DNA from: Gammaproteobacteria bacterium
GTDB lineage: Bacteria > Pseudomonadota > Gammaproteobacteria > Ga0077536
Direction of reading: 5' to 3'
DNA: 64,000 bases
NCBI GenBank assembly: GCA_009692265.1
Contig: SHZM01000004.1
Coordinates: 26,153-90,152, forward strand
The translations under genes were made by a program, and so were the position numbers. The notes under the pieces were generated by a model. It did no database searches. It saw nothing but the letters and a program-made list of their open reading frames with translations, and was not told where the DNA came from. Shown here piece after piece: positions 1 to 64,000 of this stretch (position 1 is the stretch's first letter; each line of letters opens with the position of its first letter).

Positions 1-191
1 GCGCCGGGATACCGGTTCCAGTACCAGGTGCCGCCAGGACCGCTGCCTGCTTCGAACGCGCGAACTTTCAAGCCCAGATTACGTAATCGATGCAGCATGT
101 ACAGACCGGCAAAGCCGGCACCGATAACGACCGCATCGTACTCACGGACATTATTTACGCCGGCGTTGGCTGGTTCAACTTCAGAAACCAT
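1..191 (-). CDS. Flavin-containing / Baeyer-Villiger-type monooxygenase, N-terminus only (runs off window edge)
   Basis: Reverse-strand translation [63 protein letters not shown] has the GxGxxG Rossmann motif and [11 protein letters not shown] typical of BVMOs. Confidence 0.85.
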
Positions 192-273
192 CGAGGTTCA
201 CCATCTGGGTTGTTAGCGCGATCTACGGCGGGCTGCGATAAAGCGATTTAGGCTCACGCCGAATTTACAATTA

Positions 274-522
274 TTAAGCTGAAGTAGGGCAGCCTTGTGG
301 TTTATAGACGCGAGCGCGCGACGGAGGATTGTTCGCTAGTTTGGCGACCGGTCGGATCGGACGGACAACGAGCTCGCCGCCGCAATTCGGGCAAAGACCG
401 CCTAACAACGTCTCGCTACAAGTCGCGCAGAACGTGCATTCGAAGGAACAGATCCGGGCTTCGCGCGAAGCGGGTGGAAAATCCTTATTACAGCATTCAC
501 AATTAGGGCGAAGTTCTAGCAT
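274..522 (-). CDS. DUF1272 family small zinc-ribbon-like protein
   Basis: MLELRPNCECCNKDFPPASREARICSFECTFCATCSETLLGGLCPNCGGELVVRPIRP matches the remembered DUF1272 pattern. Confidence 0.85.
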   Translation of the reverse strand: MLELRPNCECCNKDFPPASREARICSFECTFCATCSETLLGGLCPNCGGELVVRPIRPVAKLANNPPSRARVYKPQGCPTSA

Positions 523-729
523 CGACGGATCCTCCGACTTCAGCAAAAATCGCAACTATTAAGTACGGCTACTGGTGGCCAGTATAGACAGGCCAGGATC
601 ACGATCGCCACATCGCCAAGCCGTGTGACCTGGGTTGGGGTTTGCCCAGGGCGGCATAGCGCCCCATAATCTCCTCGGCGCGACTGTACCTTGAGTCGGC
701 CTGCAACCCTACGCGAGATCGAATTACCG

Positions 730-1233
730 ATGCAACTTCTGAAGTTCATTGCCCTCGGAGCCTTACACTTTGCTTTTGCCTGGAGCGCGGTGAGCGTGAA
801 CGCTGCCGAGCCTGGCGCCACTCCAGCAGCGAGTACCAGCATGAAAATCACCACGTTCTACGCAACTGATTCCGGCGATTCGCGATTCCGGGAGATCGAA
901 ATTCCGCTTTCAGCCTCACGCGACGATGGCTTCGGCCACACACTTCGCCTGTCGAATCCGTATGCCTCCCCGAACGTGCAATTCATCGAACTTCCCGCCG
1001 GCATGGATCAAGATTGGCATAACGCGCCGGCGCGGCAGTTAGTCACCGTGCTTACAGGAACCATCGAAGTGGAGACCACGGACGGCGTGCGCAAACAATG
1101 GCGCGCTGGCGACACGTTTTTACCTGCCGACGTCACTGGCCGCGGTCACCGCACCCGTTGTATCGATGGCGCGGTACGGCTGCTGTTCGCGCCGTTACCG
1201 GAAGGCTTCAATCTTGATACCTGGTCGACCTGA
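730..1233 (+). CDS. Secreted cupin-domain protein
   Basis: ORF 691..1233; signal-peptide-like start at M730 (MQLLKFIALGALHFAFAWSAVSVNAAE) and a cupin-like barrel (GTIEVETTDGVRKQWRAGDTFLPAD). Confidence 0.6.
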   Translation: MQLLKFIALGALHFAFAWSAVSVNAAEPGATPAASTSMKITTFYATDSGDSRFREIEIPLSASRDDGFGHTLRLSNPYASPNVQFIELPAGMDQDWHNAPARQLVTVLTGTIEVETTDGVRKQWRAGDTFLPADVTGRGHRTRCIDGAVRLLFAPLPEGFNLDTWST

Positions 1234-1279
1234 AAGTCGTGGGCAATTCTCGAAGCTAACGTACTGAGTCAGAACCCTT

Positions 1280-1921
1280 ATGAGTACAACTGCGCTGCTT
1301 GAAAATGAGGCCGGGCAACGGGCCTTGCGCGCGGCAGCGCTCGCGACCGGCTTAAAGCCAGGCCGGGATCGCTTCTTATTTCTACGCCACGGTCGCACCG
1401 CCGGTAACATGACACGAGTCTTTCAGCATCCCGACATCCCCCTGTGCGACGAAGGGTTTGGCGACGCCGATGCGGCTGCGCGAAGTCTTAGCGCGGTCGC
1501 GTTCGATCACATCTATGCCAGCGACATGGCACGCGCCTGGCTCACCGCGGGGCGCGTGGCCGCGATGACCAGCAAACCAGTCGCTGTGAAGCTCGCGCTG
1601 CGGGAGCGCTATTTCGGCGATCTCATCGGCACGACGAGCGAGGGCATGGATTGGCGATTCAACCCACCCAACGGCGAGACCATGGATGGATTCATTCAGC
1701 GCACCTTGCGTGGGGTCGCCGAACTGCTTACTCCGGGCCCACTGCCGTTGTTGGTGAGCCACGGTGGAGTGCTGCGCGTACTGTGCGGTGCACTCGATGT
1801 GGATCTCGGCTTGGAACTCACCGCCAACGCGTTGCCGCTCGCGTTCGAGCGTCGCGCTGGCGAGTGGCAGGTGACGGCGTTGATGACGCCTGTCATTCAA
1901 ACGACCGTGGGTGTCGCGTAG
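1280..1921 (+). CDS. Histidine phosphatase family (phosphoglycerate mutase-like) protein
   Basis: FLFLRHGRTAGN (RHG motif) and LLVSHGGVLR. Confidence 0.85.
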   Translation: MSTTALLENEAGQRALRAAALATGLKPGRDRFLFLRHGRTAGNMTRVFQHPDIPLCDEGFGDADAAARSLSAVAFDHIYASDMARAWLTAGRVAAMTSKPVAVKLALRERYFGDLIGTTSEGMDWRFNPPNGETMDGFIQRTLRGVAELLTPGPLPLLVSHGGVLRVLCGALDVDLGLELTANALPLAFERRAGEWQVTALMTPVIQTTVGVA

Positions 1922-2046
1922 GCGCAGGCCTACTGGGCTCTTACGTTAAAACGTAATTGACCTCTCGCATCACGGATCTCAAAAGCCGTTCCGGTCGCAT
2001 AGCGAAAAGCACGGCGTAATCGCCGTTAACTCAACAATAAATTCCG

Positions 2047-2726
2047 ATGGCGCTCAAGAAATCCGAACTCTATTCCTCGCTGTGGGCGAGCTGCGATGAA
2101 TTGCGCGGCGGGATGGACGCGAGCCAGTACAAGGATTACGTGCTGGTGCTGTTGTTCGTCAAATATGTCAGCGACAAATTCGCGGGCCAGCCGTACGCGC
2201 CGATCACGATTCCGCCGGGCGCGAGTTTTGCCGACATGGTCACGCTCAAGGGCAAGACTGACATCGGCGATCAGATCAATAAAAAAATCCTGGCGCCGCT
2301 GGCGCGCGAGAACACTCTCGCCGACTTTCCGGATTTCAACGATCCAAACAAGCTCGGCAGCGGCAAGGACATGGTCGATCGCCTCGGTAATCTGATTTCG
2401 ATCTTCGAGAACCCGGCGCTCGATTTCTCACGCAACCGCGCCGATGGCGACGATCTCTTGGGCGATGCGTACGAATACCTCGTGCGGCATTTCGCGACTG
2501 AGAGCGGCAAGAGCAAGGGTCAGTTCTATACGCCCTCCGAGGTGAGCCGCGTGATCGCGCAGGTTCTCGGCATTCGCTTCGATCCCACCACGAACAACAC
2601 CACGGTCTACGATCCGACCTGCGGCTCTGGCTCGTTGTTGTTGAAGATCGGCGACGAAGCGAGCCACGGCAAGCTGGTGAAAGTCTCGCTGTACGGCCAG
2701 GAAAAGGATAACGCCACCGCCGGGCA
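2047..2726 (+). pseudogene. hsdM: Type I restriction-modification methyltransferase HsdM, 3'-truncated
   Basis: MALKKSELYSSLWASCDELRGGMDASQYKDYVLVLLFVKYVSDKF... through DPTCGSGSLLLK...YGQEKDNATAG, then homology stops before the NPPF catalytic motif. No hsdS or hsdR nearby. Confidence 0.85.
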
Positions 2727-2937
2727 TGGACTAAGACTCGATCCGTTACCAGCCCTATCGGCCAACGTCGCGCGCCAAGACCGAACAACCAACCGGGTTA
2801 CCTGCGCGTAGACAGCGTCTGCCAGGGCGACCAGGACGGGGCCAAGGGTCTCTACCACCTCAATGCCGTGGACTGCGTGACCCAGTACGAGTGCGTGGCC
2901 ACGTGCGAGCGGATCAGCGAAGCCTTCCTGCTGCCGA
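2727..2937 (+). pseudogene. Integrase-type transposase internal fragment
   Basis: Frame-3 translation TKTRSVTSPIGQRRAPRPNNQPGYLRVDSVCQGDQDGAKGLYHLNAVDCVTQYECVATCERISEAFLLPTL resembles the start of a DDE integrase-core domain (xGYLRVDTVHQGDQDG). It is truncated on both sides. Confidence 0.7.
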
Positions 2938-2939
2938 CA

Positions 2940-5275
2940 CTGTCAACAGCGCGTTCTATCCGACCATCGACAACTTTGAACGCGCCCTCAAATTCAGCCA
3001 CGATGAGTCATGCGAGTCCAAGCTAGACAAGCTCGAAGCGCTGGTAGTCGGCAGCTATCGGCGCCCGCTTACTGACGTGCGCTTTATCGCGACAATTCTG
3101 TCGCTGCCGTGCGAAGCGCGCTACGGGCCATCAACGATGACCCCACAACGACAAAAAGACGAAACGATCCGCGCGTTGGTCGATCTGGTCGATGCGGCGG
3201 CACGCCTGCAGCCGACGCTGATGCTGTTCGAAGATGCCCATTGGGCCGATCCGACCAGCCTGGAGGTGTTGGATCTCTTGATTGACCGGATCAGTCACCT
3301 GCCGCTGCTCATGGTGCTGACCCACCGGCCGGAGTTCCAGCCCCGCTGGTCGCACCATGGCCACGTCACGGCGCTAAATTTATCCAAGCTGACCCACGCT
3401 CAAAGCAGTGCCTTGGTGTCGCGACTCACCTACGACAAAGCCCTGCCGGCCGAGTTGCTGGAGCAAATCCTCGCCAAGACCGATGGGGTGCCGCTGTATG
3501 TCGAGGAGGCGACTAAATCCATTCTCGAATCCGGTACACTCAAAGAGGTGGGTGGGCGTTACGCCTACGTCGGCAGCGCGCACACGTTCACCATCCCGGC
3601 GACCTTACGCGACTCGCTGGTCGCGCGCCTCGACCGCGTTCCCGAAGTGAAAGAGATCGCGCAGATTGGCGCGGTGATCGGGCGCGAGTTTAGTTATGAA
3701 TTGATCGCCGCTGTGGCATCCCGCGCCACGCCTGAACTCGATCGCGCACTCGACCAATTGACCGAGTCAGGCCTCGCATTCCGACGTGGGGCGCCTCCCC
3801 ACTCCATCTACATTTTCAAACATGCCCTAGTCCAGGATGCGGCGTACGACTCACTGTTGAAGAGCCGCCGGATATTCCTACATACTGCGATCGCGCGCGC
3901 GCTCGCGGAAAAATTTCCGAGCACCAAAGATACCGAGCCGGAGTTGCTCGCGCATCACCTCACGGCAGCGGGACTTATCGAGCGAGCGGTCCCCATGTGG
4001 CAGAAGGCAGGCAGCATCGCCTTCAATCGCCTGGCACTCAACGAGGCGATTTCGCATTTGAACAACGGCCTCGGCCTTATCAGAAATCAACAAGTGTCAA
4101 CGCGACGTGATGAAGCGGAGCTGGACCTGCGTGTGCTACTGGGTACGGCGTGGATGGCTTTCAAAGGCTGGCAAGCGGAGGAAGTCGCGAGCAACTTACG
4201 GCCCGCGTTGGCGTTGGCTAAAGCCCTGGGGCGCGATGAGCTGCTGATGCCAATCTACCAGGGGCTTTGTATGAACGTTCTGGTCCAGGGGCGTGTGGTC
4301 GAAGCGCTGGACTGGGTCAAGCAGATTCTCGCGCTGGCTGCTTCGACCAATACCCCGGACCTTTTGATCGTCGGGCACATGCAGGCGTCGGTTGTGTACT
4401 CTTGGCATGGCGAGTGGATCACCGCGCGTGCGCATGGTGAGAAGGTTCTCGCCTTGTACCACCCCGATCGACATGGCCATATCGTCAATTCAATCGGCAG
4501 CGATCCGAAAACAGGGGCCGGCATTTATGCGGCCCAATGGAATTGGATGTTGGGCTATCCCGATCAAGCGGTCACGGTCAGCGACGCCAATTGCACGCAC
4601 GCACGTGCGCTTAAACACCCTTTTAATCTCGGCTTCGCGCTCATTGTCGGGGTGTTCGTTTTTGATTACCGTGGCGAACCTGAGGCGCTCATTCGACGGG
4701 TCGAAGAAGCGGAGCAGGTCGGGCGTGACGCCAGCATGCCGTATTTATCGGAAGTTCTTGCGCAGGTAAACAGGGGTATCGCGACGCTACTAGCTGGTCG
4801 AACTGACGAGGGTATCCCGCAACTTCGACGAGCGATGGAGATTTATCAGGCGAACGGCGGCGGAGTTTGGATGCCGTATATACGAGCAGTCCTGGCCGAA
4901 GGCCATGCCCTGAGTGGCGATGTTGAAGCGGGCTTAAGCCTGATCGAAGAAAGTCTCGCGCAGATTGCGCGGCCGGGTTGGGGAGAGCGCTGCCATCTCG
5001 CCGAGGTGTTGCGCCTGAAGGGCTGGATGCTGTCACTTCAAAATGACGTGGCAGGCGCGGAACAGAACTATCTCGCCTCGCTCGACGTCGCGCGCCAGCA
5101 GCAGGCGAAGTCGTGGGAACTGCGCACCGCGACGAGTCTCGCGCGACTGTGGCAAGACCAGGGCAAGGTCCGCGAAGCAGGCGATCTATTGGCATCGCTC
5201 TACGGCTGGTTTACCGAAGGCTTCGACACAAAAGATCTCAAGCAAGCGAAGGCGTTGCTCGATTCCCTCGTATGA
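2940..5275 (+). pseudogene. Adenylate/guanylate cyclase-type AAA ATPase + TPR protein, N-terminus missing
   Basis: ORF 2891..5275. Homology starts abruptly at NSAFYPTIDNFERALKF...SKLDKLEAL, followed by LMLFEDAHWADPTSLEVLDLLIDRI (Walker B-like) and TPRs. The cyclase domain and Walker A are absent. Confidence 0.7.
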
Positions 5276-5344
5276 CCGCGTATTTGATTTCGACTCTCCG
5301 AGGCAGCGTCTACGCTCGCACGAACCCACCGGGTTGGTACCTTG

Positions 5345-7147
5345 CTACCCCAGCAATCGCGTGACCCACTGCCGCGAGTCTTGTGGATCAATCACATCGT
5401 CAAACTCGAAATAGGTCGCGACATTTACTGCCTTACCGTGCTGATACATCTTCTCGACCATACGTTCGAACTCGGCATCGCGCGCGAGGGGATCCTCTAG
5501 CGCGTCGAGTTCGCGCTTGAAACCTAACTTCACCGCGCCTTCGAGCCCCATTGGTCCGAATTCACCCGTGGGCCAGGCGACGGTAAACAACGGTGCCTTC
5601 AGATGACCGCCGACCATCGCTTGTGCGCCTAACCCATAACACTTGCGCAGAATGATTGTCGCGAAGGGCACTTCGAGCTGCGCGCCGACGATGAACAGTT
5701 CGGAGGCGTGGCGCACGGTGCCGCTCTTCTCGGCTTCCGGACCGACCATGATCCCCGGGGTATCGCACAGGAACAGAAGCGGGATCTTGAACGCATTACA
5801 CAGGCGCATGAAGCGGGCCATTTTCTTCGCCCCGTCGCTTTCGATCGCGCCGGCGAGAAACCCTGGATTGTTTGCGACCAGCCCAAGCGGGCGACCTTCG
5901 ATCCGAATGAACGCGGTCACCGCGCCGAGCCCGAAATCGGGACGTAATTCGAGCACCGAACCGGTATCCGCGAGCAGCGTGATCACTTCGCGGATGTCGT
6001 ACATGCGCAATCGGTTCTCCGGGATACAGTGACGCAACGCCCGCTGATCCGCGCATTGCCAATTCTCCACTGAACCCTGGAAGTAGCTGAGGTATTGCTT
6101 CGCCATCGCAACGGCGTGGGCTTCGTCCCTGGCCACGAGATCCACCACGCCGGTGAGCCGTTGCACGGAGATGGGTCCAATGTCTTCGGGCTTGTAAACG
6201 CCGAGTCCGCCGCCTTCGATCATCGCCGGCCCACCCATGCCGATATTCGAGGCTTCGGTCGCGATGATCACATCGCAAATACCGAGCATCGCGGCATTGC
6301 CGGCGAAGCAGCGGCCCTGATTCACCCCGATCAACGGCACCTTGCCGCTTAGGCGTGCGAGGTTCGTGAAGGTTGGGCATTCCAGCCACGACGCAAAAAG
6401 GTTTTCGGTATCGACATCCCCAGGACGGCCCCCGCCGCCTTCGGTGAAGAACACCAGGGGTAAATTCAACTTGCGCGCGAGGTCGATCAACCGATCGGTC
6501 TTGCGATGGTTTTGAAAGCCCTGGGTGCCGGCGAGCACGGTGTAGTCATAGGCCAAGACCACGCAGCGCGCCTTCTCGCCGAAGGCGGTGCCGTTGACGG
6601 TGCCGATCCCGACTACCATGCCGTCGGCAGGCGTGTTGTCGATCAGATCTTCAAGCGAGCGGCGCTTGCGCTGCGCTGCGAGGGTCAATGCGCCGTACTC
6701 GGTGAAACTGCCGGGATCACAGAGATCCGCGACGTTCTCGCGCGCGGTGCGTTGACCTAAGGTGTGACGTTTAGCGACTGCCGCGGGACGTGCGGCGTCC
6801 GAAGTTCGCGCATGACGCGCCAGTGATTCTTGCAGGTCCGGGCGGAGTTGATCTAAATCACGCGCGATCACCTGCGCGGCTTGCACTTCGATGGTCGCGC
6901 CAGCTTGCAAACGCAGCAGCAGCTCGTCCGGCATCACCGTTTGTTCTGGTGCGCACGCGACCAGGGTGATCCGTCCGGCGATGGGCGCGACTACCACGTG
7001 CTCCATCTTCATCGCCTCCAACACGCAGAGCGGATCGCCCGCCTGGACCTGATCCCCTACCGCGACGACGAGTTGAACCACGGTGCCCTGCATCGGGGCG
7101 AGCACGGCTTCGTCCCGCGGGCTCGGATTATTTACGCCATCGGCCAT
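5345..7147 (-). CDS. Biotinyl (BCCP) domain fused N-terminally to an acyl-CoA carboxyltransferase
   Basis: N-terminal lipoyl/biotinyl domain with EAMKMEH, then a carboxyltransferase core (GTAFGEKARCVVLAYDYTVLAGTQGFQNHRKTDRLIDLA...; NNPGFLAGAIESDGAKKMARFMRLC..). Start placed at M7147. Confidence 0.85.
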   Translation of the reverse strand: MADGVNNPSPRDEAVLAPMQGTVVQLVVAVGDQVQAGDPLCVLEAMKMEHVVVAPIAGRITLVACAPEQTVMPDELLLRLQAGATIEVQAAQVIARDLDQLRPDLQESLARHARTSDAARPAAVAKRHTLGQRTARENVADLCDPGSFTEYGALTLAAQRKRRSLEDLIDNTPADGMVVGIGTVNGTAFGEKARCVVLAYDYTVLAGTQGFQNHRKTDRLIDLARKLNLPLVFFTEGGGGRPGDVDTENLFASWLECPTFTNLARLSGKVPLIGVNQGRCFAGNAAMLGICDVIIATEASNIGMGGPAMIEGGGLGVYKPEDIGPISVQRLTGVVDLVARDEAHAVAMAKQYLSYFQGSVENWQCADQRALRHCIPENRLRMYDIREVITLLADTGSVLELRPDFGLGAVTAFIRIEGRPLGLVANNPGFLAGAIESDGAKKMARFMRLCNAFKIPLLFLCDTPGIMVGPEAEKSGTVRHASELFIVGAQLEVPFATIILRKCYGLGAQAMVGGHLKAPLFTVAWPTGEFGPMGLEGAVKLGFKRELDALEDPLARDAEFERMVEKMYQHGKAVNVATYFEFDDVIDPQDSRQWVTRLLG

Positions 7148-7291
7148 GAGTGACTCCACGGATTTGATTTCAGCCTTGCAGTCTACTGGGGGACGCCAAT
7201 TTTGTGTGTGATTGTGGTCATCGCCTGCTCTGGCAATGGGACCGCTCAGTACGGATATACTGCCAGGAACCATCACCAGGAGAACAACCAG

Positions 7292-8170
7292 ATGAGATTG
7301 CGCGACAAAGTCGCCGTCGTGACCGGCGGCGCGAGTGGCATGGGGCAGGCCACGGTTTTACGTTTCCTCGCCGAAGGCGCGAAGGTCGTGATCGCAGACT
7401 TCAACGCCGAGAACGGCGCGAAAACACTCCAGCTCGCAGCCGCTGCCGGGGCCGCCAGCGCGGCCCGCTTCATCAAGATCGATGTGGTCAAGGAAATGGA
7501 TGTGGCCGCGATGATCGAATGCGCGGTGGACGAGTTCGGGCGTCTGGATATCCTCTTCAATAACGCCGGGGTCGGTGGTGCGATCGGGCCGGTGTGGGAT
7601 ATCGAAGAAGACGAGTGGGATTACACCTTCGATGTCCTGGTCAAAGGCGTGTTCTTCGGCATTAAACACGCGACCCGGATCTTGCGTAAACAGAAGCAGG
7701 GCGGCGCGATTATCAATACCGCCTCGGTCGCGGGCTTGTCGGGCGGCTGCGGGCCACTCGCGTATTCGGCGGCGAAAGCGGCGGTGGTCAATCTCTCGCG
7801 TGCGGCCGCCGTGCAACTCGCGCCCGATCGGATCCGGGTTAACGCGATCTGTCCGGGTTTCATCCTGACTGGCCTAACCCAGTCGATGCAGGTGTCAATT
7901 GAAGAAGCCGGCCGGCACCTCGATGGCTTGCAACCGATTCCGGATCACGGCACCGGTGAGGACATCGCTGGCACCGCGCTTTATCTCGCCTGTGACGATT
8001 CTCGTTTCGTGACCGGGGAGGCAATCATCGTCGACGGTGGCCTGACCGCGCTCGGCCCCGATATGTGGCAGCGTTTTGGCGTCCCGCGCGAAGCCACCAT
8101 GTACAAGAGTCGACTCAACAAAGGCACAACCGGCGAAGGCTCCATATCACGTCCACTGAAATCGGATTAA
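7292..8170 (+). CDS. SDR family oxidoreductase
   Basis: VAVVTGGASGMGQATV, NNAG, YSAAK active-site motif, IVDGG. Confidence 0.92.
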   Translation: MRLRDKVAVVTGGASGMGQATVLRFLAEGAKVVIADFNAENGAKTLQLAAAAGAASAARFIKIDVVKEMDVAAMIECAVDEFGRLDILFNNAGVGGAIGPVWDIEEDEWDYTFDVLVKGVFFGIKHATRILRKQKQGGAIINTASVAGLSGGCGPLAYSAAKAAVVNLSRAAAVQLAPDRIRVNAICPGFILTGLTQSMQVSIEEAGRHLDGLQPIPDHGTGEDIAGTALYLACDDSRFVTGEAIIVDGGLTALGPDMWQRFGVPREATMYKSRLNKGTTGEGSISRPLKSD

Positions 8171-8175
8171 CCGCA

Positions 8176-8976
8176 ATGACCTACAGCGACTTTCAATTTC
8201 TAACCTTTGAGCTGCAGGAACACGGTGTGTTGCTGATCACGCTCAACCGCCCCGAGGCTATGAACGCGACCAATGCGCGGCTGCATTGGGAGCTGACGAA
8301 GATTTGGACGGTCGTCCACGAAGATCCCGCGGTACGCGTGGTGGTCGTCACTGGCGCGGGCGACAAGGCGTTCTCGGCCGGCGGCGATCTCGATTGGATT
8401 ACGGAGATGGTCGGTGATGCCGCGAAGATCACCAACACCATGCAGGAAGCAGCTGACATCGTTTATCGCATGCTCGATTGCGATAAGCCGATTATCTCGG
8501 CAATTAACGGAGTCGCGGTCGGCGCTGGCCTGGCGGTCGCGTTGTTAGCGGACGTTAGCATCATGAGTGAAACGGCGAAGATCACCGACGGGCATGTGCG
8601 ATTAGGCGTGGCCGCCGGCGATCACGCGGCGATCATCTGGCCGATCCTCTGCGGGATCACCAAGGCCAAGTACTACTTGATGACGGCGGATTTCATCGAT
8701 GGCAAGGAAGCCGAGCGTATCGGACTCGTGACGTTCTCAGCCCCGGCTGGTGAAGTCCTGGAACGCGCGCTCAAAATCGCGCACAAGCTTGGGGTTGGCA
8801 GCCAACCCGCGATCCGCTACACCAAGAAGTCTCTGAATAATTGGATTCGAATGGCCGGCCCGACGTTCGATAACTCTTTGGCGCTGGAGATGTTGTGCTT
8901 CCTGGGCGAGGACGCGAAAGAAGGTGTGGCGGCGGTTCGCGAGAAGCGTGCGCCGAAGTTTCCGTCGGCGCAGTAG
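8176..8976 (+). CDS. Enoyl-CoA hydratase/isomerase family protein
   Basis: [58 protein letters not shown]. Confidence 0.92.
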
Positions 8977-9032
8977 CGCAGAGATAGCACATTCGAGAGG
9001 GCTGACCACCGCTAAACGGCGTAGGAGGTTAG

Positions 9033-9446
9033 ATGCGCGGAATTTGGTTCGGCGCGATAAGCCCGCTCTTGATTGCCTGCGACGCGGGCGCGCACGAAGA
9101 CTGCGCCAAACAAGCCGCAACCGAGCTGGTAATCAATTTATCGTTAGGCGTCTATACCGAACGCGCGCAGGTCAGTGCGCCGCTTACACTGAAGATCCCA
9201 ACCGGCTTTGATTCCAACGCGTACGGTGCCTGCCTGAAGATTCAGGGAGTCGAACCGGCCCGCGAAGCCCTGCAGGCAGTCTTCGATAGACAAAACTGCC
9301 AGCGGGTCGCGCGCAGCACCCGCCTGGTGTCAACTTCCGCTACTGGACCGCGCATCGCCGATTCGCTCGATTTTGCCGCCTGCGAGGACTGTCTGAATAA
9401 TCAGATCGAAGTTGAAGTGCTGTCACCGCAGGCGAAGTCTGATTAG
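9033..9446 (+). CDS. Hypothetical protein
   Basis: 137-aa ORF between annotated genes with several Cys residues and no family recognised. Confidence 0.35.
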   Translation: MRGIWFGAISPLLIACDAGAHEDCAKQAATELVINLSLGVYTERAQVSAPLTLKIPTGFDSNAYGACLKIQGVEPAREALQAVFDRQNCQRVARSTRLVSTSATGPRIADSLDFAACEDCLNNQIEVEVLSPQAKSD

Positions 9447-10609
9447 GTCGGAGCGCCGCGCCGGGTAATCAGCGGCCCCAAAACTCCTGACTCGCGAGTG
9501 TCGCGCACCCTCGGCCATCGCGGCAAGCTTCGCGAACACAATTTGCGGGTCCACCGCCGCCTGGCCCACCCAGGTGCCATAGCCACAGTCGCTACCAGCA
9601 ATGACATTCCCGCGCCCGACCAAGTGGGCGAAGCGGCCAATTCCGGGTGTTCGATAAAATTCGTCTTCGATTCGAGCACGCCTGGAATCAACACCTTGCC
9701 TTCCGGCAGTTTCACCGTCTCGAAGACCCTCCACTCGTGCGCGTGGCGCGGATTTGCCGCCTCGAACGAGATGGCGGTGGCGCGGGCTTGAAATACCACC
9801 TCGATAATATCCTTCAACGGTACGTCGCAGTGGTGGGGGCCTTCGTAATTGCCCCAGCACAGATGCAGGCGCATCTGCTCGGGAGCAATGTTCGCGGTGG
9901 CGAAATTCAGTGCTTCGATATGCAACCGCATGCGTTTTCGGAATGCCTCAAGGCTGAGATCCGCACATTGAATATGGCGACCCATGGCCAAATCGGGGCA
10001 ATCAATCTGGAGCACGAAGCCGGCCTTGGCGATCGTTTCGTATTCGTGGCGCATCGCCTCGGCAATCGCGTAGAGATATTGTTCATCACTCGGATAGTAG
10101 TCGTTCTTGAAAAAAAGTGAGACAACGCCGGGCGACGCTGCGCTCATGAAGCCGCGGGTAGCATTCGCCGCGTCCATCGCGGCGCGGAGATTTTCCGCAT
10201 CGACGATCGGTGCGGTGTGATCGTGCACCTTGATAGGGCCATTGCAGCCCGGTGTTTTACGACGCGCGCGACCTGGGTCGCCAAACATGCGTTTTGCCAT
10301 GTCGGGGAATTCGACCAGGTCTTGGTAGATTAGTGGTTGGCTGGTGCCACCGAAGCCTGTGAGGCGATCCTTGATGTAGGTGGCGTAGCTCGGTTTAGAC
10401 AGCTCACCGTCGTTGACGATATCGATCCCGGCCGCGACTTGCTGGTGCACGACCTCGGCTACCGTCGTGACAATCCGCGCCGCGAGCGCCGAACGATCGA
10501 TCGCGATACCTTCCTCTTTCGCGTACATGATCTTGATCAGATCTTCGGGACGCGGGAGGCTCCCTGTATGGGTGGTCAAAAATCGATCGACACTGCGGAA
10601 CATAGTCAT
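9423..10609 (-). pseudogene. Cobalamin-independent methionine synthase (MetE C-terminal)-like protein, frameshifted near the 3' end
   Basis: MTMFRSVDRFLTTHTGSLPRPEDLIKIM...VLIPGVLESKTNFIEHPE in one frame; the expected IGRFAHLVGRGNVIAGSDCGYGTWVGQAAVDPQIVFAKLAAMAEGA is in another (ORF 9423..9860). Confidence 0.85.
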
Positions 10610-10743
10610 TCTCGGGTTGAGTGCGCGCGGAGTATCCACTCCGCGGTCCGTCCCGATCAATGCTCATGTCACCACCGCGTCGCATTGCTGCACGACCGCG
10701 TGCGCGGTAGTCTCAGCCTCCATTGATAGTTTTTGAGGTACTT

Positions 10744-11580
10744 ATGAAACTCGGACTGTTTGGGATCAATATGAATGCGTGCTGCGACCCGGACACCACG
10801 GTCCAGGTGGCACGCACCGCCGAAGCAGCCGGCTTCGAGTCACTGTGGACAGGCGAGCACGTGGTGCTCCCGGATCCACAGGTCGCGCCCTCACCGTTGC
10901 CACCGCTGTATCCCTTGCTCGATCCAGCGGTCGCCCTCGCTTTCATCGCCGCGCACACGAAGACGGTGAAGCTTGGCACCGGGATCATCATTCTCCCGCA
11001 ACGCAATCCCCTGGTACTCGCCAAGGAGCTTGCGAGTGTCGATGTGCTGTCCAAGGGGCGTTTGATCTTCGGGCTTGGGGTCGGTTACTTAAAGCCTGAA
11101 TTCGAAGCGTTAGGGGTGAGCTTCGAGCACAAGGGCGCGCGCGCTATCGATTACTTGCAAGCCATGCAAGCGATTTGGTCGCAGCCGCAGCCGGGCTATA
11201 CCGGAAAATTCGTGATCTTCAACGGCATTCAGGCACGACCCCAGCCCATTCAGCAAGCGCTGCCAATCGTCATCGGCGGACACACCAAGGCGGCATTTCT
11301 TCGCGCGGTTGAATATGCGCATGGCTGGTATGGTTTTGCGCTGGATGAAGCCGCGACCCAAAAATGTTTGGACGGCCTTGCCGCGGCAGCCCGCGAAGTC
11401 TCACGACCAGCGGCGCTAGGCCCGCTCGAGATCAGCGTCACGCCGGCGGCTGCGCTTGATCGCGATCTCACTCACCGCTACCGCGATCTCGGTGTACACC
11501 GGCTGATTCCGTTTCCTCGTTTGAAGACGGCCGCTGAACTCGTGGCCTTCGTTTCCCGCACCGCGGATGCCTGTCTCTGA
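10744..11580 (+). CDS. LLM-class (F420-type) flavin-dependent oxidoreductase
   Basis: MKLGLFGINMNACCDPDTTVQVARTAEAAGFESLWTGEHVVLPD...TKTVKLGTGIIILPQRNPLVLAKELASVDVLSKGRLIFGLGVGYLKPEF. Confidence 0.9.
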   Translation: MKLGLFGINMNACCDPDTTVQVARTAEAAGFESLWTGEHVVLPDPQVAPSPLPPLYPLLDPAVALAFIAAHTKTVKLGTGIIILPQRNPLVLAKELASVDVLSKGRLIFGLGVGYLKPEFEALGVSFEHKGARAIDYLQAMQAIWSQPQPGYTGKFVIFNGIQARPQPIQQALPIVIGGHTKAAFLRAVEYAHGWYGFALDEAATQKCLDGLAAAAREVSRPAALGPLEISVTPAAALDRDLTHRYRDLGVHRLIPFPRLKTAAELVAFVSRTADACL

Positions 11581-11593
11581 GCAAGAAGTAGTC

Positions 11594-12388
11594 ATGCGAC
11601 AACCATCGATATTCATTCCCCACGGCGGCGGCCCGTGCTTTTTCATGGACCCGCCACCGGACGAGCCGTCGCGTTGGCTCGCGATGGAAGCCTATCTGCG
11701 CGAATTGCCGCTCTGCCTGCCGCAGCGACCGCAGGCCCTGCTGGTAGTCTCCGCGCACTGGGAAATGCCGCGACCCACGGTGCTGGCCGCGGCGCAGCCT
11801 GGCTTATTGTTCGACTACTACGGTTTTCCGCCGCACACCTACCAGCTCACGTATCCGGCGCCAGGTGCGCCTGAGCTTGCGGCACGCGTGCGGCAGCTGC
11901 TCGCCGCGGCCGGTATCGCTAGCGACGAAGACCTTCAGCGTGATTTTGATCACGGCATTTTCGTTCCACTCAAAGTGAGTTTTCCGCAGGCGGACATCCC
12001 GATCCTGCAGTTATCTCTGCGCGAAGATCTGGACCCCGCGAGCCACCTCGCGATCGGTCGCGCGCTAAGCGTGCTGCGGGACGAGAATGTGCTCATTATT
12101 GGTAGCGGGCTGAGCTTCCACAATTTGCGCGCGCTGGGTGGTCCCGCAGGCCCAGCGCGGGAATTTGATCGTTGGTTGACTGAAACTGTGTGCGAGGTAG
12201 CGCCAGCACAACGCGACACGCGGCTTGCACAGTGGGGCGTGGCCCCGGGTGCTCGCGCCTGCCATCCACGCGAACAACACCTACTGCCGTTGATGGTGGC
12301 GGTGGGCGCGGCGGCTGGAGATCCGGGGCAGCACGCGTTCAGCGGTACGATCTGGGGCCAGTCGGTTTCGGCTTATCATTTTGGCTAA
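11594..12388 (+). CDS. Class III extradiol ring-cleavage dioxygenase (DODA-type)
   Basis: MRQPSIFIPHGGGPCFF, LLVVSAHWE, FDYYGFPPHTYQLTYPAPGAPELA, DHGIFVPL. Confidence 0.9.
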   Translation: MRQPSIFIPHGGGPCFFMDPPPDEPSRWLAMEAYLRELPLCLPQRPQALLVVSAHWEMPRPTVLAAAQPGLLFDYYGFPPHTYQLTYPAPGAPELAARVRQLLAAAGIASDEDLQRDFDHGIFVPLKVSFPQADIPILQLSLREDLDPASHLAIGRALSVLRDENVLIIGSGLSFHNLRALGGPAGPAREFDRWLTETVCEVAPAQRDTRLAQWGVAPGARACHPREQHLLPLMVAVGAAAGDPGQHAFSGTIWGQSVSAYHFG

Positions 12389-12422
12389 GGCGAGGGGTCG
12401 GGGTTCTACGGTGCGCGAGGCC

Positions 12423-14636
12423 CTAACGCGCGATCCAATGCTGGACCCAGCTGCGCGGGTTCGCCATAAATTCCGTTAGCAATTCGGGCTGTACATCGCG
12501 TAATAACGGCAGGGCCTTGGCTAACGGCAAGGCATGCGCGGCGATCTCGCGGCGTAACTTCGCGCGATGGTGCCAGGCTGCCGCGGGGAGGCGTGGCGGC
12601 CCTAAGCGCGCGGGCACCCCTTGCCCGAGGAGCAAGGTATCGAAGGCGTGATCGCCAGAGAAGAAATCCGGTGGAATGATCGAATAAAACAACGACGGGC
12701 GGTCGGACAGCGGTGCGCGCTCGCAAAATAACTCAAGGCGATCGCGCGCCCCGCTAATATCGGCGTCCGCGCGCGCGGCGCGCCAGAATTCCGTGTCCAG
12801 GCGGCGGTTGAAGCGGTAATGAATCGCCAGGAACCACCGCAACTGATCCCACAGATCATTCATCTTCTCGGTCAGGCGGGCCTTGCTCGCGACGTCACTA
12901 CGTAACGGAAAGTGATTCGTCAGATATTCGAGTTCATAGATCACCATATGCAGCGCCGTCGACTCCAGGGGCTCGACGAACGCATAGGAATTCCCCAGCG
13001 CGACCACGTTACCCTTGAAAAAATGCGCGTGCCGGCCCGACCGAAATTTGACCTGCCGTGGCTCGCCCATGCGCGGGTGCATGCGGTGCATTTCGTCCAC
13101 TGCGGCGTCATCGCTGATAAACGACGAGGCGTAGACGTAGCCAATGTGATCGCGGTCCTCGAACGCGGTCGACCAACACCAACCGGCATCAAACGCATGC
13201 GCGCGCGTGTAGGGTTTGATCAGGCCGTCGTGCGGCAGGTTCGTCGCGATCGCGCGATCGGTGAACAAACTGGATTGATAACTGACGAACGGCGACTTAA
13301 GCGCGCCTTCCATCAACACCGATCGAAAACCGCTCGCATCGACGTACAAGTCAAACTGCAGCTTGCGGCCATCAGCGGTAACAAGATGATCGACGTTTTC
13401 GCCGTCATCGCGGATCTCCACGCCGCGGATCTCGGCATCCAGATAATGGATGCCGCGACTGATAGCCTCCTCTTTAAGGAAGGCGACGAAGCGCTCATTG
13501 TCGAGGTGGTAAGCGAAGCGAACGCTTTCGAGCAAGCTGTGCGCGCGACCGCCACCGGCGTCGAGCAGCGGCGCGCGATCAGCGTACATCAACTGCGCGG
13601 CGACACTTTGATTATCGAGATGCCCGTCGTAGACCATCGGATCGACCAATGGCGCGTACTGAAACGGATAACTGAACTGGCTATCGGGGGTAGCCCCCCA
13701 TAGAAACTGGATACCAAGCTTAATTGACGGTTGTACACGGCGATGAAAGTCGGCGATGTCGAGCCCGAGTAATCCGGGCGAGTGCAGAAAGCGCACCATT
13801 TCGGGGGTCGTCGCTTCGCCGACACTGATGATCGGAATTTTGCTGGATTCGATCAACGTCACTTCGAGATCGGGGATCCGTCGGCGCAGGGTCAAGGCGG
13901 CGAGATAACCTGCGGTACCGCCGCCCAAGATCCCGACCGTGCGATAGCGATCCGGGTGCGGGGCGGGGCTTGGTGAGTACGCCAATTCCGCAGCAAAGCC
14001 TTCGAGTTCCAAGGCACGCGCCAACGCCGTGCGGGCCACCGCCGCGAAACGCGAGCGAGGCGCGACAACGCCACTGCAAATCGTACAGTGGCCGACGGGC
14101 AACACGCTGATCAGCTCGGTGCCCTCCGCACGGTGTACCGCTGCGGCGGTGAGGGCAGGCGCGGCACTGTCGTTACGCGACAATGCCGCCACCATTTTGA
14201 CAAGACCGTGGGTGATGTCGGTCATCCGCGCGGCTGGGACGGCGGCAATATTGCCGCTGAGGTACGCGCCAAGTTGCCCCATCGCGCGGGTTGGCTCGGC
14301 GTGCGCGGGCAACGCCTGTAGTAGCCGACATTCCACACAGGCGGTCAGGCCCGGCACCGTGACGGTGCCTTGGACGACGTTCGCGCCGTCAATTGTCAAA
14401 AACAACGTGGTGTGTCCGGCTCCGAGCAAGGTCGCTTGCATGTTGAGAAGTTCGCGCCATGTCACGTCTTCGAGTGCAACGATGGTCAGATCGACGGCCT
14501 CACCTGTCGCGGACGCGACAAGTAGCGCTACCTGGGTGAAGCCAGCGGCCTTGAGCGCGTCAGCGAGCGTCGACCCGAACGCGCCTGAGGCGATGATCGC
14601 GATGGTCGTGGAAAAATCGGTGGAACTGTTGTCCAT
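12423..14636 (-). CDS. Flavin-dependent (tryptophan-type) halogenase with N-terminal E1/ThiF-like (TOMM cyclodehydratase-like) domain
   Basis: About residues 225-737 carry halogenase motifs: VGILGGGTAGYLAALTL, IPIISVGEATTPEMVRFL, PSIKLGIQFLWG (catalytic Lys position) and FVEPLESTALHM (catalytic Glu region). The N-terminal ~200 aa has TVTVPGLTACVECRLLQ and VGHCTICSG, two CxxC pairs as in E1-like/cyclodehydratase domains. Confidence 0.8.
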   Translation of the reverse strand: MDNSSTDFSTTIAIIASGAFGSTLADALKAAGFTQVALLVASATGEAVDLTIVALEDVTWRELLNMQATLLGAGHTTLFLTIDGANVVQGTVTVPGLTACVECRLLQALPAHAEPTRAMGQLGAYLSGNIAAVPAARMTDITHGLVKMVAALSRNDSAAPALTAAAVHRAEGTELISVLPVGHCTICSGVVAPRSRFAAVARTALARALELEGFAAELAYSPSPAPHPDRYRTVGILGGGTAGYLAALTLRRRIPDLEVTLIESSKIPIISVGEATTPEMVRFLHSPGLLGLDIADFHRRVQPSIKLGIQFLWGATPDSQFSYPFQYAPLVDPMVYDGHLDNQSVAAQLMYADRAPLLDAGGGRAHSLLESVRFAYHLDNERFVAFLKEEAISRGIHYLDAEIRGVEIRDDGENVDHLVTADGRKLQFDLYVDASGFRSVLMEGALKSPFVSYQSSLFTDRAIATNLPHDGLIKPYTRAHAFDAGWCWSTAFEDRDHIGYVYASSFISDDAAVDEMHRMHPRMGEPRQVKFRSGRHAHFFKGNVVALGNSYAFVEPLESTALHMVIYELEYLTNHFPLRSDVASKARLTEKMNDLWDQLRWFLAIHYRFNRRLDTEFWRAARADADISGARDRLELFCERAPLSDRPSLFYSIIPPDFFSGDHAFDTLLLGQGVPARLGPPRLPAAAWHHRAKLRREIAAHALPLAKALPLLRDVQPELLTEFMANPRSWVQHWIAR

Positions 14637-14897
14637 GTCATTCCGTCCTTGTTCGCGGCGCCGCGGACCCGTGTGGATCCGGCTTCTTCGGCACCCCCAG
14701 CGGCTGGGCCAGGTCCACGGATCACCTGGCTAATCCTGGCCGCCGCTGGACGCGACGATAACACCGCGAGATTTTCATTGTAACTCGGCTTCGCGAGGCT
14801 CAACGCCTGGAACGTCTGAGTGGCGACGGGTGTGACGTAGTGTTTGTATTGAATCGTGAACCGCGGAAGCGTGCGCCACCCGGCAGGCACCCCTGAA

Positions 14898-15500
14898 TCA
14901 GGCCGGGACGTAGCGCAGCCGCTGCGGCGAGAACTCGATGTAGAGGATGAGGCGATCGCGCTCCGAGAAGTTGAACGCGTAGTGCAGATTGGAACCATCG
15001 AACACGATGCCCCGGCCTTCCTCCTCGCGCACGAACTCCCCGTCGACGTTCAAATAGTTGAACTCGTTCTCCATCTCGAGTCCGAGGTGGAAGGACAGGA
15101 ATTGCCCGGCCGCCAGCTCGGGATGGCTATGCGGAGGAAGCCATCCGCCCGGCTTGAACAGCGAGAGCCCGGCGAGATGGATCCCGCGCATCGCCGAAAG
15201 CACGTGGGCGGTCTTCGGGCAGAGCTCTAACCAGAACGGCATTCGCTCGTCTTCAAACACCAGAGCGAACTTGAGCCACTTTTCCTTGACCGGTCCCCAG
15301 CCATCGAACCAGCCGGCCCGCCCCACCGCGGCAACCGTCTTGAGTAGATCCGGGTTCTGCTTTTCCGTCCCCGTGCCGTCGGGATCCACTATCAGGATGT
15401 TCGTGCGATCGAGCGCCGCGCACTCGTCGCGGATGACTTCCCAGTTTGACACCAGGTGCGCCAGCTTGGGATAGGCCGTGTGAGAAACGATGGAGCCCAT
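14898..15500 (-). CDS. Aspartyl/asparaginyl beta-hydroxylase-like (Fe/2OG) protein
   Basis: GGWLPPHSHPELAAGQFLSFHLGLEMEN...GRGIVFDGSNLHYAFNFSERDRLILYIEFS. Confidence 0.75.
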   Translation of the reverse strand: MGSIVSHTAYPKLAHLVSNWEVIRDECAALDRTNILIVDPDGTGTEKQNPDLLKTVAAVGRAGWFDGWGPVKEKWLKFALVFEDERMPFWLELCPKTAHVLSAMRGIHLAGLSLFKPGGWLPPHSHPELAAGQFLSFHLGLEMENEFNYLNVDGEFVREEEGRGIVFDGSNLHYAFNFSERDRLILYIEFSPQRLRYVPA

Positions 15501-15513
15501 GATCAGCCTCGTT

Positions 15514-16301
15514 TTAGGGGGCTACTAATGGCCCGAGCTTCAGATAGTCCTGCACCGTCTGTCCCTTGCACTCTACGTCGAGCACGGGCGCGCCGAGGCC
15601 CTCGGCGAGGTCGCCCTCATCCACCGTGCGGAAGTCGAGGCTGAAGCGGATCCGCCCGCTCGTGACCGGCACCCCGCCGTGCAGATGCGCCCCAGAGAAC
15701 AGCAGCAGCTCACCCCTGGCGAGGGAGAAGCGCTGCGCTTCGCTCGCAGGTGGGCGCACCAACGCATCGGGCGCGTGCGCCGGGAGCCAGCGACCGTCGG
15801 AGCCTAGCTGGGGCGGTTTGGTGTAATCGAGCAGCGCGGAGTCGTTGGCGATTGGGCGCGCGAAGTACTCCGGATAGAACGCGAAGCTCTCAGTCTCGTC
15901 GACGTCGTGCACCGCCAACCACCAGTTCACCTGGCACGCCGGGTTCGCGTACCAGGTGTCGCGATGGACCGCGTAGGCGCCGCGCGGCGCGGCCTCGGGC
16001 GCTAGGAACGCCGCTAGCGCGCGGACACGCACGGAGTCGACGCGCTGCTGCGACAGATCGAAGCCGGTCTCGGCGATTACCGCCGCGATCGCGGCCCACC
16101 AGCCGCTGTCCACCATCGCGTGCTCCCTCAGCCCGGCCAGCGCGGCGTGGACGTCGACCTCGGCGCTGCGCGGATCCGGTCCGAGGATGGTGCCGATCGC
16201 ACCCATTACCCCGTCCACGAACGCCAGCGACGTCGGCGTCGCCGGCCTCCGAATAATCTCTCCGCCGTAGATCCGCGCGCGCAGTGCCGCGGCGCTCACG
16301 A
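15514..16301 (-). CDS. Putative 2OG-Fe(II) oxygenase (PhyH-like)
   Basis: HRDTWYANPACQVNWWLAVHDVDE (HxD), GELLLFSGAHLHGG (distal His), GRIRFSLDFRTV (Arg). Preferred GTG start at 16301 overlaps the upstream TGA. Confidence 0.65.
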
Positions 16302-16470
16302 CAAACCCCCTACGAACCATCCCAGCACGTGCGCGCTTGCACCCGCGACCGGCGTCTTGGTCCGCACACGGTAGAAGGCCAGGAGGATCGCAATGAACAT
16401 ATTCGCCACCAGCACGAACAGGTGAAAGGCCAACTGTACACGCCGAACAAGCCCGAGACCAAGCGGGGTC
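16298..16470 (-). other. Short hydrophobic ORF or C-terminal remnant of a membrane protein coupled to the downstream oxygenase
   Basis: Reverse-strand LVRRVQLAFHLFVLVANMFIAILLAFYRVRTKTPVAGASAHVLGWFVGGLS*; its TGA (16298-16300) overlaps GTG (16299-16301). Confidence 0.35.
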
Positions 16471-16521
16471 GGCTATCAAAAGTGAACACCATCATCGTGT
16501 ATTCGCGCGGCGTGTATCTCG

Positions 16522-18624
16522 TTAATGCGCGAGCGGGTCTGGTCGCAACTGCACCTTGGCGAGAAACGAACTCGCTTGTTCGGAATGAAGCATGGGGTCG
16601 AGTCCATTTGTAAACCACAGGCCGCGCCCTTTCCACCCGGTATCGAGATTGTCGATGCGCCCGTCCAGTCCACGTGTGTAGGTGTTCAATGGGTACGGCA
16701 CCCGGATGGTGGTAAATGTTTCAGTTTTTGGATCGAAGGCGAGTAGCGCATCGGAGTTGGTACCATTCATGATCACCACATCCTTCCCAAGCCCTAGCGT
16801 GTCGAACTGGTCCACCCACAGGTAGTAATGCATGTCCGTGCTGCCGCGGGGATCATTGGCGCTAAACCCTTGCGCGCGCGGCCCAGGCGTTGGCCACAAG
16901 GTCCAACCTTCCGAACATTGCGCGCCATCGCCCCAGGTTTGTTGACAACGACTGCGCTCGAATTTTGCGAGTTGGCCACTGCCTGCGAGTGCTGTCCATA
17001 CCTGGCCCGTGCTGTCCACATCCACGCCGCGTGGCCCGATGCCGGGCGCGGGCGGCAAAAATGCCTCGTGCTTGTTAGTCGCCGGGTCATAGCGCAAAAG
17101 CCAGCCAGGTTCGCCCGGAGGGCTCGAAATACCGGGTGGGATGGCCGACCACACCGCGCGATCCCGCGGGTTGGGGATCACGCCATATTGAAAGCCAACC
17201 AACGAGCGATCGGCTTTACCGTCGCCATCGGTATCCAAACGCACCTCGGAATAACCAATCGCCTGTTCGAGCGTTGCGGGGTTTTTCGGATCGTACTTCG
17301 CGGGATTAAACCAACCGACTGCGAAGTCGTCACCGCTCGTCCAAATCACGCCGTCAGCATCAAATTGCAAATGATGTGTGCCCGTGCAGGTATCGACGAG
17401 TTCCCAGGTTTTCGATTTCGGATCGTAAACGCCAAGTTGACGATGGTGGTGGTTGTTGATGATGACGGGATCGTCTTGGCAAAATTTTGGCAGGTCCTGC
17501 GCCCATTGCCGTCGGATTTGGGTGGTTAACCAGACTCGACCTTGCGCATCCATCATGGGGTTATGCGGATTCGCGGGATTTTTATACACGCCTGTATGTG
17601 ATGGCTCACCCCCCGGCCAAGGATCGCCTAACGAACCAAAACCATAGGGAGACGTTACATCGCCATTCAGCGCTTTATACGTTTGTTGTCCCCACGGCGT
17701 ACTGAAGCCATCGCGCGTCGGCACTTTGATGCGCTCAGCGCGGTGCGTGTTGGGGTCGACGACCAGCAAATAATCGTTCGCAAGATCAACCCCGTACACC
17801 GGCCCATTGGCATTGACGGTTGGGTTGCGTTTATCGGTCGCGATCTCATCATGCGCATAGGTGAACTCATCGCCCCACGCCCATTGCGTGATCACGAAAT
17901 TACGTTCGATCCCACGTGGCCGTGGTGGCGCTTGCGGCACCGCGCCCTGCGCCAGCTGCGTGCCCCATGCCGTCATCGCGGATAAAAGACGCGCACGCCC
18001 AAGCGTATCGGCGAAATAATTCATGCCGGCGGCTTTTAGGAATCCGTGATCGAAAGCCGCGCTTTCCGCCAACCTAGTGGGCGGGCTACCCACCTGATGA
18101 CACAGCACGCAACTGAGCTTGAACTGCGCAAACCATTGCGCGGGGCCAGCAAATGGATCGCGCGTTTGTGCCTTACTCTCGTGACTGAAGACTCCGCCCT
18201 CGCCCGCGGCATTGGCAAGGCCAAACGCGCCAACAGGCGGCGCAAACAAAGTAAGCCAATAGCTTGCGGGATAAACCTGCGCGGCCTCGAGTGCATCCGC
18301 CGCAGCCGCAACTTTAAGGGTTAGTTGTGTACCGACCGCGGCCTCCACCGGACTCGAATCGACCAAGCCATAACCACGTACCCACATCTTGAAATTGACC
18401 GCGGGTAATTCCGGTACCACGAATTTTCCCGCCTCGTCGGTCACCACGATTTTGCGCAGTGGTGTGGGCGTTGCCGTCGTTTCCGCGATGACCCACACGC
18501 CGGCTTCCGGCGCGCCCGTGGCGTTCACGACGTTGCCACTGATGAAATCTTCCACGGCGAGTGCGCGCCCCGCCACCAGCATGATCGAGAACAGCCATGC
18601 ACTGGGCACTTTCATATCCACCAA
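16522..18624 (-). CDS. Secreted carboxypeptidase-regulatory-like domain + Vgb/streptogramin-lyase-like beta-propeller protein with one CxxCH
   Basis: Signal peptide; GNVVNATGAPEAGVWVIAETTATPTPLRKIVVTDEAGKFVVPELP (CarboxypepD_reg-like); FKLSCVLCHQVGS (haem c motif); propeller-like repeats (ARGVDVDSTGQVWTALAGSGQLAKFERS). Confidence 0.7.
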   Translation of the reverse strand: MVDMKVPSAWLFSIMLVAGRALAVEDFISGNVVNATGAPEAGVWVIAETTATPTPLRKIVVTDEAGKFVVPELPAVNFKMWVRGYGLVDSSPVEAAVGTQLTLKVAAAADALEAAQVYPASYWLTLFAPPVGAFGLANAAGEGGVFSHESKAQTRDPFAGPAQWFAQFKLSCVLCHQVGSPPTRLAESAAFDHGFLKAAGMNYFADTLGRARLLSAMTAWGTQLAQGAVPQAPPRPRGIERNFVITQWAWGDEFTYAHDEIATDKRNPTVNANGPVYGVDLANDYLLVVDPNTHRAERIKVPTRDGFSTPWGQQTYKALNGDVTSPYGFGSLGDPWPGGEPSHTGVYKNPANPHNPMMDAQGRVWLTTQIRRQWAQDLPKFCQDDPVIINNHHHRQLGVYDPKSKTWELVDTCTGTHHLQFDADGVIWTSGDDFAVGWFNPAKYDPKNPATLEQAIGYSEVRLDTDGDGKADRSLVGFQYGVIPNPRDRAVWSAIPPGISSPPGEPGWLLRYDPATNKHEAFLPPAPGIGPRGVDVDSTGQVWTALAGSGQLAKFERSRCQQTWGDGAQCSEGWTLWPTPGPRAQGFSANDPRGSTDMHYYLWVDQFDTLGLGKDVVIMNGTNSDALLAFDPKTETFTTIRVPYPLNTYTRGLDGRIDNLDTGWKGRGLWFTNGLDPMLHSEQASSFLAKVQLRPDPLAH

Positions 18625-18732
18625 TCCTCGCGCTTTGTGTGGCGACAGTTTAGGTAATTTTCCGTCAGCATCGCTTAGTTAATTGGCTTCCCATCGCGGC
18701 GCTGCTCGCATTACGACGCGCGGGATGGCTGA

Positions 18733-19920
18733 TTACACTACGTGATCGCGGCTCAGCGTCGCGATCTCTTCATCGCTCAGCCCAAGCGCACGCAGAATTT
18801 CGTCTTTATGCTCGCCCGCGGGTCCGATCGTTCGACGAAGCTGCGCTGGCGTGCGCGAGAGCGTAAACGCCGGAGCGACCAGCGCCAAAGTGTCACCGGA
18901 CGGTGTCGGAACATCCGTCGCCAGGGCGAGGTACTGTACTTGGCGATCCGCGAAGACCTCATTCATTTTGTAGATCGGTCCACACGGTACGCCGGCCGAA
19001 TTGAGCGCGGCGATGAGATCACCGGAAGACCAGGTTACCGTCCGCGCGCTGATCGCGTCGTTCAGCGCGACGCGCTGCGCCGAACGGAGATCGGCGGTGG
19101 CGAAGTCAGGCTGGTGGATGAGTTCCGGTGCCTCCAACGCGGTGCATAGTCGCGCGTAAATTGTATTTCCACTGGCGGCAATATTGACGAAACCATCAGC
19201 GGTTGGATACACACTGGTGGGCATCGAGGTTGGATGATCGTTGCCCGCCTGGCCAGGAATTTCGCCATCGACGAGCCAGCGAGCGGCTTGAAAATCCATG
19301 ACGTTGATCATCGCCGCGAGCAGCGAGGTCGTTACCCATTGGCCGCGCCCCGATTGAGTACGCTCGGCGAGCGCGATCAAAATACCGAGCGCCGCGAATA
19401 AACCAGCACTAGAATCGGCAACCGCGGTGCCGGCGCGCAGCGGTCCTTGTCCCCGGTGCCCGGTCGTCCACATCAATCCCCCCATGCCCTGTGCGATTTG
19501 GTCGAACCCGGCGTGATCACGATACGGGCCGGTCTCCCCAAAGCCCGAAATGCTCGCGTAGATAAGGCGCGGATTCTCGGCAGCCAACGTGTCGTAGTCG
19601 ATCCCAAGCCGTTGCTTAACCGCTGGTCGATAGTTCTCGACCAAGATGTCCGTGGTGTGCACGAGTTGTTTTAGTATCGCGAGCCCGCGCGGGTCTTTCA
19701 GGTTTAAGGTCAGCGAACGTTTATTGCGATGGAGGTTCTGAAAATCGCCACCGCCGCGGTTGCCTAAGCCGTCGTCACCTTCCTTCGGTTGTTCGATCTT
19801 GATGACATCCGCACCCCAATCGGCGAACTGCCGCACGCAGGTGGGTCCTGAGCGCAGGCGAGTGAGATCTATTACCCGCAGATGGGCTAGCGCGCCCCGA
19901 GTCATGGTTCGCGGGGTCAT
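18733..19920 (-). CDS. CaiB/BaiF family CoA transferase
   Basis: LRVIDLTRLRSGPTCVRQFADWGADVIKIEQPKEGDD...NKRSLTLNLKDPRG...ISGFGETGPYRD. Confidence 0.93.
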   Translation of the reverse strand: MTPRTMTRGALAHLRVIDLTRLRSGPTCVRQFADWGADVIKIEQPKEGDDGLGNRGGGDFQNLHRNKRSLTLNLKDPRGLAILKQLVHTTDILVENYRPAVKQRLGIDYDTLAAENPRLIYASISGFGETGPYRDHAGFDQIAQGMGGLMWTTGHRGQGPLRAGTAVADSSAGLFAALGILIALAERTQSGRGQWVTTSLLAAMINVMDFQAARWLVDGEIPGQAGNDHPTSMPTSVYPTADGFVNIAASGNTIYARLCTALEAPELIHQPDFATADLRSAQRVALNDAISARTVTWSSGDLIAALNSAGVPCGPIYKMNEVFADRQVQYLALATDVPTPSGDTLALVAPAFTLSRTPAQLRRTIGPAGEHKDEILRALGLSDEEIATLSRDHVV

Positions 19921-20765
19921 GCTGTGCGGACTGCCCAGCGCCCGGATTCAACCTGCTGAAAGAATTGTTCGACGAGATAATTGAACAGTGCAGGCTCTTC
20001 TAGGTTCAGGACATGTCCACTATTGGGCAGCACGGCAAGCGCTGCAGCCGGCAGGGTGCGTTTCAACATCAGACTGGGTTCGAGGGTTGGTTCGTCTTCG
20101 TCGCCGGCGACGATCAAGGTAGGCGTCGTCGTCGCGCGGAGCAAGTCGGTAAGTTGGTACAGCGACGATCGTCGCCCTTGGTAACCCGCCATGGTATTGG
20201 CCGAGCCGAGATCGGAGTGATCCGAAAAGATTCGAATGAATTCGGCGAACCCGCGCGGATCTTTCGCCTTCAATTGCACCCGGCCTGGCCCATGGCCGTA
20301 GGTCGAAGCGAAGTGCGCAATCCCTTGGGTGCGAATCAACGCCGCGTTCTCGCGGGCGTGGGCTTGAAATTCAAGGTAACCATCAGGGTGCGCGCCATAG
20401 CCACAGCCCGCGACAACCAGGGACAGCGCTCGCGGGCCATGGCGTATGCCGAAATGCAAGGTCGCAAAGGCGCCCATCGAAAGTCCGACGATATGCGCTT
20501 GTGCGATGTCGAGGCCGTCGAGCACGGCAAGGATGTCGTCACGTGCGTGGTCCTGCGAATAGCTGTCGCTCGACTCCGGAACCGCGGAGGGCGGATAACC
20601 CCGTGCATTAAACGTGATGCATCGATAACGCCGCGCGAAATGCCGCACCTGGGGCTCCCAACTGCGAGAGTCGCCCGCGAATTCGTGGACGAAGACGACA
20701 GGCGTGCCGGTGCCAGTCTCTTCGTAATAGAGGTTGACGCCGTCGGCGGTGGTGATTGAGGACAT
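19917..20765 (-). CDS. Alpha/beta hydrolase
   Basis: PVVFVHEFAGDSRSWEPQVRHFARRYRCITFNARGYPPS, HIVGLSMGAFATLHFG (GLSMG nucleophile elbow), GHVLNLEEP. Confidence 0.92.
   Translation of the reverse strand: MSSITTADGVNLYYEETGTGTPVVFVHEFAGDSRSWEPQVRHFARRYRCITFNARGYPPSAVPESSDSYSQDHARDDILAVLDGLDIAQAHIVGLSMGAFATLHFGIRHGPRALSLVVAGCGYGAHPDGYLEFQAHARENAALIRTQGIAHFASTYGHGPGRVQLKAKDPRGFAEFIRIFSDHSDLGSANTMAGYQGRRSSLYQLTDLLRATTTPTLIVAGDEDEPTLEPSLMLKRTLPAAALAVLPNSGHVLNLEEPALFNYLVEQFFQQVESGRWAVRTA
20591..20645 (+). repeat. 55-bp exact direct repeat, copy 1 (inside alpha/beta hydrolase gene)
   Basis: gcggataaccccgtgcattaaacgtgatgcatcgataacgccgcgcgaaatgccg, identical to 22446..22500. Confidence 0.95.
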
Positions 20766-20834
20766 GTCGCGGTTCTCGTCAGTTAGGTTCGTCGAGCGCC
20801 ATGGCGGTCGTGACGCGTCGGCGCGGGAGCGCTG

Positions 20835-20925
20835 ATTATCCTAGAAACGGCAGTTGAACGTCGTGCGCTGTGTGTTCCTTGGTGTGCAGGGCAAGGCGCG
20901 ACGAGGAGGAATAGCGAGCACATCC
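20835..20925. repeat. Dispersed intergenic repeat-like element, copy A
   Basis: attatCCTAGAAACGGCAGTT...GGCAAGGCGCGACGAGG; the leading 21 nt recur with one mismatch at 47023..47043. A CTAGAAAC...GCAAGGCGCG arrangement also occurs at 48843..48880. Confidence 0.5.
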
Positions 20926-21025
20926 TCCGAGTTCCAACGCCGCCATGCGCGTCGGGGGACGCGCTGAGCATGACTTAGCGAGGCGCACTCTCAAGGTAAG
21001 ACTGGGAAACGCTGTCAGGTTTATT

Positions 21026-22400
21026 GTGCGTCCAGCGAAGGCTGGCGTGTTCAGCAGGAGACAGCCTGCCGGGGTAGAAATCAGGGCCCCGTAGCTAAAA
21101 TGGCGGCGTGTTGGGAGACCGCTACGTTGAAGCCTATCGACAACGTCATCGTGAGGATGGCGGCGAATTATCAGGCCGTAGCGCAAGCGAACGAGAAGTG
21201 GCCTCGAAATGACAGTGACCCGGAGGCTGAGCTCGCAATAAACGGGTGAAGGCAGCAAGTGGGCGACGCACACTGATTGAGGCGGCGGCACTCTCCGGCG
21301 GGTTGATTATCAACGGCATGATGACCAGGACATGCTAAGCAACTGGAGAGACCCGTCTCGTCCCGACGAGAAATAGTCGGAGCAAGGTAGGCCGTATAAC
21401 CGGTGCTCCCGGGAAAGCGGCCGACGATGAGCGGGAGTCGGACGGGCTCGTAGTAGCGAGGAGCCGGGTTAACGTCCGTGGAGCGAAGGGGCCTTGCCTT
21501 GAGTAGAGGTTTCGTCAACACGGGGGGCCGGGGCGAGATGATAAAGGCGCCTATGGAATTGCAAGACCTGAGACGGAAGCTATACGCCAAGGCGAAGGCT
21601 GAAGGGACGTGGCGATGTTGGGGGCTGTACGTGCATGTCTGTATGTTGAACATGCGCGTTATGCGGATGACATTGTGGTGCTGGTCGATGCGCATTCGCG
21701 CCACGACTGGCTGCTGCGGGCGGTGAAGAAACGATTACGAGAAGAGTTAGCCAAGCTGCACGTAGAAATTAATGAAGCGAAGAGCCGCAAGGTCGATCTC
21801 TGCCGAAGCGAGAGCTTTGGTTTTTTGGGCTTCGACTTTCGCCGAGTCCGTAGTCGACGCGGGGTCTGGCGAGCGCAGTACACGCCGATGCTGAAGAAGC
21901 GCACGGCGTTATTGCACCAGCTCAAGGAAGTGTTCCGTCGCCATTGTTCGCAGCCTGTGGGAGGGGTGGTGGCAAGCATCGCCCCGATCTTGCGAGGTTG
22001 GGTGAACTATTTTGCGGTGGGGCATTCGAGTCGGTGTCTTCGTTACGTTAAGGACTGGGTTTCGCCGTAGATACGACACTATTTGATGCGTTCCCGGCAG
22101 GGTCACGGCTTTGGTTGGCGGCGATGGAGTAGGCGTTGGTTGTATGACGCATTGGGACCGTTTAACGAGTACCGACTACGTCGACCCGCGCAGAAAGTTG
22201 TGCCGACCGGATAGGTCGCATAAGCCTTGGCGCGAAACTGACAGGAAAGCGTAGTGCGGGAAAACCGCTCGCTGCGTTTGCGGTGGCGGGGGCTGGAAAC
22301 GAGGCAGGGTCGAGATGCTGTGACACTCGCGTACGAAAGGGCGAGCAACAGAGAACACAAACTTCGACCTACACCGGCGCGCCAGTCCTCGACCCTACTT
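21026..22400 (+). mobile_element. Degenerate group II intron (boundaries approximate)
   Basis: GTGCG-type 5' end candidate at about 21026, structured non-coding leader, remnant RT/maturase ORF, and domain-V-like hairpin ggaaagcgtagtgcgggaaaaccgctcgctgcgttt at about 22240-22285. Confidence 0.75.
21538..22214 (+). pseudogene. Group II intron reverse transcriptase/maturase with internal deletion
   Basis: MIKAPMELQDLRRKLYAKAKAEGTWRCWGLYVHVC (IEP N-terminus) is joined out of frame to YVEHARYADDIVVLVDAH (RT YADD) ... VGGVVASIAPILRGWVNYFAVG ... RGFGWRRWSRRWLYDALGPFNEYRLRR in further frames. Confidence 0.85.
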
Positions 22401-22445
22401 GGAGATTTAACACCGCCGCGCTAATTAAACCTGACACCGTTTTCC

Positions 22446-22500
22446 GCGGATAACCCCGTGCATTAAACGTGATGCATCGATAACGCCGCGCGAAATGCCG
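22446..22500 (+). repeat. 55-bp exact direct repeat, copy 2 (gene fragment encoding ..RHFARRYRCITFNARGYP..)
   Basis: Identical 55 nt to 20591..20645; reverse-strand translation reproduces the hydrolase segment. Confidence 0.95.
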
Positions 22501-22959
22501 AGCGAAACAGCCGCCGCTGACCAGTCCTTCAGGAGCCTTCCATTTCCCCGCACTCGACGCTCGATTCCGTGGGATAGGGCTGGCAAAGGGCAGTGCCGGG
22601 AATAAATAGCACGCGCCAAACGTCATCTTTTCGACGGGCACGAAAGCGCCCAATGAACCCGATAGGCGTTGCCAGCAGGACAGGGGCTGCCGGAAACGGC
22701 GGCACTTCTTGACGTTACAAGAGGAGATATGCCTTGAGCATGATCGAACTGATGGATAAGGCGCTTCGTATAACCGCGAGCTTGTCAGAAATCTTGTGTG
22801 TGAGCCGTTGTTGATTAATCGGCGACACTGAATCGGTCTCCGAATTGTATCGCGAATTGTGCCTTGGCTTGAGCCCAGGCGATAGGTTTCACCGAAACCG
22901 CGGCATCACCTCCTGCGCGAAGCGCTCCAAGCTTTCGCTAAAGATTGCTGGCGTAAATC

Positions 22960-23060
22960 GGGGACACCCATCGATTCGGAACTAATTTTTTTGGGGAGGG
23001 ATCAGTGGGTGTCCCGTATTCGCCCCGTATTCTCTGACCTGCCGGTGTCCCCGTATTTCG
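22960..23060. repeat. REP-like palindromic repeats (GGGGACACCCA / TGGGTGTCCC / GGTGTCCCCGTATT)
   Basis: Inverted repeat 22961..22970 vs 23006..23015, plus a third direct half-copy near 23043. Confidence 0.6.
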
Positions 23061-23097
23061 GTCCCGTCAATTCGCTGGACGTTCCATAATTCTTGCA

Positions 23098-23481
23098 CTA
23101 ACAGGCTAGCGCGACGTGCAGTTGGCTCAACGACTTGTCTGTCGTCAGAAGGCGCAGCGTTTCGACCTCACACTGTGCGAGCAACAAGCGGTCGAACGGA
23201 TCAGCGTGGGGCGTTTTTACATATTCCACGGCCAACGCGTGTCGCATCGTGACGTCAAGGCTTTGGAATCCTGCTTCGGCGATGGCGGCCTCTAGTTGCG
23301 CCAATGGGAAACCGAGGTGGTGCTTGCCGAGAGCCACTTTGATGACGATTTCCCAGACGCTGCCACTACTTACCCAGCAGTCATTGGCTGGATCTGTGAG
23401 TACCTCTCGAGCCCGCGCTGAGAGTCGCGGACTGTCCGCAAGCGCCCAAAGCACGATATGTGTGTCGAGCAGAATCCTCAC
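23098..23481 (-). CDS. vapC: Type II toxin, PIN-domain VapC family
   Basis: MRILLDTHIVLWALADSPRLS...SVWEIVIKVALGKHHL...DPFDRLLLAQ...LLTTDKSL. Confidence 0.9.
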   Translation of the reverse strand: MRILLDTHIVLWALADSPRLSARAREVLTDPANDCWVSSGSVWEIVIKVALGKHHLGFPLAQLEAAIAEAGFQSLDVTMRHALAVEYVKTPHADPFDRLLLAQCEVETLRLLTTDKSLSQLHVALAC

Positions 23482-23729
23482 GGTTCTGCAGCCGTGCCGA
23501 AAAGGCGCTTGACCTGTGTCTTGGTCAAGGGTTTGGCGACATCATCCAACAATTTTTGCGGTAAGCGCCCCTTAAGCACACCAAGTTTAATCCCGCGCTT
23601 TTTCGCCAGCTGGACGAGTTCGACCACGGACTTCCCGGCCCTCGCCAATACCACCCGTTCGCCAGCCTCGGCCGCTTCTACCAACTGCGATAGAGTGGTT
23701 TTCGCCTCATGAATGTTAACTTTTCGCAT
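23478..23729 (-). CDS. Type II antitoxin, Phd/YefM family
   Basis: MRKVNIHEAKTTLSQLVEAAEAGERVVLARAGKSVVELV; stop overlaps the toxin start. Confidence 0.9.
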   Translation of the reverse strand: MRKVNIHEAKTTLSQLVEAAEAGERVVLARAGKSVVELVQLAKKRGIKLGVLKGRLPQKLLDDVAKPLTKTQVKRLFGTAAEP

Positions 23730-24066
23730 CGCACACCTCTATTTAGCTAATCATAGCTAAGCACAGGCGAAAGGTGCGCGCAAGCGAAGTAAATCTAGGT
23801 GTTTGCATTTTTATGGACACTCCGTGCGTAACTTGGAGAGGACCTTAATTCTAAGCGCTGCACGAACCTCGTATTCATGTAATTCCCGAACAGAGGTGCT
23901 GGCCAGGGCGATATTGATCATGCCTTCAGACCACAGGTATGCGATGGTTGCATCCAGCATCGCCAAAGACGAGTCTTGCTTAGAATGTGTAGTGTGGCGG
24001 TGTACGGCTGACCGCGATCGTTCGAATTATTTTCGTTAACGCATAGAGGGAGGAGGTTCTGGGTTT

Positions 24067-24405
24067 ATGGCGTTCGAAAAAATATGCACATTGGATGATG
24101 TTTGGGAAGGCGACATGGCGTCCTTCGAGACAAGTGACGGAACTGGGGTTTTAGTCGTGTTTGCGAGCGGCGGCGAATTGAAGGCCTTTCAGAGTTTGTG
24201 TCCGCACCAAGGATTCGAATTGATCGACGGAAAGCTTGAAGGCCACGTGCTTACGTGCACGGCGCACCTGTGGGAGTTCGACGTGCGCAGCGGTAAAGGC
24301 GTTAATCCAATGGACTGCAGGCTGACGGTTTATCCAACGAAGATCGAAGGCAACGATGTCTATGTTGACGTTACGAAGGTCGCGCCATTCGATTCGTACT
24401 CGTAA
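24067..24405 (+). CDS. Toluene-4-monooxygenase-type Rieske ferredoxin (TmoC-like)
   Basis: MAFEKICTLDDVWEGDMASFETSDGTGVLVV...CPHQGF...CTAHLWEFD (CxH..CxxH). Confidence 0.9.
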   Translation: MAFEKICTLDDVWEGDMASFETSDGTGVLVVFASGGELKAFQSLCPHQGFELIDGKLEGHVLTCTAHLWEFDVRSGKGVNPMDCRLTVYPTKIEGNDVYVDVTKVAPFDSYS

Positions 24406-25018
24406 CCAATTCGGTTGGTTGATCGCGTTATAAAGTACAGCGGCCCCGAGGCTTCTTCGCGGCCGGGGACAAGTCGTAAGGTTATTCGCCAGCGTCACCA
24501 TGGTTGTTCTATTTCCATACTTCCCAATCAAATTGAAGCGTTACGATTTGTTGTCCAACCCGTAATCGAAAAGAAAGCGACAAATTTTTCGTTCCGTTAA
24601 CGCAAGCGTCGAGTGCGCACACTGTCCGGTTGGGCATTCCGTGTTGCTAATCTGCGACCTCATCTGGCGCGTGATATTTTCGATTCGTTCGCCCAATACG
24701 AATTTTACTTTTGCGTACCACCCCGGGTGACGAACGCTGTCAATCGCGTGAGCGTGCTCAGAGGTTAAGTAGCGGTCGGTGCGCGGTTTTTAGACGGGTG
24801 TAATGCCAAGCTAACCGCTTAAATCTCTCGATAAGTAACGTCATTTCTCGTCATAAATCCTGCTGTAGCTGACGCTGTTCAGCAACTGATTTGGGCATCG
24901 GTCCAGCGCTGCTACGTGCCTGTTTACAGGCCGACGCGCACTGGGTTGCGCTCCCCTTGACTTTTCGTGGCGAATTGTGCCGCTCACGCGCAGGACAACC
25001 TGGCTAGGAGAATTGATC

Positions 25019-26540
25019 ATGGCGCTACTCGATAGATCCGATTGGTACAACCTTGGCCGCGCAACGAACTGGACCCCGCGTTACGTCACCGAAGAAGAAC
25101 TCTTTCCTGACGACATGAGCGACAAATTCGGACTCAGTAGTGATCAGTGGGAAGCTTTCGACGAACCATACAAAGTTTCTTACCGTGGATATGTCGATAT
25201 TCAATCAACGAAAGATGCAGAAGCTTATTCTGTTCGTGCGGTACTCGCTCGCTCAAACTTCTACGACCAAGCGGATAAAGGCTGGCAAGCGATACTGAGA
25301 TTACACTTTGGTGCTGTTTGTCTACCTGAATACACCGCTGTGGTCGGCGAATCTAAAATGGCACGCTTCGGCAAAGCGTCCGGCTGGCGCAATATGGCGA
25401 CACTCGGCTGCTTGGACGAAATCCGCCACACCCAGATGCAACTTTTCTTTGCCCACGCTTACACGGAAAAATCACGCCAGTTCGATTTCGCACATAGAAT
25501 GCTGCATACGAATGGTTGGGCCCCGGTTGCCTCGCGGCTGGCATTGGACGATACCATCCAAAGTCGCGATGCCGCGACTATGGCGATTATGCTCACGTTT
25601 GCGACGGAGCAAGGGTTCACAAAATGTGCAATTTCTCGGGCTGGCCGCCGACGCGGCAAATGCGGGGGACTACAGTTTCTCCAATATGTGCTCCAGCGTA
25701 CAGACCGACGAAGCGCGCCATTCGCAGATTGGTGCCGCCGCGATGAAGGTGCTGATCGCGAATGGCAAAAAAGCGGAGGTGCAGCGCGCCGTTGATATTT
25801 CATTCTGGCGTAATTGGCGTCTGTTTTTCACCCTAACTGGACCGGCAATTGACTACCATACGCCACTCGCACACCGTGGAAAGTCGTTTAAGGAATTTGT
25901 CCAGGAATACATCATTGCGCAATTCGAACGCGCGATTTTGGATCTAGGCCTCGATAAGCCGTGGTACTGGGATTACTTTGTGGAGACGATCGACTATTAC
26001 CATCACGGCGCACAATTAGAGATTTGGCTCGTGCGCAAAACGGTTTTCTGGGATCCTTCAGGCGGTGTAACTCAGGCAGAGCGCGTCTGGCTGGAAGAAA
26101 AGTACCCGGGCTGGAACGATACGTGGGGAAAAATGTGGGACGTGGTTGCCGAGAACATTCGCAACGGCCGCGAGGATCTGACAATCCCGGAGGCGCTACC
26201 AATGCTCTGCAATATCTGCGGGTTGTCCGCCACTGGCACGGCTAACGCCGGGCATAGCTGCCGTGGGTATACGAGCGATCACGACGGACGGCGCTATAGT
26301 TTCTGCTCTCCGGTTTGCCAATGGATCTTCGCTCAGGAGCCGGCGCGCTACGCCGATCACAAAAGCATTATCGACCGGTACGTCGACGGCGAGATTCAAC
26401 CCGCGAATTTCGAAGGTGTCCTTCAATCCTTCGATATGGCTCCGGGTGAGCAAGGCAAGGATGCCAGCAACTACGAATGGGCTTGGGAAGGCCATGAACA
26501 CGAGAGAGATGTCGGAATCGGAGTTGCGGAGGCCGCATGA
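25019..26540 (+). pseudogene. Toluene-4-monooxygenase-like di-iron hydroxylase alpha subunit (TmoA-like), frameshifted
   Basis: Frame 1 MALLDRSDWYNLGRATNWTPRYVTEEELFPDDMS...LDEIRHTQ...TFATEQGFTK; then +1 frame NVQFLGLAADAANAGDYSFSNMCSSVQTDEARHSQ...LEEKYPGWNDTWGKMWDV. Both ExxH di-iron motifs are present, in different frames. Confidence 0.92.
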
Positions 26541-26788
26541 CTGAGTTGCCGATTGTCGTTAATTTCGAAGACCACTTCGTCTTGACTATGGTAACGGTCG
26601 ATACTGCGTTGACGATGGATGGGGTTGCGGCGGCTGTTGCCCCACACTTCATCGGGCCTACGTTACGGACGCGGCCGCATTCAACGATGCGCATCCGGCT
26701 CCAGGGGGGTGAATCGTTGCCGCGGGAAATGACCGTCGAGGACGCGGGTTGGGTCAAATTCGATATCGTTGAGGTCTTCTACGAATAG
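26537..26788 (+). CDS. TmoB-like toluene monooxygenase gamma subunit
   Basis: 83-aa ORF overlapping the alpha stop (ATGA); size and position match TmoB; FEDHFVLTMVTVDTALTMDGVAAAVAPHFIG. Confidence 0.75.
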   Translation: MTELPIVVNFEDHFVLTMVTVDTALTMDGVAAAVAPHFIGPTLRTRPHSTMRIRLQGGESLPREMTVEDAGWVKFDIVEVFYE

Positions 26789-26852
26789 GCGATCGACTTA
26801 GCGCCAATCAATCAACACCCGTACGCGCGCACATGCGAAAGCGAGGCAGACC

Positions 26853-27161
26853 TTGACCACTGGCACTGATTTAACGAAGAACAATATGGTCGGCCCGGTG
26901 CTTAAGACCGGCGAAATCTCGAATGCTGTGCTTGAAGCGTTAGCAGAAGACAATCCCGGCAAACATTTTGAAATTAACAATGGCATCGGCTTAACGCGCA
27001 TCCAAACCGAGAACGAGTGCTTCATCCGCCGGAAGACGATGTCGGCGATCCTCGGGCGCGCGTTCGCCATGCAGGAACTCTCGAGCGTACTTGCTTCGTT
27101 TGCTGGGCAAATCGATGCGGAAACCACCTATTCCCGCTTCTATCTGAACAAACAATTTTAG
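26853..27161 (+). CDS. MmoB/DmpM-family effector protein (TmoD-like)
   Basis: NNMVGPVLKTGEISNAVLEALAEDNPGKHFEINNGIGLTRIQTENECFIRRKTM. Confidence 0.85.
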   Translation: MTTGTDLTKNNMVGPVLKTGEISNAVLEALAEDNPGKHFEINNGIGLTRIQTENECFIRRKTMSAILGRAFAMQELSSVLASFAGQIDAETTYSRFYLNKQF

Positions 27162-27183
27162 CCGCGTCGTCGCGGAGGTAACC

Positions 27184-28188
27184 ATGGAAAACCGGGAACA
27201 GGAAACAGAGCTGCAGCCGCTCAAGACGTGGTCCCACCTGGCAGGTACCCGACGGCGGCCGAGCGAGTACGAGATCGTGTCGGTTAAGACGCTGCACAAC
27301 ACGCGCGATCCGGCAAAGCCGATGGAACTCGACACGGATGTGTTCATGAACCGCTGGCTGCGCCAATATCGGAATGATAGTCCACTCAAGCATCCTGACT
27401 GGGACGATTTTCGTGACCCCGATGAAATCATTTACCGCACTTATAATACGTTACAAAACGGACAAGAAATTTACGTCGATGGTCTCGTAGACCAACATGA
27501 CGAACTCGAACACGACAAAGGTTTGACGGGAGATTGGGCCAAGTCGCTTGCTACGCACTACACGCCAATGCGTTATCTACTGAACACGGTGCGAATGGCT
27601 TCTTCTTATATAGTCGTGGTCGCACCGACGAGTACCATTAATAACTGCGCCGCCTTTCAGAGTGCTGACCAGATGCGCTGGATGCAGCAGGTCGCCTACC
27701 GGACTGTGGAGCTCGGGCGTAACCGGCCCGGTGCCGGTTTTGGCGAAACCGAACGCGAACACTGGGGAAATCATGCCGGATGGCAGGGCGCACGCGAACT
27801 GATGGAAAAAGTGCTGATTGCGTACGATTGGGGCGAAGCCTTCGTTGCGCTGAACTTGGTCGCCATGCCCGCGATCGATGAAGGCATATTGCGGCCGCTG
27901 GCGAGCGCCGCGCGCCGCAACAGCGATACTTTACTTTCCTTGTTACTCGAGGCGCAGCTGCGTGATTCGGATCGCAGTCGCCGATGGTCAAGTGCGCTCG
28001 TCCGCTTCGCGGTGAAGGGCAACGCCGGCAACGCGGACGTCATCCGCTCTTGGATTGATAAATGGATGCCGTTAGCCTCGAATACGATTGAGAGCTATTG
28101 CGAGGCATTGCCGGATGTTTCGCGAATCGCGGCCGATGCGGGACTGGCCATACGAGCTTTTCATGCGGGACTCGGACTGAACGAATAG
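27184..28188 (+). CDS. Toluene monooxygenase hydroxylase beta subunit (TmoE-like)
   Basis: PLKTWSHLAGTRRRPSEYEIVSVKTLHNTRDPAKPMELDTDVFMNRWLRQY...HPDWDDFRDPDEIIYRTYN. Confidence 0.9.
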   Translation: MENREQETELQPLKTWSHLAGTRRRPSEYEIVSVKTLHNTRDPAKPMELDTDVFMNRWLRQYRNDSPLKHPDWDDFRDPDEIIYRTYNTLQNGQEIYVDGLVDQHDELEHDKGLTGDWAKSLATHYTPMRYLLNTVRMASSYIVVVAPTSTINNCAAFQSADQMRWMQQVAYRTVELGRNRPGAGFGETEREHWGNHAGWQGARELMEKVLIAYDWGEAFVALNLVAMPAIDEGILRPLASAARRNSDTLLSLLLEAQLRDSDRSRRWSSALVRFAVKGNAGNADVIRSWIDKWMPLASNTIESYCEALPDVSRIAADAGLAIRAFHAGLGLNE

Positions 28189-28412
28189 TCTACTTCCGGC
28201 TGCGAGGCAGATTCATCTGCGGCACAAATTCGCGATCGACTTAACTTCGCTGAGATCGAGGGCCGCCGGGGTAAAAGCGGCATTAACGCCTCGTGCCCCC
28301 AACTTCACCTTAAACATTCGGTGACGTTGTACTTCCCAAAAACTAATATCGCTCGGCATCAAGCCGCTATTCGTTCGTAATGGCGATATAATCCACCGAA
28401 CTCTGGAAATTC

Positions 28413-28458
28413 CAAAGGGAAAGGGGATTAAACTTTAATCCCTCCGTCCCCTCTTTGT
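28413..28458 (+). terminator. Hairpin downstream of the monooxygenase cluster
   Basis: caaagggaaaggggattaaactttaatccctccgtcccctctttg: nested inverted repeats just after the last + strand gene of the cluster. Confidence 0.4.
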
Positions 28459-28482
28459 TTCATCGTTGGGGGTAGTTAAGCG

Positions 28483-29598
28483 TTACGCGAATCCGTAACG
28501 CGGATAAGCGCCGCTCAGGGTGTGTTCGAAGTGCGCCATGCCGGCGGCGGCGCCCGGTCCGACCATCGCCATCGGATATTCCGTCGGACCCAGACGATAC
28601 TGCACCGGGACATGCGGCGGGCCGCTGATTTCGGGGCCAGGACTAACGTCGTAGCGATCGTGTTCGACAACGTCTACGCCGCGATAAATACCGGGGCCCA
28701 GGCCGTCGCGCCAGCCGCGATAATAGCCGCCGCCCTGCACATCGGCGGGCGTGCCGACCAGACGCAAGGTGTAACTACGCGTCACACCATCCTCGCCATC
28801 AAGTTCGATCCGGCCGCCGATCGGTCGCCGTGTGCCGCTCAGGTACTGGAGTTCGTGCCGCACGGCAATGAGCCTGATCGCGTGACCATCGAGGTAATCC
28901 AGGCGACCTTCAAAATCGAGGGTGTGGCCTGCCGAATTCTCATGGGTATTGTAGAAGCCACAGTGGTCTTCGACCTGGAACGGCACCCACATGCGCAAGG
29001 CGCGGTGCTCGGCGTGCTCGCCATCGCCGATCCCCTTGATGCCCGTCGGGACCGCCATCGACGAGCGCACGCCCCAGGAATGATCGCGCATCGCGTGCCA
29101 GTCAGTGATCTCAACCCGCTGTCCGTTGATTCGCGCATGGCCGCTAGCGCGACAGATCTGGGTATACCGAATCAGATCGTTGACCACCGCTCCGTACTTG
29201 AAATGTTGATAACGATCTTCGATGAAGGGTGGCGACTGCGCTTCAAGCACGACGTCGAATTCGACGCCGGATGGATTCTCGCTCGCCACCAGGCGCAGCC
29301 GCTTCATGGGTTCGAGGATCTCGTAGCGCAGCGGCCCCACCGCCAACTCACCATAACGCGGGTGCAGGGCACGCGTGGCCCGCACCACGGTCTGACGATT
29401 CTCATGGGCGACCGCCGCCCAGCCGTCGATGACGTTGACGTTCGGGTGCAGGCGCAAGCCCGTGAAGAAATACCAGTCCGGCGCATAGAAGGCACAGAAG
29501 TAGCCGTCGTTGTAGTGCGCATCTGAGGTAGCCACGGTCGCGAACGGTGTCGGCGCTTGGTGGAAGGGATAGTCGTCAAAGGTACTCAGTCGCATCAT
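28483..29598 (-). CDS. Conserved hypothetical protein (about 371 aa; possible AttH/lipocalin-type fold)
   Basis: Long ORF with good coding character: APDWYFFTGLRLHPNVNVIDGWAAVAHENRQTVVRATRAL...ITDWHAMRDHSWGVR. Confidence 0.6.
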   Translation of the reverse strand: MMRLSTFDDYPFHQAPTPFATVATSDAHYNDGYFCAFYAPDWYFFTGLRLHPNVNVIDGWAAVAHENRQTVVRATRALHPRYGELAVGPLRYEILEPMKRLRLVASENPSGVEFDVVLEAQSPPFIEDRYQHFKYGAVVNDLIRYTQICRASGHARINGQRVEITDWHAMRDHSWGVRSSMAVPTGIKGIGDGEHAEHRALRMWVPFQVEDHCGFYNTHENSAGHTLDFEGRLDYLDGHAIRLIAVRHELQYLSGTRRPIGGRIELDGEDGVTRSYTLRLVGTPADVQGGGYYRGWRDGLGPGIYRGVDVVEHDRYDVSPGPEISGPPHVPVQYRLGPTEYPMAMVGPGAAAGMAHFEHTLSGAYPRYGFA

Positions 29599-29756
29599 GA
29601 CATCACCGCCAAAAAACTTACGGAGGGTTGCGCTCAGGCACCACGCCGCGGTTTTCGATGCGTAGCTTGGACATCGAACTCCCCCTTCCGCCCGCGCGCT
29701 GACCTTGAGAATCAGAGCGCCGAGCGTAGTCCGAGAGGGTCAATCGCGCAACTTAG

Positions 29757-29839
29757 TTCATGGGGTAAGAGTCGACTGGTCCTTTCATTCCTGCCTTGGC
29801 ATTGTCGTTCGGCGGACCAATCGACTTTTACCCCATGAA
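29757..29839. repeat. 25-bp near-perfect inverted repeat with 33-nt spacer
   Basis: ttcatggggtaagagtcgactggtc (29757-29781) vs gaccaatcgacttttaccccatgaa (29815-29839); 23/25 pairing. Confidence 0.85.
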
Positions 29840-29860
29840 TGCGGATCTGGTGGCATATGC

Positions 29861-30058
29861 TTAGCCGAGCGCGCGATCCTCGGTGCGTGCCGCGCGCGAA
29901 TATTTATTCACCAGGTATTTCTGCAAGATGTCGGGATCGCTCGGCGCGCGATTACTCGCCGGTAGCGCGGTGGCCGACATGATCTGTCGTGACTGGCAGT
30001 AGCCACACTGCGCCACGTCTAGCGCCTGCCACGCTGCTTGAATCGCACGCCCAGCCAC
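29861..30058 (-). pseudogene. Fragment of a [2Fe-2S] subunit of a molybdenum hydroxylase (isoquinoline oxidoreductase alpha / aldehyde oxidase small-subunit type)
   Basis: [42 protein letters not shown] matches the second [2Fe-2S] domain. The N-terminal ferredoxin domain and the GNxCRCGTY cluster motif are missing. Confidence 0.8.
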
Positions 30059-30061
30059 ACG

Positions 30062-31267
30062 CTAGTGCGTAATGACCGGTAGGCTCAGTAAAGTACGGTC
30101 GACAATCGTTGTACTCCATTGGTGGTCGCGGGTGGCGAGTTTAAGTTTCGGGTAGCGCGCGAATAGGCGCGGCAGCGCGATTCGCGCTTCGGTGCGCGCG
30201 AGCGCCGCTCCGACGCAGAAATGGATCCCGGCACCGAACGAAATGTGCGGATTAGGATCACGGTCCAGCAGTAGGCTCGCGGGGTTTTCAAATACCGCCG
30301 GATCTTGATTGGCACCGAGGATCGCGAGCCAGAGATGCGCGCCTGCTGCGATCTCATGGCCACCACGTTCGTGGGTTGCGGTCGCGACTCGTACGAAGTT
30401 TTTCGAGGGGCCGTCGAATCGCAGAAACTCTTCAATCGCCGACGTTGTGAGATCCGGCTCGTGCACAAAACGCGCGAGCGCTTCGGGGTGCTGCAATAGG
30501 GCGCGGGTGCTGGAGGCGATTAATGCCGAGGTCGTGTCATGCCCCGCGAACAGCAGCATCGAGCAGGTACCGAGTAACTCGGCCTCGGTCCAGGCTTCGG
30601 CGTGTGAGGTCGCCAGCAGGTGGCTCATTAAATCGTTGCACGGGGCGGTACGTTTCGCGGCGGCGGTTGGGCGCAGCCGTGCGAAGAACGCGTCGCCTGC
30701 GCGCGCGACTGTTTCCGCGTAATCGGGATTGTGCGATGAGGCACCGTAGATCAATTGGCCGAAATCCCGCGTCCATTGCCGTAGGAATTCGCGCTCACCG
30801 ACATCGATTCCCAGGAGATCGCATATCACCATCGCGGTGAGTGGCTGGGCAAAGTCGCCGACGATATCCGCTTCATCGCCAAGCTCGTCCAGTAACCGGT
30901 CGACACGGGCCGTGATCCGAGGGATCAACGCGTCCGTCGCCGCCGGCGTAAACGAGCGCCGTACCGGGTCGCGTAATCGCGTGTGGTCAGGCGGGTCGTT
31001 CAACAGCATCCAGCCATCGAGGAGTGCCATGGCGTGGGTTAGCAATTCCGTGTGACGGATTGAGAGTTTTTGTCGAAAGCTCGCCATTGCGCGCGCCGAC
31101 GATAAAGTCTTATCGCGGAACGCGCGATCAACTTCCCGGTGCGAAGTTAAAATGAATACTTTGTGACGAGGACTCCAGAACACCGGATCGTGTTCGCGCA
31201 AGCGAAGGAAAAAACTGTGCGGATCACGGATTGCGTCAGGAGCAAGGAGATCGTCCGCCGGGAGCAT
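30062..31267 (-). CDS. Cytochrome P450
   Basis: LFAGHDTTSALIASS (I helix), EEFLRF (ExxR-region variant), FGAGIHFCVGAALARTEARIALPRLF (haem-Cys loop). Confidence 0.95.
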   Translation of the reverse strand: MLPADDLLAPDAIRDPHSFFLRLREHDPVFWSPRHKVFILTSHREVDRAFRDKTLSSARAMASFRQKLSIRHTELLTHAMALLDGWMLLNDPPDHTRLRDPVRRSFTPAATDALIPRITARVDRLLDELGDEADIVGDFAQPLTAMVICDLLGIDVGEREFLRQWTRDFGQLIYGASSHNPDYAETVARAGDAFFARLRPTAAAKRTAPCNDLMSHLLATSHAEAWTEAELLGTCSMLLFAGHDTTSALIASSTRALLQHPEALARFVHEPDLTTSAIEEFLRFDGPSKNFVRVATATHERGGHEIAAGAHLWLAILGANQDPAVFENPASLLLDRDPNPHISFGAGIHFCVGAALARTEARIALPRLFARYPKLKLATRDHQWSTTIVDRTLLSLPVITH

Positions 31268-31357
31268 TGCTAATCGACTATCTGGTTAAACGCCATGTGG
31301 GGTGAGAAGGTTCGATTCTCGCCTTCTCGCCGGCCCTCGCCGGAGAGGGAGGAACCT

Positions 31358-32080
31358 TCACGTCCCGCGCCCCTGCTCCAGCTGCTGTCGCACGTCTTCG
31401 AGCGCCACATGGCGCACATCCTTGCCTTCGACCAAGAAGATTGCGTTCTCACAGATGTTGTCGGCGTGGTCCCCTATGCGCTCGAACGCACGCGCCGCGA
31501 GCACCGCGTCGAGCACACCGCGGATATTGCGAGGATCTTCCATCATGTAGGTGATCAACTGACGCATCACCGCTTCGAGTTCCTTGTCGACCTCGAGATC
31601 TTCCTGCGCAACTTCGAGCGCCGCGTGCGAATCCATACGCGCGAAGGCATCCAATGCGGCGCGTAACATGCGCCGCACGTGATAGCCCATCGCGAGCACG
31701 CCAACATAATAAGACCGCTGGCTGCCGGTATTGCTGAAATTGGAAACGATGCGGGCAACTTTTTTGACTTCGTCGCCGACCCGCTCAAGATCGCCGATTA
31801 TTTTGCTGATTGCCAAAACTAAGCGCAGATCACCCGCCGCCGGTTGACGTCGCAGCAGAATCGCGGTGCACTCGCCATCGATATCAACTTCCATGTCATT
31901 GACACGGTAGTCGCTGGCGGCGATCTGCTCGGCGAGTTCCAGATCGTTCTTGGACATCGCATCCAGTACGTGGCTCAGTAGCTCCTCTACCAGACCGCCC
32001 ATACTTAAAACTTTCGAGCGAATTTCTTCCAGCTCTTTATCGAACTGCTGAGAAATGTGGTGGGTACGTGATAAAACCAT
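31358..32080 (-). CDS. phoU: Phosphate signalling complex protein PhoU
   Basis: HHISQQFDKELEEIRSKVLSMGGLVEELLSHVLDAM...IIGDLERVGDEVKKVAR...ERIGDHADNICENAIFLVEGKDVRH. Confidence 0.95.
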   Translation of the reverse strand: MVLSRTHHISQQFDKELEEIRSKVLSMGGLVEELLSHVLDAMSKNDLELAEQIAASDYRVNDMEVDIDGECTAILLRRQPAAGDLRLVLAISKIIGDLERVGDEVKKVARIVSNFSNTGSQRSYYVGVLAMGYHVRRMLRAALDAFARMDSHAALEVAQEDLEVDKELEAVMRQLITYMMEDPRNIRGVLDAVLAARAFERIGDHADNICENAIFLVEGKDVRHVALEDVRQQLEQGRGT

Positions 32081-32100
32081 GATGGCTGCTATCCTCGGGA

Positions 32101-32982
32101 TTAGCCGTAGCGTCCGGTAATGTAGTCTTCCGTCTGCTTCTGGCGCGGCGTCGTGAACAAGGTTCGGGTGTCACCAAATTCGACCAGACTGCCCATATAC
32201 ATGAACGCGGTGTGATCCGAGACGCGTGCGGCTTGTTGCATATTATGGGTCACGATCACGATCGTGTAATTCTGTTTGAGTTCGTAGACCAGTTCTTCGA
32301 TTTTGAGGGTTGAAATCGGATCGAGCGCGGACGCCGGTTCGTCGAGCAAGAGCACTTCGGGCTCGATGGCGATTGCCCGCGCAATCACCAGGCGCTGTTG
32401 TTGGCCACCGGAGAGCCCCAGCGCGCTGTCATGCACACGGTCGCGGACTTCCTCCCACAGCGCCGCCGCCCGCAGCGCCTCTTCAACCGCGCGATCTAAT
32501 ACTCGCCGATTGTTAACGCCCTGGATCCGTAAGCCATAGGCCACGTTTTCGTAAATTGATTTGGGAAACGGGTTTGGCTTCTGGAATACCATGCCGACGC
32601 GGCGGCGGAGATTGGCGACGTTTACCGTCGGATCAAGGATATCGTTCCCCTTGAGTTTGATCGCACCTTCAGTGCGCACACTCAGAATCAGTTCATTCAA
32701 CCGGTTGAAGCAGCGCAGTAACGTCGATTTCCCACAACCGCTCGGCCCAATGAAGGCGGTGACTCGCTTCTCCGGGATCACCAGACTGATATCGTGCAGC
32801 GCGCGTTTTTCCGCGTACCACAATGACAGGTTCTCCACGCGCAAGCACTCCTGCGGCGTGGTAGGCGCCACCGGATCAGGGGGTGTGGACCGCAGGGCGC
32901 GGATATCCACGCCGTGACTCAGTGAAGGACTGGACACCGGATGCTCCGTGCTTTGGTCGGGGGTCTTAATGGTCTGCTGCAT
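32101..32982 (-). CDS. pstB: Phosphate ABC transporter ATP-binding protein PstB
   Basis: [58 protein letters not shown]. Confidence 0.96.
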
Positions 32983-34615
32983 TGTATTTCTCGCGCAAGC
33001 GGTTCCTGATCTGAATCGCCGCCAGATTCAGCGACATGATGATGACCACTAACAGCAGCGCTGTCGCGTAAACGAGCGGGCGCGCGGCTTCGACGTTTGG
33101 GCTTTGGAAGCCGACGTCGTAGATATGAAACCCTAGATGCATGAACTTTCGGTCCAGGTGCAGAAAAGGAAAATCCGTATCCAACGGCAGCGACGGAGCG
33201 AGTTTTACCACCCCGACCATCATCAGCGGCGCGACTTCGCCGGCTGCCCGCGCCACGGCGAGAATTAAACCGGTCATCATCGCGGGAGTTGCCATCGGCA
33301 ACACCGTGCGCCAGAGAGTTTCAGCCTTGGTCGCGCCGAGCGCCAAGCTGCCTTCTCGAATCGCGCGGGGGATCCGGGTCAGGCCTTCTTCAGTCGCGAC
33401 AATCACCACCGGCACCGTTAGCAAGGCCAGGGTCAGCGACGACCACAGCAATCCCGGCGTACCAAAGGTTGGCGCGGGTAGTTTGTTTGAAAAGAAAATT
33501 TGATCGATCGAGCCGCCCAGGAAATACACGAAGAAGCCAAAACCGAACACCCCGTAGACCACCGATGGAACGCCCGCGAGATTATTCACCGCAATCCGAA
33601 TCGCGGCCGTCACCGGGCCGGGTCTGGCGTACTCGCGCAAATAGATCGCCGCGACCACGCCAAACGGTGTCGCCACGATGGACATCACGATCACCATGAG
33701 CACGGTACCGAAAATAGCCGGGAAGACCCCCCCCTCGGTATTCGCTTCGCGGGGTTCGTCGGTGGTGAATTCGGCGAGTTTTATCCCGTAGTGGCGCACC
33801 TTCTGCCACCACGACATCTGGTTCGGACGAAAAGCCCGCACGATGCTGCTGAGCGGAATGGCGGCTTCGGTCCCGTCGCTGGTGTGGGCAATCAATTTGT
33901 CGCGCTGGTTTTGCTTGCGTAGGTCGGCCAGCTTTTTGGTCAGGGCAGAAAACTGGGTCTGAAGATCGGCGCGCGAAGCGGCCGCCGTTGCTAGCGCCGC
34001 CGGGTCGTTCGCGCGTTCACGTTCGCGTAATCGCAGCCGTTCGATTTGATAATTGATGCCGCCGATTTCGTGGCGTTCAATTTGCGCAATTTCGGCGCGA
34101 AACGCGGCGCTTCGCGCTAATCGCTCGGCGACGGCGTCCCAGAGATTTTCTGTGACAACGGGGTCGTCGGCTTCGCGCAGGCTCTGCGCAAATCCGTAAA
34201 AGTTACCCCACTCTGAGCGTTCGGCAACGACAGCATCGCTCGGATACTCGAGTTTGGTGATTTCGGTTTCGGCGATCCAACGGAAATCGTTGCCGCTGAA
34301 GTCGCGATTACCGACTTTGATGAGATAGCGTGTAACCACGAGCATGTCGTCGGGGACTATGCCACCCGCATCACGCACGCGAGCGACGGCCACCGTTTCC
34401 TCGTCCACGATTTCGCCAAGCACCCGGGCGACCCCGCCGTCGACGAGTCTTAGCTCAAGCGCGGCGACCCGACCGGGCCAAAAATGCGCCAAGCCGTTCG
34501 CGCCGACCAAAATCAACAACCCGAACACCATGACCAAACTCAGGCTGACCGCGCCAGCGGTTAACCAGACCCAGGGTGTACCGCTCGCGACCCACTGTGG
34601 GAAATTCTGGCGCAT
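32966..34615 (-). CDS. pstA: Phosphate ABC transporter permease PstA
   Basis: Long Pst[68 protein letters not shown]. Confidence 0.95.
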
Positions 34616-34618
34616 CGT

Positions 34619-36928
34619 CTACAAGTTGCCGTATTTAGTGCGCAAACGTTGGCGCACGACTTCCGCGATCGTATTAAAGACAAAGGTGACGGCGAACAGC
34701 ACCAGTGCCGCGAGGAATAAAATTCGATAATGGGTGCTGTTCACTTCGGATTCGGGCATTTCTACTGCGATATTGGCGGACAGTGCGCGGAAGCCCTGAA
34801 AGATATTCAGATCCATGATCGGGGTGTTGCCTGTCGACATCAACACAATCATCGTCTCGCCCACGGCTCGCCCCAGCCCGATCATCACCGCGGAAAAGAT
34901 TCCGGGGCTCGCGGTGAGTAACACCACGCGGGTCACGGTTTGCCAGGGCGTCGCGCCGAGCGCGAGCGAGCCGGTGGTGAGCTGTCGAGGGACGCCAAAC
35001 ACTGCGTCCTCGCTGATCGAATAGATATTCGGGATTACGGCAAAGCCCATCGCGATCCCGACTACCAGGGAATTGCGCTGATCGTAGGTGATGCCCAGCT
35101 CCTGGGCGAGCCAGAGCGGCAGGTTGCCATCAAACCACCACTGCTCCAAGGGCTGGCTTACCGTCATCGCGATCCACAAAGTCGCGCAGATGACCGGAAT
35201 TAACAGCAGGGTTTCGGTGCCGTCCGGGAGTCGCTGCTGGAAGGTGTCCGGTAGGCGCGACCAACACCACGCCGAAAAAAAGATCACGAACGGGAATAGG
35301 AATGTCGCGCCGAGTACGCCGATCAGATGAGTCTCGATCAGCGGTGCAAGCCACAGGCCAGCGAGGAAGCCCAAAATTACCGTCGGCAACGCGGCCATGA
35401 TTTCGATCGAGGGTTTCACGATCATGCGCAGTCGGGATTGCATGAAATAGGCGGTATAAATTGCACCGAAGATCGCAATCGGGATCGCAAAAAGCATCGC
35501 ATAAAACGCTGCCTTGATCGTGCCGAAGGCCAGCGGTGTCAAACTGAACTTCGGTTCAAAATCGCTACTCGCCGAGGACGACTGCCACAGATATTCGGGT
35601 TGCGCCCGCCCTTCGTACCACACCTTCCCCCACAGCGCTCGCCACGACACTTCTGGATGCTTGTTCGACACTTCGAAGGTATGCAAACGCTGCTCGTTAT
35701 CGAGGATCGCCAACGCATCGGCGCGGGGTGCGATCGCCAACCCGCGCGGCCCGGCCACTAAGGTGGGTTTCACTAACAAGGTGCGCTTGGCGGTCGCATG
35801 AAAGATCCCGAGGTTGCCCTTCGCATCGAGCGCGATAAAGCCCTTGCGCGAATACTCCGGGGCTAGTTGCGTAATCGGGCCGGCGAGACTGCTGAACGTA
35901 CGGACCCGTGTGAGTCGGTAGTTATTTTCGTTGTCGCGCACGGGAAACCACTGTGTGATTCGGCCCTTGCTGTCACCGATCAATAACGAAATGCCGCTGC
36001 TCAGGAAGCTGGCGGCGGTTATGGTTGTGCCGGCGGGTACGACCCGGAGTTCTTCGACGATTTTCGGCGCGGTCTTATCGCGAATGTCGTAAAAGCTGAT
36101 GTGCCCCTTTTTGGAGAGCAGGTACAGTTCATTTTGATCTATATCCATTAAGGCATAGGCGATATCCGACGCCGCAACCGAAATCTCAACCTGGGTTTGT
36201 TCGAGACTTGATTCGTCGCCGAGCAGGGATTCAACCTTCGCGAGATGCGTTAGGTAAAGAGTGTGGCGATCGGTCAGCGCCGCAATCGTTGCCGTGCTGT
36301 CGTTCGCCTCCGCGGTAATCACGGTGATGGGCAACTCGCTTGGCGCGGCACGGATGGGGGTCGCGCCGAACGGAAAAATTACTTCAGGCTGAGTAATTCT
36401 TCGATTCTCGGTAAAGCTCACGTGATAGGCGGCGCGCGCCAATACGGCTTCGCCGGAGTCGAGTGCCAGTGTCAAGGTCTGCGAGCCATGGTTCGGAGCA
36501 TTCAGCAGCGTGAGCCGCGCGCCGGCGGGGAGAAGATCGCCTGCACCAAGCTTCGTGCCATCACTGGTTTGGAAAAACCGATAACGCCCTTGGGCGCTCA
36601 GTGCGAAGCCGATGTCGGCGTACTCGTTCAGCGCAAGGTGAACGACGTCCGTGACGGGGAACTCGACTGTACTGCGAGGTGCCAGAGTTGCTCCGCGAAA
36701 TAACGGCACCACGACCCATAACAGGAAGAAGAAGATCGTCACGATCGCGACGATGACGGTGACCCCTCCGATGGCCATCGTTGCGCCGAACAGGCGATCT
36801 TTGAGCATCCGGCGCCCACGGTGCTGCAATTCGGCCTTTCCGAGTGCGGATAAAAGGACGTCGGTCACTAAGGGTAGGCCTAATTTAGATTCTATTTCAT
36901 TACGTGGCGCGAGGGCCGTCGCTCCCAA
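34619..36928 (-). CDS. pstC: Phosphate ABC transporter permease PstC
   Basis: [54 protein letters not shown]. Confidence 0.95.
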   Translation of the reverse strand: MGATALAPRNEIESKLGLPLVTDVLLSALGKAELQHRGRRMLKDRLFGATMAIGGVTVIVAIVTIFFFLLWVVVPLFRGATLAPRSTVEFPVTDVVHLALNEYADIGFALSAQGRYRFFQTSDGTKLGAGDLLPAGARLTLLNAPNHGSQTLTLALDSGEAVLARAAYHVSFTENRRITQPEVIFPFGATPIRAAPSELPITVITAEANDSTATIAALTDRHTLYLTHLAKVESLLGDESSLEQTQVEISVAASDIAYALMDIDQNELYLLSKKGHISFYDIRDKTAPKIVEELRVVPAGTTITAASFLSSGISLLIGDSKGRITQWFPVRDNENNYRLTRVRTFSSLAGPITQLAPEYSRKGFIALDAKGNLGIFHATAKRTLLVKPTLVAGPRGLAIAPRADALAILDNEQRLHTFEVSNKHPEVSWRALWGKVWYEGRAQPEYLWQSSSASSDFEPKFSLTPLAFGTIKAAFYAMLFAIPIAIFGAIYTAYFMQSRLRMIVKPSIEIMAALPTVILGFLAGLWLAPLIETHLIGVLGATFLFPFVIFFSAWCWSRLPDTFQQRLPDGTETLLLIPVICATLWIAMTVSQPLEQWWFDGNLPLWLAQELGITYDQRNSLVVGIAMGFAVIPNIYSISEDAVFGVPRQLTTGSLALGATPWQTVTRVVLLTASPGIFSAVMIGLGRAVGETMIVLMSTGNTPIMDLNIFQGFRALSANIAVEMPESEVNSTHYRILFLAALVLFAVTFVFNTIAEVVRQRLRTKYGNL

Positions 36929-36986
36929 GGAGCGCCATTATGAACAAACGCTGGCCACGATGTCGCCGAGTCGCCCTCAGGGATGC

Positions 36987-37026
36987 GGAGACTCGAACCG
37001 CCCCGCTACAACCGGTTCGAGTCTCC
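36987..37026. promoter_or_regulatory. Perfect 14-bp inverted repeat in the pstS-pstC intergenic region (attenuator or mRNA-stabilising hairpin)
   Basis: ggagactcgaaccg - 12 nt - cggttcgagtctcc. Confidence 0.65.
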
Positions 37027-37040
37027 GGTAAGGCGCCCGA

Positions 37041-38033
37041 TTACGAACCTATACTGCTGAGGTACTTTTCGGCAACTTTCACGGGTAACGGAATGTAGCC
37101 GTCCTTTATGACAGTGTTTTGACCAACTTTCGATAACACCATCCGAATGAATTCCACTTCCAGGGGTGGGAGCGCTTGATTTGGTTGTTTGTTAACATAG
37201 ATAAATAAGAATCTAGATAGCGGGTACTTACCTGATAGGGCGTTATCTTTGCTTGGCTCGACGAACTCGCCACCGGTCTTCTTTGCCAGCGGCACCATTT
37301 TGACCCCTGAAGTCCGGTAGCCCTCTCCCGAATAGCCGATGGCGTTGATGGATTTCGTGATCCCTTGGACCACCGACGCCGACCCTGGTTGTTCGTTAAC
37401 CGTATTCTTGTAGTCGCCCTTACACAGCGCGAACTCCTTGAAGTAGCCGTAGGTTCCGGACACCGAGTTACGGCCGAATAACTGAATATTCTGACTCGCG
37501 AGTTCGCCCGCGACCTCAAGGTCACCCCAGGTTGTCACGTCGCGGTCATAACCACATAACCGCGTTGCGGAGAAGATCGCATCGACCTGCGGGATCGAAA
37601 GGCCTTGGAGTGGATTGTCCTTGTGGACAAAGATCGCTAAGGCATCAACGGCAACGGGGATGGCGGTTGGTTTATAACCGTACTTCCCCTCGAACGACGT
37701 GACTTCTTCACTCTTCATTTGGCGGCTCATCGGACCGAGATTCGCGGTCCCCTCGGTCAGGGCCGGCGGCGCGGTACTGGAGCCGGCGGCTTGGATTTGG
37801 ACATGCACATTCGGATAGAGCTTTTTGAATTCCTCAGCCCACAAGGTCATCAGATTCGCCAAGGTGTCGGAGCCGACGCTGGAGAGGTTGCCGGAAACAC
37901 CGCTGACGGTTGCGTAATCCGGGAGCCCGGGATCAACCGTATCGACCGGAGCTTCCGCCTGCGTCGCTTGGCCAAAAGCCAGTAGCAAGCCCAGGGTGCA
38001 CGCGTGCGCGACCTGTTGTTTCATTCGTGACAT
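37041..38033 (-). CDS. pstS: Phosphate-binding protein PstS
   Basis: [62 protein letters not shown]; signal peptide from M38033. Confidence 0.93.
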
Positions 38034-38096
38034 CGAGAATCTCCCCAAGTGATCTAGGCCCGACCGGGCAACCGTGCGGCATTGTCGAACTGGATT

Positions 38097-38114
38097 ATGA
38101 CAAGTAGATGACAT
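38097..38114 (-). promoter_or_regulatory. Pho box (PhoB site) upstream of pstS
   Basis: Reverse strand TGTCATctactTGTCAT: two TGTCAT half-sites at 11-nt period, about 64 bp upstream of the pstS start. Confidence 0.7.
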
Positions 38115-38951
38115 CTACTTAAGCGCGACGAGGTAGGCGATCCACCCTGCGTCGGGATCGGCGCTGGTCACAGGTTGAAAATTGCCATCCCCATCCTCCG
38201 CCTCCGCATCCCACCCCTGCCAGTAGACTAAAGTTGTACTGAATCCCGCCTCGGACAAGACCTCTTGGATCTCGGGCAGGGTCCACAACCGCCAGTCATA
38301 CGTGAAGGCGTGGTCGAGTTTTGACCCGTCTGGAAAGCGGTAATGAATATGGCAACGCAGATCGCCGTTGACGGGGTTATAGCTCGCCTGGTCCCAAATA
38401 TACGTAAAACGAGCAAGCTCGCGGCGTTCGCGCAGTACCCGAAAGGCGTCGTAGCCGCCAAAGCAATCCAGGATAAACGCGCCATCCTTCGCGAGCCCTG
38501 AACGGGTCGAGCGAAAGTACTCGCGCAAGCTCGCGCGGGTTTTAAAGATCCAGTAGCTGAAATTCATCGCTAGCACGAGATCCTGGCCCGGGGTCTTGGT
38601 TTTCAGCACATCGCCTTCAATCAAGGTCAGGCGTTGACCTTCGCCAGGAGTCAGGCGACTCACGTTGTGCGCGAGCCCCCAAGTCAGCACACCGGGATCG
38701 AGATCAACTCCGCAGGCATGATGAAGTCGACCTCGACGTACCCACTCGGTAGCCACACTCGCGGTGCCACAGAAGTCCTCACGCAGGGTGCGGGCGGCAC
38801 GGCCGCGCAGCGCGCGAAAAGTTGATTCGACGAAATCGAGTTCACTCGCGGAGTCCTGGACGGAGTTCTCGTATAAGCGGTGCTTATCGGCCCGTTCGGC
38901 CATGGTAGTCGCGCGAGTCGCGTGGCGCTTGGTGGTACGAGTTACGCTCAT
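38115..38951 (-). CDS. Class I SAM-dependent methyltransferase
   Basis: LREDFCGTASVATEWVRRGRLHHACGVDLDPGVLTWG...LVLAMNFSYWIFKTRASLREYFRS. Confidence 0.85.
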   Translation of the reverse strand: MSVTRTTKRHATRATTMAERADKHRLYENSVQDSASELDFVESTFRALRGRAARTLREDFCGTASVATEWVRRGRLHHACGVDLDPGVLTWGLAHNVSRLTPGEGQRLTLIEGDVLKTKTPGQDLVLAMNFSYWIFKTRASLREYFRSTRSGLAKDGAFILDCFGGYDAFRVLRERRELARFTYIWDQASYNPVNGDLRCHIHYRFPDGSKLDHAFTYDWRLWTLPEIQEVLSEAGFSTTLVYWQGWDAEAEDGDGNFQPVTSADPDAGWIAYLVALK

Positions 38952-39030
38952 TCTTGGTCTTATGCCCGTTATACTGAACTTTGAAGAAGGGGGCGCATCT
39001 TAATCAGCGCATACGCCCGAGACCAGCCCT

Positions 39031-41103
39031 ATGGACGCTAAAACATTCGACACGACCGACCCCGCTCTTTATATCAATCGCGAGCTTTCCCTGCTCGCCT
39101 TCAATCGTCGCGTGCTTGAACAAGCTAAAGATGAGAGCAATCCGCTGCTTGAACGCCTGCGTTACCTGTGTATCGCGAGCAGTAATCTCGATGAGTTTTT
39201 TGAAATCCGCGTCGCCGGCCTAAAGGAACAAGTCGCCCTCCAGGCGGCACGGGTCGGGCCTGATCAGCTCAGCCCCGCTGACCAATTACGGCGCATCAGC
39301 GAAATTGCCCACGCGCTGGTCGCCGAGCAATATCAGATGCTCAATGAGTTACTGACCCCGCAGCTCGCGGCGGAAGGGATCCTGTTCTTAAGGCGCGGTG
39401 AATGGAACGCGCGTCAGGCACGCTGGGTAAAGCGCTATTTTTATCGCGAATTGCTGCCGGTGCTGAGCCCGATCGGGCTCGACCCTTCGCATCCGTTCCC
39501 GCGAATTCTGAATAAAAGCCTCAATTTTCTAGTGTCGCTGGAAGGCACCGATGCCTTCGGCCGTAACAGTGCGATCGCCATCGTGCAGGCGCCGCGCGCA
39601 CTACCGCGTGTGGTCAACGTTCCGCCCGAGCACGCCGCACATGCGCATGAGTTTGTGTTTTTGTCGTCGATTATCCACGCCCATGTCGATGATTTGTTTC
39701 CCGGGATGCAAGTCACTGGCTGTTATCAGTTTCGGGTAACCCGCAATAGCGAATTGTTTGTCGAAGACGAGGACGTGGATGATCTCTTGCTCGCACTGGA
39801 AGGCGAATTGCATCAGCGTCGATTTGGAGATGCGGTACGCCTTGAAGTCGCCGACGGCTGCCCAGCGGAAATGATTAGCCTGCTCCAGCACGAATTCAAT
39901 CTCGGCCCCGATGATATTTTTCAGTGCAATGGCCCGGTTAATCTCACCCGCTTGATGACGGTCCCGGACATGCTCGATCGGCCAAAGCTGAAATTTCCGG
40001 TGTTCACTCCGAGTCGGCCACGCCGACTGCCGATGAATTCTGACCTGTTCGCCACCATTCGGCGCGGCGACTTACTCCTGCACCATCCGTTTGAGTCTTT
40101 TGCGCCGGTGGTGGAATTACTGCGCCAAGCCGCCGCCGATCCCGACGTGCTCGTGATCCGACAGACGCTATATCGCACCGGCGCTGATTCCCCGATCGTC
40201 AAAGCCCTGGTCGATGCCGCACGCGCGGGGAAAGAAGTGACAGTGATCATCGAGCTTAAAGCACGCTTCGATGAACAAGCGAATATCGAACTCGCGACCG
40301 ATCTTCAGGAAGCTGGCGCGCACGTGGTCTATGGTGTCGTCGGGTTTAAAACACACTCCAAAATGATTTTGATTCTGCGCCGCGAGGGCAAGCTGCTGCG
40401 TCGCTACGTGCACCTCGCAACGGGCAACTACCATCCACGTACCGCACGGCAGTACACCGATATTGGCTTATTCACCTGTGATCACCTCATGGGTGTTGAC
40501 GTCCAGAAGATATTCCATCAACTCACGGCGCCGGGCCGCGCCGGGAAGCTGAAAAAACTGATTCAGTCGCCTTTTAATTTTCATAACAAGATCATCGAAC
40601 TCATTGAGCGCGAAACGGCCCACGCTCAAACTGGGAGACCCGCCCGGATCATCGCCAAAATGAATGCGTTGCTCGAGGTCAATGTGATCGCCGCGCTCTA
40701 CAAAGCCTCGCGCGCCGGGGTCAAAATCGATCTCATCGTACGCGGCATCTGCGCCTTGCGGCCGGGGATTGCAGGGATTTCGGAGAACATTCGGGTGCGC
40801 TCCATTGTCGGCCGCTTTCTCGAACACAGCCGGGTGTTCTATTTCCAACACGACACCGCGAAAGAAGTGTACTTGTCGAGCGGCGACTGGATGGGGCGCA
40901 ATTTCTTCAATCGCATAGAAGTCTGTTTCCCGATCGAAGATAAGCGGCTGCGCGATCGCGTAATCAAGGAAGGCCTGGAGATCTATCTGGTAGACAACGC
41001 GCGCGCGTGGTCGTTACAAAGCGACGGTAACTACTATCGAGTAAAAGCTGGCGCGAAACAGCGCGATGCGCAACTGCAGTTGCTGGAACAGCTCTGCGAA
41101 TGA
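39031..41103 (+). CDS. ppk1: Polyphosphate kinase 1
   Basis: INRELSLLAFNRRVLEQA...SSNLDEFFEIRVAGLKEQ...RQTLYRTGADSPIVKAL...YVHLATGNYHPRTARQYTDIGLFT...FNFHNKI. Confidence 0.97.
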   Translation: MDAKTFDTTDPALYINRELSLLAFNRRVLEQAKDESNPLLERLRYLCIASSNLDEFFEIRVAGLKEQVALQAARVGPDQLSPADQLRRISEIAHALVAEQYQMLNELLTPQLAAEGILFLRRGEWNARQARWVKRYFYRELLPVLSPIGLDPSHPFPRILNKSLNFLVSLEGTDAFGRNSAIAIVQAPRALPRVVNVPPEHAAHAHEFVFLSSIIHAHVDDLFPGMQVTGCYQFRVTRNSELFVEDEDVDDLLLALEGELHQRRFGDAVRLEVADGCPAEMISLLQHEFNLGPDDIFQCNGPVNLTRLMTVPDMLDRPKLKFPVFTPSRPRRLPMNSDLFATIRRGDLLLHHPFESFAPVVELLRQAAADPDVLVIRQTLYRTGADSPIVKALVDAARAGKEVTVIIELKARFDEQANIELATDLQEAGAHVVYGVVGFKTHSKMILILRREGKLLRRYVHLATGNYHPRTARQYTDIGLFTCDHLMGVDVQKIFHQLTAPGRAGKLKKLIQSPFNFHNKIIELIERETAHAQTGRPARIIAKMNALLEVNVIAALYKASRAGVKIDLIVRGICALRPGIAGISENIRVRSIVGRFLEHSRVFYFQHDTAKEVYLSSGDWMGRNFFNRIEVCFPIEDKRLRDRVIKEGLEIYLVDNARAWSLQSDGNYYRVKAGAKQRDAQLQLLEQLCE

Positions 41104-41130
41104 TGCGCGGAGAGGCGCTGAGATCAGCGC

Positions 41131-42732
41131 TTACTTGAGCTTGAGCTTGAACCCGACTGCCTTGAGGTAACTTGCTTCCTGCTCGAGGTCCGCGGCGACC
41201 AAGGCGTGATCGTCCAACCATTTTTTCGGCAGGCCGAGTTTTAAAGCGACACCCTCGACCTTGAGCGACACTGCCGGGATCGGTTCGGCGCGACGCGCTC
41301 GGTGCAAGACCACGGAAAGCCGCAATAAAACCCCCAATTTTGGAAGCAGCACTTGATCTTCCTCGCTGAGCAGGGCGAGATCGGCCAGCGGATACTTGCG
41401 ACGATGCGCGCGAACGAGGAATGCCAGGCGCCGTTGCTCGCCCCGCGAAAAGCCCGGCATGTCGAGGTGCTGCAAGAGATAGGCACCGTGCTTGTGGTAC
41501 TGCGAGTGCGAGACGGTCGTCCCGATCTCGTGCAGACTCGCGGCCCAACCGAGCAGATTCCCGTGTTCTTCCGAATCTAATCCCCAGTACTCGATAACCT
41601 GCGCGAATAACGCGCGCGCGCTCGCCGCGATCCGCGTGACGTGCTGGCGGTCGACCGTAAAGCGTTGTATCAAATGCGTGACCGTGTGCGCTCGTGCGTC
41701 CTCATGATGGATGCGCCCCATCAAGTCATAGAGCACCCCTTCACGCAGTGCGCTATCGGAGATCCGCATCGCGTCGATGCCGATTTCTTCAAACGCACCG
41801 AGCGCGATGGCGCAGCCACCAACAAAGACCGGGCGACGATCGTCGCGAATTTTAAGTTCGGCTAAGGCGCCGATGGTGCCGAGATCGAGCACCGCCTGAC
41901 GAAGCTTGCGTAAGCCAGGAAGGGTGATTCCTTCATCACTCCAGCCATGCGTGGACAGCGCCTCAGCAATCGCGATCAAACTTCCCGAGGCACCTATCGC
42001 GGATTGCCAGCCGTGGCTACGAAACGCTTCCTCGATCGGCTCGAACTCCTGGCGGGCCGCGATTTCGGCAGCACGAAAGCGTTTAGCATCGATGCGTCCA
42101 TCACCAAAGAAGCGCTCGGTCATACTCACACAGCCTATGTGCAGACTTTCCATCGCGAGTGGTTCAAAGCGCTGACCGATGATGAGCTCAGTGCTGCCAC
42201 CGCCGATGTCCATGACCAGCCGCATATCGCTGGCTTCGGCGAGGCCGTGGGCAACGCCGAGATAAATGAGGCGCGCTTCCTCAATCCCGGACACCACATC
42301 AATGGGATGGCCTAAGGCGGCTTCGGCTTCGCGCATGAAGCTGCTGGCGTTGCGCGCGCGCCGTAAGGCGTTGGTTCCTACGGCCCGCACCGCGGCGTGC
42401 GGTAAGTGACGAACCCGTTCACCGAAGCGCTCCATACACCCGAGTGCGCGGTCCATCGCAGCTTCGGTAAGGCAGCTATCGGAATCCATGCCAGCCGCGA
42501 GTCGAACGGCTTCCCGCATCCGGTCCAAGACTTTGAATCGACCGTTCTGCGGCTCGGCTACGATGAGATGAAAGCTATTGGAACCAAGGTCGATCGCGGC
42601 GATGGGCTGTGGCATGGAATCGCTTTTTACAGAATTCAGAGGATCGCGACGCGATATGCCGCGCGGCACCGGATTATAGCGATTAAGGTCTAAAGCCCGC
42701 ATCGGGCAATGCCTCCACGATTCACCTTGCAT
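41131..42732 (-). CDS. ppx: Exopolyphosphatase (Ppx/GppA family)
   Basis: IAAIDLGSNSFHLIVAEPQNGRFKVLDRMREAVRLAAG...VMDIGGGSTELIIG...AASLHEIGTTVSHSQYHKHGAYLLQ. Confidence 0.95.
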   Translation of the reverse strand: MQGESWRHCPMRALDLNRYNPVPRGISRRDPLNSVKSDSMPQPIAAIDLGSNSFHLIVAEPQNGRFKVLDRMREAVRLAAGMDSDSCLTEAAMDRALGCMERFGERVRHLPHAAVRAVGTNALRRARNASSFMREAEAALGHPIDVVSGIEEARLIYLGVAHGLAEASDMRLVMDIGGGSTELIIGQRFEPLAMESLHIGCVSMTERFFGDGRIDAKRFRAAEIAARQEFEPIEEAFRSHGWQSAIGASGSLIAIAEALSTHGWSDEGITLPGLRKLRQAVLDLGTIGALAELKIRDDRRPVFVGGCAIALGAFEEIGIDAMRISDSALREGVLYDLMGRIHHEDARAHTVTHLIQRFTVDRQHVTRIAASARALFAQVIEYWGLDSEEHGNLLGWAASLHEIGTTVSHSQYHKHGAYLLQHLDMPGFSRGEQRRLAFLVRAHRRKYPLADLALLSEEDQVLLPKLGVLLRLSVVLHRARRAEPIPAVSLKVEGVALKLGLPKKWLDDHALVAADLEQEASYLKAVGFKLKLK

Positions 42733-42836
42733 TAATAGCGGCTCGCGATAACGGTTTCATTAGAACGTCCCACTAACGCTCGATCGCATTGCCGTGCGTA
42801 TAATGGCGCCCTTTTTCGCCCGACCGGACCCCCCTC

Positions 42837-44657
42837 GTGATACAAAACCTCCGTAATATCGCCATTATCGCGCACGTCGATCATGGCAAAACCACCCTGG
42901 TTGATCAGCTGCTACGACAATCAGGCACCTTAAGCGTGCGCAAAGATACCGGCGAGCGCCTGATGGACAGCAACGATCTCGAGCGCGAGCGTGGGATCAC
43001 AATTCTCGCCAAGAACACCGCGATCAACTGGCGCGATTACCGCATCAATATTGTCGACACCCCTGGTCACGCGGACTTCGGCGGCGAAGTCGAGCGAATT
43101 CTGTCGATGGTGGACTCAGTCCTGCTGCTGGTCGACGCGGTAGATGGTCCAATGCCGCAAACCCGCTTCGTCACCCATAAAGCCTTCGCCCAGGGCCTGC
43201 GCCCGATCGTCGTTATTAATAAAATTGATCGTCCCGGCGCGCGACCGGAATGGGTGCTAGATCAAACTTTCGACTTGTTCGATCGCTTGGGCGCGACCGA
43301 AGAACAGCTCGATTTCCCCGTAGTGTATACCTCGGCGACATTGGGCTATGCGCGCCCTACGCCGAACGGCGAAGAACAGGATATGAACGCGTTGTTCGAG
43401 ACCGTCATCGAACACGTACCGCCGCCGGATGTCGATGTCGATGGGCCCTTTCAGCTCCAGGTCAGCTCGCTCGATTATTCGAGCTACGTAGGGGCAATCT
43501 GCATCGGCCGCATAACCCGCGGCACCATTAAACCCAGCACCAATGTCACGATCGTTGACGCCACCGGCGCGACGCGCAACGGACGCGTCCTCGAAGTCTT
43601 GGGCTTTCACGGCTTGATCCGTGAAGCTCGCACGGAAGCGCGGGCGGGCGATATCATCGCGTTGACCGGCATCGAAGCGCCACGGATCTCGGATACCTTG
43701 TGCGCGCCGGGTGCAGTCGAAGCCATGCCGCCGCTGCTCGTAGACGAACCCACGGTCAGTATGAGTTTCGAAGTTTCGGATTCGCCGTTCGTCGGGCGCG
43801 AAGGTCAGTTCGTAACCTCGCGTCAAATCGGCGAACGCTTGCAGCGCGAACTCATTCATAACGTCGCCCTGCGCGTGGAGTTCACTAATGATCCGAAAGT
43901 TTTCAATGTCTCGGGCCGCGGCGAGCTGCACCTGGCGATCCTGATCGAGAACATGCGGCGTGAGGGCTACGAACTCGCGGTGGGTCGGCCGCAGGTAATC
44001 TTGAAGGACGTAGACGGTATCCAATGCGAGCCTTACGAGCAGTTGACAGTGGATGTCCCGTTAACCGCACAGGGCGCGGTGATGGAACGGCTGGGCTCGC
44101 GCAAAGGTGCTCTCATTGAAATGGTGCCGGATGGAAAGGGGCGCGTACGCCTTGATTACTCGATCCCGGCGCGCGGCTTAATCGGTTTTCGAACCGAGTT
44201 TATGACCGTAACCTTTGGCGAAGGCCTGCTCTACCACACCTTCGAAAAATATGGCCCGATCAAACCTGGCAATATTGGCGGCCGCACCAACGGGGTGTTG
44301 ATCGCCAACGGCGCCGGCAAAGCACTGGCCTATGCGTTATTCAGCTTGCAAGAGCGTGGGCGTCTCTACGTGAGTCACGGCGATGAAGTCTACGAAGGGA
44401 TGATCGTCGGCCTGCATTCACGGGATAACGATTTAGTCGTCAATCCATTGAAGGCGAAACAACTTACCAACATCCGCGCGGCCGGAACTGATGAAAATTT
44501 GCTGCTGACACCGCCGATCAAATTCGATTTAGAACAAGCCCTGGAGTTCATCGGCGACGATGAGCTGGTTGAAGTCACGCCGACCGCGATTCGTGTTCGC
44601 AAGCGCTATTTAAAAGAACACGATCGCAAGCGCGAGCAGCGACAAAAAACCGCTTAG
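42837..44657 (+). CDS. typA: Translational GTPase TypA/BipA
   Basis: [59 protein letters not shown] start. Confidence 0.98.
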
Positions 44658-44669
44658 TCGATTGGGTGT

Positions 44670-45107
44670 GTGATTGGTCTGCTCCAACGGGTAACCCAGA
44701 CGTCAGTCACGGTTGACGGCGTCGTTGTCGGTATGATCGAGCGCGGACTACTCGTGTTCGTTGGAGTACAACCGCAGGATAGCGCCGGCGACGCGGAGCG
44801 CCTGCTGGAACGGCTGCTTGGCTATCGGGTATTTCCCGATCCAACGGGTCGCATGAACCTAAGCCTCAGGGACATCGCCGGTGGCCTGTTGCTGGTCCCG
44901 CAATTCACCCTCGCTGCCGATACCACGAAGGGAACTCGTGCGAGTTTCACCTCGGCCGCGCCGCCTACACTCGGTGCAACGCGTTTCGCGGAACTCGTCG
45001 CCCACGCTAAACAACGTCATCGCACGGTCGCGAGCGGCGCATTCGGCGTTGATATGCAGGTCGCTCTCGTGAATGACGGTCCGGTTACTTTTTGGCTAGA
45101 AACCTGA
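44670..45107 (+). CDS. dtd: D-aminoacyl-tRNA deacylase
   Basis: MIGLLQRVTQTSVTVDG..LLGYRVFPDPTGRMNLSLRDIAGGLLLVPQFTLAADTTKGTRASFTSAAPP...VASGAFGVDMQVALVNDGPVTFWLE. Confidence 0.97.
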   Translation: MIGLLQRVTQTSVTVDGVVVGMIERGLLVFVGVQPQDSAGDAERLLERLLGYRVFPDPTGRMNLSLRDIAGGLLLVPQFTLAADTTKGTRASFTSAAPPTLGATRFAELVAHAKQRHRTVASGAFGVDMQVALVNDGPVTFWLET

Positions 45108-45132
45108 GACGGACGCGGAGTACATTTAGACC

Positions 45133-45594
45133 ATGCACCGCGCGATCACCGCTCTCGTCCAAGACCTGGCAGGTGATTGGATTGCGATTCTTGTGTGTGG
45201 ACATCGCCAACATGTTCGTCATCGACCGCCGTTCGCGGATCGCAGCTGGGTAGAGAGCCGCGAGGGGCGCGAGCTTCATCTAGGGCAGGATCTTGAGTGC
45301 CCGTTGTGTGCGCGTTTCGAGTGGCCAGCAGATTTCGAGCCGTATAAACGCACGCCTGAATTCAGCGCCGCGACTATCCCGGCCGGGCTGCTAAAAGATC
45401 ATTCGACGAAGAAAGGCGTTTGGGCAAAAATTGTCGTTCTCGAAGGCGGCCTGCGGTATACGGTGGACGCCTTGAATGCGACGTTCATCCTCGATCGAAC
45501 CACCACCGGCACTGTTCAACCCGAAGTGCTGCATCACATCGCCCCTCTGGGCGCGGTCCGTTTCTATGTCGAGTTCTACCGCACAAAGGTTTAG
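45133..45594 (+). CDS. DUF3565-DUF1971 (TehB-N-like) fusion protein
   Basis: N-terminal HRAITALVQDLAGDWIAILVCGHRQHVRHRPPFADRSWV (DUF3565); C-terminal FSAATIPAGLLKDHSTKKGVWAKIVVLEGGLRYTV (DUF1971). Confidence 0.8.
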   Translation: MHRAITALVQDLAGDWIAILVCGHRQHVRHRPPFADRSWVESREGRELHLGQDLECPLCARFEWPADFEPYKRTPEFSAATIPAGLLKDHSTKKGVWAKIVVLEGGLRYTVDALNATFILDRTTTGTVQPEVLHHIAPLGAVRFYVEFYRTKV

Positions 45595-46076
45595 CACTCC
45601 AATTTCAGGCGTCGATGCCACTCCGCGAGCGATTCCCGCGGATACTCGCAGTAGGTTTGATCGCGCTTTGAAATTGTCGGTTTGACCCAGTCGGCAACCG
45701 ATCCGAGCATTAAATGGACCCGCTCGGGTGGCACCGGCAAAGGCGTGTCGATGGCGGAAGCGAAGGGATGAATCAATTCCGGCCAACGCGGATCCCACAC
45801 CCACAGCGGGCTACCGCAATGCTGACAAAAGTGCCTCCGCGCCGGGCTTTTCTTACGGCGACCCGCCGCATCCGGGATCCTCGCCTGATAAATACTGAGA
45901 TGCTGCTCGCCGCGCACCTTCATGCTCGCAGCTTCGCCACCTAAGTTAATCGCGTAGCCACCACCGCCTGCGGTCTTGCGGCAGACCGAGCAGTAGCACA
46001 GATTAAACGGATATGGGTGCGCGGATCCGAGTTGAAACCGTACTTTCCCACAATGGCATGATCCCTTGAGCTGCAT
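45591..46076 (-). CDS. GFA/CENP-V family zinc protein
   Basis: MQLKGSCHCGKVRFQLGSAHPYPFNLCYCSVCRKTAGGG...FCQHCGSPLWVWDPRWPE. Confidence 0.93.
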   Translation of the reverse strand: MQLKGSCHCGKVRFQLGSAHPYPFNLCYCSVCRKTAGGGGYAINLGGEAASMKVRGEQHLSIYQARIPDAAGRRKKSPARRHFCQHCGSPLWVWDPRWPELIHPFASAIDTPLPVPPERVHLMLGSVADWVKPTISKRDQTYCEYPRESLAEWHRRLKLEC

Positions 46077-46086
46077 CTCTCCCTCC

Positions 46087-46971
46087 TTAGCCAAAAGCCG
46101 CGACGAATTCATCGAGGTGGCGCGCGACTTCGGTGCGACCGCTGCCGGTCACGATCGAATAGTGATTGGTATCCGCGATTTCGACATGGTGTAGCTGCGG
46201 GAGACGCGCGCACTTGTCAGCGATCGCGTGCAACGGCAGCAACGGCTGCGCTTGATTAAGTAAACCGCGCGGAGCCGTCAGCAAACGCATCGGCTTCTGC
46301 ACGCGATCGATTAACGTCACCATCGTCGGATCGAGTGGGCCGTAGGCATCAACCCGCACTGCTTCGCGGTTGACCTTGGGCACCATCTCCGGCGGGGTCC
46401 CCGTCAAATCGTAATCGACATACGCTTCCACATACGGATTCCACGCGCCGGGATCTTGAAACGCCGGGTGCTGCCGCCAGAACACGTGATAGGCCGCGCG
46501 ATCGGCGAAGCGCATATCCAAGCGCTTGAGCGCCGGCCCTAACACGCCCGCGATGACGTGTTCCGGTGTCGTGCCTTCGCGCAGCGGCAAGGCGAGACCG
46601 CCATCGACTAAAACTAACCCGTTGATTCGATCGGGTGCCGCGGTTACCAGTTCGAGCGCGATGTACGCGCCCAGTGAGTGTCCGGTAACGATGCATTGAT
46701 CGATGCGATAGTGATCGAGGGTCGCGAGCAGATCCGTTACATGGGCTTTTAGTCCGTAGGGCGCAGGCAGCGCATTGTTTGCGCCGCGGCCCCGCAGATC
46801 CGGTGCCAGTATCGTGTAATCACCCCCGAGGCAATCAACCACCGAGGGCCACGCCATGTGCGACGCCGTGATGCCGTGGATTGCTAATAAACAAGTGGAA
46901 GTTCCCGCCCAGCGGGCGATCTGATAGTCGCCACCTGGTACCGGTAAATGCTCGATCAATTTTTGTCGCAT
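46087..46971 (-). CDS. Alpha/beta hydrolase
   Basis: LLAIHGITASHMAWPSVVDCLGGDYTILAPDLRGRGANNALP, VTGHSLGAYIALEL. Confidence 0.93.
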   Translation of the reverse strand: MRQKLIEHLPVPGGDYQIARWAGTSTCLLAIHGITASHMAWPSVVDCLGGDYTILAPDLRGRGANNALPAPYGLKAHVTDLLATLDHYRIDQCIVTGHSLGAYIALELVTAAPDRINGLVLVDGGLALPLREGTTPEHVIAGVLGPALKRLDMRFADRAAYHVFWRQHPAFQDPGAWNPYVEAYVDYDLTGTPPEMVPKVNREAVRVDAYGPLDPTMVTLIDRVQKPMRLLTAPRGLLNQAQPLLPLHAIADKCARLPQLHHVEIADTNHYSIVTGSGRTEVARHLDEFVAAFG

Positions 46972-47022
46972 AGGTTGTGTCCGCTCGGTGATTCGAAGGT
47001 CGCGTGAAGTAAGGCGCATAGT

Positions 47023-47043
47023 ATTACCCTAGAAACGGCAGTT
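47023..47043. repeat. Dispersed repeat half-copy
   Basis: attaccctagaaacggcagtt; 20/21 identical to 20835..20855. Confidence 0.6.
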
Positions 47044-47054
47044 CACCGCTGAAC

Positions 47055-47531
47055 ATGGTGATTAATATGACTAAGCGCTTGTTGATCGTCTATCACTCCG
47101 CGACCGGGGGCACGTCGCGGATGCGGGACGCGGTCGTCATAGGTGCCAGCGATCCCGACATCATTGGTATCGAGGTGTGTGTCCGTACCGCTTTGTCGAC
47201 GAGCGCCGAGGACGTGCGCGGAGCTTCTGGAATCTTGCTCGGAACCCCCGAGAACTTTGGGTATATGTCCGGCGCGCTCAAGGATTTTTTCGATCGGATC
47301 TATCACCCCTGCCTGGAGCACACCCAGGGGTTACCTTATGGCGCGTTCATTCGCGCCGGTAATGATGGTAGCGGCGCGCGCACGGCGATCGAGCGGATAG
47401 TGGCGGGGTTGCGTTGGCGCGCGATTGGCGTGCCGGTGATTCTCAAAGGCGAGCTAACCGAAGCCGGGCTCGCGGAGTGCCAGTTGCTCGGGCAGACCAT
47501 GGCGGCGGGGTTAGAGGCGGGTGTTTTTTAA
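47055..47531 (+). CDS. Flavodoxin-like / NAD(P)H-dependent oxidoreductase
   Basis: LLIVYHSATGGTSRMRDAVVIGA...GILLGTPENFGYMSGALKDFFDRIYHPCLEHTQGLPYGAFIRAGNDG. Confidence 0.88.
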   Translation: MVINMTKRLLIVYHSATGGTSRMRDAVVIGASDPDIIGIEVCVRTALSTSAEDVRGASGILLGTPENFGYMSGALKDFFDRIYHPCLEHTQGLPYGAFIRAGNDGSGARTAIERIVAGLRWRAIGVPVILKGELTEAGLAECQLLGQTMAAGLEAGVF

Positions 47532-47707
47532 ATTTTCGGAAAATCTTGGATGCGTTCCCGGCAACCACGGGCTCGACGAAATTCATCTAAGATCGACCTT
47601 TGCCTTGCACTGGATCAACAGAAGTTGCCAGTGTGCCTAGGCTTCGGCCCCGCTTCCGGGCACTATGAGCGCCTAGCTGCTACCCACTTCCTCGCCCAAG
47701 GACGCCT

Positions 47708-48793
47708 ATGACTTCCGAACTCTCCGCCTGCTTGCCCAACCGCGACCTGCAACCCCTGCCGCGCGACATCCGCAAGACCGGGCTGGATCCTAATTTCTGG
47801 TATCCAGTGGCACGTAGCACCGAAGTGAAACCGGGGAAGGCGAGCGCCGCGCGCTTTGCCGGGGAACCAATCGTACTTGTGCGCGGCAAAGGCGGGCGGG
47901 TGTTTGCCCTCGAAGATCGCTGCGCGCATCGCCAGATCCCGCTGCATGTCGGCGAAGTTTTGGAAGACGGCATAAAATGCGGTTACCACGGCTGGACGTA
48001 TAACGACCGCGGCGATTGCGTCAACATTCCGTACTTCGATCAAGGCGGCTTGCGCGCCAATAAAATCCGCGCCTATCCGTGCCGCGAAGCTTACGGCCTC
48101 ATTTTTATCTTTCCCGGTGACGTCACGCGCGCGGATACGACTAGGTTTCCCGACATCCCGTCGGCGAGCGATAAGCGCTACAAGACGCGCTATTTGAACC
48201 GGCAAGTTGACTGCCACTACACCTTCATGCATGAAAACTTGATGGATATGAATCATCAGTTCTTGCATCGACGTTTGATGGGCGGGATGAAAACGATTTT
48301 CTTAGGGATGCGCAGCGGACCTAATTGGGTCGATGCCGATTACACCTTCAAGCGCAATTCCGGAAAACAACCGCTGGGCGAGAAGTTCATGTTGGGCAAA
48401 CGGCCAGAAGCAGTCGAGGGCGAACGCGATTTGATGACGATCCGCACCGAATACCCCTATCAAACCCTGAAGTTCTGGACCGCTGGTAGCACCGAGCCCG
48501 CACTCGATCTGTGGAACTCTTATATTCCGAGAGACCGCGCCCAGCGTACGAACCACACTTATGGCTTGATGATGATTCGTCGGCCCTCAACGCCTGGACT
48601 GATTAATCTCCTATGGCCGGCGATCGTGTGGTTTACAAACGGGATCTTTGCCGAGGATCGCTGGGTATGCGAGCTCGAACAAGCCGCGTTCGACAACCAG
48701 GGTGAAGATCGCAATCAGGAAATATTTCCGGCGATTCGCGGTTTGCGCCGGGTGTTGGTGGAAAACGGCGTGCCGCTTGAGTCGGATGCGTGA
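47708..48793 (+). CDS. Rieske [2Fe-2S] aromatic ring-hydroxylating / O-demethylase-type oxygenase
   Basis: FWYPVARSTEVKPGKASAARFAGEPIVLVRGKGGRVFALEDRCAHRQIPLHVGEVLEDGIKCGYHGWTYNDRGDCVNIP. Confidence 0.92.
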   Translation: MTSELSACLPNRDLQPLPRDIRKTGLDPNFWYPVARSTEVKPGKASAARFAGEPIVLVRGKGGRVFALEDRCAHRQIPLHVGEVLEDGIKCGYHGWTYNDRGDCVNIPYFDQGGLRANKIRAYPCREAYGLIFIFPGDVTRADTTRFPDIPSASDKRYKTRYLNRQVDCHYTFMHENLMDMNHQFLHRRLMGGMKTIFLGMRSGPNWVDADYTFKRNSGKQPLGEKFMLGKRPEAVEGERDLMTIRTEYPYQTLKFWTAGSTEPALDLWNSYIPRDRAQRTNHTYGLMMIRRPSTPGLINLLWPAIVWFTNGIFAEDRWVCELEQAAFDNQGEDRNQEIFPAIRGLRRVLVENGVPLESDA

Positions 48794-48983
48794 GATCTCT
48801 TATCAGGCGCGTTCGAGTTCCGCCAACGAGACAAGGACACCTCTAGAAACTAGGATTTTTGTTCGAGTGCAAGGCGCGGTACTTCCGACAAGCGCAGTTA
48901 ACGCAGCAAGCTAATGAGCATCGCAGGAAGTGTCGCAACGCCGCAATCGGGCAAAAAGACACTTTTTAGAGATGCCCATAAGC

Positions 48984-49613
48984 TTATTGCCGCCTGACCA
49001 CCCCTGGCGCGGTCGCAGACGCGCGCTGCATCGCCGCTTGCTCGAATAGGCCCGGATCATCGAGGTAGGCGTTCATCCAGTCGATCGTATCCAACCCCCA
49101 AAACAATTCGTCGCGACACTCGAACGTCGGTACACCCCAGACACCGCGGGCAGCGGCCTCCGCCGTATTCGTCATGAGTTGCGCTTTAACCGCAGCGTCA
49201 CTTGTCAGCAATTCTGGATCCGCGACCCCGAGTTTTGAACACAGCGCCGGCCACTCCGCTTCGGGATCGCGACCTTCACCCCAAATAAACGAAAACGCGA
49301 TGTCGATAAGCGCGCGTTGACTGCCGAGCGCGATGAGGAGCCGCAGGCAAGCGAGTGGATTAAAGGGATGCCGCGGCGGGGTCGAATACGGTACCCCTGC
49401 TTGGCGCGCCAGCCACACGCATTGGCGATAGGTGTGGATCCGTTTCGCGGGGAGTTCCGCCGGCCCTTTAGTACCCCAATGTTTTAACAGGCCCGCGAAC
49501 AACACCGGCACGAATTCGATCTCCACCCGGTTATCTAAACGGTGAAGCTGTTTGAAGTGCAGGTAGGCGTACGGCGAAATAACATCGAAATACCAACGGG
49601 CGGGGATCGGCAT
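48984..49613 (-). CDS. 2-hydroxychromene-2-carboxylate isomerase (DsbA/GST-kappa family)
   Basis: RWYFDVISPYAYLHFKQLHRL...HPFNPLACLRLLIAL...AAARGVWGVPTFECRDELFWGLDTIDWM. Confidence 0.93.
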   Translation of the reverse strand: MPIPARWYFDVISPYAYLHFKQLHRLDNRVEIEFVPVLFAGLLKHWGTKGPAELPAKRIHTYRQCVWLARQAGVPYSTPPRHPFNPLACLRLLIALGSQRALIDIAFSFIWGEGRDPEAEWPALCSKLGVADPELLTSDAAVKAQLMTNTAEAAARGVWGVPTFECRDELFWGLDTIDWMNAYLDDPGLFEQAAMQRASATAPGVVRRQ

Positions 49614-49695
49614 GTATTGTCCTTGAGGCTCGGATGCGTGAACGAATAGGGAGCGCGCCGCACTTTCGGCAACGTGTCAGTGCTGCTGCCCTAGT

Positions 49696-50097
49696 CTATT
49701 TCTTGGTGCCGTCCGTATTAAGCGCGAATTCCGCGATGCGCCAACCTTTGGTCGTTTTCTTCACGCGAAACGTCCCGTCTGCAGTGGCGACGAAGCTCGA
49801 GCCAGTTGCGACCTTGAGCTTCAGGATATAGAGCTGAACGACCGCCTCCGCACCGGCCGGCGCAACCTTCAAGTTAGTCACGAAATGGCGCACGCCATTC
49901 TCCTGTCCCGCGGCAATATGCTCTTCCATGAATTTCTGGACCGCGGCGTGTCCCTTGAAATCACCATACGGCGCGCGAAACACGCCATCGTCGGCGAAGC
50001 CTGACGCGAAGCCGGCAGCGTCTTGCGCATCGATGCGTTGATAAAGTTCGGTAATCAACTCGTGAATCGCGAGTTTGTCGTCAGCAGTTAGGCTCAT
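49696..50097 (-). CDS. SnoaL-like / NTF2-fold protein
   Basis: KLAIHELITELYQRIDAQDAAGFASGFADDGVFRAPYGDFKGHAAVQKFMEEH. Confidence 0.88.
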   Translation of the reverse strand: MSLTADDKLAIHELITELYQRIDAQDAAGFASGFADDGVFRAPYGDFKGHAAVQKFMEEHIAAGQENGVRHFVTNLKVAPAGAEAVVQLYILKLKVATGSSFVATADGTFRVKKTTKGWRIAEFALNTDGTKK

Positions 50098-50171
50098 GGG
50101 AACTTTCCTTAGGTTTCGGCTCCAGGGATGGACTCGATGAAAGTGAACATTCGAACAGCGATGCTCAGTCG

Positions 50172-50924
50172 CTAATTCAGCTTGCCGTCGGCGCGTTCAA
50201 GAAAATTGACGAAGTAGTCGTTGAATTCGGGGACCTTCTGTTGAACAGCGTGGTTAGCACCGGGAATTATTCGGCGTTCGCCGCCGATCAAGTGTGCCAA
50301 TCGATCGGCAATCGCGGTGAACGCCTCGCTCCAATCGCCGCTGATCACGGCTTTCGTGTAATGACCCTCGGCCACTGCGCCGATCGGCACATCGCAGCGC
50401 CACGGCTCTTCGGTCGTCAAGTTTCGAATCGACATGGTAAGCTCCGGCGGCAGCGGCGATGGTAACTTCATCTCGTATTTCAACGCCCGTAAGAACCCTT
50501 CCACGAAGGCGGGCAAGTCGCCCGGAGCGGCGCTTGCCCAATGTTGTTTCAGGGCATTCGCGACCTCCGCCACCGCCGGCAGATCGACCGCTAACGGAAA
50601 CGCGGGCGGCTCTATTAACGTTAACGAATGGACTGCCTGTGGCCGTGCGCTCGCGGCGAGCATCGAGACGATGCCGCCCATGGAAGTCCCCACCAGATGT
50701 GCTCCGTCCCCGAGCAACTCGAGTACGTCCTGTGCATCAACTTCAAGATCTACTTTCGTAATCGGTGGATTGTTGCCATAGCCGCGCCGATAAGGAATGA
50801 ACACCTGATAGCGATCGGCCAGAAACGCTTGCTCCGAAAACGCCGCGAGACCTGCGCGCATGCTGCCGTGAACTAAAACGAGGCGTGGGCCCCGCGATCC
50901 CAGTCGCTCGACGTGCAAGGGCAT
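50172..50924 (-). CDS. Alpha/beta hydrolase
   Basis: RLVLVHGSMRAGLAAF...AHLVGTSMGGIVSMLAASARPQAVHSLTLIEPPAF...GANHAVQQ. Confidence 0.92.
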   Translation of the reverse strand: MPLHVERLGSRGPRLVLVHGSMRAGLAAFSEQAFLADRYQVFIPYRRGYGNNPPITKVDLEVDAQDVLELLGDGAHLVGTSMGGIVSMLAASARPQAVHSLTLIEPPAFPLAVDLPAVAEVANALKQHWASAAPGDLPAFVEGFLRALKYEMKLPSPLPPELTMSIRNLTTEEPWRCDVPIGAVAEGHYTKAVISGDWSEAFTAIADRLAHLIGGERRIIPGANHAVQQKVPEFNDYFVNFLERADGKLN

Positions 50925-50985
50925 TGTTGATCTCCTTTCGTTACTCTTGGGCTCGCGACGGCCTAAGCCGCCTCTGAATTTCCGC

Positions 50986-51402
50986 TCATTCGTGCGTGTA
51001 ATAATGAAGCTCGAACATCATGCACCCAGTATCGCTTTTGAAAGGACCGTGATAAACCCCCGCTGGACGACACGCGTAAGTTGGCGCTTGGAAACGTTCG
51101 CCGCCATTACCGTCCTTGTCGTTACCGACGATCATCTCGCCTTCAAGCAGATACACTTCTTCCCAGTGATCATGAATAAACGGGACTGTACTGAAGGTGC
51201 CGGGTGCCAATTTAAGAAGGCGCGAGCGCGAGCCTGTTTTATTCGTCTCATCAATATCACTCGACAAGATTTTTTGCTTGAATCCTTCGGGATATCCCGG
51301 CGGGGTTTCCCAGCCGGCAGCGAGATCGAGGTTGTGAAATTCGCGATGTGCTTTTTGATTGGGCGCGCTGGCGCGCCATGGCTTGGACATTTGGATCTCC
51401 AT
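50986..51402 (-). CDS. Cupin-domain protein
   Basis: LLKLAPGTFSTVPFIHDHWEEVYLLEGEMIVG...PAGVYHGPFKSDTGCMMFELHYY. Confidence 0.85.
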   Translation of the reverse strand: MEIQMSKPWRASAPNQKAHREFHNLDLAAGWETPPGYPEGFKQKILSSDIDETNKTGSRSRLLKLAPGTFSTVPFIHDHWEEVYLLEGEMIVGNDKDGNGGERFQAPTYACRPAGVYHGPFKSDTGCMMFELHYYTHE

Positions 51403-52883
51403 TATTGAGCTAGCGCTAGGGCTGGATTCATCGAGACTCCGGCGGGGTTGGGGTAACTGTCGAGGATTCCGTCGACGATTGCTTCAAAGTCGTGCCACGG
51501 ACATTCGCGATCGTTATGCCCCTTAATCACAAACGGCGCGCCCGCATAGAATTTCTCGTACTGGAAATGACGGCTCGCGAACTCGGTTCCAAGCAGATCC
51601 CACGCGAGCTTAAATAATTTCATTCGCGACACCGCATCTTGCTGCGAGGTCTGAAGATAACGCTCGAACAACCCCGCCAGCGCGGGATCGTCCATCACCG
51701 AAGAATCGGCCGGCATCTGGAACATGCCGCCACCGAGAAGTTCGCGCACGGTATTGCTGATATCCCAATAATTTCGCGTGCAGAAATCGAGCGCCGCGTA
51801 CATATGACGGCGATTGAAACAGACATAGCCGTCGGCAAGGATTTCGCGGTTCTGGATTTGACCGTAAATTATTCCGGATAACGCAGCTTCGTGAGCCGCC
51901 AAATCTCCCAAAATGGCGCGCACAACCGGATTGTCATGCGCCGCATTGGCTTTCGCGATCTTGCTCGCGATCCCAAGAATGAGCTGCAACCGTGACCAAA
52001 ATCTGACATTCGATTGGTGATTACCATAAGTGTGCGCGGGGGTCTCGTGATAAATCGCGCGTGAGCGCTCAATGTCGTTGTAAGTAAACACGTTCTCCCA
52101 CGGAACAAACACGTCTTCGAAAATGACGAGAGAATCAGTTTCATCGAAACGGTACGCCAAGGGGCTGTCGAATTCAGATTTCGCGTCGCGCTCGTACGAA
52201 GTTCGCGACCACAGCGATAAACCAGGTGCGTTGATCGGCACCGTGCACGTAATCGATGCCTTCGCCTGATCGGGCTTGAGCGGAAAGATATTACCGACCC
52301 AGACTTCGTTAGCGAAAACGGCACCCGTCGCGAGCATTTTCACTCCGTTCAGAATCACCCCGGCGTGGGTTTCCGCGGTGACCGTGAGATTGTTGCTGGC
52401 CACTTGGGACGGTCCCGAAGTTCGCGCGCCCTGCGGCGGGATGATCGCATAACAGACGTAGAGATCGTCGCGTTTGAGGCGCGCGTAGTAATCGAGCAAG
52501 TGGCGATCGTAGGGCTTATCACCGGTTTTAAATGCCTCGGGGTTCATCGCCATCCCGGTCACGAAGCTTGCGACGTGGTCCGGAGAACGGCCGAAGAGTC
52601 CATGTGTTTTCTGGGAGATTAGCCGGTGGGCATTGAGGCGTCGCTCGAGATCTTCCCGCGAGCGCGCTTTAAGCAAATAGGCGCGGTAGGTTTCATTACC
52701 TTCGGTGACGACAATGGTATCGCGAGTCGCGGGATCGAACGCGAGATCAAACAGGCCAGCGACAGTCCGCGCGGCGCGCCGGAAAGCCGGGTGCGTCGTG
52801 ACGTCGGTGATGAGTTCGCCACCGATATAAATGCGTCGACCGTCGCGCAGCGATGCGAGGTAGTCTTGTCCGGTTCGTAGCAT
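51402..52883 (-). CDS. 4-hydroxyphenylacetate 3-monooxygenase (HpaB) family FAD-dependent hydroxylase
   Basis: MLRTGQDYLASLRDGRRIYIGGELITDVTTHPAFRRAARTVAGLFDLA...GNHQSNVRFWSRLQLILGIASKIA. Confidence 0.93.
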   Translation of the reverse strand: MLRTGQDYLASLRDGRRIYIGGELITDVTTHPAFRRAARTVAGLFDLAFDPATRDTIVVTEGNETYRAYLLKARSREDLERRLNAHRLISQKTHGLFGRSPDHVASFVTGMAMNPEAFKTGDKPYDRHLLDYYARLKRDDLYVCYAIIPPQGARTSGPSQVASNNLTVTAETHAGVILNGVKMLATGAVFANEVWVGNIFPLKPDQAKASITCTVPINAPGLSLWSRTSYERDAKSEFDSPLAYRFDETDSLVIFEDVFVPWENVFTYNDIERSRAIYHETPAHTYGNHQSNVRFWSRLQLILGIASKIAKANAAHDNPVVRAILGDLAAHEAALSGIIYGQIQNREILADGYVCFNRRHMYAALDFCTRNYWDISNTVRELLGGGMFQMPADSSVMDDPALAGLFERYLQTSQQDAVSRMKLFKLAWDLLGTEFASRHFQYEKFYAGAPFVIKGHNDRECPWHDFEAIVDGILDSYPNPAGVSMNPALALAQ

Positions 52884-52930
52884 GGATCGGGCCTCTGCGC
52901 AGGCTCGGTGAGTGCCGAGCGGTGATTGAA

Positions 52931-52957
52931 TTATTAATTTAGTTTATAAAATAATAA
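52931..52957. promoter_or_regulatory. AT-rich operator-like sequence upstream of the hpaB-like gene
   Basis: ttattaatttagtttataaaataataa; similar to 53725..53748. Confidence 0.4.
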
Positions 52958-53012
52958 CCCAAATTTCTCGCCTGTCAAGGTACCTGCGGCGAGAGGCCGT
53001 TAGGAGGGGGCG

Positions 53013-53684
53013 TCAACTGGCGATCTCGATGGCCTTTATGCGGTAGCTGTGTCGAAGGATGAGGCCGCACACTGGATCCTCGAGTTCGAATCGCTCACCG
53101 AATTCCATCCCGTCGCGAAGCGCTAATGTTCCGCAAGACATCGCCGTGCCGGGTGAGAAGTCACCTCCGCTTCGTTCGTAGCGCGCGATTAAATCCTCTG
53201 GCGCTAACATGCCCGTGACGCAGCCTTCCTGGTAGAGGCGTCGTCGCCCGTTGAGCACAGAGTAGGAACGCAGAATCAACTGATCCCACTGCGGTATTAC
53301 AGCAGACAAGGGCCACGCCCTGGCGGAGGCCGGTTTCGCGCAAACCTGCTTGGAATGGTGTACCGACGTCGCCTCAAGCCAGCGATCGGTGTGATCGGAG
53401 CCGACAGTGACGAAGAGTCCTTCGGAAGTTTTAAGCAGCACGAACTCGACTTCACCACTGGTCTGTAATCCTACGACTCCGATCTCGGTCGCGGTGGTCA
53501 TTAGGGAAGGGAACACTTCGTAGAACACCGGGACGGTACTCGGTGGTTTCACCCCGATTACCTGTAATTCCTCGATGTGCTTGCGCACCTGTTGCGGATC
53601 GCGGCCGGTCCAGCCGGCGATTACAAACTTGTGAATCGATTCAATCGGAGTCGCCACGGTGGCTTGCGGTTGTTGGAAGGTCAT
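53013..53684 (-). CDS. DUF2848 family protein
   Basis: HKFVIAGWTGRDPQQVRKHIEELQVIGVKPPSTVPVFYEV...GVVGLQTSGEVEFVLL...VGSDHTDRWLE. Confidence 0.88.
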   Translation of the reverse strand: MTFQQPQATVATPIESIHKFVIAGWTGRDPQQVRKHIEELQVIGVKPPSTVPVFYEVFPSLMTTATEIGVVGLQTSGEVEFVLLKTSEGLFVTVGSDHTDRWLEATSVHHSKQVCAKPASARAWPLSAVIPQWDQLILRSYSVLNGRRRLYQEGCVTGMLAPEDLIARYERSGGDFSPGTAMSCGTLALRDGMEFGERFELEDPVCGLILRHSYRIKAIEIAS

Positions 53685-53724
53685 TACGATTCCCCTGTAC
53701 TTTGGGGCTTGGTGGGGAGGTGTT

Positions 53725-53748
53725 GATTAATTTATAGTATAAATAAAT
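53725..53748. promoter_or_regulatory. Palindromic AT-rich operator-like site between DUF2848 gene and marR
   Basis: gattaatttatagtataaataaat contains the palindrome TTTATA-g-TATAAA. Confidence 0.45.
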
Positions 53749-53814
53749 GCGGACTCAACCAATTAGTTTCTGTGCCTAGACGATGGCGAGGAGTCCGAAG
53801 GGAAGGGGAAGAAC

Positions 53815-54390
53815 TTGACTACTAGGAAACCCGCTGAAGTCAGCGCTTCGCGACGTCACGAAGCCAAATCGAAACCGCCGCTTACCGTCTCTCGCGCGGC
53901 ACTTCTTGCCGATGGCAGTGACGCTTTATTTCGGAGCTTCCTGCATAACTTGCTCGCGTTCTCCAGTCGCGTTGAAACGATTCGCTACGCGTTCGGAAAA
54001 TTGGTCGGACTTTCTGGCGTTCGCTACTCCGTGTTGATTTCAATTTTCCATCTGGAAGGCGAGGAGGGAGTTGCAGTCGGGGATGTGGCGGCGCACCTAC
54101 ATCTTGGACTCGCTACCCTCACGGTCGAGACGAATACTCTGGCGGAGCAGGAGTTAATCGTGAAACAAAATGATCCGCGCGATCGCCGCCGCGTGCTATT
54201 ACGGCTCACCCCGCGCGGCGTGAGCCTGATTGAAGACCTTGCGCCGGTGCAGCGGCAGGTCAACGATGAATTGTTTAGGGCGCTTTCGAAAGTCGATTTC
54301 GAGCGCGTTTCGGATCTACTCGAACGTCTCATTCCCTGTGGCGACCGCGCGGTATCAGTGGTGCGCGAAATCGCCGACGAAAAGAGTTAG
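53815..54390 (+). CDS. MarR-family transcriptional regulator
   Basis: GVRYSVLISIFHLEGEEGVAVGDVAAHLHLGLATLTVETNTLAEQELIVKQNDPRDRRRVLLRLTPRG. Confidence 0.93.
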   Translation: MTTRKPAEVSASRRHEAKSKPPLTVSRAALLADGSDALFRSFLHNLLAFSSRVETIRYAFGKLVGLSGVRYSVLISIFHLEGEEGVAVGDVAAHLHLGLATLTVETNTLAEQELIVKQNDPRDRRRVLLRLTPRGVSLIEDLAPVQRQVNDELFRALSKVDFERVSDLLERLIPCGDRAVSVVREIADEKS

Positions 54391-54395
54391 GACAA

Positions 54396-55895
<1,500 letters not shown>

Positions 55896-56001
55896 CGGCG
55901 GCAGTATCCCACAGCCTCACGCGGATCTCGGAAGTGGCGCGTTACACAACGGCAACAATGCGCAGCTGGCTATCGAATAATAGTTCAACTATTCTCGAAT
56001 C

Positions 56002-56355
56002 ATGGAAACGAATGAAGTTATTAAAGCTTTTGCCGCGCTGGCGCAGGACACGCGGTTACGAATTTATCGATTTTTGATCGAAGCGGGCCCCGCCGGGCAG
56101 CCGGTCGGGGAGATCGGGGCCGAGCTCGGCACATCACCGGCGACGCTGTCGTTTCATTTAAAGGAATTGAGCCATGCCGGGCTGATTAACGCACGGCAAG
56201 CGGGGCGCTTCATTTATTACGCAGCTGATTTTGCACAGATGAACGCCGTAATTGCGTTTTTGACGGACAACTGCTGCGCGCGTGACGGCACGTGCTGTGT
56301 GCCTGTGACGAGAACCTCGAAGGTCCGCGCTAGAACCCTGAAAGCTGCACGATGA
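56002..56355 (+). CDS. arsR: ArsR-family transcriptional regulator
   Basis: AFAALAQDTRLRIYRFLIEAGPAGQPVGEIGAELGTSPATLSFHLKELSHAGLINARQAGRFIYYAADF...NCCARDGTCC. Confidence 0.93.
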   Translation: METNEVIKAFAALAQDTRLRIYRFLIEAGPAGQPVGEIGAELGTSPATLSFHLKELSHAGLINARQAGRFIYYAADFAQMNAVIAFLTDNCCARDGTCCVPVTRTSKVRARTLKAAR

Positions 56356-56397
56356 CTGGTAATCGGCAGCGATTAGCGAAGAGGCATCGTGTGAACG

Positions 56398-56943
56398 ATG
56401 CCAATGTTGAGTATCGAAAATACCTTAAGGAGTACGCCGATGAAACGTTTTCATGTGCACGTCGCGGTCGATGACCTGGCCGCCAGTATTCGCTTTTATT
56501 CAACGGTGTTTGGACAGGATCCCAATGTCGAGAAACCCGACTACGCCAAGTGGATGCTGGAGGATCCGCGAGTGAATTTCGCGATCTCCCACCAAGACCA
56601 TTCGAAAGCGGGGCTCAACCACCTCGGCGTGCAAGTCGAGACCGGCGACGAGTTAGCCGCGCTCCGCGAGCAGCTTTTAGTCGCCGATGCGGGCTTGGTC
56701 AGCGAAGAAAATACCGCGTGCTGTTATGTACGCTCGGATAAACACTGGGTCACCGATCCGAGCGGCATCGCCTGGGAGTCGTTTCATACCCTGAGCACTA
56801 TTCCCGTCTTCGGCGATCACACCGACCTGTCGTCGGTGGCAACCGCAGAGTGCTGCACTCCCGAGATGAAAGCGAGCCCCGAGTCGTGTTGTATTCCGCT
56901 CCAGCGCGAGGCGGGTACCAGCAACGCTAAATGTTGCGGGTGA
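56398..56943 (+). CDS. arsI: ArsI/CadI family VOC metalloenzyme (organoarsenical C-As lyase-like)
   Basis: MKRFHVHVAVDDLAASIRFYSTVFGQDPNVEKPDYAKWMLEDPRVNFAIS...NTACCYVRSDKHWVTDPSGIAWESF; Cys-rich C-terminus ECC..SCC..KCCG. Confidence 0.9.
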   Translation: MPMLSIENTLRSTPMKRFHVHVAVDDLAASIRFYSTVFGQDPNVEKPDYAKWMLEDPRVNFAISHQDHSKAGLNHLGVQVETGDELAALREQLLVADAGLVSEENTACCYVRSDKHWVTDPSGIAWESFHTLSTIPVFGDHTDLSSVATAECCTPEMKASPESCCIPLQREAGTSNAKCCG

Positions 56944-56947
56944 CCGG

Positions 56948-57619
56948 GTGCCGATAAGTTTGGCGCGACGACTAGCCGCGGAGGCACTCGGCACCGCGTT
57001 ACTGCTGGCGACGGTGATCGGCTCCGGCATCATAGGCGAGGGCCTGGCGGACGGAAACGTCGCGCTCGCCCTGCTGGCTAATAGCTTAGCAACAGGCTGC
57101 GTGCTTGCCGGGTTGATTGCAACGCTAGGCCCACTGTCGGGCGCACATTTCAACCCAGCGGTGACGATCGCCTTCGCGGTGCGACGGGAGTTTGCGTGGC
57201 GCGACGTGCCGCCTTATGTCCTCGTGCAGATTAGCGCGGCCTTTTTAGGGGTCGCAGTCGCGCACGGAATATTCGACGAGGCGCTCTTTACAGCGTCGAC
57301 TCACCTACGCACTGGTTCAGCGCAATGGTTTAGCGAATTCGTCGCAACCTTTGGCCTGCTTTCGATCATCTGGGCTGGTACCCGCCAGCGGCTTGCTGCG
57401 ACTCCGTATTTGATTGCCGTCTATATCACCGGTGCCTATTGGTTCACGGCTTCCACTTCATTCGCGAATCCGGCCGTGACGATGGCGCGCGCCGCGAGTG
57501 AAACGTTTGCCGGCATTGCACCGGAGAACGTGAGTGGCTTCATCTTCGCACAGTTCGCCGGTGCGCTGGCGGCGACTTGGCTATGGCGCTGGTTGTGCCC
57601 TGCGTCGAATTCCGATTAA
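56948..57619 (+). CDS. Aquaporin/MIP family channel in ars cluster (AqpS-like)
   Basis: LSGAHFNPAVTIAFAVRR and STSFANPAVTMARAASETFAGI (two NPA motifs); GTG start 5 nt after arsI. Confidence 0.92.
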   Translation: MPISLARRLAAEALGTALLLATVIGSGIIGEGLADGNVALALLANSLATGCVLAGLIATLGPLSGAHFNPAVTIAFAVRREFAWRDVPPYVLVQISAAFLGVAVAHGIFDEALFTASTHLRTGSAQWFSEFVATFGLLSIIWAGTRQRLAATPYLIAVYITGAYWFTASTSFANPAVTMARAASETFAGIAPENVSGFIFAQFAGALAATWLWRWLCPASNSD

Positions 57620-57735
57620 CCGGATAGGGACGAAATTGCCGTTCCAGGCAGTCTGGTCCGCAAGGTGACGTCATTCGCCTGCTCGGCTAAAGTGCGGCCC
57701 TTATCAATTTAAATCGTCGCCCGAGGAGATCTCTC

Positions 57736-58914
57736 ATGACTGAAGCCGTAATCGTTTCCACTGCCCGTACGCCGCTGTGCAAAAGTTGGCGCGGATCCTT
57801 GAACATGACCCATGGCGCGACAATGGCGGGGCACGTTGTAAAAGCCGCGGTTGAACGGGCTGGGATCGAACCCGGCGAAGTCGACGATGTAATTTTGGGC
57901 TGCGCGAATCCAGAAGGCGCAACCGGCTGGGACATCGCGCGGCAAGCCGCGTTGCGCGCCGGCATGCCAGTGTCGGTCTCCGGCATGACCGTCAATCGTT
58001 TTTGCTCCTCTGGCTTGCAAACGGTCGCGCTCGCCGCGCAGCGGATTCTCACTGGCGAAGCTGAGTGCTATGTCGCCGGCGGCGTGGAATCGATTTCGTG
58101 CGTGCAAAATGAAATGAACAAGTACATGGTCGAAGACGAGTGGCTCAAGGCGAATAAACCTGCGGTGTATTGGCCGATGCTCCAGACCGCCGAGAATGTC
58201 GCACAGCGCTATAAAATCGGCCGCGAAGCACAGGACCGCTTCGGCGTCGAGTCGCAGATCAAGGCGAGCAAGGCGCGCGCCGAGGGGAAATTCAAGGACG
58301 AAATCGCGCCGATCACCATCAAAATGAAAATCATCGATAAAAACACCGGCCTCGAATCATTCCGCGAGGTAACCGCGAGCGAAGACGAAGGGATCCGCGC
58401 CGATACAACTTATGAAGGTGTCTCTGTGATTAAACCCGCCGTGGAAGGCGGCTGCATCGCAGCCGGCAACGCCAGCCAGTTCTCGGACGGCGCCGCAGTC
58501 CAGGTCCTGATGAGCGATAGTCTCGCGGCGAAAAAGGGCTTACAGCCGATGGGGATCTTCCGCGGATTCGCGGTGGCGGGTTGCGAGCCTGATGAAATGG
58601 GCATCGGCCCAGTCTTCGCGGTGCCGAAGTTATTGAAAGCCGCCGGCATGAATGTGCAAGACATCGGGCTGTGGGAATTGAACGAAGCCTTCGCGGTGCA
58701 AGTGATCTACTGCCGCGACAAACTCGGGATCCCGAGCGAGCGCTTAAACGTTAACGGCGGCGCGATTGCGGTGGGACATCCCTACGGGATGACGGGCAGT
58801 CGTCTGGTCGGTCATGCGTTGATCGAAGGCAAGCGGCGCGGTGTTAAATACGTGGTCGTGACGATGTGTGTTGGCACCGGTATGGGTGCGGCGGGCTTAT
58901 TTGAAGTTTGCTGA
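57736..58914 (+). CDS. Acetyl-CoA acyltransferase (thiolase)
   Basis: [19 protein letters not shown]...[18 protein letters not shown]...[25 protein letters not shown]...[16 protein letters not shown]. Confidence 0.96.
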
Positions 58915-58960
58915 ACGGGAGATGCCGGATATTAGCTAACCGTTTCGTGCACGTGTTACA

Positions 58961-58992
58961 GCCGTTCGCCCGAAGGTTCAAGGGCGAACGGC
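58961..58992. terminator. Bidirectional hairpin between convergent thiolase and aroG
   Basis: gccgttcgccc - 10 nt - gggcgaacggc, perfect 11-bp stem. Confidence 0.6.
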
Positions 58993-59010
58993 ACGTTCCC
59001 GCACTGCCAC

Positions 59011-60069
59011 CTACCCTCTGCGTCTCGCCGCGGCTTCAGCCAAGCGCCCAAGCAAGTCCGCCGTATCATCCCAGTTGATACAGGCATCCGTAATGCTCTG
59101 CCCATAGGTCAAGGTCTGACCCGGTCGAGACTCTTGACGGCCCGCGACCAGAAAGCTTTCAATCATGATGCCGACGATTCGCCGATCACCAGCGCCGACC
59201 TGCGCCGCCACCTCGTCGCCGACCGCGATTTGTCGTTGATGATCTTTACGGCTATTGGCGTGACTGACATCGACGATCAGATTCGGCCGTAATTTCGCGG
59301 CAGTCATACGCTCTGCCGCGGCCGCCACCGCCGCTGCGCTGTAATTTGGCTCTTTCGTGCCACCGCGCAAGATGACATGGCAATCGGGGTTCCCGGCAGT
59401 CGCGATCACCGCTACCGTGCCCGCTTTGGTCACACCCAGGAAATGATGTGGATGCGAGGCGGCTTGGGCGGCGTCGATAGCGACCTGCACGCTGCCGTCG
59501 GTACCGTTCTTAAAGCCAATCGGACATGACAAACCGGAGGCCAGTTCGCGATGAACCTGGCTTTCGGTGGTGCGCGCACCGATCGCGCCCCAGGCGACGA
59601 GATCGGCCACGTACTGCGGGCTGATTGGATCGAGAAACTCCGTGCCCACTGGCAGCCCAAGCTCGTTAATCGCAAGCAGTAAACCACGCGCGATATGCAG
59701 CCCGTCGTTGATGCGGTAACTGTTATCCAGGCCTGGGTCATTGACTAGGCCTTTCCACCCGACGGTGGTGCGCGGCTTTTCAAAATAGCTGCGCATCACG
59801 ATGAATAGCTCGCTGTTCAGGGTTTGTGCTCGTTCATGTAGGCGTGCGGCGTAATCGCGCGCCGCGAGTGGATCGTGAATTGAACAGGGTCCCACAATAC
59901 AAATCAGCCGTGGATCACGGCCAGCGAGGATATCGCGCAAACTGCGTCGCGCTGACAATACCGTGTCGGCGGCACGCGGACTCAGCGGCAGATCGCGCGC
60001 CAAAATACTCGGTGCGATCACATCCGTGGTGCCGATTACCCGAACATCGTCTGTCTGTGGTGCGCTCAT
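59011..60069 (-). CDS. aroG: 3-deoxy-7-phosphoheptulonate synthase (type I, AroG family)
   Basis: LICIVGPCSIHDPLAARDYAARL...VMRSYFEKPRTTVGWKGLVNDPGLDNSYRINDGLHIARGLLLAINELGLPVGTEFLDPISPQY. Confidence 0.97.
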   Translation of the reverse strand: MSAPQTDDVRVIGTTDVIAPSILARDLPLSPRAADTVLSARRSLRDILAGRDPRLICIVGPCSIHDPLAARDYAARLHERAQTLNSELFIVMRSYFEKPRTTVGWKGLVNDPGLDNSYRINDGLHIARGLLLAINELGLPVGTEFLDPISPQYVADLVAWGAIGARTTESQVHRELASGLSCPIGFKNGTDGSVQVAIDAAQAASHPHHFLGVTKAGTVAVIATAGNPDCHVILRGGTKEPNYSAAAVAAAAERMTAAKLRPNLIVDVSHANSRKDHQRQIAVGDEVAAQVGAGDRRIVGIMIESFLVAGRQESRPGQTLTYGQSITDACINWDDTADLLGRLAEAAARRRG

Positions 60070-60269
60070 GCGTTTTCCCCGGCTAAGTATTGAGGCGTGC
60101 TCAGGATAGCCGCATCGCGCGCAACAGTCGCGGGGGGAAACGCTGTTGATGCAACCGCGCTCGCCCGGTTGGTATGCACTGATTACAGTGGGGAGGCTGA
60201 AGATTGATTGTATGTAACTGTTGTTCGCTCCAGAATCGCCGCCTACCGCACTCTACGAGGACCTCTACC

Positions 60270-60932
60270 ATGACTACATCCCCGAAACCGCGAACACTTG
60301 GCGCGATCCTTTATCCTGATTTCGAGCTGCTCGATTATTACGGTCCGTTAGAGATGTTCGGCTCGACCGGAAACGGTCTGAAGATAGTCACCATCGCGCA
60401 GAAAGCTGGGCCGGTTCCTTCGGTGCAGGGTCCGTGCACCGTCGCTGAATTCGATTTCGCGCACGCCCCTGCGCTCGATATGATTCTATTACCGGGCGGC
60501 ATCGGCACGATGGAACAACTCGGAAATACCGCGATGCTGGAGTTTCTCCAAGCACAGGCCGCGCGAACCGAAATCGTGATGTCCGTGTGTTCAGGCTCCG
60601 CGATTTTGGCGAAAGCAGGACTCCTCGATGGCCGCCGTGCGACTTCCAATAAGCTGTTCTTCAACCTCGCGACCGCGCAAAGCAGCAAGGTTCAGTGGGT
60701 GGAGCAGGCGCGCTGGGTTGAAGACGGTAAATTTGTCACCTCCTCCGGCGTTTCGGCGGGCACGGACATGGCGTTGGGGGTCATCGCGAAATTGTACGGT
60801 CGCGCGCACGCGGAAAAGGTCGCGGTCATGACGGAGTACGAATGGCAGTCGGATTCCACGCGCGATCCGTTCAGCCAGTATGTGAATCAAGGCGACATGC
60901 ACGAGTATCTCGCGATGATCGGACGCGCTTAG
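60270..60932 (+). CDS. DJ-1/PfpI family protein
   Basis: TLGAILYPDFELLDYYGPLEMFG...MILLPGGIGTMEQL...EIVMSVCSGSAILAKAGLLDGRRAT. Confidence 0.93.
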   Translation: MTTSPKPRTLGAILYPDFELLDYYGPLEMFGSTGNGLKIVTIAQKAGPVPSVQGPCTVAEFDFAHAPALDMILLPGGIGTMEQLGNTAMLEFLQAQAARTEIVMSVCSGSAILAKAGLLDGRRATSNKLFFNLATAQSSKVQWVEQARWVEDGKFVTSSGVSAGTDMALGVIAKLYGRAHAEKVAVMTEYEWQSDSTRDPFSQYVNQGDMHEYLAMIGRA

Positions 60933-61044
60933 GACGCGCCCGTTCAACTGTCGCTTCTAAATAGTTATGTCAGTGCCTCATTCCGCGCCGGTGCTGCGCC
61001 CTGTCGAGCATCAAGAGACGCCTATTTGCGCTCTGCTATTTAGG

Positions 61045-62025
61045 TTAAACCGTAAACACCGTCGAGCCCGTCGTTCGCCGTGCCTCCAAATCGCGGTGCG
61101 CCGTGCCCGCTTCACTTAGAGGATAGGTTTGATTAACCGAGATCTTCACGGCGCCGGAGCCTACGACGTCGAATAATGCGGCTGCCGTTGCTTCCAGATC
61201 CGCGCGTTTCGCGGTGTACGTGAACAGGGTCGGTCGCGTGATAAACAATGAACCTTTCGCCGCCAGTTGACCGAGATCGAACGGCGGCACCGGCCCCGAC
61301 GCTTGGCCGAACAACGCCATCACCCCGAGCGGCGCCAGACAATCAAGCGATTTGGCGAAAGTATCGCGACCGACCGAGTCGTACACCACCGGTACTTTCG
61401 CGCCATTCGTAATTTCCATGACCCGCGCGTGGAAATCCTCGCGCGTATAGACGATGGGGTAATCGCAACCATTCGCCCGCGCTAACGCGGCTTTCTCGTC
61501 CGAGCTGACGGTGCCGATCACGGTCGCGCCGAGGTGCTTCGCCCATTGGCAGAGGATAAGTCCCACGCCACCCGCGGCGGCTTGCACGAGGATCGTATCG
61601 CCTGGCTTCACCGTGTACGTACGCCGGATCAGGTACTCAACGGTCATGCCTTGCAGCATCATCGCGGCGGCTTGTTGATCGGTAATCCGATCCGGGATTT
61701 TGACCAGCCGATCGGCTGGCATCACTCGCGCTTGCGCATAGGCACCGAGTGGGCCAGTCGCGTAGGTCACGCGATCACCGATCTTGAAGTTGGTTACGCC
61801 GGTGCCGAGAACTTCGATCACTCCCGCCGCTTCCAGGCCTGGTGTAAACGGCAGAGGGCTCGGATAAAACCCGGTCCGGTGATAGACATCGATGTAGTTC
61901 AGTCCCACCGCGGTCTGGCGGATCTGGATCTCGCCAGCCGCCGGGGCTGGCACGTCGATGTCTTCCCATTTCAGCACGTCAGGGCCACCGGGCTGATGGA
62001 TGCGAATGGCTTTAGTCATGTGCAT
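61045..62025 (-). CDS. Quinone oxidoreductase (zeta-crystallin type MDR)
   Basis: AIRIHQPGGPDVLKWEDIDVPAPAAGEIQIRQTAVGLNYIDVYHRTGFY...ILVQAAAGGVGLILCQWAKHLGATVIGTVSS. Confidence 0.96.
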   Translation of the reverse strand: MHMTKAIRIHQPGGPDVLKWEDIDVPAPAAGEIQIRQTAVGLNYIDVYHRTGFYPSPLPFTPGLEAAGVIEVLGTGVTNFKIGDRVTYATGPLGAYAQARVMPADRLVKIPDRITDQQAAAMMLQGMTVEYLIRRTYTVKPGDTILVQAAAGGVGLILCQWAKHLGATVIGTVSSDEKAALARANGCDYPIVYTREDFHARVMEITNGAKVPVVYDSVGRDTFAKSLDCLAPLGVMALFGQASGPVPPFDLGQLAAKGSLFITRPTLFTYTAKRADLEATAAALFDVVGSGAVKISVNQTYPLSEAGTAHRDLEARRTTGSTVFTV

Positions 62026-62034
62026 CTCCTGCTA

Positions 62035-63090
62035 TTACGGACGCGCTTCCAGCACCATGTTAGTCGCCGTGGAAGTCGCGCGGCGCACCCGGGTAAAGCC
62101 GCCGGATTTAATCACTTCGGTCAATTTCTTCTCGCCGGCTTGCGCGCCAAGCCCTTCACGTCCCGGCTGGCTCAACGAGGCGGGCACACAGACCATCGTG
62201 GAGAACGCCAGAAAGGCGCGGCCGACCGGATTCATATTCGCGGTCAAGTTATCGCCCGCTTCGGGTTCCACTACCATGCAGATACCATGCTTCGCCAGGT
62301 GTTGCAGGGTATTGCGCATCGCCCCGCGCGGATCGCCCATGTCGTGCAGGCAATCGAAGTAGGTGATCAAATCATAATCCTCGCCGCCGAAGTCCTGCGC
62401 CGAACCTTGTTCGTAAGTCACATTGGTCAGACCTTCCTGTTTACTCACTTCTCGCGCGTGATCGATTGAAGGCTGGTGATAATCGATCCCGACAAACTGC
62501 GACTGCGGAAACGCTTTCGCCATCAGCCGCGTCGACAACGCATGGCCGCAGCCGATATCCGCGACTTTCGCACCGCGTCGCAACTTCGCGACCATGCCGT
62601 CGAGCGCCGGCAGCCAGCCGTTGATGAGATTGGCGCGATACGCCGGGCCTAAGAATTTTTCGGTGCCACAAAATAAGCAGGCACTGTGTGCGCCCCACGA
62701 CAGGCCTTCGCCAGTTTTGAACACTTCAGCAATTTTCGGCTCGTCTTGGTATAACGAGGAAACGCCCCAGTAGCCACCGGCCAACGCGGCCGGACTGTCT
62801 GGGTCGGCCAGAATCATTGCCTGCTCCGGGGACATCGAAAAAGTCTCATTTGCTGCGTCGTATTCGATGTAATGCGCCGCGGCCTGTGCATGTAGCCATT
62901 CGCGGATGTAGCGCTCGTGCATGCCAAGCTTGCTTGCGAATGCTTCAGCGGTCAGCGGACCATCTTCCGCAAGCGCTTTATACAACCCTAGACGGTCGCC
63001 GAGTAAGACTAAAGACCCGACGGCCGCCGCGCCGAGTTCCACGAGCATGCGGAACATCAGGGTGTTTAGTTTTCCCATATCCAGTGCCAT
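62035..63090 (-). CDS. Class I SAM-dependent methyltransferase with N-terminal winged helix
   Basis: GPLTAEAFASKLGMHERYIREWLHAQAAAHYIEYD...GAKVADIGCGHALSTRLMAKAFPQSQFVGIDYH. Confidence 0.9.
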   Translation of the reverse strand: MALDMGKLNTLMFRMLVELGAAAVGSLVLLGDRLGLYKALAEDGPLTAEAFASKLGMHERYIREWLHAQAAAHYIEYDAANETFSMSPEQAMILADPDSPAALAGGYWGVSSLYQDEPKIAEVFKTGEGLSWGAHSACLFCGTEKFLGPAYRANLINGWLPALDGMVAKLRRGAKVADIGCGHALSTRLMAKAFPQSQFVGIDYHQPSIDHAREVSKQEGLTNVTYEQGSAQDFGGEDYDLITYFDCLHDMGDPRGAMRNTLQHLAKHGICMVVEPEAGDNLTANMNPVGRAFLAFSTMVCVPASLSQPGREGLGAQAGEKKLTEVIKSGGFTRVRRATSTATNMVLEARP

Positions 63091-63134
63091 ACAAGTCTCC
63101 TTTTACTTTTTTAACGAATGCCTTTAGGTGTTGC

Positions 63135-63795
63135 TTAAATCAGAAAACGCAGCGCGCTATCGCGACCGCCTTCCAGGGCCGCGCGGTGCTCTGCGTAGTT
63201 CAACATTGAATGCAAGCTGTCGCCCGCCTGCATGCGTGCGATGGCGATCCGCTCGCGTTGGTCAATCTGTTCAGCTGCCGGCAAGATTGCCGCGATCTCC
63301 GCCTCGCTGGCGACGACAATCCCGTCGTCATCGCCGAACAGGATGTCACCAGGATGAACCATTACTCCGCCACAGAGGATGGGTTGTTGTCGTTCGAAAA
63401 GCTTAAGCGTGGTGCCGGCCACCGGGGTACTGCTGCGGGCGTAAACCGGTAAGTCCAGCTTCCGCAGGGTTACTGTATCGCGGATGGGGCCATCGACGAC
63501 GATGCCAGCCAACCCGCGGCGCTGCGCTTCGTAGCTAAACAATTCGCCGACGACCGCGCGTTGACTGTTACCAGTATCCACGACCAGCACCTCCCCTGCC
63601 TGGGCCTCTGCCAACGCGACGATAATCGTCATGAAATCATCGAGCGCACGCACGGTGTACGCGCGGCCGAGCAGTTTGATACCCAAGCGCACCGGCCTGA
63701 TGCCGGGATCCATAATCCGCAGCTGTTTGTTCGCGTCCGCGAGATGGGTCGGCTCGATCCGCGCGAGGCGAGTCAGGAGTTCTTCGGTATTCATG
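63135..63795 (-). CDS. RraA-like / 4-carboxy-4-hydroxy-2-oxoadipate aldolase family protein
   Basis: MNTEELLTRLARIEPTHLADAN...GRAYTVRALDDFMTIIVALAEAQAGEVLVVDTGNSQRAVVGELFSYEAQRRGLAGIVVDGPIRDTVTLRKLDLPVYAR. Confidence 0.9.
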
Positions 63796-64000
63796 CTTGA
63801 GAGTGTGACGTTGCTTCGGGCGATCCTGCAAGGGCTCGAGCGCGGTGCCCGCCAGAGTACATTCCAATCGAGGTATGAGTCTGAAGGGTTGAAGTTGAGT
63901 CTGGGCTTAGGCGGCTGCTTTCGGTCGATTAGGAATAGATTTAAAAAGAATTTCCCGGGCCTTGTTAAGGTGCTCGGCAGCCGCATTGTCACTCATTGCA

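Follow-up and report, generated by a model that had tools for sequence, protein, structure and literature searches.

The window analysed here is a 64,000-nucleotide stretch of contig SHZM01000004.1 from a gammaproteobacterial genome (GCA_009692265.1, genome G000 below). It carries an intact gene in which an E1-like domain is fused to a flavin-dependent halogenase, in a same-strand group with two preceding genes for 2-oxoglutarate-type oxygenases. In window coordinates, the features of the locus are:

12423..14636, minus strand: E1-like/halogenase fusion gene, 737 aa (ATG at 14636, stop at 12423, reading frame intact)
13953..14636, minus strand: E1-like (ThiF/MccB/LynD-type) domain, residues 1-228, without an N-terminal RRE (AF2/Foldseek, profile, alignment)
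14328..14339, minus strand: first Cys pair, C100/C103 (CVEC), invariant in 10/10 aligned proteins
14076..14087, minus strand: second Cys pair, C184/C187 (CTIC), invariant in 10/10 aligned proteins
12426..13952, minus strand: MibH-like flavin-dependent tryptophan halogenase domain, residues 229-737 (PF04820, PDB match, tree)
13719..13721, minus strand: catalytic Lys306 (PSIKLGIQF), invariant in the alignment (also motif table)
13164..13181, minus strand: altered WxWxIP motif, WCWSTA, residues 486-491 (motif table)
12963..12965, minus strand: catalytic-type Glu558 (VEPLEST; alignment and motif table)
14711..14917, minus strand: decayed YcaO C-terminus directly upstream of the fusion gene (pairwise match to the YcaO of contig C95)
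14898..15500, minus strand: aspartyl/asparaginyl beta-hydroxylase-like gene, a possible tailoring partner (PF05118, E 1.1e-20)
15514..16479, minus strand: PhyH-like 2-oxoglutarate oxygenase (PF05721, E 0.0036, below the cut-off)

Residues 234-647 of the window protein were assigned to PF04820 (E 4.4e-107; 359 bits against a cut-off of 21). The FAD-binding GxGxxG motif is present as GGGTAG at residues 238-243, and VGEAT lies at residues 272-276. The best PDB match of the halogenase part was 5uao, at 449 bits with the runner-up at 201; the entry is titled only 'Tryptophane-5-halogenase', and we take it to be the lantibiotic halogenase MibH. Flavin halogenases need FADH2, O2 and a halide, and have a lysine and a glutamate in the active site. 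Both catalytic residues are retained in the window protein, as are the four cysteines, and base composition by codon position was of the coding type in both domains of the 2.2-kb reading frame. The WxWxIP criterion was failed by the window protein alone (WCWSTA), all other fused members having WCWxIP, and the form ISVGEAT is likewise confined to it among fused members.

No significant Pfam or NCBIfam match was obtained for residues 1-228. TIGR03882 gave no match to the window protein at E up to 1, and matched the Nostoc relative L011 and the Polyangia protein L039 only below threshold (22.5 bits against a cut-off of 36.9, E 1e-4). An AF2 model of residues 1-228 reached a pLDDT of 76 and a pTM of 0.75, the remaining four models being worse (47-55). 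When this model was searched with Foldseek, PDB chains of LynD, TruD, MusD, MccB, UBA5 and McbBCD were recovered at probability 1.00, with E-values of 1.6e-8 for LynD, the best, and 4e-6 for MccB. A sequence profile of the relatives' N-termini, in which no structure was used, also recovered LynD (9.6e-8) and TruD (2.9e-6). Residues 1-228 adopt an E1-like fold, as predicted by both the model and the profile. Among the 10 aligned N-terminal regions the four cysteines are invariant although identity to the window protein across the E1 region is just 21-28%, indicating conservation above chance. The two CxxC pairs match the criterion for the zinc site of E1-like/TOMM proteins; zinc binding itself is inferred.

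Alignment showed that the full-length relatives have an additional N-terminal RRE-like domain, whereas the window protein begins at the E1 part. A structural model of the RRE-like and E1 parts of L011 matched LynD over 368 columns (4e-13). LynD and TruD are TOMM cyclodehydratases with the order RRE, E1-like domain, YcaO; because of their extra N-terminal domain, the full-length relatives resemble LynD with a halogenase in place of YcaO. Leader binding in LynD-type proteins resides in the RRE, and RRE-E1 modules bind peptides in the systems studied so far. A search of the window's genome with profile A3 found no second protein of the RRE/E1 type.

A preliminary description, made from sequence alone, had placed a 737-aa reading frame at 12423-14636 without giving a strand, which was found to be minus. 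Its C-terminal halogenase with Rossmann motif, VGEAT, lysine and glutamate, its WCWSTA in place of WxWxIP and its two N-terminal CxxC pairs all held. The E1-like, TOMM leader-binding reading of the N-terminus also held, and a lack of any E1-like fold, which would have refuted it, was not found. Two points were amended: the window copy has no RRE, and the activation of C-termini that had been given as E1 background is not implied by the E1-like fold of the fusion.

A genome scan located full-length relatives in four Nostoc genomes, one Sorangium and one Polyangiaceae genome, and a further full-length fusion is encoded by G196, a genome of the same class as the window's, inferred to be gammaproteobacterial, but of a different family. 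Proteins from three phyla share the fusion over its whole length. It occurs as one gene in several genera, which rules out a frameshift or assembly artefact, the other outcome that would have overturned the preliminary description; the sole frame-broken copy is that of Trichormus (L025). No relative was detected in 35 other genomes of the window's order. A class-wide search returned weak N-terminal matches, of which G196 was genuine; L006, the only one examined among the remaining three, has no halogenase.

A tree built from halogenase domains placed the fused members, including that of the window, in one group (SH-aLRT 95), with a set of stand-alone Dehalococcoidia halogenases as its sister; no RiPP context was detected at the loci of the latter. 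The tree was built by a quick method, its row L025 is a mis-framed extract to be disregarded, and the SrpI and MppI sequences were not included.

Several other arrangements were observed among the relatives. A Polyangia MAG encodes radical-SAM/SPASM-like, E1-like and MibH-like halogenase parts in a single 996-aa reading frame (L039:1387-4377), followed by a second radical-SAM gene (L039:4332-5924); this fusion sits outside the fused group and is possibly an independent case. Two distinct E1-halogenase fusions occupy one Polyangiaceae locus (L015:6692-9466, plus strand, and 10488-13046, minus strand), and the same genome encodes two MCCW-type precursors. In Nostoc, the start of the fusion is overlapped by a second halogenase, a stand-alone one encoded immediately upstream (L010:2986-4488, also L011-L013).

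All full-length relatives are accompanied by a cluster of Nif11, split-LanB and metallo-hydrolase genes, usually with YcaO-TfuA. Hmmscan of the Nostoc loci identified YcaO, TfuA, Lant_dehydr_N and a thiopeptide-type LanB C-terminal protein, together with metallo-beta-lactamase-fold proteins, JmjC/cupin oxygenases and Nif11 leader peptides. Homologues of RiPP genes were present in the fetched flanks of six of the seven fusion loci, compared with 1/73 of the other loci. The seventh (L015) appeared to lack a linked cluster in the flanks first fetched, an impression dispelled by a longer stretch of the contig, on which a RiPP cluster lies within about 20 kb. These counts are not independent events, since flank lengths vary and several Nostoc loci are near-copies.

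The precursors encoded in these clusters consist of a GG-type leader followed by a peptide ending in (S/T)T(I/V)MC(C/P)W. Eight such precursors were found in the seven Nostoc, Trichormus, Sorangium and Polyangiaceae fusion genomes (L010-L015, L025), and others in G196, G000 and G213, a genome of the window's own family. No precursor ending in MC(C/P)W was found in three control genomes, whose halogenases are stand-alone or of the L039 type. In G196 the fusion lies inside the cluster, between the metallo-hydrolase gene and the B12-radical-SAM gene; in G213 these two genes are adjacent and there is no fusion. As G213 encodes the cluster and an MCPW precursor without it, the end motif alone does not require a fused halogenase.

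Two further features of the precursor regions were noted. In the three clusters from the window's class, the precursor gene is immediately followed by one for a conserved 120-150-aa protein of no known family (L094:1067-1498; G000 C95:67324-67698; G213 C65:112662-113030). A VxIRSIxSVNGIKARP-like segment precedes the GG in Nostoc precursors (L099-L101, L103, L104), and similar segments follow it in the Sorangium (L098) and G000 (C95) precursors; this segment may be a recognition element.

The preliminary description had inferred that the fusion recruits a peptide or a carrier-bound substrate to the halogenase. Peptide recruitment is strengthened by the RiPP clusters around the full-length relatives and by the common precursor C-terminus, and is still an inference. 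The carrier alternative found no support near the fusions. The sole NRPS context was that of a stand-alone MibH-like halogenase on a Streptomyces plasmid, which adjoins an A-T (AMP-binding and PP-binding) protein (L008:11914-15296), so relatives of the fused halogenase may also serve carrier-type pathways.

The window gene lies on contig C102, unlinked to the RiPP cluster of its own genome, which is on contig C95 (C95:64574-87578; L092, L093). That cluster looks complete and contains no halogenase; it comprises:

Biosynthesis: a Nif11-like precursor ending in GSTVMCPW, B12-radical SAM, split LanB, metallo-hydrolases, TfuA and YcaO
Export: two NHLM-type ABC exporters and a TolC-like protein

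The precursor was identified by its neighbourhood, a Pfam search of the genome for Nif11 having returned nothing. Of the B12-radical-SAM protein that adjoins the metallo-hydrolase gene in G213 only the last ~70 residues are left (C95:74824-75117), at a position occupied in G196 by the halogenase fusion and a whole radical-SAM gene. The differing gene orders of G196, G213 and C95 indicate that clusters of this type may or may not include the halogenase; that of C95 is without it.

No RiPP cluster genes were found within 30 kb around the window gene, and when small and C/W-ending reading frames were inspected, no plausible precursor gene was seen at 14637-14897 or elsewhere in the window. The YcaO relic upstream of the fusion gene has no Pfam match and was detected by pairwise tests alone: it is 41% identical to the C95 YcaO over 71 aa (E 1.8e-7), scoring 19 SD above shuffles against that protein and 8 SD against the G213 YcaO. 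No intact YcaO gene remains upstream, and the relic thus indicates that a cluster once present at this locus has been lost. Neither the fusion nor the PhyH-like gene was found in the other genomes of the order that were searched, suggesting acquisition from outside. Elsewhere in the window, a short reading frame at 22369-22653 duplicates a stretch (FARRYRCITFNARGYP) of an alpha/beta hydrolase gene (19917-20765), in gene-poor DNA that resembles decayed or rearranged sequence.

The explanation that we favour, with moderate confidence, is leader-guided halogenation of the C-terminal tryptophan of the precursor, extending, if the window copy is active, to its action in trans. The N-terminal RRE and four-Cys E1-like module would grip the Nif11-type leader, and the halogenase, with FADH2, Lys306 and Glu558, would add chlorine or bromine to the tryptophan that terminates the conserved core (S/T)T(I/V)MC(C/P)W; the cysteines beside it may be modified by YcaO-TfuA or split LanB. 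Leader binding, the tryptophan as site and the identity of the halide are inferred, with no assay data. The window copy would be a diverged member, no longer equipped with an RRE or accompanied by a cluster of its own. If still active, it would most likely act in trans on the C95 precursor (...STVMCPW), with the leader held by its own E1-like part or by a different binder; by analogy with F-dependent cyclodehydratases, a partner protein could be used. This action, like any halogenating activity, is also inferred without assay data.

The reading for the family is held with fair confidence. The SrpI precedent speaks for it; MibH, which works on leader-free peptide, and Amm3, whose predicted peptide substrate proved to be a small molecule, speak against it. 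For the window copy, halogenase activity is as likely to be absent as present, because it has no RRE, carries WCWSTA and stands alone, and no partner was found; with its locus unlinked, its target peptide is uncertain as well. A bolder reading, on which the evidence does not tip either way, is that the fusions form a separate class of RiPP halogenase in which a transplanted RRE-E1 module is the enzyme's own leader-binding device, operating in Nif11/split-LanB/metallo-hydrolase clusters (mostly with YcaO-TfuA) on a Cys-flanked C-terminal tryptophan that is halogenated, with the window copy acting RRE-less in trans.

The strongest rival, which we rate well below the favoured explanation, is that the window copy is a decaying leftover from a RiPP cluster since lost and halogenates peptides hardly or not at all, while the family is active elsewhere. 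The YcaO remnant, the missing RRE, the WCWSTA and ISVGEAT motifs, the absence of cluster genes from the 30 kb around it and the lack of a relative in the 35 other genomes of the order speak for it. Against it stand the intact 2.2-kb reading frame, in which the base composition at the codon positions is of the coding type for each domain, the retained catalytic lysine, glutamate and four cysteines, and the same-strand group with two oxygenase genes.

It is also possible that the fused E1-RRE part serves mainly as the leader-binding partner of YcaO-TfuA or LanB and that the halogenase shares the bound peptide. The Nostoc clusters showed no further recognisable E1-like gene, and an E1-like scaffold serving two enzymes has a precedent in TclI of micrococcin (PMC10634744). 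However, TfuA-associated YcaOs reportedly lack a C protein (PMC4603692), and the G000 C95 and G213 clusters contain YcaO-TfuA but no such fusion. That the halogenase acts on free tryptophan, another small molecule or a late peptide-released intermediate, with the E1-like part a mere protein-contact scaffold, is unlikely. In its favour, Amm3, a halogenase that groups with MibH, has as its substrate a small molecule set free from a scaffold peptide (PMC12715798), and the related L008 halogenase has an A-T NRPS protein as its neighbour. Against it, the RRE-E1 modules studied bind peptides, the precursors share a C-terminal tryptophan, and the fused halogenases fall into one clade associated with precursor clusters.

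In the open-access literature searched, no RRE/E1-halogenase fusion was described; this absence is unproven, because most subscription papers lay outside the search. The shared Nif11/split-LanB/metallo-hydrolase cluster and the (S/T)T(I/V)MC(C/P)W precursors also appear to be undescribed, and the latter constitute a marked family whose products are unknown. How peptide halogenases locate their peptide is an open question, which a built-in leader-binding module makes accessible to domain deletion and swap; the fused halogenase is also a possible tool for directed peptide halogenation.

With leader-binding modification enzymes, the closest likeness is to LynD, TruD and MusD, the best structure and profile matches, which share the N-terminal RRE and E1-like domain of the full-length relatives; they differ in having a catalytic C-terminal YcaO instead of a halogenase, and from the window copy in their RRE. 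Ocin-ThiF-like TOMM F proteins are likewise leader-binding RRE/ThiF proteins, and cyclodehydratases truncated by about 100 residues at the N-terminus need an F protein (PMC4603692). The latter offer a model for the RRE-less window copy, although the partner of F is there a cyclodehydratase. TfuA, YcaO and Nif11-like precursors have been reported in cyanobacteria (PMC8120280), and the genes of these Nostoc/Anabaena clusters for thioamidated RiPPs are alike, halogenases being unmentioned in that text.

Few peptide-tryptophan halogenases are known, a 2025 paper listing MibH, SrpI, MppI and ChlH, and Amm3, earlier predicted to be one, acts on a small molecule (PMC12715798). MibH, the Trp-5-chlorinase of the lantibiotic NAI-107, is the closest PDB relative of the halogenase part and has a peptide tryptophan as substrate, but is stand-alone, falls in a different part of the halogenase tree from the fused group, and acts only once the leader has been removed (PMC10858898). 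SrpI and MppI are brominases in which tryptophan halogenation depends on the leader, that of MppE being Nif11-like. SrpI brominates the C-terminal tryptophan of the SrpE core, ...LCCCW, after YcaO has heterocyclised the cysteines (PMC10858898, PMC10286304), and this core resembles the MC(C/P)W ends of the fusion-cluster precursors. Although leader-dependent, SrpI does not require an RRE and has none embedded in it (PMC10858898), and the MppI paper mentions no RRE (PMC11791876), whereas the full-length fusions carry a leader-binding module of their own. We infer that the fusion is a variant of the RiPP tryptophan halogenases MibH, SrpI and MppI in which this module has been built in.
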